The notes below the pieces were generated by a model that did no database searches, had not been told where the DNA came from, and saw only the letters and a list, made by a program, of their open reading frames with translations. A DNA stretch of 39,719 nucleotides from a virus. The DNA is taken from positions 1 through 39,719 of the IMG/VR virus record IMGVR_UViG_3300034072_000477; one strand, written 5' to 3'. Made by a program: the position numbers and the translations under genes. Below, piece by piece: positions 1 to 39,719 of this stretch (positions are counted from its first letter, which is position 1; the number at the start of each line of letters is the position of its first letter).

Positions 1-14
1 GGCTGCATGTCTGA
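1..14 (+). other. 3' end of a further silent tail-tip cassette (cassette 7, cut by the window edge)
   Basis: The first 14 bases read Leu-His-Val-stop on the plus strand, the same ending as silent cassettes 2 and 3. Bases 1-44 are identical to the reverse complement of 664-707, the junction between cassettes 3 and 4. At least one more plus-strand cassette therefore lies to the left of the window. Confidence 0.75.
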
Positions 15-44
15 CGGTGTGATCGTGTCACTGCAAATGCGGTC
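1..44 (+). repeat. 44-bp perfect inverted repeat, left copy (partner at 664-707)
   Basis: Bases 1-44 equal the reverse complement of 664-707. The repeat covers a cassette end, its spacer and the next head site. Identity stops three bases into the following codons. Confidence 0.9.
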
Positions 45-230
45 CCGCTCGGTAAGTACAAAGCCGACACGCTCAAAAGTCACACCCACAATTACCCGAC
101 TGCCTACTCGGCTGATGCTGGTAGCACCCAGCAGGTTTTTGGTGGCGGGGTCATGGCAACGAGCGCGCCGTCCGGCAGTGCAGAAACTGCGCCGAAGCAC
201 GTGGCCTATAAACCACGCATCCATGTCTGA
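27..230 (+). other. Silent tail-tip cassette 6, inverted orientation (67 aa)
   Basis: This promoterless reading frame has no start codon. It encodes an alternative C-terminus for the tail fibre at 1414-2640: the conserved head VTANAVPLGKYKADT, then SHTHN, a variable centre, and the conserved foot SAETAPKHVAYKPRIHV-stop. It lies on the plus strand, opposite to the fibre gene and to cassettes 1-5. One base separates its stop from the stop of cassette 5 (232-234), so the two are tail to tail. Inversion between its head site (29-43) and the site in the fibre gene (1604-1618) would fuse this tip in frame to the fibre. Confidence 0.85.
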
Positions 231-231
231 C

Positions 232-450
232 TTAGATGTGAATCCGGGGCTTGAAACTGGTGTGCTTGGGCGCCGTCTCGGCAGTGCCGGTGTAAAGCGT
301 GTAGTTCCCCGTCGTAAGATTTCCCGCCCCATCCGCCGACCGCCCACTAGCACCATCAGATCCGGTATGGGAGTCAGATGTTTGCTGATGGCGATGCGAC
401 TTGACCGTATCGGCCTTATACGCACCGAGGGCGACCGCATTTGCAGTGAC
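232..450 (-). other. Silent tail-tip cassette 5 (72 aa)
   Basis: A start-less reading frame beginning VTANAVALGAYKADTVKSH, with a variable centre rich in Ser, Gly and Asp, and ending GTAETAPKHTSFKPRIHI-stop. The foot differs slightly from its sisters (SF instead of AY). It has the same orientation as the fibre gene. It is separated from cassette 4 only by a short spacer after that cassette's stop codon. No ribosome binding site or promoter is visible, so it should be expressed only after recombination. Confidence 0.85.
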
Positions 451-459
451 ATGGCCGTC

Positions 460-681
460 TTAGATGTGCAGTCGCGGCTTGTAGGCCGTGTGCTTGGGTG
501 CAGTCTCAGCCGTACCGGCGCTGTATGTGGTGGCCACCCCACCGATGTTCCCCCCCCCTCCGCTTTGGTTGAGATAGGCGGCCTTATCCACCACCCCGCC
601 ACTGACGCTATTGATCGAGTGAAGGTGAGCCTTGATCGTGTCGGCTTTGTAGGCACCGAGGGCGACCGCATTTGCAGTGAC
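460..681 (-). other. Silent tail-tip cassette 4 (73 aa) with a G9 tract
   Basis: A start-less frame beginning VTANAVALGAYKADTIKAH and ending GTAETAPKHTAYKPRLHI-stop. The variable centre contains a run of nine G on the coding strand (C9 at 550-558). It encodes part of a Gly cluster and is in frame at this length. A one-base slip would remove the conserved foot, so the tract is a possible second source of variation. Same orientation as the fibre gene. Confidence 0.85.
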
Positions 682-707
682 ACGATCACACCGTCAGACA
701 TGCAGCC
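664..707 (-). repeat. 44-bp perfect inverted repeat, right copy (partner at 1-44)
   Basis: Reverse complement of bases 1-44. It spans the end of cassette 3, its spacer and the head site of cassette 4. Confidence 0.9.
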
Positions 708-909
708 GCGGCTTGTAGGCGGTTTGGCGCGGGGCAGTCTCAGCGCTGCCAGTATTTGCTGTTAAACCTTGATCGCTGCCTCCAGTGGCGTCCGGCAGCC
801 CCTGCGAGCCACCGCCGATGGCATAGGTGACGCGGCCCCGTTGCATGTGTGCATGACTCTTGAGCGTGTCCGCCTTATAAGCACCCAGCGCGACCGCATT
901 TGCAGTGAC
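694..909 (-). other. Silent tail-tip cassette 3 (71 aa)
   Basis: A start-less frame with head VTANAVALGAYKADTLKSH and foot GSAETAPRQTAYKPRLHV-stop. The foot is nearly the same as that of the expressed tip. The 44 bases spanning its stop and the next head site (664-707) recur, inverted and without mismatch, at 1-44. This is the clearest trace of past inversion or duplication within the array. Confidence 0.85.
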
Positions 910-921
910 ACGGCATCAGCC

Positions 922-1122
922 TCAGACATGCAGCCTCGGCTTGTAGGCGGTGTGCTTGGGTGCAGTTTCAGCCGTGCCAGTGCTGCCAGTGGTGGTGGCA
1001 CCAGAAGGAACGTTGTCAGACCCGCCCGCTTGCGCCCCCAGCACGAATGCCTGCGTACTGTGAGTGTGAGCTTTGATTGTGTCGCCTTTGTACTTACCCA
1101 GAGGTACCGCATTTGCAGTGAC
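922..1122 (-). other. Silent tail-tip cassette 2 (66 aa)
   Basis: A start-less frame with head VTANAVPLGKYKGDTIKAH, a short variable centre and foot GTAETAPKHTAYKPRLHV-stop. Its head resembles cassette 6 (PLGKYK) rather than the expressed gene (ALGAYK). The 15-base site is intact at 1106-1120, but the base after it is A where the other copies have C. Confidence 0.85.
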
Positions 1123-1131
1123 ACAGCCACG

Positions 1132-1404
1132 CTAGATGTGGATGCGCGGGCGATAGGCCGTCTGCTTTGGCGCGGTTTCCATGCCCACGCGTGGCGTGCC
1201 GTGAATGCCATCGCTAATCGCGGTGCGAACAAAAGCCTCAGTAGTGGACTGAAGCGTATTGCCACTGACTGCCGGCCAGTTTCCAGGCGACGAGACGACG
1301 TTGTTGATGGTTCGATCATTCGAGGGCGCGGTGAAGTGAGCGTGCCAGTGGCCTTGCCCCGTGTCGGCCTTGTAGGCACCGAGCGGGACCGCATTTGCAG
1401 TGAC
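1132..1404 (-). other. Silent tail-tip cassette 1 (90 aa), adjacent to the fibre gene
   Basis: The first cassette after the fibre stop codon, separated from it by a few bases. It is the longest copy: head VTANAVPLGAYKADT, then GHWHAHF in place of the usual SHTHN-type motif, a centre with no visible similarity to the other tips, and foot METAPKQTAYRPRIHI-stop. The longer, His-rich centre suggests a differently folded receptor-binding tip. Same orientation as the fibre gene, so a single inversion cannot express it; two successive inversions would be needed. Confidence 0.85.
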
Positions 1405-1413
1405 ACGGCCGGG

Positions 1414-2640
1414 TTAGATGTGAATCCGGGGCTTGTAGGCGGTTTGGCGCGGTGCAGTTTCGGCGCTGCCAGTCGAGGACGTCGGCGTTGTTCCAGGAGA
1501 AAGGGAGACGTACTGCGCCGAACCCGACGCGCCGGCGAGGCCCCAGTTGACCACGTTGTGGGTGTGGCTCTTGAGCGTGTCGGCTTTGTAGGCACCGAGG
1601 GCGACCGCATTTGCAGTGTCAGCGTCAGTACCCGTCATTCGGAAGAACTGGTTGCGCAGATCCGGCACCCGGAAGTTGCTCGCATCGACGTCCACGAAGT
1701 TGTGCGTACCGGCCACCCACGAGCCCGAAGCCACCACCAGGCTGTTCTCCTGCGCATAGCCCCACAGGGCAGCGTAGGCAGTCTTGCTCAAGGTCCCGCC
1801 AACAGCATCCACCTCCATCGCCAGCGGCGATTGCGTATGACCAAAGCTGGCGCGACCACACAGAATCGAACGGTAGCCGGTGAAGTAAGCGGTGCTGACC
1901 CACGTCCAGATCTCTTGGGCTTCGATCACCATGATCGGGCCGATGTTCGTGGTCGGGAGCGCGCTGATGGAGTACGCCTGAAAGCCAGACACAATGCCAA
2001 GCGCCGGATTCAGAAGCGCCCACTTGTCCAAGGTCGAGTCGTACTGCAGTTCGAGCCAATGACCGGCGCCGGAAATATCACCCGCAAGGATCGGCAGATT
2101 ATTGCCCTTGAAAATCGGCTTTGCGGCAACGGTGCCATTGTTGGGCGTGAAGGTTGCAGCTGCGGTATTGGCCGCCGCCGCGCGAACCATAACGCTCATA
2201 CCGTTGACCAAAGCAGTGACCGCCGGCGTGAATCCTGCGGTCAGCGCATTTTCTGTGCCGCCTGCGGCCGAGATTTTCGGCGCGTTGATCTGGATGCGGG
2301 AATCGGTCTGGGCGGAATCCAGTGCCCATAGCATCCACTCACCCGGGTTTGCGGCGGGCGTTTTATTGGTGTTCTGTACCAGTGCCTTGTAGGTGTAGCC
2401 ATCTGCACCGATTACGCGGTCGCCGATCTCGTAGGTCTCATCGGATGACCAGTCGGACACGCCGCGACGAGCGAGATAGCGAATGCCATTCATGAGGTAG
2501 TTCTGGAGCCAGTTGAAACGCTGGCGCGACGGCGGCACATTGGTCAACGGCCATCCCGTCTGAATTTCGGCCTCGGTGGGTTGCACCTTATCGCCGGCCT
2601 CTGCCCAGGTCGGAAGGACGGTAGGTCTCGTCAACGGCAT
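1414..2640 (-). CDS. Tail fibre / tail collar protein with exchangeable C-terminal tip
   Basis: A 408-aa distal tail protein, probably the receptor-binding fibre. The N-terminus (about 1-60) is likely the baseplate-attachment part. Residues about 62-106 (YEIGDRV..YTYKAL..TPAANPGEWMLW) resemble a small chitin/carbohydrate-binding (CBM5/12-like) module. Residues about 280-335 (ALWGYAQ..NFRVPDLRNQFFRMTG) are a phage tail collar domain. From residue 341 the protein is a modular tip (68 aa) that starts at the 15-bp repeat and ends GSAETAPRQTAYKPRIHI. It is the last gene of the late operon, two bases after the DUF2612 gene. The bases just before the repeat (TGA on the coding strand) differ from the TGT found in all six silent copies, as expected if the left half-site stays with the expressed gene. 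Confidence 0.88.
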   Translation of the reverse strand: MPLTRPTVLPTWAEAGDKVQPTEAEIQTGWPLTNVPPSRQRFNWLQNYLMNGIRYLARRGVSDWSSDETYEIGDRVIGADGYTYKALVQNTNKTPAANPGEWMLWALDSAQTDSRIQINAPKISAAGGTENALTAGFTPAVTALVNGMSVMVRAAAANTAAATFTPNNGTVAAKPIFKGNNLPILAGDISGAGHWLELQYDSTLDKWALLNPALGIVSGFQAYSISALPTTNIGPIMVIEAQEIWTWVSTAYFTGYRSILCGRASFGHTQSPLAMEVDAVGGTLSKTAYAALWGYAQENSLVVASGSWVAGTHNFVDVDASNFRVPDLRNQFFRMTGTDADTANAVALGAYKADTLKSHTHNVVNWGLAGASGSAQYVSLSPGTTPTSSTGSAETAPRQTAYKPRIHI

Positions 2641-2642
2641 CT

Positions 2643-3353
2643 TTAAAACTCCTCTGCAAATAGGCCGCCGACTGTCGGCGACCCTTCTTCACCAAACGAC
2701 ATGGCACCTGTCTGCCCGTCGAACCCGAAATAGTTGGACGACTCGAAAGTCGACCTCCACTTGATACGGACACCCTGCGCCCGCGGCAGGATGTCGAGAT
2801 TGGTCACCATTGCCTTCTCAAGGAAGGTCAATGCGCGGCCGATGGAAATGCCGATGCCCATGCCGCCGAGATCCTCCACAACAATCCTCGTGGCGCCAAA
2901 GAGGTAGGCGAGGCCTGCGATGGCATCCTCGTTGGTGCTTTTGGCGTGGTTCTTGACGATCTGCGCACGGATCAGCAGGCGGTACTCAGGATCTGCGAGC
3001 ACGCTGGTTGCTGTATCCGGCTCCAGCTCGTCACGGAAGCGTGAGCCGATTCCTCGGACACCCTCCTCGCCGAACACTTGGGCACCCGGCTGGCCATCGA
3101 AGCCGAAGAATTGAACCGGGATGGAATTCGGGATAACCCGCTCCACCCCGACAATGTCTCCGATGATGTCGAGGTTGACGCCCTCGGCCCAATCGATGTC
3201 CGGCAGCATCGCGAGCTGCTGAAACACCCCCTCAAGCTCTTGGACCGGAGTGAGCAAGGCATCGATGAAGGCCAGGAACTTCGCACTGTCCAGGTACTGG
3301 GTAGCGACGCGGGAACGCCCAAGCGCCTTGTGGTCGATGGGCGTAGAGCTCAT
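2643..3353 (-). CDS. DUF2612 tail/baseplate protein (tail protein I-like)
   Basis: A 236-aa protein of the DUF2612 family. In this type of myophage it lies between the J-like baseplate protein and the fibre, the place of P2 gpI, and probably connects the wedge to the fibre. It overlaps the upstream gene by an ATGA junction. A duplicated motif stands out: FGFDGQPGAQVFGEEG at about 83-98 and FGFDGQTGAMSFGEEG at about 209-224, each followed by a Gly- and Phe-containing segment. The second copy forms the extreme C-terminus next to the fibre, so the motif may be a trimer- or fibre-docking element. Confidence 0.75.
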   Translation of the reverse strand: MSSTPIDHKALGRSRVATQYLDSAKFLAFIDALLTPVQELEGVFQQLAMLPDIDWAEGVNLDIIGDIVGVERVIPNSIPVQFFGFDGQPGAQVFGEEGVRGIGSRFRDELEPDTATSVLADPEYRLLIRAQIVKNHAKSTNEDAIAGLAYLFGATRIVVEDLGGMGIGISIGRALTFLEKAMVTNLDILPRAQGVRIKWRSTFESSNYFGFDGQTGAMSFGEEGSPTVGGLFAEEF

Positions 3354-4507
3354 AGGATGTTCACCGTGATACGGGCAGAGTCGAAGCGGGCCAGCTCATC
3401 AAAATCCACCGGGATGTTGGCTGTCGTCGTCGGGGCTGCTGCAGTGCCGATAAATAGGCTATCGATCGAGTGCCCAGGAACCGTATTGACCGGGTCAAAT
3501 ACCCGGGAATGCACGACCTCGCCACCGATCTTCTGCTTGGCCAGAGCCCAAGCGGTGATGGCATTGATGATCCGCTGCGCGCCGTCGGTAGGCCAACCCG
3601 GTCGAGTGTGCAGGTTGATCACTACCCACACGTCAACATCGCCTGGGCGGCTGAACCGCATGGTGTGTGGATTGCCTTGCGTGTCGTAGATCACCCCCTC
3701 AGTGGTGCCGACCAGCGTCACGCCCTGCCCCTTCTTGAGCCAGATCGTCTGGAAGATGCTTTGCTCGGCCGCACCTTCAACCACGCAGTAGATTGAATGC
3801 GGTGGTAGCCCGTTGATCGGATCAACGTCATCCTCCGGGTTCTCATAGACCCTCACCTGAAGCACTTCAGGCAGGTTCGACAACGCGCCGTACATTGCGT
3901 CGAGAATGCCTTGCGCTGGCGTCGCAGTCGAGGCGCGGCGGCGCAATCGCAGCTGCTCTGGCGTCTCTTCGTTGCGGCCGGGCGTGGCGTCTGCTGGGTT
4001 GGTCACGCTTTGCCAGCCATAGATGGGCGTCCCGATCTTGGTCAGCGTACCGGTCGGCGCCTGAATGGCGCCCTTTTCCGTTGCAATGCCCTGGCTCAGA
4101 ATTTCTCCCGCCGCGGGGATGGTCAGATCCTCGGTCGTTGCGAAAGTGGCATTGGTGACGCTGCTCTGGATAAGGCTGCCGGCTGGGATGTAGGTGCCCT
4201 GCTGACCGATGTGCAGCAGCGGCACGGTGCTGTAGGTGCCGCCGATCTGGCGAATGCCGTTCAGCTGCACCAGGCGGGACAAAGCGACACCCAGCGCCGA
4301 TTGTGGGTTGAAGGAGTGATAGACGTCCTCGGCGAGCTGGTCGAGGTTGCTGATAGCCTCAGCAAACACCCCCAGGTGCTGCCCATCCATGGTGTCTGGA
4401 TCAAGGTTGATGTCCGGGCCGAAGATTGCGCGAATTGCCTCCTGCAGCTCGGTCAGCCGTTCGTCGAGGCGACTCCGGATAAATCCCTGTGAGGTGAGTT
4501 GCGTCAT
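3350..4507 (-). CDS. Baseplate J-like protein (wedge component)
   Basis: A 385-aa baseplate_J (P2 gpJ / Mu gp47-like) protein. The N-terminus (LTSQGFIRSRLDERLTELQ) and the segment with ATPGRNEETPEQLRLRRRAS at about residues 172-192 are typical of the family. It forms the ring around the central hub together with the gp25-like protein encoded just upstream. The two genes overlap by four bases, and the next gene starts in the same way, suggesting coupled translation. Confidence 0.85.
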   Translation of the reverse strand: MTQLTSQGFIRSRLDERLTELQEAIRAIFGPDINLDPDTMDGQHLGVFAEAISNLDQLAEDVYHSFNPQSALGVALSRLVQLNGIRQIGGTYSTVPLLHIGQQGTYIPAGSLIQSSVTNATFATTEDLTIPAAGEILSQGIATEKGAIQAPTGTLTKIGTPIYGWQSVTNPADATPGRNEETPEQLRLRRRASTATPAQGILDAMYGALSNLPEVLQVRVYENPEDDVDPINGLPPHSIYCVVEGAAEQSIFQTIWLKKGQGVTLVGTTEGVIYDTQGNPHTMRFSRPGDVDVWVVINLHTRPGWPTDGAQRIINAITAWALAKQKIGGEVVHSRVFDPVNTVPGHSIDSLFIGTAAAPTTTANIPVDFDELARFDSARITVNIL

Positions 4508-4863
4508 TTCTTCGATACCCTGATGTTGGATGTGGTCCCGTATATGTTCGTCACGGTCGCTGAGACGGTCAGGCGTCGCGTGTTGGCGTCGAATGTCATG
4601 CCGAAGGAGCGCAGCTCAGCTACGCCTTCGGTCTCGATGATGGTTTTCTTGATCAGCGACTCGGCAAGCGGGAGGTTCGATGGCCGCTTCATGATGTCCG
4701 GCAGGTAGGGAACGCCGGCGCCGATGTCCAGAAACCACTCGTTGAACAGGAGCAGGAGGCGGGTTTTCACCCGTTGCGCCACGGCCTCATCATTGCGGGC
4801 CATATTCGCCACCCCCTGCCCGAAGGTCATGTCGTGACCATCATCAAGGCGTCGAACTTGCAT
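4504..4863 (-). CDS. gp25/GPW-like baseplate wedge protein
   Basis: A 119-aa protein matching the gp25-like wedge family in size, position between the spike and J genes, and features. It has an N-terminal DMTFGQG and MARND..VAQRVKTRLLLLFNEWFLDIGAGVPY, and a C-terminal beta-rich part (GMTFDANTRRLTVSATVTNIYG). In contractile systems gp25 staples the wedge and contacts the first sheath ring. A weak Shine-Dalgarno (AGGAG) lies before the start. Confidence 0.8.
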   Translation of the reverse strand: MQVRRLDDGHDMTFGQGVANMARNDEAVAQRVKTRLLLLFNEWFLDIGAGVPYLPDIMKRPSNLPLAESLIKKTIIETEGVAELRSFGMTFDANTRRLTVSATVTNIYGTTSNIRVSKK

Positions 4864-4872
4864 TTCAGCTCC

Positions 4873-5631
4873 TTAGGCATTGGGGCCTTCTGTAACGGTG
4901 CCCGTCTCGTTGTGGTTGTGGGTTGAGCCGATGTTCTTTCCGTTGCTCGTGATCGTGCCGTCGGTGTGATCGATGTCCCCGGCGATCGCAACCCCGGTAC
5001 CGCCCTCGATAGCCATGCCGCCTGCGCCGGTGATCAGCCCGCTCGTTGTGCTCGTTCCCTCGCGCTCGAGGTTCCCGGTTTGATGCACGTTCCCCTCGTG
5101 GACGATGTTTCCCTTGATGAAGATCGTCCCGTCCTCAAGCCGGATGTACGTCGACCGACTGCGCGTGCGCAGCTCGGCGCCGGTCATCTGCAGAGCGGTC
5201 AGCTTCTTGGGCTGGCTGTTCACCCCTACCTGCGCAAAGGCATCGGACAGGTCGTGCAGGCGATACTCAGCAGGAAGCTGGACGCCGCCTTGCGCATGCC
5301 AGAAGTCGATACAGCGTTCAGAGAAAAACAGGATGCACTCGTCGCCGCGCGCGACCGGGAAGGTCAGAAAGAAGTCACCACCGCCCGGAAAGGCGACCGG
5401 CACATCCACGCATAGCGGAAGATTTACCGCACCCTTCGTCGTGAAAATACGCTGTATCGCCGGCTGCACTGAGGCGGTCTGCGTGTCTGGATCGAATGAC
5501 TCGATGATCCCAGGCAGGCAGGTATGCAGGTCTTTCAGGCGGCCTTCGATCTGCGCGGCTGCAGCTTCTTCAGGCGTAGCGGTGACCTGCTGGTCTCGTT
5601 GGACCCGCCCTATTTTCTTACCGTCTGCCAT
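4873..5631 (-). CDS. Gp138-family membrane-puncturing spike
   Basis: A 252-aa spike of the phi92 gp138 type. The N-terminal half (about 30-140, LHTCLPGIIESFDPDTQTASVQP) is the Gp138 OB-fold region. The C-terminal half is a run of short beta-strand repeats rich in Gly, Thr and Ile, as in trimeric beta-helix spikes. It ends in STHNHNETG, whose His-x-His is suited to metal binding at the spike tip. The spike sits on the hub encoded upstream and pierces the outer membrane on contraction. Confidence 0.85.
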   Translation of the reverse strand: MADGKKIGRVQRDQQVTATPEEAAAAQIEGRLKDLHTCLPGIIESFDPDTQTASVQPAIQRIFTTKGAVNLPLCVDVPVAFPGGGDFFLTFPVARGDECILFFSERCIDFWHAQGGVQLPAEYRLHDLSDAFAQVGVNSQPKKLTALQMTGAELRTRSRSTYIRLEDGTIFIKGNIVHEGNVHQTGNLEREGTSTTSGLITGAGGMAIEGGTGVAIAGDIDHTDGTITSNGKNIGSTHNHNETGTVTEGPNA

Positions 5632-5634
5632 GCC

Positions 5635-6579
5635 TTACCTCGACTTCGGGATGGGTTGGTCGAGGCCAATGCACTCGCTTTCCGACAGCCAGTCTTTCCC
5701 GCGGGTGTCACCCCTGTGGGTGAGCTTGAGAACTTTGTATATGCCGTCCGGATCCAGCCTGACAAGCTCCTCGTTCTCGCGCCCGAGTGGTGCGTTTGTT
5801 TCCGACCGCTCCCGCTGCGTTGCAAGCGCATTGGCCTGCTGGCGCTTTGCCTTGATGCCGTTGTTGTCGAGCTGCAGGGCACCATTCACTCGAATCATCG
5901 GATTCATCAAGCAGCGCACTACCACGCCCTTGTCGTTGACCTCTGGGGCGCCCAGCATGCCCGTGTCGGCGCGTATCAGGATCGCCTCGCCAGGCAGAAC
6001 GTCGTTGGTGCTGACGATGGTGAGCTGCCCGTCCTGAATCGACCAATTGGCGCCGGACTCGCGAGACACATCGTTGAGCACATCTCGGGTGTTGCCGCTG
6101 ATCACCTTGCCTCGTAGCCTGGCACGCTCTTCGATTTGGACATGGCCTTTGCTGGTCCCGCCCACACCATTGAAGGTGCCGACCGCTCGATTGACGAGCT
6201 GCGTGTTCGTCGTTCCGGCAGCCAGCGTTTCATTCATGACCGCCGAGCGGAAGTCCTTGTCGCCGTCACCCGCCTCAATCTCGGTGATGTAGTCATTGCC
6301 ATCCCGGTATCGGTAGACGTGCCGGATATTTCCCCGGAAAACCAGCTGCATCGCCCCCTCGTATCCGGCGTTGAGCAGAACGTCCTCGTACTCGTTCTTG
6401 ATCCTCGCCTCGTTGTCAGGGTGCAGGTTGTAGATCTTGATGACGGCGATGTTCGGCGCAGCCTCGACGGTTTTGGTGACCTCAAAGGCGATCCGTAGGT
6501 TTTCGACCATGAGGCCGATCCCCTTCTTGCCGATGACCACCTGCGCGCGGCGTTTCCACTGCCGAACAGAATCGCTCAT
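5635..6579 (-). CDS. Baseplate hub protein (gp27/gpD-like)
   Basis: A 314-aa hub protein. The N-terminal half (RAQVVIGKKGIGLMVENLRIAFEV..IKIYNLH) and the central VVRCLMNPMIRVNGALQLD resemble the hub domains found next to Gp138 spikes in phi92- and Pam3-like myophages. It would form the trimeric platform between tail tube and spike. The start overlaps the stop of the plug gene. The exact family is assigned mainly by gene order. Confidence 0.75.
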   Translation of the reverse strand: MSDSVRQWKRRAQVVIGKKGIGLMVENLRIAFEVTKTVEAAPNIAVIKIYNLHPDNEARIKNEYEDVLLNAGYEGAMQLVFRGNIRHVYRYRDGNDYITEIEAGDGDKDFRSAVMNETLAAGTTNTQLVNRAVGTFNGVGGTSKGHVQIEERARLRGKVISGNTRDVLNDVSRESGANWSIQDGQLTIVSTNDVLPGEAILIRADTGMLGAPEVNDKGVVVRCLMNPMIRVNGALQLDNNGIKAKRQQANALATQRERSETNAPLGRENEELVRLDPDGIYKVLKLTHRGDTRGKDWLSESECIGLDQPIPKSR

Positions 6580-6896
6580 GGGACTACCTCATCAGGGCTG
6601 AACCAATACACCTTGACCCGGCTGCCGAGATCCTCAGGGCCTGCCTCCTGACCCTGCGTGGTGGTGTCCACACAAAGCAGGCTGCCCATATCGAAGTTGT
6701 ACGGTTCTAGCAGGTCTTGCCCGAGCACCAACGGCAGCGACGCGACGATCAGGGCCTTGGTCGCGTCGTTGTAAAGATCGACCGTCCAAACGCCTGAACG
6801 GTCGTTGTAACGGGCATCGAACAGATACTTGGTCTCGCCCAGCTGGGTGACAAAGGTCTGTGCCGGATCGCTCGAGAAAGGCAGTTCAATGATCAC
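6576..6896 (-). CDS. Small baseplate plug protein (Pam3 gp18-like)
   Basis: A 106-aa protein beginning MIIELPFSSDPAQTF..LGETKYLFDARYN, then a core with VWTVDLYND. This pattern is found in the small protein that plugs the baseplate of cyanophage Pam3 and in homologues encoded between the Dit-like and hub genes. It overlaps both neighbours by four bases. Assignment rests on the pattern and position. Confidence 0.7.
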   Translation of the reverse strand: MIIELPFSSDPAQTFVTQLGETKYLFDARYNDRSGVWTVDLYNDATKALIVASLPLVLGQDLLEPYNFDMGSLLCVDTTTQGQEAGPEDLGSRVKVYWFSPDEVVP

Positions 6897-7465
6897 GATT
6901 TGCCTCCGAGTGCATCAGCGAGCTTCTTGCCGAGCGACTGTTTCTTCGGCTTCTCGGTCACTTCCGTGCCCTGTTGCTCGCCCTTTTCCTTCTTCGGACT
7001 GGCCTGGCGCTTGGTGGCGCCTGCTTTGCGGGGAGGGTACTGCACCACCTTGGTGTAAACGATGATGACCTCACGCAGCACTGCCGTAAAAATCAGGACA
7101 TTGGACGAATCCTTGTCCTGGCTGGTGCGGATCGAGGTGCAGACCATGTTCTCGTACAGCTTGAGGCCGGTCTGCACCGTGAAGGGTTCGGCGGTGCGCT
7201 GCAGCTCGGTCAGCAGCTCATAGGCGCGTTTCGAGCGACCGGTGTCGGAGGCGAAGGCATCGTCCGAAAAAAAAGCCAGCGGGGTATCCGATACGCCTGC
7301 CGAAATGGTCAGGCGCAGCGGATTCATGTAGGCATGATCGGACACCTTGACGCCCGTCTCGACGGGGTTGTCGGTCACCTCAAGGTCTGATTCGTGGGTT
7401 TCCTCAAACACCGCATCGAACACCAGACCGCCCATGGAGCGAATGATCGTTACCTGCTCACTCAT
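6893..7465 (-). CDS. Dit-like tail/baseplate initiator protein
   Basis: A 190-aa protein with an N-terminal Dit-like domain (about 1-135; GGLVFDAVFEETHESDLEVTDNPVETG, then SDHAYMNPLRLTISAGVSD). The C-terminal tail of about 50 residues is basic and Lys/Gln-rich, and probably disordered. Proteins of this kind form the ring joining tail tube and baseplate hub. The start overlaps the tape-measure stop (ATGA), and the stop overlaps the plug start. Confidence 0.75.
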   Translation of the reverse strand: MSEQVTIIRSMGGLVFDAVFEETHESDLEVTDNPVETGVKVSDHAYMNPLRLTISAGVSDTPLAFFSDDAFASDTGRSKRAYELLTELQRTAEPFTVQTGLKLYENMVCTSIRTSQDKDSSNVLIFTAVLREVIIVYTKVVQYPPRKAGATKRQASPKKEKGEQQGTEVTEKPKKQSLGKKLADALGGKS

Positions 7466-9294
7466 AGGGCCACCGCCGACTGTCCGTTACGCACGGTCTG
7501 CTTGTTCATCCGATCAAGCTCGGCGCGCACCGCCTCGCCGGCCTTCGTCGGATCAGGGCTGTTGATGGTGATGGGTGCCGTGATCTGCGTCGTCTGCGTG
7601 GTCGTCGAGTTGCTGCTGTTACTGACCCCGGCCGACCCGATGACGCCGCCCCTGCTTGCCCAAGGCGTGCTCTCGTAGCGGCCGGCACCAGCAGAGCGCA
7701 CCGCTGGCGCCTGGGACACTGCAGCCGGTATCGAGCCATTACCGGACAGACCGAGCAAGCGACCAACCGCGCTCACGGCACCAGTCACCATATCGACGAA
7801 GCGCATGACACGCGCGGTCACGGCATCGATGACACTGGCCACCACGTCGAACCCGCTCTTGATGCCGCCGAAGAACGAGGTGAACACATCCGCCAGCCAA
7901 GTGCCCGCCTCGATCAAGGCAGCAACGGCCGAAACCAGGCCGCCGGCGATGAAACCAATAAGCCGTGCGATTACCGGGATCACGGCAGCGAGGATGTATC
8001 CCCAGCCGATGAAAACGGTGCGAATGACAGGCCACAACAGGCTGACCACGGTACTGGCGAGCTGCCAAATCGATGCGGCGAGTTCAGACACCGGGCCTTG
8101 TAGCGTCTCCCACTGCTCCTGCCAGAAATCGACTAGCGCGCCGACGAATTGCTCAATCGTCTGGATGAACCCGAGCAACATCGGGAACTGCTCGACCAGA
8201 CCGCCAAGCACCGAGTCATTGCCTTCTTTCCAGTTGGCGTAGTCATCGATCAGCAGGCCCAAGGCCAGGATGATGGCGCCAATGACAGCCGGGACGACAA
8301 GCGCAGTCGCGTTGAATGCCGCCATGCGAAGCGTCAGCAACCGGACCGCGCCGGCCAACTGCGTGACGAAGCCATACGCCTGAAGGGACAGGAACGCACC
8401 CAGGGCGGCGGCGGCAAGGTAGGTCACGACGCGGAACTGAGACAGCCACACGACCGCCTCCTTGAGGCTGCCAACAAGGCGAACGACCCAATCCCACATC
8501 GTCCCGATGACGGCAGAGACGACCTTGATCGTGCCGGCGATAGACGACTTGACCAATTGAGCATTGACAAGCAACCACTCACGCGTGCTGTCCACAACGG
8601 CCGTCACTGCAGGCATGAAGCCGACAGCGATAGTCTTGCCGACGGCGCCGACCAGAAACTTGGTGCGGTCCAGGCTATCGTTCAGCGCCCCTGCTTTCTC
8701 GGCGTCCTCGGCACTGACAACACCGAACAGACGGGCCTCTTTACGCAGCGCTTCGATGGCATCGGTGCCCTTGTTGAGGAGCGGCACAAGGGAGGCGTCG
8801 ATCCCCAGCTTTTCTGCGAGAGTCGTTTGCTCAGGGCGAGACAACCCGACGAACTTGTCGGCAACCTCGGTAAGCACCTGGTCGAACGACTTGACCGAGC
8901 CGTCGGCATTCTTTGCCGACATACCCAGCTTTTCGAACGTCTTGGCGCCGCGGCCTATGCCGAGCACGGCCTCGCCGACCGTTCGATTCACGCCAGCAAT
9001 CGAGTTCTTCACTGCGTCGAGGCTGGAGCCTTCCAGCTGGGCGGCATAGCCAAGCTCCTGCGCTGCGACGATGGATGCATCGTGCAGCGCTGTGAAGTCG
9101 GCCAACTCGTCGATGCCCGCGGCGACCCTGGTCACGAACAATCCGATGGCACCGGCGGCACCGGTGAAAAGCGTGCCTATGGTGGCGGCGCTCTCGCGCA
9201 GCTCGTCGGTCTTGTGCTTGAACTCTTCCAGCTTCTCGGTATTGACCTCGAAGCCAAGGCCGACGAGGAAGCTCTCGATGACGTTGGCTGCCAT
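7462..9294 (-). CDS. Tail tape measure protein
   Basis: A 610-aa protein with the composition expected of a tape measure: a helical N-terminus (EKLEEFKHKTDELRES), many Ala/Val-rich helices, several hydrophobic segments (for example VVTYLAAAALGAFLSLQ and VVPAVIGAIILALGLLIDDY) and a low-complexity Ser/Thr/Gln stretch near the C-terminus. It sets tail length and is expelled with the DNA. It is the longest late gene, directly after the tail chaperones, which is the usual position. At 610 aa it predicts a fairly short tail. Confidence 0.85.
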   Translation of the reverse strand: MAANVIESFLVGLGFEVNTEKLEEFKHKTDELRESAATIGTLFTGAAGAIGLFVTRVAAGIDELADFTALHDASIVAAQELGYAAQLEGSSLDAVKNSIAGVNRTVGEAVLGIGRGAKTFEKLGMSAKNADGSVKSFDQVLTEVADKFVGLSRPEQTTLAEKLGIDASLVPLLNKGTDAIEALRKEARLFGVVSAEDAEKAGALNDSLDRTKFLVGAVGKTIAVGFMPAVTAVVDSTREWLLVNAQLVKSSIAGTIKVVSAVIGTMWDWVVRLVGSLKEAVVWLSQFRVVTYLAAAALGAFLSLQAYGFVTQLAGAVRLLTLRMAAFNATALVVPAVIGAIILALGLLIDDYANWKEGNDSVLGGLVEQFPMLLGFIQTIEQFVGALVDFWQEQWETLQGPVSELAASIWQLASTVVSLLWPVIRTVFIGWGYILAAVIPVIARLIGFIAGGLVSAVAALIEAGTWLADVFTSFFGGIKSGFDVVASVIDAVTARVMRFVDMVTGAVSAVGRLLGLSGNGSIPAAVSQAPAVRSAGAGRYESTPWASRGGVIGSAGVSNSSNSTTTQTTQITAPITINSPDPTKAGEAVRAELDRMNKQTVRNGQSAVAL

Positions 9295-9297
9295 GAG

Positions 9298-9453
9298 TTA
9301 TGTCCCTTCTTGTGGTGCTGCCTTGAACCGGCGGTGATACTCGGCCTCTTCATCCATCGCTTCATGGAAGTCCGCCAGGTCGTTGATGGTGTACGTCCCA
9401 TCACGCAGTTCCCGCAGAGTGCATAAGGGCGGGTCCCGCATGACTGGGCGCAT
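9298..9453 (-). CDS. Second tail assembly chaperone frame (DUF6889-like, 51 aa or frameshift extension)
   Basis: The frame ending at 9298 reads MRPVMRDPPLCTLRELRDG then YTINDLADFHEAMDEEAEYH, a pattern seen in small tail proteins encoded between the tail chaperone and the tape measure. Counted from the only in-frame ATG (9453) it is 51 aa, but no Shine-Dalgarno precedes that ATG. The same frame stays open upstream and runs into the end of the 135-aa chaperone, one base back (-1). It may therefore be made by -1 frameshifting at the A-rich CAAAAG (9501-9506) rather than by separate initiation. It ends three bases before the tape measure start. Confidence 0.6.
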   Translation of the reverse strand: MRPVMRDPPLCTLRELRDGTYTINDLADFHEAMDEEAEYHRRFKAAPQEGT

Positions 9454-9488
9454 CAAGTACCAGTTGATGTTGGCGGACTCGATCAGCT

Positions 9489-9896
9489 CTACACCGCCAG
9501 CTTTTGGCGGAGAGAATCGAAGAGGCCTTCGGGCAAAAAATCGCTGAAGTTGTAGGCCAGGCCAGCGACAAAAACCTTGTACATGGCGCCGGGCTTGCCC
9601 ACAAACGTGGCGTTCATGTCGACCCGCACGCCTTCGCAGTTGGTGTACTTGAACACCGAATTCATCGCGGCCTTGAGGTCGGCAGAGTTCATTTTCGACA
9701 GCATCAGGGCGATTGCAGCAGTGCCGGCTTGCTCTGCGTCGGCCTCGGTACCACCGGTTTTCTTGGGGTCCATGAATGCCTTGAACAGCGGCTCACCCAC
9801 CACCTTGGCGACGGCCACATGCACGTCGATGGCTTCCTCCGGAGGGATGAAGCCGAACGAGAACGTACGGCCGTCGATTACCTTGGTCTTTTCCAT
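9489..9896 (-). CDS. Tail assembly chaperone
   Basis: A 135-aa protein between the tail tube and tape-measure genes. It is largely helical, with a beta N-terminus (MEKTKVIDGRTFSFGFIPPEEAI) that fits tail assembly chaperones of DUF3277/DUF3383 myophages. It probably coats the tape measure during tail assembly. A GAGG Shine-Dalgarno lies before the start. See the following small frame for a possible -1 frameshift product. Confidence 0.7.
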   Translation of the reverse strand: MEKTKVIDGRTFSFGFIPPEEAIDVHVAVAKVVGEPLFKAFMDPKKTGGTEADAEQAGTAAIALMLSKMNSADLKAAMNSVFKYTNCEGVRVDMNATFVGKPGAMYKVFVAGLAYNFSDFLPEGLFDSLRQKLAV

Positions 9897-9908
9897 GCGC
9901 TACCTCGC

Positions 9909-10376
9909 TTAGTTGAAGATGGCGGCTGCGCCAGTCAGGATGCCGACCAGGGCCGGGTCACCGAGCAGCATGTCGAGACGTTCGACCACAACCGTCCATT
10001 CCTGATCGTTGGCCTGCGTGCCACGAGACAGCTCTGGCGGGCGCTTGATGTAGCCAACCGTGCCGGTGGCGAGGTCGTTGCGATACGAGTCCTGGAACAG
10101 GCAGTTGACCGGGACGAAGGTCTTGGCACCGCCCTCCTGTAGGGCACAAAGGCCCATCAGGTACTTGTTCGCACTGGAGGTCTGCTGCAGCTTGAATGTG
10201 AACGTGCCCGACTTGTCGGCCGAAATGCTGACGACCATGTCACCGCCTGCGCCCATCTTGTGCGAGGCCGAATCGTTGAGACGCGAAATCTTGATAGCGT
10301 CGTCGCCTTCCGCCCAGCCGGTGATTTCGACACCGTTGATCAGCATCACCGTGTTTTGAAACGAATAAACCTTCAT
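9909..10376 (-). CDS. Tail tube protein (DUF3277)
   Basis: A 155-aa inner tail tube subunit. The N-terminal YSFQNTVMLINGVEITGWAEGDD and the SHKMGAGGDMVVSISADKSG segment are characteristic of the DUF3277 family, the partner of DUF3383 sheaths. It follows the sheath gene directly and has a good AAGGAG Shine-Dalgarno. Confidence 0.88.
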   Translation of the reverse strand: MKVYSFQNTVMLINGVEITGWAEGDDAIKISRLNDSASHKMGAGGDMVVSISADKSGTFTFKLQQTSSANKYLMGLCALQEGGAKTFVPVNCLFQDSYRNDLATGTVGYIKRPPELSRGTQANDQEWTVVVERLDMLLGDPALVGILTGAAAIFN

Positions 10377-10405
10377 GTCAGATTACTCCTTGGGCTATAT
10401 GCCGA

Positions 10406-11878
10406 TTAGCGTTCGAAGGTGACGGTGATGTCGGCGAAATGGATAGCGCCGGCACCCTTGGCGATGACCTGGATCGGCGGCGCCTTGCGGGCCTCACGGT
10501 CGGATTGGTTCTGCTCGGCAACCGGCTGCGCGTAGACGTAGAAGCCCTTGGGCAGGTAGTCCCCCGAGCGCACCTCGCCGAGATCCATACCATTCCACTG
10601 ACCCGGAGCCAGCAGGCCGTTGTTGACGCCCTCCTGCATGGCCTTCTCGACCTGCTGAACCAGCGATGCCACACCCTTGTCGGTCTGCGGAACCTTGGTA
10701 GGGCGGGTATAGAGGTAGCCGAACACGTTGGTCTCGATAGCGTTTTGCAGCCAGTCGAGGCCATGGCGCTCGTCGAAGAACTTGCCGCTCGACATCACGC
10801 CTTCGGCCAGCATCGCGCTGTCACCGAAGTAGGTGTAGTAGTTGCAGTTCTTGGCCACCAGCGCCAGACGTTGCGACTCGGTGATCGAGATCGGCGACGT
10901 ACCCGGCAGCACCTTGAACTTGAGGGTGATGGTCGAGTTCTGTTCGTTGAAGTTGACCGTGAAAGCGCGCGCGATGGCCGAAACGATCTGATAGGGGTCA
11001 TTGCTGTCCCAGATCATCACCGTGCGGTCATACATGTTCGACTTCATGAAGGAGCAGATGTCGGTATCTGCGGCCTGGTCGAGCACGTTGCTGTCGGCAG
11101 TGGTGAATCCGAAGATCTTGGTGCGTGCCTCAGCCCATGCAGCAGCATCCTTGATGTCGTCGTTGTCGACTTCCTTGGTAAAGGTGAAGCCGTACCAGGA
11201 CGGATCGTAGTCCTGCAGCGCGTCCAAGCTGTCGGCGATGGTTTCTGCCTCGACACCGGCGCTCTTGATGCCAAGGTCGGCAGCACGAGAGCCGAGCAGC
11301 GCGCCGATGTCAGTAGCGCCACCCATACCGGTGGGAGCGGTGGTGTAGTCGACCGTCGAGGCTGCGCCGGTGGTGCCGCTGCGGATGATGAAACGGGTGC
11401 CTTCGAACACGCAGGTGCTGCCCGGCGAGGCCGTATTGAGTGCGGTCTGAATGGTGGAAGCCACGGCGTTCAGATTCGCAGCCGCAGAGAAGTCGAGGCC
11501 GGTGACCTGTTCGTTCACGCCATCGATCTTGATGTCGAAGCCGCCATTGTCGATGGCTTGCCAGTCAGCGATGTCCTTCTCGTAGTTCACCGAGCCAAGC
11601 AGTTCGCCTGCTGCTGCGGTACCGAAGCGGCGGCCGATGGCAATTTCCGTCGGGCGCGGAGCTTGGCTGAAAAACACTTGCGCGGCTTTGTACTCCTCGT
11701 CGGTGCTCTGGAAGTCGGCAGCGACGCCGTCCATGTCCGAATAGAAGCGGATGCGATTGCCGACCGGAAGGCGGGCGCTGTTGCCAACGATCAGCAGCAG
11801 ACCGAATCCCTTACGCTTCGGGAAGGTCGGGCTCGCCAGAATGTTGACCTTGACAACCTTGTTGACGGGGATGGTCAT
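10406..11878 (-). CDS. Tail sheath protein (DUF3383)
   Basis: A 490-aa contractile sheath subunit of the DUF3383 family. It has N-terminal VVKVNILASPTFPKRKGFG, central FYSDMDGVAADF and SWYGFTFT segments, and C-terminal IHFADITVTFER. Its presence makes this a contractile-tailed (myovirus-type) phage. The start overlaps the upstream stop by four bases and a GAGG Shine-Dalgarno precedes it. Confidence 0.9.
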   Translation of the reverse strand: MTIPVNKVVKVNILASPTFPKRKGFGLLLIVGNSARLPVGNRIRFYSDMDGVAADFQSTDEEYKAAQVFFSQAPRPTEIAIGRRFGTAAAGELLGSVNYEKDIADWQAIDNGGFDIKIDGVNEQVTGLDFSAAANLNAVASTIQTALNTASPGSTCVFEGTRFIIRSGTTGAASTVDYTTAPTGMGGATDIGALLGSRAADLGIKSAGVEAETIADSLDALQDYDPSWYGFTFTKEVDNDDIKDAAAWAEARTKIFGFTTADSNVLDQAADTDICSFMKSNMYDRTVMIWDSNDPYQIVSAIARAFTVNFNEQNSTITLKFKVLPGTSPISITESQRLALVAKNCNYYTYFGDSAMLAEGVMSSGKFFDERHGLDWLQNAIETNVFGYLYTRPTKVPQTDKGVASLVQQVEKAMQEGVNNGLLAPGQWNGMDLGEVRSGDYLPKGFYVYAQPVAEQNQSDREARKAPPIQVIAKGAGAIHFADITVTFER

Positions 11879-12411
11879 GGTGCTGTTACCTCACTTGAAG
11901 ATGTGGATGAATCGACGGTCGTCTCAATCGGGAACGTGCCGTATGTCGGCACGATGTCGGTTTCGACAGCCATAACGTGAAACTCAAGATCGATCTGAGC
12001 GCGCTGCTCCCAATCGGCATCGATCACTGCCGTCAGGTCTTTTGCTGGTGATGCCCGGATAAACCCCAGGCCGAGTGCCTGCATCTTCTCGGCAGAGCTG
12101 GAGAACGAAAGGCGCGTCGGCAACCGTTCCGCCAAGGTCTGGGCGCCCTTCCTGAAGAACTGAACCGACGCTGTAAAACGCCGCTGCCCAGCGATGCTTT
12201 CCACCACGTTGTTGGATGGTGCCGCCTCGCTCGCAAGCAGGCGGTCGTCCTCGCCGGTCGAGTCAACAACCGTGATCAGGACAGTGCCGAAGGGTTCGTC
12301 CTTCTTGCCGGTCGGCGCCTGCTGGTTTGCTGGCCGAATGGAGTTCTCAGGCAAGCCCATGACATCACGGATCAGCTTGCGCACTACCTTGTTGAGATCG
12401 TCGACGGTCAT
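11875..12411 (-). CDS. Tail terminator / neck protein
   Basis: A 178-aa protein (MTVDDLNKVVRKLIRDVMGL..) resembling phage neck/tail-terminator proteins in size, in its mixed alpha-beta pattern (FTASVQFFRKGAQTLAERL) and in position before the sheath. The start chosen is the ATG at 12411, which overlaps the preceding stop. The frame stays open upstream but lies inside the previous gene. The C-terminus ends in a Ser/Thr-rich tail. Confidence 0.65.
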   Translation of the reverse strand: MTVDDLNKVVRKLIRDVMGLPENSIRPANQQAPTGKKDEPFGTVLITVVDSTGEDDRLLASEAAPSNNVVESIAGQRRFTASVQFFRKGAQTLAERLPTRLSFSSSAEKMQALGLGFIRASPAKDLTAVIDADWEQRAQIDLEFHVMAVETDIVPTYGTFPIETTVDSSTSSSEVTAP

Positions 12412-12764
12412 GCTGCAATTCCCTCCGCGATCACCTGCCAGAAGCCAAAGTCCACCCATGGCTTGCGCGCCATGACACGGTAGACGGCGCCACGCCACAG
12501 GATGAGGTCACTGCGCTTGGTGTCTGTGTCGTCAATGCGCAGCTCCTGCCCGCAATAGACACTGATCCAGTTGCTTGGCCTCGTCCCCTCTGGCGCGAGC
12601 TTGAGCACATCGTCGGCCTTGGCCGGCTGAATGATCCCTACCATGTTGATGACTTCGGGCGGCCCCTGAATCCACTCGCCCTCGTCAAAGCTACCGCTCG
12701 GGCGCCGCACCTGAAATGGCTGGCAGAAGTCCGGGTCATCCATCAGTTCGGCGACGTCAATCAC
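12408..12764 (-). CDS. Head-tail connector protein (head-closure-like)
   Basis: A 118-aa beta-rich protein (FCQPFQVRRPSGSFDEGEWI.., LILWRGAVYRVMARKPW). Position and size match head-closure or adaptor proteins found between the gp10-like gene and the tail terminator. The family name is not certain. Confidence 0.55.
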   Translation of the reverse strand: MIDVAELMDDPDFCQPFQVRRPSGSFDEGEWIQGPPEVINMVGIIQPAKADDVLKLAPEGTRPSNWISVYCGQELRIDDTDTKRSDLILWRGAVYRVMARKPWVDFGFWQVIAEGIAA

Positions 12765-13239
12765 TATTGCCTCCCAATTCCCACTGGATGCTCTGGATCA
12801 GCTGCCCGCTGTCGATCAGCGGCGCCGAGCTGCCCTTTCGCTTCACCGTTGCCGGCTTGAGCGGTGCGAAATTGCCTGCCCGTATGGTTTCCTGAACGTC
12901 GCCGGCGGCCATGGCGCCAAGCTGGCCCAGGGCCTCCTCGACCGTCAGTTCGCCGCGGACGACCCTGACCAGGTTGATTCGGTTCAGCCGCACATACTTC
13001 TCTCGGTTGCGCTGGATCGAGACACGCAGAAAGGGGCGCTCGGGAATCCCCTGTTTTGGCGACCCGTATTCATGGACAGCAGCCACCATGGCGACGGCCG
13101 TCCCGTTTTCCTCGTTGCCAACGCCGCGAGGAACGCCGACATTGACCCGACGCTCGCCAACGAGGCGCTGCCGCAGCTCGTCGAGCTTTCGCATATCGAC
13201 ATCCTTGATCAGCTTGGATGTGAATACGGGTGCGCTCAT
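12757..13239 (-). CDS. HK97 gp10-like neck/tail completion protein
   Basis: A 160-aa protein starting at the ATG overlapping the DUF4054 stop. Typical gp10-like features are NVGVPRGV..VAAVHEYGSP..IPERPFLRVSI and the C-terminal LKPATVKRKGSSAPLIDSGQLIQSIQWEL. It acts at the head-tail interface or in tail completion. A longer upstream reading frame exists but lies inside the preceding gene and lacks family features. Confidence 0.8.
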   Translation of the reverse strand: MSAPVFTSKLIKDVDMRKLDELRQRLVGERRVNVGVPRGVGNEENGTAVAMVAAVHEYGSPKQGIPERPFLRVSIQRNREKYVRLNRINLVRVVRGELTVEEALGQLGAMAAGDVQETIRAGNFAPLKPATVKRKGSSAPLIDSGQLIQSIQWELGGNSD

Positions 13240-13601
13240 ACCGCGACGGCGCCCATGCCGACCATGCGGGCCAGCCGGCTGTATTGCTGACCGTAGTAGG
13301 TGCGCAGATAGGGGTTGTCGGCCTGCCGATTCAGCAAGCCGCTGTCCTTCGTGACCTGAACGTCGCCGACCTTCTTCGACAGGATGTCGTTGGTCAGCGC
13401 CTTGGCGCCGCCACCCTGCGCTGTCTGGACATTCGCCAGTGCCAGCTCGTGAGCGACCCAATAGGCGACCCCGTCCGCGTAGAGGCCACCCCAGCGGGAA
13501 ACGTCGAAGTGCGGTGCGGAGCGTTCAATGAACAGCTGCACTCTGGCATCTGTGACGGCCGCAAACTCGGGGAAAAGCCCTTTGAACTCGGACGGGGTCA
13601 T
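13236..13601 (-). CDS. DUF4054 head-tail connector
   Basis: A 121-aa protein of the DUF4054 family: FKGLFPEFAAVTDARVQLFIERSAPHFD at the N-terminus, YWVAHELAL in the middle and LRTYYGQQYSRLARM at the C-terminus. Members are adaptor proteins docking to the portal ring. It is encoded just after the small gene that follows the capsid. Confidence 0.8.
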   Translation of the reverse strand: MTPSEFKGLFPEFAAVTDARVQLFIERSAPHFDVSRWGGLYADGVAYWVAHELALANVQTAQGGGAKALTNDILSKKVGDVQVTKDSGLLNRQADNPYLRTYYGQQYSRLARMVGMGAVAV

Positions 13602-13607
13602 GCTGGT

Positions 13608-13883
13608 TTACTCCTTCTTGGCTTCGGCCTTCTTCGGGGCGTCCGGCTTGCCTACACGCAGCCACTCCTCATCGAAGTAGTGTTTGGCGACGGTGTGCTT
13701 GCGGGCGGCTTCGACGAAGGAATCGTCGGTCTCGACTTCGCCGTACACCAGAGCGCTCTTGTCCTCCGGGTTTTGGCGCGCCGCCGGAACGGTCACGCTC
13801 ACCGGCAGGCCGTCCTTTTCGATGGGCGGCAGGTTGATGGTGATGTCGTGCTCGCGGGTGTTCTTGAGGATGATCTTTGCCAT
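13608..13883 (-). CDS. Small structural-module protein, unknown function (91 aa)
   Basis: A 91-aa protein beginning MAKIILKNTREHDITINLPP. Its C-terminus is very Lys/Glu-rich and probably disordered. The start at 13883 has an AGGAG Shine-Dalgarno and excludes an upstream extension. The position between capsid and connector genes suggests a head decoration or assembly role, but no family is recognised with certainty. Confidence 0.65.
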   Translation of the reverse strand: MAKIILKNTREHDITINLPPIEKDGLPVSVTVPAARQNPEDKSALVYGEVETDDSFVEAARKHTVAKHYFDEEWLRVGKPDAPKKAEAKKE

Positions 13884-13914
13884 GCTGTGTGTCTCCTGAA
13901 TACAGAAATGAATA

Positions 13915-13940
13915 ACGGGCACCCCCGAAGAGGTGCCCGT
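13915..13940 (-). terminator. Hairpin 3' of the capsid gene
   Basis: Arms ACGGGCACC and GGTGCCCGT pair perfectly around an 8-base loop, 23 bases after the capsid stop codon. The following T-run on the minus strand is weak (TTATT). It may be a partial terminator or a stabiliser of the abundant capsid mRNA. Confidence 0.55.
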
Positions 13941-13962
13941 TTGGTTGTCGGCTGACAGCCGG

Positions 13963-15006
13963 TTAGATGCCGTCCATGTAGTAGGCCGACTTCGGGTAGC
14001 GGAATTCCACGCCCGAGTACTTGTACTCGCCCGGCACTTGCACAGACAGACCGATCAGCTGCGGAGCCAGGAAGCGGAGTGCCAGCGGGACGTGCATCAC
14101 GAGGCGGGTATCCGATTTCACGTAGCCCATCATGCGGCGGGTGCCGCCTGCGCCAGCGTTGTCCAGACCGAAGCCGGGCACAAAGTTGATGTCCTGGCCA
14201 CGCTCGACCTTGGCGACGTTGTTTTCCTTCACGTACTGCAGGATCGTCTTGTCGCTGTTGTCGCTGCGCGAGGTGCTGGCGATGTAGGCATAGGCGCCCG
14301 GCGAGATCACGATGTCGGTGACCTGATCGTTGTAGGCAGTGTTCTGCCAGATGTTCAGGATCAGAGTGTTGATGTCCGACAGGATCTGAGCCGGGGTTTT
14401 CGGCCCGGTCTGCCATGCACCGACGGGGGCATTGCCCTGCGGCACATTGGCATTGTTGAACAGGCCGGTGATGCCGGACGTGGTTTCGCCGTACAGGCCC
14501 ACGTCGTTCATGTGGCGGCGGAAGCCTTCGACGGCAGCGGCCAGCTTGCGCTCGTTGATCGGACGGCGCAGGAAGGCGGTGCGGCGCAGCTCTTCCTGGT
14601 TGTAGTCATAGCCGATGTTGCCGTTCATGACGGGGAACGACTTGTCGGCATAGGCGACATCGACCAGGTTGATGTCCTTACCCTTCGAGCTGGTTCGCTT
14701 GCCACGGCCGGCGTAGTCGTAGATCTCGTAGCGGATGCTGTCGGCGTACTCGCCGGCCTCATAACTGATCGGGATCAGGCGCTCGTACTGCATCGGCTGG
14801 TACTGGCGCTCGAAAATTTGATTTTCGGTGTAGGCCAGTTGCGAGACGAGGAAGGCAAGCGCTTCCTGCGCGTCGCGGGCGGTGCGGGACGAGTCGCCCG
14901 CGATGATGCTGCCCAGCTGCGGCGACAGGGCCGAGAACTGGTTAAAGCGGGCCTCATCAACCGCAACTACGCGGCCATCGCCCAGGGTGATTTTCTTGAC
15001 AGGCAT
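13963..15006 (-). CDS. Major capsid protein (DUF2184)
   Basis: A 347-aa capsid protein. The start at 15006 (MPVKKITLGDGRVVAVDEARF) has an AAGGAA Shine-Dalgarno and lies after a terminator-like hairpin, so the longer upstream frame is rejected. Features of the DUF2184 capsid family include the E-loop-like region YIPISYEAGEYAD..RYEIYDYAGRG, the ERKLAAAVEGFRRHMND segment and the C-terminal HVPLALRFLAPQLIGLSVQVPGE. A flanking hairpin on each side suggests separate control of its dosage. Confidence 0.88.
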   Translation of the reverse strand: MPVKKITLGDGRVVAVDEARFNQFSALSPQLGSIIAGDSSRTARDAQEALAFLVSQLAYTENQIFERQYQPMQYERLIPISYEAGEYADSIRYEIYDYAGRGKRTSSKGKDINLVDVAYADKSFPVMNGNIGYDYNQEELRRTAFLRRPINERKLAAAVEGFRRHMNDVGLYGETTSGITGLFNNANVPQGNAPVGAWQTGPKTPAQILSDINTLILNIWQNTAYNDQVTDIVISPGAYAYIASTSRSDNSDKTILQYVKENNVAKVERGQDINFVPGFGLDNAGAGGTRRMMGYVKSDTRLVMHVPLALRFLAPQLIGLSVQVPGEYKYSGVEFRYPKSAYYMDGI

Positions 15007-15024
15007 GATGTTCCTTTCTGGAAT

Positions 15025-15048
15025 GAAAAAGCCGCCCGTAGGCGGCTT
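15025..15048 (-). terminator. Rho-independent terminator/attenuator between cement and capsid genes
   Basis: On the minus strand AAGCCGCC-TACG-GGCGGCTT is followed by TTTC, giving five T in a row. It is a compact 8-bp GC-rich stem with a tetraloop. It lies between two co-directional structural genes, so complete termination would cut off capsid expression. Read-through or Q-type antitermination is expected. Confidence 0.7.
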
Positions 15049-15068
15049 CATGCGGTGGCGATGACTGC

Positions 15069-15551
15069 TTAGTTGACGATGCGGACGATGCCGACTTGGC
15101 CGGCAGCCGTGGTGGTTTCCCACACGGCGCCCGGGATGGCGACGCGGCCAGCGCCGGCAGCACCGCCGGTGACGCCGCCGATCTTGCCGTTCTGGGCAGT
15201 GATGCTCAGGGCTTGATCGCCGCGGGTGACGTTCTCGTAGGCCACGACATAGATGTTGCCGTTGCGCAGCACAGCAACGCTGTCGCGCTGGGCATAGTTC
15301 ACGTTGTTGCTCGCGTCAGCCGGGCGGATTGCGTTGCGCACCGAGATACCGATCAGCTTGTCGCCGTCGGCAGTCGGGGCCTTGCAGGTGTCGTCAGCAG
15401 CGGAGCGGGCAACAGCCACGCCGAAGTCGATGGCGACGGCCTGGTCGTTGGTGCGAGACATGATGTGCGGATCGTTCATATCCACGATTTCACCGGCATA
15501 GCCGACTTCGCGGAGGCGACCGCCGTAGGTGCTCAGGTCAGGTTTGGACAT
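15069..15551 (-). CDS. Capsid cement / decoration protein (gp24-like)
   Basis: A 160-aa protein beginning MSKPDLSTYGGRLREVGYAGEI, followed by NDPHIMSRTND and beta-rich sequence. The order protease, cement, capsid and the pattern YAGEIVD..TCKAP..IGISVRNAI fit structural cement proteins that stabilise the capsid. AGGAG Shine-Dalgarno. Confidence 0.75.
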   Translation of the reverse strand: MSKPDLSTYGGRLREVGYAGEIVDMNDPHIMSRTNDQAVAIDFGVAVARSAADDTCKAPTADGDKLIGISVRNAIRPADASNNVNYAQRDSVAVLRNGNIYVVAYENVTRGDQALSITAQNGKIGGVTGGAAGAGRVAIPGAVWETTTAAGQVGIVRIVN

Positions 15552-15594
15552 TTTCAGTCTCCTATTGATTGAAGGGTTGGGCTTTTACAGCGGT

Positions 15595-16191
15595 TCAGTG
15601 GAAGGAGCGGGACAGGAACTTGTCGCGACCAACCAGCACCGGCTCGTCGGGGTTGGCTTTGCCACCACCGGCCAGCGCATCAGCGACGGTGGTGTCGGCA
15701 TCGCCCACGGCGGCATCGTTGCCTTCGGTGCGGACAGCGGCGGCCAGTGCATTGAAGGCGGCGCGCACGGTGTCGGCGTCGGCGGCATCGACGGTCTTGC
15801 CGGCGAGCACAGCCTCGGCGATGGCCTTGGCGGTAGCGTCCTGGCCAGTGACGCTGGTGATCACCTCGCGGCGGATAGCGAGGCAGGTCTTGCCGTCGGT
15901 GACCAGCTCGGGCACGAGGCGCTTGGCGTCACCGATGGTCTTGCCCCACTCGGCCACCATGGCGTCGCGGGCGTCGGGCGTCATCACGTCCTTTTTGAGG
16001 GATTCGAGCTCGGCATCCTTCGCCTGCATGGCGGTGTCGTGCTCGGTCTTGGCGGCGGCCAGGGCATCGTTTGCGGCCTTGGTTTCCGCCTGCGCCTTGA
16101 TCACGGCCTGATTCAGCTTGTCGACGGCAGCCGCTGCGGCTTCCTCCATTTCGAAGGGGATACCGTCGATGGTCACTTTGCGTACTGCCAT
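15595..16191 (-). CDS. Nested in-frame scaffolding protein
   Basis: Inside the protease gene the ATG at 16191 (MAVRKVTIDGIPFEMEE) is preceded by a strong Shine-Dalgarno, AAGGAG, with 8-9 bases spacing. It opens a 198-aa in-frame product that is exactly the helical part (LNQAVIKAQAETKAANDALAAAK..). Nested protease/scaffold genes are known from lambda (C/Nu3) and other phages. The protein would form the internal core of the procapsid. Confidence 0.65.
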   Translation of the reverse strand: MAVRKVTIDGIPFEMEEAAAAAVDKLNQAVIKAQAETKAANDALAAAKTEHDTAMQAKDAELESLKKDVMTPDARDAMVAEWGKTIGDAKRLVPELVTDGKTCLAIRREVITSVTGQDATAKAIAEAVLAGKTVDAADADTVRAAFNALAAAVRTEGNDAAVGDADTTVADALAGGGKANPDEPVLVGRDKFLSRSFH

Positions 16192-16773
16192 CGTATTTAC
16201 TCCTTGTTGAGTAGGTTGAGAGTCGGCTATTCGGCACGCAGAACCACAGCGGGCCGCATCCACCAATGCGACATGGTTGCCTCGGATGTTTCTTTGCACG
16301 CCGTCATAGGGCTGGCCGTCGGCCGTGGTCCCTGGCGTGAGATCCAGTTCGAAGGTATAGCCGTTCGACAGCTCTACCTTCCCTTCCTGCATGGCGTCGA
16401 CCGCCTCGCGAGACTTGATGATCAACTGACCATCGAGCCATTCACCGGACTGGACGATGTTGCGCACCTCGCCCTTGGCAAGCTCCTCCCAGTTGTCGGC
16501 GGTCACATTCACCGTCGGGTGGTCAATCGTGACGGGCTTGTTCTCGAAGCTCGCCATGCTGGCGGCGTTGAATACCTCCTCGGGCGGGCGGTGCAGCCGG
16601 ATCACCTTCATCGGATCGAGGCCTTGCGCATCCAGCCCAAGCTCGTAGGCGCGGTAGGTCTGCACCCCGGTGCGGGCCAGCCGGCCTGGCGCCACGATAT
16701 AGCCTTCCTCAGTGACAATCCGGCTCGTCAGCGACATCAGGTCGCGGGCCAAAAATCTTTGCTTTGTGCTCAT
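15595..16773 (-). CDS. DUF2213 prohead protease with C-terminal scaffold
   Basis: A 392-aa protein. The N-terminal half (about 1-190) is the DUF2213 domain: EEGYIVAPGRLARTGVQTY, PPEEVFNAASMASFENKPVTIDHP, the GEVRNIVQSGEWLDGQLII strand and ELSNGYTFELD. This family is thought to be the maturation protease. The C-terminal half is Ala/Glu/Lys-rich and predicted helical, typical of scaffolding protein. The start at 16773 overlaps the minor head stop (ATGA). An internal start at 16191 probably makes the scaffold separately. Confidence 0.8.
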   Translation of the reverse strand: MSTKQRFLARDLMSLTSRIVTEEGYIVAPGRLARTGVQTYRAYELGLDAQGLDPMKVIRLHRPPEEVFNAASMASFENKPVTIDHPTVNVTADNWEELAKGEVRNIVQSGEWLDGQLIIKSREAVDAMQEGKVELSNGYTFELDLTPGTTADGQPYDGVQRNIRGNHVALVDAARCGSACRIADSQPTQQGVNTMAVRKVTIDGIPFEMEEAAAAAVDKLNQAVIKAQAETKAANDALAAAKTEHDTAMQAKDAELESLKKDVMTPDARDAMVAEWGKTIGDAKRLVPELVTDGKTCLAIRREVITSVTGQDATAKAIAEAVLAGKTVDAADADTVRAAFNALAAAVRTEGNDAAVGDADTTVADALAGGGKANPDEPVLVGRDKFLSRSFH

Positions 16774-17639
16774 AGTCCGAGGCGCTCCTCCTCGCCGTCC
16801 AGATCGAAATACGGGATCGCCACGCATCGGCAATTCACGTCTTCGCCCGGGTGGCCGGTTTCCGGTGGGTCATCCCATCGGAAAACCTTGCCGTCATTGG
16901 CTGCATGGTTGTCACGCACACGCTCATCGCCGGATGTCTGCCACTTGTAGCGGTCCAGACCAATCGACGTTTGCCGGGCGCGGTTGAATGCCCCGTTCAT
17001 CTTGCTGGTCTGGTCACGCGCGATCAGTTTGGCCCGGCTCTCGGTCACGTCGCCGATGCGCATCACCTCGCGGGCTAGATCCTCGTAGCGGATACCGGCC
17101 TGCATGTTCTTGCTCACCGACTCGCCCAGCTTGTCGAAGTACTGCGCTGGAATCGACTGGATCAGCTCGATATTTGCCGCCGTTGCCTTAGTCATGGCTG
17201 AGAGAATCGGCCCGCTTTGCGACAGCAGCGGCGTGATGTCGATGCCGAGTGACTGCTTGGCCGATGCCTTGAGCCGTTCGTCGGTCGCCTCCAGGTTGCG
17301 CAGCGTAGCCAGGGAGGCCAGGCGCTGGGCCGTTGCCTCAATGCCACCGAAGCGGCGGGCCATGCTGCTGAAAGTCGACTCGAGCGGACGGCGCGGCACC
17401 GAGTCGCGCGCCGCGGTGTCGCCCGCCTTTGCGTACGTTGGCTCCATGGCGCGCAGCTCAGGCAGCAATTCCTCGGTGGCAACGCGGCGGAGCTGCTGCA
17501 CGAGGGCAAGCAACTGAGCCTTGTACCAAAGCTCGTTGGCCCGGGAGGGCCTGATCGGCTTCAACAGGCGCACCCGCTTCCGCAGGCGCTGGCTCTGCAT
17601 GGTTGCGCGCAGCACTCCGCGCAGATCGATGCCGGCCAT
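16770..17639 (-). CDS. Minor head protein (Mu gpF / SPP1 gp7-like)
   Basis: A 289-aa head morphogenesis protein. The C-terminal region is diagnostic: DQTSKMNGAFNRARQTSIGL, YKWQTSGDERVRDNHAANDG, then PGEDVNCRCVAIPYF, the Cys-x-Cys motif of the SPP1 gp7/Mu F family. It associates with the portal inside the head. A GTG directly before the chosen ATG is an alternative start; both overlap the portal stop. Confidence 0.88.
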   Translation of the reverse strand: MAGIDLRGVLRATMQSQRLRKRVRLLKPIRPSRANELWYKAQLLALVQQLRRVATEELLPELRAMEPTYAKAGDTAARDSVPRRPLESTFSSMARRFGGIEATAQRLASLATLRNLEATDERLKASAKQSLGIDITPLLSQSGPILSAMTKATAANIELIQSIPAQYFDKLGESVSKNMQAGIRYEDLAREVMRIGDVTESRAKLIARDQTSKMNGAFNRARQTSIGLDRYKWQTSGDERVRDNHAANDGKVFRWDDPPETGHPGEDVNCRCVAIPYFDLDGEEERLGL

Positions 17640-19078
17640 CACTCACCCCCGGGTTGCTCGACGCCGGCGACCGGCTGGCCCTCTACTGGCTTCTCGTCGG
17701 GCTTTTCCTTCGCCTTCGGGTCTGCCGGCGGGGCGCCGTGCTCGCCGTTTTCGTCCATCGGCTTACTCAGCTCCTCGACAAGGGCGACATCGGCCTCGGT
17801 CATGTTGCGGTAGGTGCCGCGCTCCTTGAGGTCACGCGCGACCAGGTGCTCCGGAACGACGCCAAGCCCCACATAAATCTGATCGCGCTCTGCCCTGGTC
17901 TTTTCGACCGTGGCCTGCTCGGATTCGGACAGTTGCCACAGAGGGTTGAAGTCGAAGCGGAAGTCCTCGGGCATATGGCCCAGCTCCGAGCGCACGAGGA
18001 TCTCGTAGAGGTACTCAAGCTGCGGCCGCAGGTCGGTTTCCTGACCAGAGGACAGCTTGTCGTAGTAGTTCCGGACGTCATTGTCGCCGTTGGCATTCAG
18101 GCCGCCCGCAGACTGCCCGAACATTCGAGTCATGGGGATGTCAGCGGCGCCGCACACGTCGACCATGAACTGCAGCATGACCTTGTCGAGGTTGGCAAAG
18201 GTGTTCTGCTTCTTCTCGAAACTCTCTGTGCCGTCCAGCAGCAGCATGCGGTTGAAACTCTTGAGCATCGCCGCGAGCTGGAAGCGCTTGGTGACGACGG
18301 CCTCGCCATCCTTGCGGGAGAGCAGCTCGTTCAGTCCTTCAGCCTTCACCACGTCGACGTTGGCTTCGAACATCATGGTGGCGATGCCCTGTGACGTGGT
18401 GTCGCAGTTCATCAGGCTGTCCATAACGTGCTGCAGCGACGAGTCGTGCCACATGCCATTTTTCTGCCAGGCGAAGTAAGGCAGCTTCTCGCCGTCGAAG
18501 CACAGCACCCGGCTATGGTGGATAACCACCGACGATTCCGCGATGGTGTAGGTGTCCGGCTTGCCGAAGTTGGCGCTGTCGAGGTCGCGGCAAACGTCGC
18601 CAGCGGAAAGGCGCCAACGATCGAGAACGTGCAGATAGCGCAGATCGCCCTTCTTGATCTTGGTGACATCGAGCGGCTTGGACAGGTTGCGGTCCTTAGT
18701 GCCGATCACGATTCTCGACCCGCCGTAGAGGCGTGCCCAGCGCAGAGCCTCGTTGACCTTGGTCTTGACGGCAAAACGCTTCTCGGCCTGCTCAACGGCG
18801 AACTGCGAATCCTCGTCCTCGTCGTCGAAAATGACGTGCAGCCATTCCCGGGTCATGTCGTCGGCTACGACGTTGACGATCTTCTTCGCCAACCAGCTGC
18901 CCCGGTACATGTTCTCCAGTTCCTGATGCGTCAGGGTGCGGGGCATTGCCCACACGGAGAACGAGCGCTTGTCGCGCTCGGTACCGAGCCCGGCGACGAC
19001 ATTCTCCAGACCATCGCTGACCGGCTGGCGTGTCACCGCCAGGGCGGCATCGGCAGTCTTGACGTCGCGTTTTGCCAT
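17639..19078 (-). CDS. Portal protein (DUF1073)
   Basis: A 479-aa portal of the DUF1073 family. Signature segments include RGSWLAKKIVNVVADDMTREW near residue 60, RWARLYGGSRIVIG and the downstream MTRMFGQSAGGLNANGDND. The C-terminus is Pro/Glu-rich and variable. It forms the dodecameric DNA channel at one capsid vertex. It lies directly downstream of the large terminase and overlaps the minor head start. Confidence 0.88.
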   Translation of the reverse strand: MAKRDVKTADAALAVTRQPVSDGLENVVAGLGTERDKRSFSVWAMPRTLTHQELENMYRGSWLAKKIVNVVADDMTREWLHVIFDDEDEDSQFAVEQAEKRFAVKTKVNEALRWARLYGGSRIVIGTKDRNLSKPLDVTKIKKGDLRYLHVLDRWRLSAGDVCRDLDSANFGKPDTYTIAESSVVIHHSRVLCFDGEKLPYFAWQKNGMWHDSSLQHVMDSLMNCDTTSQGIATMMFEANVDVVKAEGLNELLSRKDGEAVVTKRFQLAAMLKSFNRMLLLDGTESFEKKQNTFANLDKVMLQFMVDVCGAADIPMTRMFGQSAGGLNANGDNDVRNYYDKLSSGQETDLRPQLEYLYEILVRSELGHMPEDFRFDFNPLWQLSESEQATVEKTRAERDQIYVGLGVVPEHLVARDLKERGTYRNMTEADVALVEELSKPMDENGEHGAPPADPKAKEKPDEKPVEGQPVAGVEQPGGE

Positions 19079-19085
19079 AGGGTTC

Positions 19086-20618
19086 TCACAGGTTGTCGTA
19101 GATGCTGCCCTTCTTGGCCAGCATGTCGTTGATCGCGTCGCACATCGGGTCGATCTGGTCGTCGTGCGCGTGCGTGTCGTCTGCCGTGAAGGCCTCGCAC
19201 TCGGCCACGAAGTCGTTCACGAACGGCGCATCTTCGGGGATACAGACCAGCCCGGTCTCGATGTAGCTGACCACGTCCATGACGCGGGTCAGCTTGTCCC
19301 GCTCGCGCCCGATACCCTCGACCGGGATGGAACCCGATTCGTGGATGTCCTGCACGAGGCCGGTGCCGCTCGACTTGTCCTCGACCTTCATCTTCCGGAG
19401 GACCGAATCGAACTCGCCCGACTCCTTGTGCTTGTTCCAGAACGCTATGGCGCGGCGGCGCAGTTCAGGCGCCGGCCACTTGCCGCGTATCTGGTCGATC
19501 AGATAGATGCGGCCATCCTCGCCACGCCCCCAGCACTGGAACACGCTGTAGTCGTTGCGCTCGGCTGTTTTCTGCGCCGTGTCGGCGTAGATCATGCGAT
19601 AGCGCAGCGGCGGCAGCACCTTGTAGCGTACGAAGCAAGCACCCTTGATGATGTCGCCACCAAGCGGAGACGGCTGCTGCTGGTACTGCCCGCTGAAAAC
19701 GTAGCGTTCCTTTGCCTCCAGCTCGAGCAGGTCGTGCAGCGGCTCCTTGTAGGGCCAGTAGCTGAACCGCCCCGCCTCGTCGCGCTCGTCGGCGACGATC
19801 AGCTCGCGGTACTTCTCAGGCAGTGAGGCGACATACTCGTCGTCGAGCAGCGCCGGGATACTCAGAAACTCCCATTCGCCGGGCACCTTGCCTGCCTTGA
19901 TGAACCCGGTTGGGTCCTCCTCGGCCAGGCGCTGCATGATCACGATGATCGGCGTGTCCGGGTTTGCCTTCCGGCTCTTGACCGTCGAGATCAGCTTGCG
20001 ATTGGCCTTGGTGCGCGCTGTCTTGCTGTAGGCGTCCTCGACCTTGAGCGGGTCGTCGATGAGGATTGCACCCTGCCAGCCCGGAGCCATGTGGCCGGCT
20101 CGGAAACCGGTGATCTGACCGCCCAGCGATACGGCATACACGCCGCCGGCCTTCTTGCCGTTGACCTCTACGTTCCAGCGCTTCTTCGACTTGGCGTCAT
20201 CAGCGATCTTGAGCGGCCACAGCTGCTGATATTCCTCGGACTGCACGATCTCGCGCGCCGTTTCAGAGTTCAGCAGCGCCAGGTCGTCGGAGTAGCTGAT
20301 GTGCAGAAACCGCGCCCGGGGATTCACTGCAAGGCCGCGCGCGATCATGTTGATCACGACCGTTTCGGTCTTGGAGGAGCCCGGGGGCACGTTGATGACG
20401 AGGTTCTTGACCTTGCCATCCATGACCTCCTGCACCTTGGCGCAGATGAGGCGGTGATGCCAGTTCACCAGGAAGCGGATGCCCTGGCGATGCTTGAAGA
20501 AGTATCGAGTGAAAAACAGGTGATCGGCGTCGCACTTGGCCTTGGCGACGGCCAGCTCAACGGCTGGGTCAATACTCGTCCTCGAGCTTCTTGACTGCGG
20601 CTTTGATTTGCTTTTCAT
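19086..20618 (-). CDS. terL: Terminase large subunit
   Basis: A 510-aa packaging motor. The ATPase half shows a Walker A variant in [12 protein letters not shown], Walker B ILIDDPL and the coupling segment [12 protein letters not shown]. The nuclease half has [33 protein letters not shown] and the C-terminal [12 protein letters not shown]. It pumps DNA into the prohead and cuts the concatemer. The start overlaps the small terminase by 50 bases; the initiation signal is weak, so coupling is likely. Confidence 0.92.
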
Positions 20619-20985
20619 TGACCACGGTCGTCCTTTGCTCGACAGGCCCGCCGCCGGCGCCAGTCACTTCGACCGCCTGTGGGGCCTCCTTCCAGCGACC
20701 TCGCGTTTTCAGCCAGAAGATCTGCGATGTCGGGTTGCCGCCCGGATGACTCTCCGTCGGGGTGGTGGCGTTCTTGAACAGGCCTTTTGCCACCTTCACG
20801 GTGGCCTTTACTGTGCCGCTAGCCAGCTCGGCCTTGAAATGCGTGCGCAGCGTCCTGTCGGTGATCGTCTTCCCGTCCTTGGTCTTGATGAAGGTAGCGA
20901 TCTCGGCCTGCGGAATGCCGAATGCTGCCAGCTGCTCGACCAGCTCGCGCTGGTCCGCTGTCGGAGAAAAACTTGGACGTGCCAT
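20569..20985 (-). CDS. terS: Terminase small subunit-like DNA-binding protein
   Basis: A 138-aa protein with an N-terminal helix-turn-helix ([35 protein letters not shown]) and a C-terminal part ending in an acidic LEDEY tail. Position directly before terL with overlap supports the small terminase subunit, which recognises the packaging site. Alternatively it is only an HTH protein in that position. An AAGGG Shine-Dalgarno precedes the start. Confidence 0.75.
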
Positions 20986-20995
20986 GTGAAAGCCC

Positions 20996-21023
20996 TTGAA
21001 CCCTGTCGGCGCTTCCTTACAGT
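20996..21023 (+). promoter_or_regulatory. Candidate sigma70 promoter for the counter-oriented 75-aa gene
   Basis: TTGAAC and TACAGT are separated by 16 bases, and the ATG at 21031 begins 7 bases after the -10 box. A transcript from here would start at or very near the start codon (leaderless). Both boxes match consensus at four of six positions. Confidence 0.4.
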
Positions 21024-21030
21024 CCGCCTC

Positions 21031-21258
21031 ATGGAGACGAAACTTTCAGCAGTGAAACGCCACATGCAGGCCGGTGAATGGCAGGAGGCCATACGCCTCG
21101 CAGCCCGCTTCCCCCGCCTCGACCGGCACCGCGACGCGATTCTCAGCGCCCACAGCGCCTACACGAACCCGCGCTTTGTCGTTCAACTCGGCAAGGATCT
21201 CGACGCCCTCAAGGACGCCGGCCGCGCCGCCTTAATCGACCGATTCGGACTCGAATAG
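21031..21258 (+). CDS. Counter-oriented 75-aa protein, candidate moron gene
   Basis: A 75-aa frame on the strand opposite to the late operon, divergent from terS and convergent with the methyltransferase, whose end it overlaps by 27 bases. The protein begins METKLSAVKRHMQAGEWQEA, followed by IRLAARFPRLDRHRDAILSAHSAYTNPRF. This is a non-shadow composition I associate with small proteins recurring in phage genomes, function unknown. The frame is open further upstream, but that part is antisense to terS. It has no Shine-Dalgarno; see the promoter entry. Confidence 0.65.
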   Translation: METKLSAVKRHMQAGEWQEAIRLAARFPRLDRHRDAILSAHSAYTNPRFVVQLGKDLDALKDAGRAALIDRFGLE

Positions 21259-22710
21259 GCTCTCGTCCACTTCAACCGGCCCGCAGGCTTCGGTCGCGCG
21301 CTTCGGGTCGCCCTTCACGAATACCAGCACGTTCTGATGCGTCTTGCCGAGCTTTCGGCTGGCGCTGAACTGCTTGCCTGCGCGGATGGCCAGAGAGCCG
21401 GTAGACGTCACCAGCACCGCCTCGTTGTAGTAGCGGGCGCCGGCGGCTTCGAACGCCGCGATGGTGTCGCCCACGAAATTTCTGTAGATGCCCTGCTTGT
21501 CGCGCACATCGCCGACCACGAAACAGGCGAAGCGATCAGGCTTCAACATGCCGACGGCCTTGGCGATGATCTCGCGGTAGGCGGCGACGAACTCGGGATA
21601 GTCCATGTTCGACAAATCGTCGGGGCTGTCCGAGTAGACCTCAAGGTCTGCATACGGCGGGCAGCTGAACACCATGTCGGCAGCAACGCCGGCCAGGTGC
21701 TGGTCAATGTTGCGGCTATCGCCACATGCCCACGCCGGCGCCGGGCTCGTTTCGTCGCCCATGCCTGCCCATTGCTCGCGGTTGGCCTGCACCTGCTCGC
21801 CGCGTAGGTCGCAGCCGGCGTACTGGCGGCCGGTCTTGGCAGCAACGATGCCGCGCACGCTACCACCCGAGAACGGATCCAGCACGGTACCGCCGGGCGG
21901 GCAGAACCAACGGTAGGCGACCTCGCACATGACGGGGTCGAAGATGCTGGTGCCGCTCTGCACCGCCACGCCCGGGTTGGCTTGCAGGAACTCATCCCAC
22001 GATGCCTCGCGCCCGATCTTCGCCTCGTAGGCGTTCTTGGCGGCATAAACCGCCGGCGGCTGCGATGAGTTGGAGAACGTCAGCAGCTCGGCGCGCCCTT
22101 GCTCGGACTTTAGGCCCAGGGCCAGCCATGCGCGCTTGCGATCCTGCCACCAGCCGCGCCGCGCATCCAGAACAGTGAACGGCGCCAGCATGAAGCGCTC
22201 GGCCAGCGTTGCCCGAGCTTCCTCTGCGTCGGCGCCGACATCGTTGCCGATGTTCAGCAGGTCGCCCAGCTCGGCATTGTCGAAGCCCAGCAGATCCATT
22301 TCGAAGCCGTCAGCCTGGAGGTCAGCCAGCTCGATCGACAGCAGGTCGCTATCCCAGCCGGCCAACTCGGCAAGCTTGTTGTCGGCGATGACGTAGGCGC
22401 GAAACTGCGCCTCGGTCCAGCCCGTCGCGTCCAACACAGGCACCATGCCGGCGGGGAACGCCTCGGCGCCCGCCTTCTTGCCCGGCACCGGATACAGCGC
22501 CTTGCCCGCGGCGAACAGTTGCTTGATGGCCGACAGCGTGCCGTGCCCCTTGGCGATCACGCCCTCGCGGATGACGATGGCGCCGGCCATGCCGAACTCG
22601 TCGATGCTCGCGGCCAGTTGCGTGACCTGGCTTTCCGAGTGGGTGCGGCTGTTCCTGGCGTACGGGATCAGCTCCTCGGCCGGGCGCAATTGCATCGGGT
22701 TCATGGACAT
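21232..22710 (-). CDS. ParB-domain DNA methyltransferase
   Basis: A 492-aa fusion. Residues about 1-110 are a ParB/sulfiredoxin-like domain (LIPYARNSRTHSESQVTQLAASIDEFG..KGHGTLSAIKQL). The C-terminal half is an N4/N6 DNA methyltransferase with the SAM-binding DPFSGGSVRGIVAAKTGRQY and catalytic SCPPYADLEVYS. It probably modifies phage DNA against host restriction. It is the first late gene, after the tandem terminators. The start MSMNPMQL at 22710 is preferred; the frame upstream runs into the terminator and there is no clear Shine-Dalgarno. Confidence 0.88.
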   Translation of the reverse strand: MSMNPMQLRPAEELIPYARNSRTHSESQVTQLAASIDEFGMAGAIVIREGVIAKGHGTLSAIKQLFAAGKALYPVPGKKAGAEAFPAGMVPVLDATGWTEAQFRAYVIADNKLAELAGWDSDLLSIELADLQADGFEMDLLGFDNAELGDLLNIGNDVGADAEEARATLAERFMLAPFTVLDARRGWWQDRKRAWLALGLKSEQGRAELLTFSNSSQPPAVYAAKNAYEAKIGREASWDEFLQANPGVAVQSGTSIFDPVMCEVAYRWFCPPGGTVLDPFSGGSVRGIVAAKTGRQYAGCDLRGEQVQANREQWAGMGDETSPAPAWACGDSRNIDQHLAGVAADMVFSCPPYADLEVYSDSPDDLSNMDYPEFVAAYREIIAKAVGMLKPDRFACFVVGDVRDKQGIYRNFVGDTIAAFEAAGARYYNEAVLVTSTGSLAIRAGKQFSASRKLGKTHQNVLVFVKGDPKRATEACGPVEVDESLFESESVD

Positions 22711-22741
22711 GGGGTTTTTGATAGTCGGAAAAAACACGGCT

Positions 22742-22783
22742 CCGGAAAGAAAGAAGCCCGCCCCACTGGCAGATGGGACGGGC
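22742..22783 (-). terminator. Second terminator upstream of the late operon
   Basis: GCCCGTCCCA pairs with TGGGGCGGGC with one mismatch, followed on the minus strand by TTCTTTCTTTCC. It lies between the Q-like gene and the first late gene, after a stronger terminator. Confidence 0.6.
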
Positions 22784-22824
22784 CTCAAGCCTTGGGTTGC
22801 AGCCAAGGAGAACACACCGGAGAA

Positions 22825-22862
22825 ATGAAAAAAGCCCGGTCGCTTTCGCGGTTCCGGGCTTT
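22825..22862 (-). terminator. Strong terminator between the Q-like gene and the late operon
   Basis: AAAGCCCGG (22862-22854 on the minus strand) pairs with CCGGGCTTT (22839-22831), followed by TTTC to give a run of six T. All late genes lie beyond it. With the Q-like gene just before it, this matches the lambda pR'-terminator arrangement, in which Q lets polymerase read into late genes. Confidence 0.75.
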
Positions 22863-22895
22863 GGACGTAGTACGGGGACTACTGAATTAGTGCCT

Positions 22896-22924
22896 ATTTT
22901 GGGCGCGCTATGCCCAATCGTCAA
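22896..22924 (-). promoter_or_regulatory. Candidate late promoter (pR'-like)
   Basis: On the minus strand TTGACG, a 17-base spacer and CAAAAT form a sigma70-like promoter just after the Q-like gene and about 35 bases before the first terminator. A short inverted repeat (GTAGT/ACTAC, 22867-22882) lies between promoter and terminator. Confidence 0.5.
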
Positions 22925-22960
22925 TGGAAATTTGCAAACTTTTCTGCCGCAATTCTCGGT

Positions 22961-23596
22961 TTACATCGCCACGCCGACCATTCCGATGTTCCGTAGCTTG
23001 TCCTCGATGGCCTCCTGCGCAATCGCCTCGAGTCCGGGAACCGGCTGCTTGGCGCCATGAGCTGGCGTGCCGCCGAAGAACTGGAAGACCTTGGCGCAAT
23101 GAGCGCTGGCAGTATTCCGGGCAATGTCGTAATGCTCGGCGATGGCTTCGATGTTGGTGCGGTCATCTTTGCGGGTGAAGTAGCGGACGACGTACTCGCG
23201 ACGCAACCCACCGTGCGCCGTACATCCGGACAGCGCCGTCGTGCGCACGTAGTCGGCGAGATAACTGATGGCGTCCGTCCATTCAGCATTGATGCGGTGC
23301 CCTGAGCAGCAGTGCGACCGGCAGCTGCATGGGGTTGTGCGCGGCGCGACCCGGGCGATCAGGATGCACTCAGCTAGGCGACCGAGGGAGGCCATTTCGG
23401 CGCGGATCATGCCGGCCTGTCCGGCGCCGTCGAGTCCGATCAGGCCTTTGCCGCTTCCAAAGCCGGGCGCGGCGAGCTTGTTCATGGTCGGCCGCTCGTA
23501 GTTCTGGCTCGTGAAGTTGAGCGCGAACACCATGGCCGAGTGGGCGGTTTCGAAGAGTGGGTCGTTGACGTCAGCCACGGCGAGGCTTGCTCCCAT
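22961..23596 (-). CDS. Putative late-gene regulator (Q-like antiterminator)
   Basis: A 211-aa protein with a Cys/His cluster (CSCRSHCCSGHR at about 91-102) suited to zinc binding, then an alpha-helical region with a possible helix-turn-helix (NIEAIAEHYDIARNTASAHC). It is the last gene of the early leftward operon, followed by a promoter, two terminators and the late genes, the position of lambda Q. It overlaps the preceding gene by 26 bases and has an AGGAG Shine-Dalgarno. The function is inferred from context and the zinc-finger plus HTH layout. Confidence 0.6.
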   Translation of the reverse strand: MGASLAVADVNDPLFETAHSAMVFALNFTSQNYERPTMNKLAAPGFGSGKGLIGLDGAGQAGMIRAEMASLGRLAECILIARVAPRTTPCSCRSHCCSGHRINAEWTDAISYLADYVRTTALSGCTAHGGLRREYVVRYFTRKDDRTNIEAIAEHYDIARNTASAHCAKVFQFFGGTPAHGAKQPVPGLEAIAQEAIEDKLRNIGMVGVAM

Positions 23597-23774
23597 ACAG
23601 TTTTTCTCCTATCTGTTTCACGAATTCCCGGTCGATCATGCCCAGGGCTGGGTCATCCAGCGCGACGACGAGGATTCCATGCTGCTGCCAGCCCTCGCGC
23701 TTGATTTCGGTCTTGTTCATCGGCTCGGCGATCACCCGGGCCAATGCGCAACGCGGTGGTTGCGGCTTGCTCAT
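23571..23774 (-). CDS. Small early protein, unknown function (67 aa)
   Basis: The ATG at 23774 overlaps the rusA stop (ATGA) and opens a 67-aa protein, MSKPQPPRCALARVIAEPMN, then KREGWQQHGILVVALDDPAL. No family recognised. Tight coupling with rusA supports it as real. The frame is open further upstream inside rusA, but that part has no gene-like features. Confidence 0.6.
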   Translation of the reverse strand: MSKPQPPRCALARVIAEPMNKTEIKREGWQQHGILVVALDDPALGMIDREFVKQIGEKLYGSKPRRG

Positions 23775-24193
23775 TGCGGCATCACCTTCACGAACGCTCG
23801 GGGAGTGAGGCCGTAGGATTTGCGTACGAGAAGGTCGATGATCTGCTTGTCGTCCTTCCACACAATCTCGTTGCAGGCGTCGAACAGGCCCTTTATGACG
23901 TTGTCGATGTCGGGCTTCGATGTGGGGTAAATCTCGCCGGCGACGGCTGCATTTCGCTTCTTCTGCGACCAGCTGGCGGGCGGCGTCACGAACAGCGAGA
24001 TCTCGACTGCTACCGGACCGAGGATCATGTCGCGCCCTTGCATCGCTTCCTCGGCCTTGACCTTGACCAGGTTCTCGTAGGTCGCCGTCTTTTCCGGTGT
24101 GTACGTCGTGACGAAGTTGCCGCGACGGGCGAACTTGGGACGTCCCTTGCCGACCGGTGTACCGGGCACAATGAAAACGATCTCCGCGGTCAT
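23771..24193 (-). CDS. rusA: RusA-type Holliday junction resolvase
   Basis: A 140-aa RusA family endonuclease: N-terminal VFIVPGTPVGKGRPKFA, YTPEKTATYENLV, the catalytic Asp-rich KPDIDNVIKGLFDACNEIVWKDDKQI and C-terminal ARAF-type ending. It resolves recombination junctions during phage replication. The start at 24193 overlaps the stop of the replication gene. Confidence 0.9.
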   Translation of the reverse strand: MTAEIVFIVPGTPVGKGRPKFARRGNFVTTYTPEKTATYENLVKVKAEEAMQGRDMILGPVAVEISLFVTPPASWSQKKRNAAVAGEIYPTSKPDIDNVIKGLFDACNEIVWKDDKQIIDLLVRKSYGLTPRAFVKVMPQ

Positions 24194-25068
24194 GCTGCCA
24201 TTGCCTCCTGTGCCTTGTTGAACACGCACACACGGAACTGCTGCCATGTGCCGTAGATGTCCGGGGTGTAGTCGGGCATGCCGAGCTCCTTGGCTTTCAG
24301 ATCGATCCCTGTTGCGGTCTCGTGCCACGCCTTTGTCACGCCAGGAACAACGCTCGAGCCCGGGTCATTGGTCCAGGCAGCGAGGATCGAATCAATGAGA
24401 CCGGTATTGACCGCCGACGGGTCGCCGTCCTTGATTCGTTGCTGAACTGCCGCCGCGTAGGCCGCTTTGATTTTCTCGATCGTGATGCCGGCCTGCACCC
24501 ATATCTCTATCCGCCTATCACCAGGCTTGAATCGAGACGACACACCCCGCTCACCCTCGAGCTTTGCCAGCATTTGGGCAATTTCATCAGCGGACGACGC
24601 CGACGACGAATCATCCGAACTCGTTGTCGATGTCGTTTGTTCGGAGAAAGAAGATGATGACGGTGATTGTGATGGGCTTTCGTTTGGCTTATCCCTATCA
24701 AAACCCGTGGGTTTATTTTGGGAATCCTGTTGGGTTTTCTTTGGCCGCCCACCCTTCGAACCGTTGGCTTTCTGTTTTGCGTAGAAAGCCATGGCCTTTG
24801 CGTACTCTTCCTCAATGCGCTTCTGATGCCATACGCCGTCGCCAACAGTGAAGAACTCGGCCAAGGTCGGGCGCAGTTCTTTCCACTCCTTAGGGCTTGC
24901 CTTACAGATAGCGGCGAGACGCTTGTCATCGTCGGGCAGCGCGGTACCAGTGCGCCAGTAGGCCATCATGAGAAGCAGGTAGGCGCCGTGTTCGTCCCGG
25001 GTGAGGTGTTGCGTGTCGGCCAAGTAGTCCGCAATGTACAGCGGCATCCAGATGTCGGTTTTGCTCAT
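24190..25068 (-). CDS. DUF1376 replication protein
   Basis: A 292-aa protein. The N-terminal DUF1376 domain is clear: DIWMPLYIADYLADTQHLTRDEHGAYLLLM, then AYWRTGTALPDDDKRLAAICK. A linker follows with a very Ser/Thr-rich run (about residues 130-165), then a helical C-terminal domain ending YGTWQQFRVCVFNK. Such proteins occupy the lambda O position in many prophages, and the low-complexity centre may hold the origin as in O genes. Confidence 0.8.
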   Translation of the reverse strand: MSKTDIWMPLYIADYLADTQHLTRDEHGAYLLLMMAYWRTGTALPDDDKRLAAICKASPKEWKELRPTLAEFFTVGDGVWHQKRIEEEYAKAMAFYAKQKANGSKGGRPKKTQQDSQNKPTGFDRDKPNESPSQSPSSSSFSEQTTSTTSSDDSSSASSADEIAQMLAKLEGERGVSSRFKPGDRRIEIWVQAGITIEKIKAAYAAAVQQRIKDGDPSAVNTGLIDSILAAWTNDPGSSVVPGVTKAWHETATGIDLKAKELGMPDYTPDIYGTWQQFRVCVFNKAQEAMAA

Positions 25069-25120
25069 GCGGCAGACTCCACTCGTCGGTGGACTGCCAA
25101 CACAAAAATCTGATCAGGTC

Positions 25121-25414
25121 TCACCGAAACAGATCTCCCTGTGCGTCCTTTGGAACAGGCAGGCGCACCAGCTTAGCCGAGCGGCCGCTCGCGCTCATGC
25201 CGCCGGCGACCTCCTCGAGTACCCTCTTCGCCACAAGCGAATTGACGCGACCACACACGGCGGCCTCTTTCCATCCGAGATAGCCAGCCAGCTGCTCGCG
25301 CGTGACGGCCATTCGTGGGTGAGAGCGAAACCAGTCCATGACCTCCTGCTCTTTGCGCTGGAGGACCGGCACGCTGATGCTGTGAAAGGCTTCGATACTG
25401 GTTGCGGCGCGCAT
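25121..25414 (-). CDS. Winged-helix DNA-binding protein (97 aa)
   Basis: A 97-aa protein with a helix-turn-helix/wing pattern (EVMDWFRSHPRMAVTREQLAGYLGWKEAAVCGRVNSLV..RVLEE). It is the third gene of the early leftward operon. An AGGGGG Shine-Dalgarno lies close to the ATG. Probably a regulator or replication accessory; the exact role is unknown. Confidence 0.65.
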   Translation of the reverse strand: MRAATSIEAFHSISVPVLQRKEQEVMDWFRSHPRMAVTREQLAGYLGWKEAAVCGRVNSLVAKRVLEEVAGGMSASGRSAKLVRLPVPKDAQGDLFR

Positions 25415-25423
25415 GGTGCCCCC

Positions 25424-25870
25424 TTACTTCTTGCAGTAGATGCGGAAGGTCAGGCCCAGAAGTTCCTCGACCGTCCGGTGAATTTCCTGGCCAACGTCCT
25501 GCAGATCAGCACGCTCGGTGCGCGTGACCTCGTCGTCCCTGACGTACTCACGAAACTTGCTGGACAGCTCGCCGAGATCTGCGTAGAGCTCATTGAATTT
25601 GTCGAGCAGCTCGTCATGGTCTGACTCTCCGTCGTTCTCGGGCAGACGCATGAACACGCCACCCGAGTCCTGTGCGATCGCCTCGACGAAGTGCGTGGTG
25701 CCCGAGAATTTCTGCATCTGCATCGATGTCTCGGTCGCGACGGTCTGCCCCTTGCGTTCGTAGATGCGGTTCTCGAGTGCGTCTTTCGACATGCCCAGGG
25801 CTGCCGCCATCGCGTCCCAGCCTCCGGGGAACGCCTTGATCATTGCGAGGTGTGCCTTTCTGACTTCCAC
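25424..25870 (-). CDS. YmfL-family regulator (CII-like position)
   Basis: A 148-aa YmfL family protein: MIKAFPGGWDAMAAALGMSKDALENRIYERKGQ (HTH), SGTTHFVEAIAQDSGGVFMRLPE, then a helical C-terminus ending LGLTFRIYCKK. It starts with GTG at 25870 after AAGGAA. Gene order after cro suggests the role of CII (lysogeny decision); e14 YmfL occupies the same place. Confidence 0.8.
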   Translation of the reverse strand: MEVRKAHLAMIKAFPGGWDAMAAALGMSKDALENRIYERKGQTVATETSMQMQKFSGTTHFVEAIAQDSGGVFMRLPENDGESDHDELLDKFNELYADLGELSSKFREYVRDDEVTRTERADLQDVGQEIHRTVEELLGLTFRIYCKK

Positions 25871-25933
25871 AACTTTTCCTTTTTTCCGGTGGTTTTTTGA
25901 TTTCGTGTTGCTGGCTAGACTGGCTTCAACAGA

Positions 25934-26191
25934 TCAGGCAGCCTCGGCGGGCTTGTCAAAAACGTCGGGCCGGAGAGTCCAGGCACCGACGCCGATGACC
26001 TCGACGCCAGCGACCTCTGAAGTCGAAGCGGTTTGAATGCGCTTCGCCAAGGTGGGCGAGACGTGGCCGAAGCCATATGCGATCTGCTGGAGGTTGCCGA
26101 ACGTCGTTTCACAGGCGGAGGCGAACTCGTCACGCTTTTCCTGTGTTTCCAGCGACTTGAGGTAGTCGAGGAGTTCCTGTTTACGGCTCAT
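25934..26191 (-). CDS. cro: Cro-like repressor (YdaS-type HTH)
   Basis: An 85-aa small HTH protein: MSRKQELLDYLKSLETQEKRDEFASAC, then GNLQQIAYGFGHVSPTLAKRIQTAS, with the recognition helix around ISPTLAKRIQ-type sequence. It is transcribed leftward, divergent from cI, from a promoter that overlaps an operator. The start at 26191 has AGG seven bases before it; an upstream ATG at 26203 has none. It shares its control region with cI and would shut off cI on induction. Confidence 0.78.
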   Translation of the reverse strand: MSRKQELLDYLKSLETQEKRDEFASACETTFGNLQQIAYGFGHVSPTLAKRIQTASTSEVAGVEVIGVGAWTLRPDVFDKPAEAA

Positions 26192-26222
26192 GGTTTGCCT
26201 CATGGAGTGGAGATTTCCGCCA

Positions 26223-26251
26223 ACTTTAGTAATTCACTAAAGGACTGTCAA
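26223..26251 (-). promoter_or_regulatory. Leftward early promoter (for cro)
   Basis: Perfect -35 TTGACA (26251-26246), 17-base spacer, -10 TAAAGT. The operator at 26225-26241 covers the -10 box and part of the spacer, so the bound repressor would block it. Confidence 0.7.
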
Positions 26252-26301
26252 GCCATGGAGCAAAATAATTTAGTTTTTCACTCATTTAGTGCGGGACTAA
26301 A
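26225..26301. promoter_or_regulatory. Immunity operators O1-O3 between cro and cI
   Basis: Three copies of the 17-base palindrome TTTAGT-N5-ACTAAA: 26225-26241 (perfect), 26269-26285 (right half imperfect) and 26285-26301 (perfect). They are the likely binding sites of CI and Cro. The pair O2/O3 is spaced 16 bases centre to centre and O1 is 44 bases away. Confidence 0.8.
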
Positions 26302-26315
26302 ACCCGGTCTAATCT
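26286..26315 (+). promoter_or_regulatory. Candidate cI maintenance promoter (leaderless transcript)
   Basis: The -10 box TAATCT lies at 26310-26315, five bases before the cI ATG; the -35 region (TTAGTG, 26286-26291) is poor and lies in operator O3. The transcript would begin at the ATG. Lambda pRM likewise gives a leaderless cI mRNA and needs activation. Confidence 0.5.
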
Positions 26316-26320
26316 GCGGC

Positions 26321-27385
26321 ATGGACGTAAAGCAGATTCGGAAATTTCATCTTGCCGGGCTGGTCGATGAGCATTCGGGGGTGGATGTCGCCGAGAAGGC
26401 GGGCACCGCCGAGGCTTATCTGAGCCAGATCCTCGGGCCGAGTGGCAAGGCCAACGTAGGCGACAACCTCGCCCGCCGGCTGGAGGCCGCCTACGGTCTG
26501 GAGCGCGGCGAAATGGACCGGATCGACAGCCTGGTCAAATCTGGCGTAATTGCCGCCCTGATGGATGACGGCTGGACGGTTCTCCCGATCCGTCCGCGCA
26601 AGAGTTTCAAAGGCAACCCCCCTTTCACGTTTCCCGATGGCACTGCCTTGTGGCCTGACCTGAGGATCATGAAGAACGGGGTTGAATTGTTCGTCGAAAT
26701 CAGGCCAGCGGGGCAGCTGGTTAACGAACAGGGTCAAGCACTGATCGAGCTGGCCAAGAAGCACAAAAACCTCATCATCCTCACGGATGGACACCCGCAG
26801 GTCGTTTATTCACACCTGCAGCAGCAGCGAGAGGGCGATTTTTCAGGACTACCGAAACTCGCAGTGCGCAAGAAAATACTCCCTGACGAGGCACGCCAGG
26901 GCGAACAACCAGAACCAACAGAAAGTGAAATTCAAGCGGCATGTGGCACCAGGACTGACTCGGTTGTGATCCCTGTTTTTGACGTTGAAGCCTCAATGGG
27001 CTGTGGCGCTCTGATGCCGGCACACGACGAGGTCGTCGAGAGGATGACCGTGACCGGCGCCTGGCTGCGCCGGAACGTGAACGCCAGCAGCCCGAACAAT
27101 CTGGCCTTGATCACTGGCTACGGCGACAGCATGGAGGGGACGTTTTCAGATGGCGACCTCCTGCTCGTTGACCGCGGCGTGAACAAGATCAAGGTCGATG
27201 CGGTGTATGTGCTGTCGTTGAACGATGAGCTCTACATCAAACGTCTGCAGCGCCGGCCGGACGGGTCGGTGCTGATGATCAGCGACAACAAGAAGTACGA
27301 GCCGTACGTCATCGAGAATGGCGAGCGCAACAAGTTTCAAGTGCTCGGCCGTGTGCTGCTTGCCTGGAACTCGAAGAAGCTGTGA
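26321..27385 (+). CDS. cI: CI-type repressor with S24 peptidase and inserted PD-(D/E)XK-like domain
   Basis: A 354-aa repressor. Residues about 1-65 are an HTH (VDVAEKAGTAEAYLSQILGP..NLARRLEAAYGL). Residues about 215-354 are the LexA/CI S24 self-cleaving domain, with Ser in YGDSMEGTFSDGDLLLVD and Lys in LNDELYIKRLQ. CI proteins are usually about 230 aa. The extra about 110 residues (72-185) have a helix, strands carrying WPDLRI and VELFVEIRP, then a helix and NLIILTDG, the order of a PD-(D/E)XK nuclease fold with Glu-x-Arg in place of Glu-x-Lys. The start at 26321 has no Shine-Dalgarno and fits a leaderless mRNA; an upstream extension would run through the operators. Confidence 0.85.
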   Translation: MDVKQIRKFHLAGLVDEHSGVDVAEKAGTAEAYLSQILGPSGKANVGDNLARRLEAAYGLERGEMDRIDSLVKSGVIAALMDDGWTVLPIRPRKSFKGNPPFTFPDGTALWPDLRIMKNGVELFVEIRPAGQLVNEQGQALIELAKKHKNLIILTDGHPQVVYSHLQQQREGDFSGLPKLAVRKKILPDEARQGEQPEPTESEIQAACGTRTDSVVIPVFDVEASMGCGALMPAHDEVVERMTVTGAWLRRNVNASSPNNLALITGYGDSMEGTFSDGDLLLVDRGVNKIKVDAVYVLSLNDELYIKRLQRRPDGSVLMISDNKKYEPYVIENGERNKFQVLGRVLLAWNSKKL

Positions 27386-27993
27386 CCAAGGGGAAGGCCG
27401 GGGCAGTCGCCCCGGCGCCAAGCCACACTGTTGACCTCATCCAGGATTCGCTGGAGCAGATTCTTGCCGTCTCCTTCCCGAAGTCGCGCGGCTCTGGCTA
27501 CCCGCTGGCCGTCGCCATCGCGCAGAAGGCAAAGCAATACACCGAGGCCGACATGGGCGGCACCCTCTTCCACTTCGCGGTTTTTGGACGCGAGAAGGAG
27601 CAGATTGCCCTCGCCTACGCCATCACGCGCTACCTATCCGGCTTGAAGTCGGTCGAGTTCTTCGCCGGTGGAAAGATGATCAGCGTCTACGACTCACAAG
27701 GCGTGCTGCGTTGCTACCTCGACTCTGTTTCCTGCAACGACTACCGCGCCCACTGCAACAAGGTCGTGAGCCAACCCTTCAAGGAGGAGGAGCGGATATT
27801 CGACCTTGAGCTGGACGGCTCGCGCAAAAAAAACAATTACCTGCATCCGTGCGCCTATCTCCTCCAATGGCACGAGTCCAAACTGACGGAAGATCACCCC
27901 GCTAGCTCTGAGGATCAATTGCAGGCGATGGCAATCAAGCGCGGGTGCGACTGGTGCCCGAACTTCAAACCGGGCGACTTCAGGAAGCTGTAA
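27382..27993 (+). CDS. Unknown protein in the cI operon (203 aa)
   Basis: Starts with GTG overlapping the cI stop (GTGA), which implies translational coupling to the repressor. The protein has a conserved-looking core (YTEADMGGTLFHFAVFGREKEQIALAYAITRYLSGLKSVEFFAGGK) and Cys pairs (SCNDYRAHC and CDWCPNF) that could bind zinc. No signal peptide or membrane segment. I do not recognise the family. Its place suggests expression in the lysogen. Confidence 0.65.
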   Translation: MTKGKAGAVAPAPSHTVDLIQDSLEQILAVSFPKSRGSGYPLAVAIAQKAKQYTEADMGGTLFHFAVFGREKEQIALAYAITRYLSGLKSVEFFAGGKMISVYDSQGVLRCYLDSVSCNDYRAHCNKVVSQPFKEEERIFDLELDGSRKKNNYLHPCAYLLQWHESKLTEDHPASSEDQLQAMAIKRGCDWCPNFKPGDFRKL

Positions 27994-28003
27994 GGAGAGA
28001 GCA

Positions 28004-28357
28004 ATGCTGGGATCGTTGAAGGTGCATGCCGGGGAGTTCAAGGACGCCAAGGGCGCCAACTTCGTCGCCGGCCAGTTCGTTTTCGCCACCGGTGTGTTCA
28101 GCAGCGAGAAGCTGCCAGCGGCCGAGGTTGCAGAGCTGGACGTCGCCTCCGAGGAAAGCGTCAAGCGCATGGGCGGCGCAATTGGATGGGGCCTCGTCGG
28201 TGGTCTTGCCTTGGGCGGCATTGGCGCCATTGCCGGCCTGCTTGCCGGCGGACGCAGCAAGGAAGTGACCTTCGTCTGCAAGTTCAAGGATGGGCGCCGG
28301 CTGCTGGCCACCACCGACTCCAAGACCTACACAGAGATCCAGGCTGCATGCTTCTGA
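28004..28357 (+). CDS. Small glycine-zipper membrane protein (117 aa) in the cI operon
   Basis: An AAGGAG Shine-Dalgarno precedes the start. A central segment, about residues 56-82 (MGGAIGWGLVGGLALGGIG, then AIAGLLAGG), is a Gly-zipper transmembrane stretch with several GxxxG spacings. N- and C-terminal soluble parts flank it. It overlaps the following secreted nuclease gene by 10 bases. It may be an inner-membrane or pore-type partner of that nuclease. Family unknown. Confidence 0.7.
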   Translation: MLGSLKVHAGEFKDAKGANFVAGQFVFATGVFSSEKLPAAEVAELDVASEESVKRMGGAIGWGLVGGLALGGIGAIAGLLAGGRSKEVTFVCKFKDGRRLLATTDSKTYTEIQAACF

Positions 28358-28809
28358 CCTGGCGCGCTGCGGCGGCGCTCGGCGCCCTGCTCGCCGCCGG
28401 CGCCGTCCGGGCTGATATGGCCCTGAATCCTGATGTCTACCCGGCCACCATAGCCGAGACCATCTGCACGTCGGGATATACCAAAGAAATCCGGCCATCG
28501 ACCACCTACACCAACGGGGTGAAGTTCAAGCTGATGCGCGAGGCTGGAATTCCCCGGTCGGAGTCGGAAACCTATGCGCTGGACCATATCGTCCCGCTGG
28601 TGCTGGGCGGGTCGCCGCGGAGCATCGACAACCTGCGCCTGCTCACGGCCGCCGAGAACTCCAGAAAGTCGCGCATCGAGGTGAAACTGCGCTGCATGGT
28701 CTGCTCCGGCCATATCCCGCTTGAGGAGGCGCAGCAGGCGATCTATACCGACTGGAAGGCCGCCTACCACCATTACGCGCCGACGAAATGCTACCGGCCC
28801 AGAACCTAA
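28348..28809 (+). CDS. Secreted HNH endonuclease
   Basis: A 153-aa protein. Residues 1-22 are a signal peptide (MLLTWRAAAALGALLAAG, then AVRA-D cleavage). Then come CTSGYTKEIRPSTTYTN and the HNH core ALDHIVPLVLGGSPRSIDNL at about 77-96, with a further Asn in AAENSRKSRIE and late Cys residues (RCMVC). The pattern CTxGYTxxVRP..DHIVPLxLGG..NL belongs to a family of exported HNH nucleases. It would act in the periplasm, where incoming phage DNA passes. It overlaps the Gly-zipper gene and ends the cI operon just before a strong terminator, so it is probably made in the lysogen. Confidence 0.82.
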   Translation: MLLTWRAAAALGALLAAGAVRADMALNPDVYPATIAETICTSGYTKEIRPSTTYTNGVKFKLMREAGIPRSESETYALDHIVPLVLGGSPRSIDNLRLLTAAENSRKSRIEVKLRCMVCSGHIPLEEAQQAIYTDWKAAYHHYAPTKCYRPRT

Positions 28810-28832
28810 ACGGCCACCCCAGCCCATTCAAG

Positions 28833-28858
28833 AAGCCCGCCATGAGCGGGCTTTTTTT
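28833..28858 (+). terminator. Rho-independent terminator of the cI operon
   Basis: AAGCCCGC-CATGA-GCGGGCTT followed by TTTTT. It closes the operon cI to the HNH nuclease and separates it from the next rightward operon. Confidence 0.9.
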
Positions 28859-28884
28859 CGTTCCCGATCAGCCTGTTCCGAAAA

Positions 28885-28959
28885 TTTAGTATTCGACTAA
28901 AGATTTTTCTTGACTTGCTTTAGTTTCTCGCTAAACTCCGTCTTAAGTATTTCACTAAA
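28885..28959. promoter_or_regulatory. Immunity operators O4-O6 before the rightward early operon
   Basis: Three further copies of TTTAGT-N5-ACTAAA: 28885-28901 (perfect), 28919-28935 (GCTAAA right half) and 28943-28959 (TTAAGT left half). They match the operators at cI/cro, so this operon should belong to the same CI regulon. Confidence 0.8.
28910..28937 (+). promoter_or_regulatory. Promoter of the rightward early/recombination operon
   Basis: TTGACT (28910-28915), 16 bases, TAAACT (28932-28937). Operator O5 covers the spacer and most of the -10 box; O4 and O6 flank it. A CI-repressed promoter analogous to lambda pL. Confidence 0.7.
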
Positions 28960-28974
28960 GAAGGAGCTAGCGAC

Positions 28975-29295
28975 ATGGGAAGTCCTGAGTCCGATCTGTA
29001 CCGCCACCTGGCGGCAGAAGCCAAGGCCGAAAGCACGGCAGCCTTTCTGGAACAGAAGGCAGACGATCTGCTTGACGGTGATTACAACCCCGAGCGCGAG
29101 GAAAACCTCGCTGAGTTCCTGGCCAACATGCCAGAAGCGACCGTGTACGAGCTGGCCGCCGCTATCAAGGGCGACCGTGGCAACGAGGTCATGGCGATCA
29201 TCAATGACGGCGTGCATGCCTACTGGAAGCAGTCGGCGCGCGCAGAAGTCGCCCGCCGCCTCCGCCGCGGCGACTACGAAGGGGTGCCAGCATGA
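28975..29295 (+). CDS. First gene of the recombination operon, unknown (106 aa)
   Basis: AAGGAG Shine-Dalgarno. An acidic, helical protein (YRHLAAEAKAESTAAFLEQKADDLLDG..LAEFLANMPE). No family recognised. It overlaps the next gene by four bases. Early promoter-proximal genes of this kind are often anti-host or Gam/Kil-like, but nothing in the sequence proves this. Confidence 0.65.
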   Translation: MGSPESDLYRHLAAEAKAESTAAFLEQKADDLLDGDYNPEREENLAEFLANMPEATVYELAAAIKGDRGNEVMAIINDGVHAYWKQSARAEVARRLRRGDYEGVPA

Positions 29296-29573
29296 ACGCC
29301 CCCGTCGAAAGCCGCATGTTGGAGCTGCTTCTCGCCGAACAAAACGGATCCATTTCCGAGGACGAGCTGAGCATCGTCATGCGGCAGCAGAGCATGTTCC
29401 ACGTCGAGGTAGTCGCAAGCGGGGAACCGGAGATTGAGTTCTCAATGCTGGCGCTGGATGCCGTCGACGCGACCATCTTTGCGCTGGAGGCGGTTTTCCC
29501 CGCCACCCCCGGCGAACCTCGCCCCAAGGGCTTGAAGGTCCGGGTCTACCCGGTACTGCGGAGGGCGGCATGA
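29292..29573 (+). CDS. Unknown early protein (93 aa)
   Basis: Begins MNAPVESRMLELLLAEQNGS, a mixed alpha/beta pattern with many acidic residues. Overlaps both neighbours by four bases (ATGA junctions), so it is part of the coupled operon. No family recognised. Confidence 0.6.
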   Translation: MNAPVESRMLELLLAEQNGSISEDELSIVMRQQSMFHVEVVASGEPEIEFSMLALDAVDATIFALEAVFPATPGEPRPKGLKVRVYPVLRRAA

Positions 29574-29725
29574 ACACGAACCGCTATCCGCGCACCCTGC
29601 GCGAGGCCTTCGGACACCACACCGGTACCCGATTCGTTGAGGAAGCGCCGCGCGTAGAGCGCGCCGTGTACTGGATCGCGCTGGTCGCTCTGCTGTTCGT
29701 TGCAGGAATGGCGGTGTCGCAATGA
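29570..29725 (+). CDS. Small membrane protein (51 aa)
   Basis: MNTNRYPRTLREAFGHHTG at the N-terminus and a single C-terminal membrane helix (VYWIALVALLFVAGMAVS). It starts at the ATGA overlap with the preceding gene and its stop overlaps the exonuclease start in the same way. A tail-anchored small early membrane protein; a role in host modification or exclusion is possible but unproven. Confidence 0.6.
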   Translation: MNTNRYPRTLREAFGHHTGTRFVEEAPRVERAVYWIALVALLFVAGMAVSQ

Positions 29726-30537
29726 TCGATACCTCCCCTTCCCTCACCGTGCGCGCCAGCTCGTGGTCCAGTCTTTTCGACTGTGCCTACCGCTGGGAAG
29801 GCATCCACATCATTGGCTTGCCCAACGTCGTCGGCCTACGTGCCGCTCTGGGCACGGCTATTCACGCCGGTACCGCGGCATTCGACCAAGGCCGCCTTGA
29901 TGGCTCTGCCGTATCAATCGACGACGCTGCAGGCGTGATGGTCGACAAGCTGCGAGATCCGGAGAACGAGTACGACCGCAACCGCGACGACCTTACCGCA
30001 AGCGACGCCGAGCACATCGGCATTTCGCTGGTTGCCAAGTACTGCGCCGAGGTTTCGCCCAAGTACAACTTCGTGGCTGTCGAAATGGACACGAAGCCCC
30101 TGGACGTTGACTGCGGCGGCGGCGTGGTCATCCGCCTCAAGGGAACGATGGACCGCGCCCGGATTCGCCAGGGCGCCGGCGGCGTAGGTATCGCCGACCT
30201 CAAGAGCGGCGCCACGGCAGTACAGAAGGGCGTTGCCAACACCAAAGGCCATGGTCCGCAGATCGGCACCTATGAGCTGCTCTACGAGCACACCACCGGC
30301 AACCCGATCACCGATCACGCCGAAATCATCGGCCTCAAGACCAGCGGAAAGCCCGAGATCGCCTCGGGCGTCATCCACAACGCCAAGCGCGTGATGACCG
30401 GCACCGACTCGCAAGCAGGCTTGATCGAGTTCGCCGCCGACATGTTCCGCACCGGCCGCTTTTATCCCAACCCCAAATCGCTGCTGTGCTCGGCGAACTA
30501 CTGCCCGCGCCACGCGACCTGCCCGTTCCACGACTGA
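29722..30537 (+). CDS. PD-(D/E)XK recombination exonuclease (RecB/Cas4-like)
   Basis: A 271-aa nuclease of the PD-(D/E)XK superfamily. SWSSLFDCAYRWE at the N-terminus, LGTAIHAGTAAFD (motif with His), GVGIADLKSGATAVQKG (the catalytic D-x-K) and QIGTYELLYEHTT (the Q-x3-Y motif) form the RecB-type core. It ends in a Cys cluster (CSANYCPRHATCPF) like the Cas4/AddB iron-sulphur site. It would resect DNA ends for the RecT-like protein next to it. Confidence 0.82.
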   Translation: MIDTSPSLTVRASSWSSLFDCAYRWEGIHIIGLPNVVGLRAALGTAIHAGTAAFDQGRLDGSAVSIDDAAGVMVDKLRDPENEYDRNRDDLTASDAEHIGISLVAKYCAEVSPKYNFVAVEMDTKPLDVDCGGGVVIRLKGTMDRARIRQGAGGVGIADLKSGATAVQKGVANTKGHGPQIGTYELLYEHTTGNPITDHAEIIGLKTSGKPEIASGVIHNAKRVMTGTDSQAGLIEFAADMFRTGRFYPNPKSLLCSANYCPRHATCPFHD

Positions 30538-30564
30538 CCACAACCACAAGGAGACACAAGCATC

Positions 30565-31536
30565 ATGAACGCACCCGCCGCAACTCCGTTGCAATCGCTG
30601 CAGAACCCGGCCCCACGTGAGGCAAATCTTCCCGCCGTCAAAGCCGGCTTCTTCGACCTGCAATCCTTCGAGCTGATCCAGCGTGTTTCGAAGGCCTTTT
30701 CCAGCTCCAACCTGGTCCCGCAGCAGTATCAAAACAATCTGCCTAATTGCATGATCGCGATGGACATGGCGCAACGCATCGGCGCAAACCCGCTGATGGT
30801 CATGCAGAACCTCTACATCGTGCACGGCACCCCTGGCTGGTCGAGCAAATTCCTGATTGCAACCATCAACGCCTGCGGCCGCTATTCATCGCTGCGTTAC
30901 GAATGGAAGGGCGAACCCGGCAAGGAAGACTACGGCTGCCGGGCCTGGGCAATCGAGAAGGAAACCGGCGAGCGTCTCGATGGTATTTGGGTGACCTGGA
31001 AGATGGTCAACGCCGAGGGCTGGTCTGCCAAGAACGGCTCCAAGTGGAAAACCATGCCCGACCAGATGTTCGTCTATCGCGCCGCCGCATTCTGGCAACG
31101 CGCCTACGCGCCTGAGCTCGGCATGGGCCTCCAAACCACCGAGGAACTGCACGACGTCATCGACGCCCGCCCAGACGGAAATGGTGGCTTCACGGTCGAT
31201 GTTGATGCCTTGCGCGGTGCTGCAGGAGATAAGTCGGCGCCGAACATCCACATGGGTACCGGCGAGGTCGTTGACGGCCATCTAGCGCCGCAAGGCGGTG
31301 ACGCCGGCTCCGCAGGGACCGATGCAGGACCTGGCGGCAACGGCCCGACCTTCGAGGACGCTATCGCCGCGATCAACAAGGGCGACTACGACGGCGCCCG
31401 CAGCCTCTCCAGCGGGTTCAGCGACGGCCAGAAGGCCCAGCTCGAAACCGCCATCACCAACCACCAAAACGCCGGCGGCCAAGCCGGCACGACGACCAGC
31501 GCTCGCCGTCCGCGCGGCAGCAGCAGCGTCGAGTAA
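30565..31536 (+). CDS. RecT-family single-strand annealing protein
   Basis: A 323-aa protein. The core QQYQNNLPNCMIAMDMAQRIGANPLMVMQNLYIVHGTPGWSSKFLIA and RYEWKG..CRAWAIEKETGE is typical of RecT-like proteins in phages. MFVYRAAAFWQRAYAPELGMGLQTTEEL follows. The C-terminal 90 residues are Gly/Ala-rich and disordered. Preceded by AAGGAG and the matching exonuclease. It anneals single strands exposed by that exonuclease. Confidence 0.8.
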   Translation: MNAPAATPLQSLQNPAPREANLPAVKAGFFDLQSFELIQRVSKAFSSSNLVPQQYQNNLPNCMIAMDMAQRIGANPLMVMQNLYIVHGTPGWSSKFLIATINACGRYSSLRYEWKGEPGKEDYGCRAWAIEKETGERLDGIWVTWKMVNAEGWSAKNGSKWKTMPDQMFVYRAAAFWQRAYAPELGMGLQTTEELHDVIDARPDGNGGFTVDVDALRGAAGDKSAPNIHMGTGEVVDGHLAPQGGDAGSAGTDAGPGGNGPTFEDAIAAINKGDYDGARSLSSGFSDGQKAQLETAITNHQNAGGQAGTTTSARRPRGSSSVE

Positions 31537-31550
31537 CGAGCAAGGGGAAA

Positions 31551-31668
31551 GGCTGCCCGGAAGCCGCGAGGCGATGGGCAGGCAAAAGCCGAAGTGAAGT
31601 TCCGCCGACTCTGACAATCAGGCCAGATGGCTCGAAGCCCCGAGAAGAGAGAGTCGGTTTAGGCAGCC
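31551..31668 (+). ncRNA. Candidate structured RNA element in the recT-downstream gap
   Basis: The 170-base gap (31537-31706) between two coupled genes is the only long non-coding stretch of the operon. It holds CTGCCC/GGGCAG (31553-31558 with 31576-31581) enclosing GCC-GCGA-GGC with a GNRA loop; an 8-bp stem CCGACTCT/AGAGTCGG (31605-31612 with 31650-31657) enclosing a small GGCT/AGCC hairpin; and GGCTGCC/GGCAGCC (31551-31557 with 31662-31668), which excludes the first stem. Alternative pairing suggests a regulatory leader for the next gene. No known family recognised. Confidence 0.4.
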
Positions 31669-31706
31669 GGACCCCGCCAATACCAAACCACAAAGGACAC
31701 ACACAC

Positions 31707-32600
31707 ATGAACGCACCTCAAGATCACAGCCACATCCTGAACATGACCGTCGAGACCATCGGCCGCGACGTGCTACAAGCCCTTGTAACCGAAATCAAGC
31801 TGATGCCCGATGTGTGGCCGAAGCTGAGCGAGGCCAAGCAGAACGACGTTATTGACCGCCTGCGCTCCCGTGTTGAGCACAACGTCAAGATGGCCGTGCA
31901 TCTGATCGCCAGCAGCGGCCGCATCGTCGTCGCCGGCGATCTGGACCAAATCACCATCAAGGACGGCGTGAAGGCTGTCGTGAAGTTCGGCGGCAGCGCT
32001 GCCAATCTACACGAGCTGTACGACGCTGCCGGCAAGGCTGTCCTGGTCGTGGTCGCCAACCCGGCAGACCACACCGGCGGCATGGATGGCGTGAAGGGCG
32101 AAGCGGACCAGCGCGGTCTCAACATGGGCCACGAGTACCACGAGAACGACGGCGGCGGCATGCTTGGTGGTGAAGGCGGCGTTGTTGTTGAGGGTGAAGT
32201 GCGCGCCCTGCCCGCTCCTGGCGAAGAGAGCGTGACCGAAGACGAGCTACAGCAGCATTTCGAACTCGGCATGCAAGCCGCTAGCGCTGGCAAACCTGAG
32301 AGCGACTGCCCCACGGTGCGCCATGAGCTCGTCGTCGAGTGGATGCGCGGGCACAAGGCATACCTGTCCGACGAGGAATGGTCTGGCCGGGAGTACACCG
32401 GCGAGCTGGACGACTTGTTCCTGGATGCCGTCGCCTACGTCAAAACGACGCAGGAATGTGCCCCCGCCAAGCTCATGCGTGAGCTGGGCATCGGTAGTCA
32501 GCGCGCCGAATTCATCATCATGCAGATGGCCGTCGAAGGCATCGTGAGCGAGCTCGATGCAGAGGGCAAGCGCACAGTCCTGATCGCAGGCGAGGAGTAA
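31707..32600 (+). CDS. FtsK-gamma-domain DNA-binding protein (297 aa)
   Basis: The last 60 residues (about 238-297: FLDAVAYVKTTQECAPAKLM then RELGIGSQRAEFIIMQMAVEGIV) match the FtsK gamma winged-helix domain, which in FtsK reads KOPS sequences. No translocase motor is present. The N-terminal part has a domain of helices and strands (LVTEIKLMPDVWPKLSEAKQ..), a Gly-rich linker and an acidic region. The gene lies between recT and the SMC-like ATPase. It probably targets recombination or replication proteins to specific sites. FtsK-gamma-only proteins occur in other phages. Confidence 0.72.
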   Translation: MNAPQDHSHILNMTVETIGRDVLQALVTEIKLMPDVWPKLSEAKQNDVIDRLRSRVEHNVKMAVHLIASSGRIVVAGDLDQITIKDGVKAVVKFGGSAANLHELYDAAGKAVLVVVANPADHTGGMDGVKGEADQRGLNMGHEYHENDGGGMLGGEGGVVVEGEVRALPAPGEESVTEDELQQHFELGMQAASAGKPESDCPTVRHELVVEWMRGHKAYLSDEEWSGREYTGELDDLFLDAVAYVKTTQECAPAKLMRELGIGSQRAEFIIMQMAVEGIVSELDAEGKRTVLIAGEE

Positions 32601-32605
32601 GCGCC

Positions 32606-34324
32606 ATGCGAATCGAAGCTATCCAAACCAGCAACTTCATCGGCGCGCGCGCCATCGACGTGCGTCTGCACAAGCCGGTGGCCCTGTTCGCCGGCAAGAA
32701 TGGTGCAGGCAAGTCCAGCGTTCAGGAAGCCGTCCGCATGGCCCTGACCGGTGAAACGGTGCGCGTCGACCTGAAGAAGCACTACGGCCAGCTCGTGAGC
32801 GACGGCGCCGAGGCCGGCTTTGCGGTCGTCGACTACGACGGCCAGCGTGCAGCCATGACCCTGCCCAACGGTGCGCATGAGGTCACCGGCGGCCCGCTCC
32901 CGCCCGCCCTGCCCTTCGTCCTCGACGTGCAGAGTTTCGCCCGTCTGCCTGACGACGAGCGCCGCGCCTTCCTGTTCGGCCTCATGGGCCTACGCACGGA
33001 CGGCCCAGCTGTCAAGGAACGCTTGACGGCTCGTGGCATAAGCATGGCCAAGATCGAGCAGACCATGCCGTTCCTGCGCAGCGGCTTTGACAGCGCCATG
33101 AAGGAAGCCCAGGGCAAGGCGCGCGAGGCCAAGGGCAGCTGGAAAACTGTCACCGGCGGGGAAACCTACGGCAGCGTGAAGGCGGCGGCATGGGTCGCCC
33201 CCAAGCCGGCCTATGACCAGAAACAGGCCGATGGCCTGTCGGCTCGGCTTGATGACATTGGCGCCGCTATCGAGCAAGGGAGCGCCGATCTCGGCGGCAT
33301 GCAAGCAGACCTGCGCCGCCACAATGAGGCCGCTGGCCGACTCTCCGAGTTGCGCGAGCAGGCCGGAAAGATCGAGCGCATCAAGGCGAAGCTGGCCACC
33401 GACGAGGCAAGTCTTGCCGAATGGCAACAGAAGGTCGCCGATACTAGGGCCAAGGCCGACGGAACCAAGGCTGATACCTGCGCATGCCCGGAGTGCGGCG
33501 CCGCCCTGCTCTGGCGCAACGGGGAACTGCTACAGCGCGCCGTCGAGAAGACGGCCGACCCGGAAGCCATCGCCAGCCTGCCTGAATACGAGCGCGCGCT
33601 GAAACTCTGCGAAAGTGCAGTCGCCAATGGCAAACGCGACCTGCAAGCCGCCGAGGCAGCAGTGGCCGCCGTAGCCGAGCTGGAGGCTTCACTCGGGGAA
33701 GCCCCCGACGAGGGCAAGATCGCCGGGATGCAAAGCCGCCTGCAAGCTCTCAAGCAGGAGCGTACAGATCTCGTGGCACAAGCCTCCGCAATCAACAGCG
33801 CCGGCGCCAAGGCGAAGGAAGCCGACGAGCGCACCGCCCAAGCAGCTGCACTGCACAAGGACGTGGCCGAGTGGGAGCAAATCGCCGACGCCCTGGCGCC
33901 CGAGGGTATCCGCGCCGAAATGCTGGCCGAGGCGCTGGGACCAATCAATGACCGGATGCATGCGACCTGCGAAATCGCCGAATGGCCGAAGGTTACGCTG
34001 CAAAGCGACATGCGAGTCACGATGGGCCTGCGTGGATATGCCCTGCTTTCCGAGTCGGAGAAGTGGCGCGTTGATGCCGTCATCGGCGAGGCGATTTCGT
34101 TCCTCTCCGGCATTCGTCTGCTGGTGCTTGACCGATTCGACGTCCTCGACCTCAAGGGCCGGGAGGATGCGCTCTACCTACTCGACTGCCTCACGGCTGA
34201 TGGCCAGCTCGACTCTGCCCTGCTGTTCGGCACTCTCAAGGGCTTGCCCTCGCAGCTCCCGCAAAACATCGAGGCCTTCTGGATTGAAAACGGCGTCACC
34301 GGGAAGATGGAGGCCGCAGCGTGA
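32606..34324 (+). CDS. Small Rad50/SbcC-like ATPase
   Basis: A 572-aa SMC-like protein. Walker A GKNGAGKSS at residues 30-38, coiled-coil regions around 205-290 and 310-430 and a zinc-hook-like CACPEC (292-297) between them. The signature-like LSESE (481-485) is followed by Walker B LLVLDRFDVLD (505-515). SMC-like heads with a short coiled coil resemble SbcC/Rad50 and phage T4 gp46. It may hold DNA ends during recombination with the exonuclease and RecT-like proteins. No gp47-like nuclease gene follows, which is unusual. Confidence 0.82.
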   Translation: MRIEAIQTSNFIGARAIDVRLHKPVALFAGKNGAGKSSVQEAVRMALTGETVRVDLKKHYGQLVSDGAEAGFAVVDYDGQRAAMTLPNGAHEVTGGPLPPALPFVLDVQSFARLPDDERRAFLFGLMGLRTDGPAVKERLTARGISMAKIEQTMPFLRSGFDSAMKEAQGKAREAKGSWKTVTGGETYGSVKAAAWVAPKPAYDQKQADGLSARLDDIGAAIEQGSADLGGMQADLRRHNEAAGRLSELREQAGKIERIKAKLATDEASLAEWQQKVADTRAKADGTKADTCACPECGAALLWRNGELLQRAVEKTADPEAIASLPEYERALKLCESAVANGKRDLQAAEAAVAAVAELEASLGEAPDEGKIAGMQSRLQALKQERTDLVAQASAINSAGAKAKEADERTAQAAALHKDVAEWEQIADALAPEGIRAEMLAEALGPINDRMHATCEIAEWPKVTLQSDMRVTMGLRGYALLSESEKWRVDAVIGEAISFLSGIRLLVLDRFDVLDLKGREDALYLLDCLTADGQLDSALLFGTLKGLPSQLPQNIEAFWIENGVTGKMEAAA

Positions 34325-34587
34325 GCACGCATCTGGAAATAGCCAAAGAACGCTTCCTCGACATGATGGCGACCGACCGCGGAAGCGCAATCGAGCACAT
34401 CGCCGAGCATGCCATCAATCAGGCAGATGCCTTCATGGCTGAATACGCCAAGCACCAATCCGCGCCTTTTGCCACCGCTATGGAGCGCACCACGAAAGGC
34501 TGCCCCAAGTGTTTCGGATCGGGCGGAAAAATCAGCCGGCCCTGTAAAAACTGCAACGGCTCGGGGAAGGTCGAGGTGCAGGCATGA
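34321..34587 (+). CDS. Small DnaJ-type zinc-finger protein (88 aa)
   Basis: Starts with GTG overlapping the ATPase stop. N-terminal helical part; the C-terminus carries two CxxCxGxG motifs (CPKCFGSG and CKNCNGSG), the zinc-binding repeat of DnaJ. Overlaps the next start by four bases. Function unknown; the zinc domain may mediate protein contacts. Confidence 0.7.
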   Translation: MSTHLEIAKERFLDMMATDRGSAIEHIAEHAINQADAFMAEYAKHQSAPFATAMERTTKGCPKCFGSGGKISRPCKNCNGSGKVEVQA

Positions 34588-34907
34588 AGCGAATCTACGT
34601 CAGTGGGCCAATGTCCGGCATGCCCGACCTGAACTTCGCGGCATTCAATGCCGAATCGACCCGTCTGCGCGGCCTCGGCTACGAGGTCGTGAATCCCGTC
34701 GACCTCAATCCGCGCGACCAAGCACTCTCCTGGCACGAGTGCATGCGTAACGATCTCAAGGGGCTGTTGGATTGCGACACCGTCGCACTACTGCCCGGCT
34801 GGGAGCGGTCGCAAGGGGCTCATCTTGAAATGCACATCGCACACCGCGTCGGTATGCAAATCGTCACCGCCAGTGACATCACAACCCATTTCAAGGAGGC
34901 CGCGTAA
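34584..34907 (+). CDS. DUF4406 protein (nucleoside deoxyribosyltransferase-like fold)
   Basis: A 107-aa protein beginning MKRIYVSGPMSGMPDLNFAAF, with NPVDLNP, SWHECMRNDLKGLLDCDTVALLPGWERSQGA and HIAHRVGM. The YVSGPMSG and LLPGWE..GA segments are typical of DUF4406/nucleoside 2-deoxyribosyltransferase-like folds. A role in nucleotide metabolism is possible. Confidence 0.8.
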   Translation: MKRIYVSGPMSGMPDLNFAAFNAESTRLRGLGYEVVNPVDLNPRDQALSWHECMRNDLKGLLDCDTVALLPGWERSQGAHLEMHIAHRVGMQIVTASDITTHFKEAA

Positions 34908-35095
34908 TGGCACAGGCAGTAATCACGATAACCGATGTCGAGGATGGCCAGATCAACATAAGCATGATTTTCGAGCCGTCCATGGGCAAGCTCGTATCCA
35001 GCCAAGCTCAATTGGCCGCGCTCCGCTTCCTTGATGCCATGAAGCGCGAGACCACAGAAGGAGCGGTCGATTCGCACGGAGGAAGCCATGCTTAA
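34907..35095 (+). CDS. Unknown small protein (62 aa)
   Basis: MAQAVITITDVEDGQINISM with a beta-strand N-terminus and helical SQAQLAALRFLDAMKRE. Starts at the last base of the previous stop codon and overlaps the next gene by eight bases. No family recognised. Confidence 0.55.
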   Translation: MAQAVITITDVEDGQINISMIFEPSMGKLVSSQAQLAALRFLDAMKRETTEGAVDSHGGSHA

Positions 35096-35372
35096 TGACC
35101 TACTCGCCGCCATCAGGAACTGGCGCCGCAAGCGTCGCTGGAATGCCAGCCTGCAGATGTATCACCTGCGCATCACGGTCCAACAAGATGCCCGCTGGCT
35201 GGCACACGACCCGGTCGCCTCGGCCCTGTGCGAGCGCTATGCCGCGATGCTGGCAGACGATTGGGAATCTCGCTCGAGCGAGGACATCAGCCGCTTCCGT
35301 TCCCGCCTCGGGCTTGAGCCGACACGAAAGCGAGTGCAGATGCCGGCTGTTCATCAGGGTGGCAATTCATGA
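35088..35372 (+). CDS. Unknown protein (94 aa)
   Basis: A basic N-terminus (IRNWRRKRRWNASLQMYHL) followed by helices (ASALCERYAAMLADDWESRS). Overlaps both neighbours by four to eight bases. Possible nucleic-acid binding by the basic segment only. No family recognised. Confidence 0.55.
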   Translation: MLNDLLAAIRNWRRKRRWNASLQMYHLRITVQQDARWLAHDPVASALCERYAAMLADDWESRSSEDISRFRSRLGLEPTRKRVQMPAVHQGGNS

Positions 35373-36043
35373 AAGAGCGTCCCATCCTCTTCAACGATGC
35401 CATGGTCCGGGCAATCCTGTCAGGCACCAAGACTCAGACGCGGCGGATCATCAAAGGCGCACCGACCAACAAAGAGTCCTACCTGCTCGGTCTGTACCGC
35501 CCAACGATGACTTGGGGCATCCACCGCGATGTCGAGGCAGATGATGGCGCGTGGAAAAGCCAGTGCCCCTTCGGCCAGCCAGGTGATCGGCTGTGGGTGC
35601 GTGAGTGCCACATGAACTGGTGGAGCCTGAATCCAGAAAACCCGGAAGGGCCGCGGGTGTTCTCTCACGTTGCCGCCTACCGTGCCGACGGCTACGAGCT
35701 TGAGGCTGGCGAAAAGTGGATTCCGTCGATCCACATGCTGCGCGCCGCCTGCCGCATCGTGCTTGAGATTGTCAGCGTGCGCGTAGAGCGGCTGAACGAA
35801 ATCAGTGAAGAGGATGCGCTAGCAGAGGGCATCACCTGCCAAAAGGTCATCACTGGCGCGTACTACGCAGCCGGCCACCATGAAGTAACAGGCGATCGCT
35901 ACTTCTATGAGGGTGGCAGCGATGAAGGCTATGAGTCGGCGGGCGATGCCTTTGCTGAACTCTGGGAATCCGTCTATGGCGCTGGCAGCTGGGCTGCAAA
36001 CCAATGGGTCTGGGTTGTCGAATTCAAGGTAGCCGCGTTGTGA
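35369..36043 (+). CDS. ASCH-like phage protein (224 aa)
   Basis: The opening [26 protein letters not shown] is the hallmark of a widespread phage family related to ASCH/PUA-like domains; later [36 protein letters not shown] and the C-terminal [25 protein letters not shown] continue it. ASCH folds bind RNA or modified nucleotides; the role here is unknown. Confidence 0.78.
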
Positions 36044-36285
36044 AAAACGATCTCGCCACTCTCATCATCCACAGCCCGCCTTGGCCGGTGCCATCAGCCG
36101 TGCGCGTAATCCGCCATATGGACGACCCGCCCAGCATGAGGGGCATCGCCAGCGCGAAAGAGCAGGCCCGCGAGTGGGTAGAGGTGCCCTGCTCCGAGCC
36201 GCTGCAACCGGTTCAAGACGTACTCCGCATCCTGCTGGCCCATATCGGAGAGCTGGAGCGACAAAACATCAAACTCAGGGGGTAA
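36040..36285 (+). CDS. Unknown small protein before ssb (81 aa)
   Basis: A GTG at 36040 overlaps the previous stop (GTGA). It reads [20 protein letters not shown], then [25 protein letters not shown], a C-terminal amphipathic helix. Ends two bases before the ssb start. No family recognised. Confidence 0.5.
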
Positions 36286-36287
36286 AC

Positions 36288-36770
36288 ATGGCATCAGTGA
36301 ACAAGGTAATTCTCGTGGGCAACGTCGGCGCAGATCCGGAGAGCCGCTACATGCCGAACGGCGACGCTGTGGTCAATGTTCGCCTGGCCACGACCGAGAG
36401 CTGGAAGGACAAAGCCAGCGGCGAAAAGAAGGAAATCACGGAATGGCACCGGGTCGTGCTGTACCGCCGCCTGGGCGAGATCGCCGCGCAATACGTCAAG
36501 AAGGGCATGCCGCTCTACATCGAGGGGCGCATCCGCACCCGCAAGTGGCAGGACAAGGACGGCCAGGATCGCTACACCACCGAGATCGAAGCGACTGAAA
36601 TGCAGATGCTCGGCCGTGGTGAAGGTGGCGGCGCGCCGGCTTCCGGCGGCAGCTCGGCAGGCGCATATTCGTCGGCATCGCGTGGCGGTAGCAGCGGAGG
36701 AAATAGTCAACCGCGCAAACCGGCCGGAAACAGCGGCGCCGGCGACTTCGAGGACGACTTCCCGTTCTGA
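36288..36770 (+). CDS. ssb: Single-stranded DNA-binding protein
   Basis: A 160-aa SSB: N-terminal OB fold ([68 protein letters not shown]), a Gly/Ser linker and the acidic tip DFEDDFPF that recruits partners. AGGGGG Shine-Dalgarno. It works with the phage replication and recombination proteins. An upstream in-frame extension is rejected because of the strong start. Confidence 0.95.
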
Positions 36771-36771
36771 C

Positions 36772-36936
36772 ATGAGCGACCGCGACTCACACATCCACGC
36801 CGCCCGCGCGTACCTGAACGAGGCACGCCGCCGGCGCGGCCAGGCCTTCGGCTTTGTCCTCCTGCAGTGGGCTGCAAATGCCCGCCTGCGCGCGATGGCA
36901 TGCCGAAGGCCAGAGGCCCAAGGAGCTCTGTTCTGA
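36772..36936 (+). CDS. Unknown basic small protein (54 aa)
   Basis: ATG one base after the ssb stop. MSDRDSHIHAARAYLNEARR followed by a basic, helical segment. The stop overlaps the next start (TGATG). No family recognised. Confidence 0.55.
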   Translation: MSDRDSHIHAARAYLNEARRRRGQAFGFVLLQWAANARLRAMACRRPEAQGALF

Positions 36937-37793
36937 TGGCAAAGAAGAAAGCCCCGCCCGTCACATCGACTGGACACCGCAAGGAATTCATCGACCTGCT
37001 GAACGCCAACGCGCGCCGGCACGACCTCTGGCGTGTGTTTTCCGACTTCGTCGAAATGGCAGCCATCGCGATCAGCAACAGCATGGACATCTACCGCCGT
37101 GCCGACCGCGAGACCCGCTATATGGAGATCGTGAAGGCATACGACGCAGAGGAGCTGCGACGCTTCGCCGAGGCCCTGGCGGCTCTGACGATGGCCCTTG
37201 AGCTGTCCGAATTCGACGACATGCTTGGCTCGGTGTTCATGGAGCTGGGGTTGGGCAACAAGTGGCACGGCCAGTTCTTCACGCCGTATCACCTCTGCCA
37301 CATGATGGGGATGATGACGCTGGGCGACAAAGACCCGCGCGCGGCAATCGCCGGCAAGGGCTACGTCGTGGTCAATGACCCGTGCATCGGCGGCGGCGCC
37401 ATGATCATCGGCCTCGCGCATGCCATGAAGGACAGCGACATCAACTTCCAGCAGTGCATGTATGCGGTCTGCCAGGACGTCGACATCAAGGCCGTGCACA
37501 TGGCCTACGTCCAACTATCGCTGCTGGGCATTCCGGCCGTCGTCATCCACGGCAACAGCCTCGCGCTCGAGGAGCGCTCCCGCTGGTACACGCCCCTGCA
37601 CTTTGTCGGCGGTTGGGACTGGAGGCTGCAGCGCGGCGAGCAGCCTGCCAGGGACACGAAACCACAGGAAGGCGGGACAGAAATCCCGATTCCCGAAACA
37701 GAACCCGCCGAAGCCGTCACAGCAATTGCGCTGCCGGTACCGGACGTGCGGCTGACACCGCAGCAATTTTCACTATTTGAGGAGGCAGCGTGA
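36936..37793 (+). CDS. N6-adenine methyltransferase-like protein lacking the catalytic NPPY
   Basis: A 285-aa protein of the type I-like N6-methylase group. LGNKWHGQFFTPYHLCHMM and the motif I region VVVNDPCIGGGAMIIGLAHAM (the DPxCGxGG equivalent) bind SAM in relatives. Where catalytic (N/D/S)PP(Y/F) is expected there is GNSLALEERSRWYTPLHFVG, with no PP pair. The C-terminus ends QFSLFEEAA, like a beta-clamp/PIP-type motif (QFSLF). AAGGAG precedes the start. It may be a degenerate or non-catalytic SAM-binding protein. Confidence 0.7.
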   Translation: MAKKKAPPVTSTGHRKEFIDLLNANARRHDLWRVFSDFVEMAAIAISNSMDIYRRADRETRYMEIVKAYDAEELRRFAEALAALTMALELSEFDDMLGSVFMELGLGNKWHGQFFTPYHLCHMMGMMTLGDKDPRAAIAGKGYVVVNDPCIGGGAMIIGLAHAMKDSDINFQQCMYAVCQDVDIKAVHMAYVQLSLLGIPAVVIHGNSLALEERSRWYTPLHFVGGWDWRLQRGEQPARDTKPQEGGTEIPIPETEPAEAVTAIALPVPDVRLTPQQFSLFEEAA

Positions 37794-38137
37794 GCGCCAC
37801 AGAAATTCTACAGATCCTCTCCAAGTGGCAAGAGGCAATCCTCGCCACCACGAAAGAGTTCTCAGTACTGGAGCACATGTTCGGTGCCGCGCCTGAGGCG
37901 CCGCTGCCGACCGCAATCCACGGCCTTATTGGCGCTTATACGCACGCCGTCGCAGACCTTCTCGGATGGGACTACGGCACCCTTGAGGACTGGATATACA
38001 CGCACAACTTCGGCGAGCGGCCCATGGAGATCGGATTTTCCGGACAACCGCTGCGCACGATGAAAAGCATTGAGGATCTCGCTCAATTTATTTTCGAGGA
38101 TCTGGCGCGGGGCGCGAAGGAGTCCACCCATGGCTGA
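37790..38137 (+). CDS. Unknown protein (115 aa)
   Basis: GTG start overlapping the previous stop. Mostly helical (ILQILSKWQEAILATTKEF, AIHGLIGAYTHAVADLLG) with a C-terminal KSIEDLAQFIFEDLARG. Overlaps DUF4224 by eight bases. No family recognised. Confidence 0.6.
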   Translation: MSATEILQILSKWQEAILATTKEFSVLEHMFGAAPEAPLPTAIHGLIGAYTHAVADLLGWDYGTLEDWIYTHNFGERPMEIGFSGQPLRTMKSIEDLAQFIFEDLARGAKESTHG

Positions 38138-38375
38138 AAACACCGACATCACGCTCACCAAGCTCGAGCTGGCCAACCTCACTGGCACCGTTCAGCCTGC
38201 GCGCATGGTGAAGTGGCTCACCGCGCGCGACTGGGTGTTCGAAGCGCCGGCACGCCGCGGCGACATCCCCAAAGTTGACAGGGGCTATTACAAGGCGAGA
38301 ATGTCCGGCCAGGTCGCCACACAGCGCCGGCGCGGCCCCAATCTTGACTTCATGACCCGAGCAAAAGCAGCATGA
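38130..38375 (+). CDS. DUF4224 protein (excisionase-like position)
   Basis: An 81-aa protein, ITLTKLELANLTGTVQPARM then VKWLTARDWVFEAPARRGDIPKV, the DUF4224 pattern. It is commonly encoded just before phage integrases and has a MerR/excisionase-like HTH appearance; excision control is inferred. AAGGAG Shine-Dalgarno; overlaps the integrase start. Confidence 0.75.
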   Translation: MAENTDITLTKLELANLTGTVQPARMVKWLTARDWVFEAPARRGDIPKVDRGYYKARMSGQVATQRRRGPNLDFMTRAKAA

Positions 38376-39502
38376 TCAACCGACGCAGACGGCCCGACGG
38401 GCTGCCGTTCCGCACCTATGAGCGGTTCGGCAAGAAGTACTACAGCATCTTCTACAAGAAGCCAGACGGCACTCGTGCATGGAATCTCCAATGCCTTGTG
38501 GCCGATGCCGAGAAGGTTCGTGAGACACGCCGTGAAGGGATCATCAAAGCCCAGCGCATGAACGATGGCGGCCCGATGGAGGGATCATTCGGGGCGCTGG
38601 CGGATGCCTGGATCAAGTTCCAGCGATCCCTGCCGCTTGGCTCCCCGGAGCGCCGTGCAGAATCAACGCTGGACGAGAACGAGCGCGAGATCGCCTACCT
38701 CAAGCGGGCGTTCGGTGAAATGCTCGTGATCGAAATGGAAAAGGGCGACGCCTACGAGTATCTGGATGCCTGCCTGATCGCCGTCGACGAGAATGGCGAC
38801 CCACGCCCTCGGCCCGCCAAGGGCAACAAGGAAATCTCGCTTGCGCGTGTGATCCTTGAGTACGGCGTACGCCTGCGCATGCTCAAGGAAAACCCATTCG
38901 ACGGGGTCGAGAAGCTGCGCACCGTGAAGAAGGCGCACTACGTCGAGGACTACGAGTTGGATCTGGCGGTCGAGGTCGGGCGCGAAATGGGTGGCCCACA
39001 GCACATCGTCGCGCTGGCGCTAAAAACGGCCTATCTGTGCCTGCGCCGCTCGGTCGAGGTGCGCGCCTTTACTCGGCCACAAATCACGGAGGCAGGCATC
39101 GAATGGACCGGCGCAAAACGGCAAGCCGGCCAGATTGAGCAGCGCGGCCTGATTGAGTGGAGCCCAGAGCTGCGAGCAACCATCGACGAGGCCCTGGCGA
39201 TCGAGCGCGGCAAGCTGGCGGGGGTCTGGTACATATTCGGCAACCTGCGCGGCGGCAAGTACACCAAGGGTGGCTGGAAAAAGACCCTGTCGAAGCTGAT
39301 GGACAAATGCGAGGAAAAGGCGGCAGAGCGCGGTATCGAGTTCCGCAAGTTCAGCCTTCAGGAGTGCCGACCCAAGGGCGTGACCGATAAGCTCGGCCAA
39401 GGGCATGGGGACACGATTGACGCGACGTTGCACACGTCGGAGAGGATGGTACGGCAGGTCTATGACCGACGCCGGGTGAAGGTCGCCAAGCCGGCTCGGT
39501 AG
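38372..39502 (+). CDS. int: Tyrosine recombinase integrase
   Basis: A 376-aa integrase. N-terminal arm/core-binding part (GLPFRTYERFGKKYYSIFYK). Catalytic features: Arg in LCLRRSVEVRAF, Lys near GAKRQAGQIEQRGL, second Arg in QECRPKG (Gln at the usual His position), His in LHTSERM and the nucleophile Tyr 364 in RQVYDRRR. It ends 97 bases before the tRNA-Asp 3' end, the usual attachment arrangement. It lies at the end of the CI-controlled rightward operon. The site-specific event is most likely insertion into tRNA-Asp. Confidence 0.9.
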   Translation: MINRRRRPDGLPFRTYERFGKKYYSIFYKKPDGTRAWNLQCLVADAEKVRETRREGIIKAQRMNDGGPMEGSFGALADAWIKFQRSLPLGSPERRAESTLDENEREIAYLKRAFGEMLVIEMEKGDAYEYLDACLIAVDENGDPRPRPAKGNKEISLARVILEYGVRLRMLKENPFDGVEKLRTVKKAHYVEDYELDLAVEVGREMGGPQHIVALALKTAYLCLRRSVEVRAFTRPQITEAGIEWTGAKRQAGQIEQRGLIEWSPELRATIDEALAIERGKLAGVWYIFGNLRGGKYTKGGWKKTLSKLMDKCEEKAAERGIEFRKFSLQECRPKGVTDKLGQGHGDTIDATLHTSERMVRQVYDRRRVKVAKPAR

Positions 39503-39505
39503 TAA

Positions 39506-39530
39506 TCAAATTCCGAAATTCGGAATTTGA
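39506..39530. repeat. 25-bp perfect palindrome between int and tRNA-Asp
   Basis: Arms TCAAATTCCGAA and TTCGGAATTTGA meet around a single A, four bases after the int stop codon. It is AT-rich and lacks a T-run, so it is less likely a terminator than a protein-binding site for the integrase complex or a regulator. Confidence 0.75.
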
Positions 39531-39552
39531 GCCGAATAAGGAACAGTGCCAG

Positions 39553-39594
39553 CCGGAAAAGAAAAACCCCGCAAGCCTTGCGGCTGCGGGGTTT
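39553..39594 (-). terminator. Terminator of tRNA-Asp
   Basis: On the minus strand AAACCCCGCA and TGCGGGGTTT pair around a smaller inner stem, followed by TTTTTCTTTTCC. It lies directly after the tRNA 3' end and also faces int. Confidence 0.8.
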
Positions 39595-39599
39595 GATGT

Positions 39600-39640
39600 T
39601 GGCGGAGTGGACGGGACTCGAACCCGCGACCCCCGGCGTG
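39600..39640. other. Likely prophage attachment site end (att core in the tRNA 3' half)
   Basis: The integrase gene abuts the 3' end of an intact tRNA-Asp. Integrases of this type use the 3' part of a tRNA gene and restore it. The exact core cannot be set because the second copy is outside the window. Confidence 0.4.
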
Positions 39641-39676
39641 ACAGGCCGGTATTCTAACCAACTGAACTACCACTCC
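39600..39676 (-). tRNA. tRNA-Asp (GTC)
   Basis: A 77-base tRNA with encoded CCA. Acceptor GGAGTGG pairs with CCACTCC; D-arm with TTCAGTTGGTTAGAA; anticodon stem CCGGC/GCCGG with loop CTGTCAC (anticodon GTC); T-arm with TTCGAGT. All stems pair perfectly. Confidence 0.97.
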
Positions 39677-39685
39677 AGTACTGCT

Positions 39686-39709
39686 GAAGTTGTCGTCTAG
39701 AACAACTTC
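39686..39709. repeat. Hairpin upstream of tRNA-Asp
   Basis: GAAGTTGT and ACAACTTC form an 8-bp stem around CGTCTAGA, 10 bases 5' of the tRNA on its strand. It lies in probable host DNA and may be an RNA-processing hairpin or end of an upstream unit. Confidence 0.5.
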
Positions 39710-39719
39710 TTGAAATCTG

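Follow-up and report, generated by a model that had tools for sequence, protein, structure and literature searches.

A tail-fiber tip array in a temperate contractile-tailed phage as a probable tyrosine-recombinase shufflon

The tail-fiber gene of the linear virus record IMGVR_UViG_3300034072_000477 (39,719 bp, taken whole and called the window here) is followed by an array of alternative C-terminal tips that is very probably a shufflon run by an Rci-like tyrosine recombinase encoded just past the left edge of the window. We infer that the window phage has an invertase of its own and that its array undergoes inversion. The tips would affect the choice of receptor, a binding role suggested by their position and variability, and the phage probably switches the bacterial surface that it grips in this way. 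The features of the window that are discussed below are the following.

1414 to 2640, minus strand: tail-fiber gene (408 amino acids) that carries the expressed tip 0; open frame with PHROGs matches
1604 to 1621, minus strand: recombination site within the fiber gene, TGACACTGCAAATGCGGT
1414 to 1621, minus strand: tip 0 (expressed), 68 amino acids
1132 to 1404, minus strand: silent tip 1, 90 amino acids, site at 1388 to 1405
922 to 1122, minus strand: silent tip 2, 66 amino acids, site at 1106 to 1123
694 to 909, minus strand: silent tip 3, 71 amino acids, site at 893 to 910
460 to 681, minus strand: silent tip 4, 73 amino acids, site at 665 to 682
232 to 450, minus strand: silent tip 5, 72 amino acids, site at 434 to 451
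about 27 to 230, plus strand: silent tip 6, inverted, 67 amino acids, site at 26 to 43
1 to 25, plus strand: foot and spacer at the contig end, identical to window 683 to 707 (tip 3)
38372 to 39502, plus strand: prophage integrase (PHROG_1 integrase)
39600 to 39676, minus strand: tRNA-Asp(gtc) that adjoins the integrase, with an attachment role suggested by its position

The window phage is temperate and contractile-tailed, with tail sheath, baseplate, tape measure, portal, and terminase all encoded in the window. Its integrase is a divergent tyrosine integrase (about 26% identical to gp1 of phage KS5) that directly adjoins tRNA-Asp(gtc). The tRNA gene is the likely attachment site and, since integrase and tRNA follow each other at the right, the right end of the window is likely a prophage border. 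The left end falls inside the tip array, 3′ of the fiber gene. Elsewhere, at 31707 to 32600, the window encodes a phage protein that carries an FtsK gamma domain, a reader of DNA motifs, and also gives a weak, below-cutoff match to ribosome modulation factor; its gene is neighbored by RecT-like, exonuclease, and SbcC-like genes.

The fiber gene matches tail fiber families of PHROGs (best E-value 5e-18), and searches of the fiber against Pfam and NCBIfam yielded no name. The structure model of the fiber C-terminus reached a mean pLDDT of 58 and no meaningful fold match, which makes the tip model unusable. All seven tips (66–90 amino acids) are read in the identical frame from their site. The first-pass annotation had described six complete silent tips 3′ of the fiber gene that share their ends, differ in their centers, and lack a promoter; tips 1 to 5 were said to face like the gene, tip 6 to be inverted, and an inversion between the fiber site and the tip 6 site to fuse tip 6 in frame. 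The array is laid out in this manner. All six silent tips are open and in frame, and their sites and feet are intact. The identity between tips is 46–67% over their whole length and 18–39% in their centers. No sigma-70-like promoter was found in 1 to 2700. Beyond the fiber site, five sites lie on the minus strand and one on the plus strand, and the predicted product of an inversion between 1604–1618 and 29–43 is an open fiber of 407 amino acids that ends in tip 6. Within 226 to 1621, all five distances from one same-strand site to the next are divisible by three, so that each tip there shares its frame with the preceding tip's stop codon, which is not so in the related locus L024.

The same site precedes every tip. 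It is characterized by a 12-bp core, CACTGCAAATGC, and spans 18 to 19 bp with its flanks. Seven sites are found in the window, at 26 (plus strand) and at 434, 665, 893, 1106, 1388, and 1604 (all minus strand), compared to 0.02 expected from dinucleotide shuffles when up to three mismatches are allowed. Tyrosine-recombinase shufflons of receptor-binding proteins are recognized by a site inside the fiber gene, which is present here at 1604–1621 within 1414–2640, and by differing C-terminal cassettes behind site copies in both orientations, which are represented by tips 1 to 6 (five minus, one plus). The core codons ACT GCA AAT GCG do not vary among the seven tips, not even at third positions. 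Synonymous changes begin immediately past the core, where the nucleotide identity across the tips falls, and this pattern therefore points to a core that is constrained at the level of the DNA as well as the protein. The only other exact match to the 18-bp site in viral contigs (L061) lies outside any fiber array and was attributed to chance.

The proposed reaction would start with an Rci-like tyrosine recombinase that recombines two oppositely oriented sites of about 20 bp. Each event would invert the DNA between the two sites. When the site in the fiber gene takes part, a different tip would be fused in frame to the constant fiber body, and the progeny would subsequently differ in their receptor-binding tips. 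Tip 6 would be one step away from the arrangement drawn here, while tips 1 to 5 would require an earlier inversion.

Related phages were collected by a protein search with the window fiber, which gave 52 loci. Many of them carry arrays of two to six tips, mostly tail to tail; relatives’ arrays with the same core reach nine sites, and their fiber genes carry the same site class, CTGACGCTGACACTGCAAATGC. Within the family, naturally occurring inversion is evident from L016, L017, L022, and L027, four metagenome contigs that come from one related phage and have 99.9% identical flanks. L016 and L017 have one tip in the expressed position, L022 a second, and L027 a third. Between L022 and L017, a segment of 474 bp is 100% identical but inverted, and it is enclosed by flanks of 2873 bp and 533 bp that are 99.8–100% identical. 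The breakpoints fall inside the sites, with overlaps of 24–27 bp. The comparison of related phages for reordered tips, proposed in the first-pass annotation, has thus returned three different tips among four near-identical contigs, and the view of the array as a multi-site inversion system of fiber tips gains support from these reshuffled tips with breakpoints within sites.

Instead of a site-specific invertase, homologous recombination or gene conversion might exchange the cassettes where their heads and feet are alike, with a RecT-like annealing protein of the phage as one candidate agent. The phage does encode a RecT-like protein and an exonuclease, and head and foot are common to the tips. 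The clean inversion between L022 and L017, whose breakpoints lie within about 27 bp at the site, argues against such an exchange, as do the fall in nucleotide identity immediately after the core and a dedicated recombinase clade that tracks the site, and we consider it very unlikely. For the window’s own virus, no contig in another arrangement was found, and the nearest fibers are about 60% identical. Among 37 fiber-bearing contigs with a recognizable site, 14 end less than 700 bp from the fiber site, as is expected where reads disagree and assemblers fail to resolve a region.

The left contig end may record a further arrangement of the window array. Positions 1 to 44 are the reverse complement of 664 to 707, that is, the foot and spacer of tip 3 followed by the site. 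The identity is exact over these 44 nucleotides, site included, and ends at the point where tips 4 and 6 part; the sequence upstream of the other sites shares at most 19 of 25 positions with 1 to 25. This junction is the one predicted for an inversion between the sites at 26 and 665, so that the left end may derive from molecules in an alternative arrangement, with tip 3 at this place. A duplicated foot is the alternative reading of bases 1 to 25. Because two silent cassettes in L024 have a common spacer, the junction is not taken as proof of the alternative arrangement. A partial seventh cassette had been proposed at this end: the sequence is there, but it may be tip 3 and not a distinct tip, as 24–25 nucleotides are identical to the foot and spacer of tip 3. 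The number of tips in the window is a minimum, because the linear virus fragment ends inside the array.

The relatives suggest the class of the enzyme. Of 35 related records, 15 encode a tyrosine recombinase (PF00589), in most cases directly past the array, which is in line with the earlier expectation of a recombinase gene beyond the left edge: the relatives’ gene faces the array, and the first site is 0.36–1.9 kb away. The array-linked recombinases belong to one family (A1) and form a fully supported clade in the tree, which does not settle the position of plasmid Rci. A genome scan for relatives of the recombinase returned mostly Burkholderiales. At 16 of the 20 recombinase loci with at least 57% identity, sites are present on both strands within 4.5 kb, compared to none of 13 loci with more distant recombinases and none for shuffled cores. 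The more distant recombinases of Dyella and Rhodanobacter (38–46%) come without such arrays and were set aside. Three of the remaining four close loci have 10 kb downstream and no two-orientation array; the fourth is short. In L101 and L111, whose recombinases (66% and 76%) fall in the array clade, 10 kb of downstream sequence is available and no core sites lie within 4.5 kb. In L107, L161, and L162, core sites occur as oppositely oriented pairs only 24 bp apart, 0.8–4.3 kb downstream of the recombinase; their cassettes are thus head to head, unlike the window layout.

No recombinase of the array clade is encoded within the window, which stops before the position of the relatives’ gene. A frozen remnant would look similar, namely a former shufflon that has lost its recombinase, with tip 0 fixed and the other tips decaying as spares, and the few relatives that retain the recombinase without a two-orientation array fit this explanation. 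However, six silent tips that are all open and in frame, each with its site and foot intact, would soon decay if selection did not maintain them, and the contig ends inside the array, short of where the recombinase lies in the relatives. A remnant is therefore unlikely, and a working shufflon remains the preferred reading. The window integrase was rejected as the shufflon enzyme, as it is unrelated to the array recombinases and lies beside the tRNA gene; on a circularized map, its position and orientation would suit this function.

Classic phage tail-fiber inversions use serine invertases of the Gin/Cin/Min type, with FRphi as a recent tested example (PMC13418256). For the present array, such a system is extremely improbable. 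A Resolvase-family gene (PF00239) occurs in one of the 35 related records, about 30 kb from the fiber of that record, whereas the tyrosine recombinase is found in 15, mostly beside the array. No serine invertase was found beside the arrays; PF00239 is missing in 34 of 35 records, and the window, which ends inside the array, encodes none.

The sites fall into classes when 25 arrays are compared. The 12-bp core is near-invariant, and conservation is also high for a G eight bases before it, while the left arm is fixed in the fiber site and variable in internal sites. In 15 of 25 arrays, the site that adjoins the recombinase is near-palindromic (ATTTGCA-C-TGCAAAT), which is never the case for internal or fiber sites; out of five, mirror-arm matches average 3.6 in this site, whereas the averages of the other two classes are 0.7 and 1.0. 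Tentatively, and with considerable doubt, three site classes can be envisaged in which a palindromic anchor recombines either way, so that cassettes are gained or lost, and asymmetric sites allow inversion only, with fiber C-terminus, array, and recombinase carried from one phage backbone to another as a single host-range module. The phages nearest by baseplate protein (L081 to L085, 66–72% identical) share only the fiber N-terminus with the window and have no such array; L083, the only one of them with ample sequence past the fiber, has an ordinary fiber. The C-terminal fiber domain and the array therefore look as if they were exchanged as a block.

These arrays extend tyrosine-recombinase tail-tip shufflons beyond prophages of Actinobacteria, the only ones described in the literature covered. 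The lineage is coherent across Achromobacter, Bordetella, Herbaspirillum, Pandoraea, Paraburkholderia, and relatives. It appears to be undescribed within the literature covered, since a search, with most subscription journals and preprints outside its coverage, found no account of this Burkholderiales lineage. Its site has now been defined, and public data already contain more than one arrangement of a single phage. Draft assemblies and single reference genomes of such phages make only one of several possible tips visible and are prone to breaks within the array, and host-range prediction from one assembled fiber is therefore unreliable for them.

Known systems resemble the array in different respects. 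The first-pass annotation had drawn a parallel to both p15B Min and Rci; the enzyme class resembles that of Rci and Rin (tyrosine) and not that of p15B Min (serine). Like the present array, p15B Min, Mu Gin, P1 Cin, and FRphi Gin swap tail-fiber C-termini by inversion, but they use serine invertases, none of which stands beside the arrays here. The serine Gin shufflon of FRphi decides which host can be infected; only one of its three tips allowed the host under test to be infected, via FhuA (PMC13418256).

The Rci shufflons of R64 and other IncI plasmids likewise switch a C-terminal domain by multi-site inversion, and the relatives’ recombinases are 31–38% identical to plasmid Rci over about 310 residues (E-values of 1e-30 to 1e-45). 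In R64/IncI the target is the PilV pilus tip instead of a phage tail fiber, and the sfx site GTGCCAATCCGGTNNNTGG, found in pS74, differs from the array core; the combination of sfx and PilV is absent from the array. Within the window, CTGCAAATGCGGT and GTGCCAATCCGGT have 10 of 13 letters in common by eye, which may be chance.

Rin of Bifidobacterium prophages has been described as the first phage invertase of the tyrosine family that acts on a receptor-binding protein (PMC6109161), and Eggerthella provides a second Rin-type case (PMC8778435). Both Rin and the window combine a constant receptor-binding-protein gene with a set of variable C-terminal cassettes, every one of which follows a short asymmetric site. 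The relatives of the window phage additionally share with Rin a tyrosine recombinase that flanks the array and is distinct from the integrase, as well as inversions among relatives. The differences lie in the hosts, which are mainly Burkholderiales here, in the fiber, which is of another type, and in the site (CACTGCAAATGC here, TTCCCTAACCC in Rin). By this analogy, the window array would be a tyrosine-recombinase tail-fiber shufflon comparable to Rin and thus of a kind that is already known.
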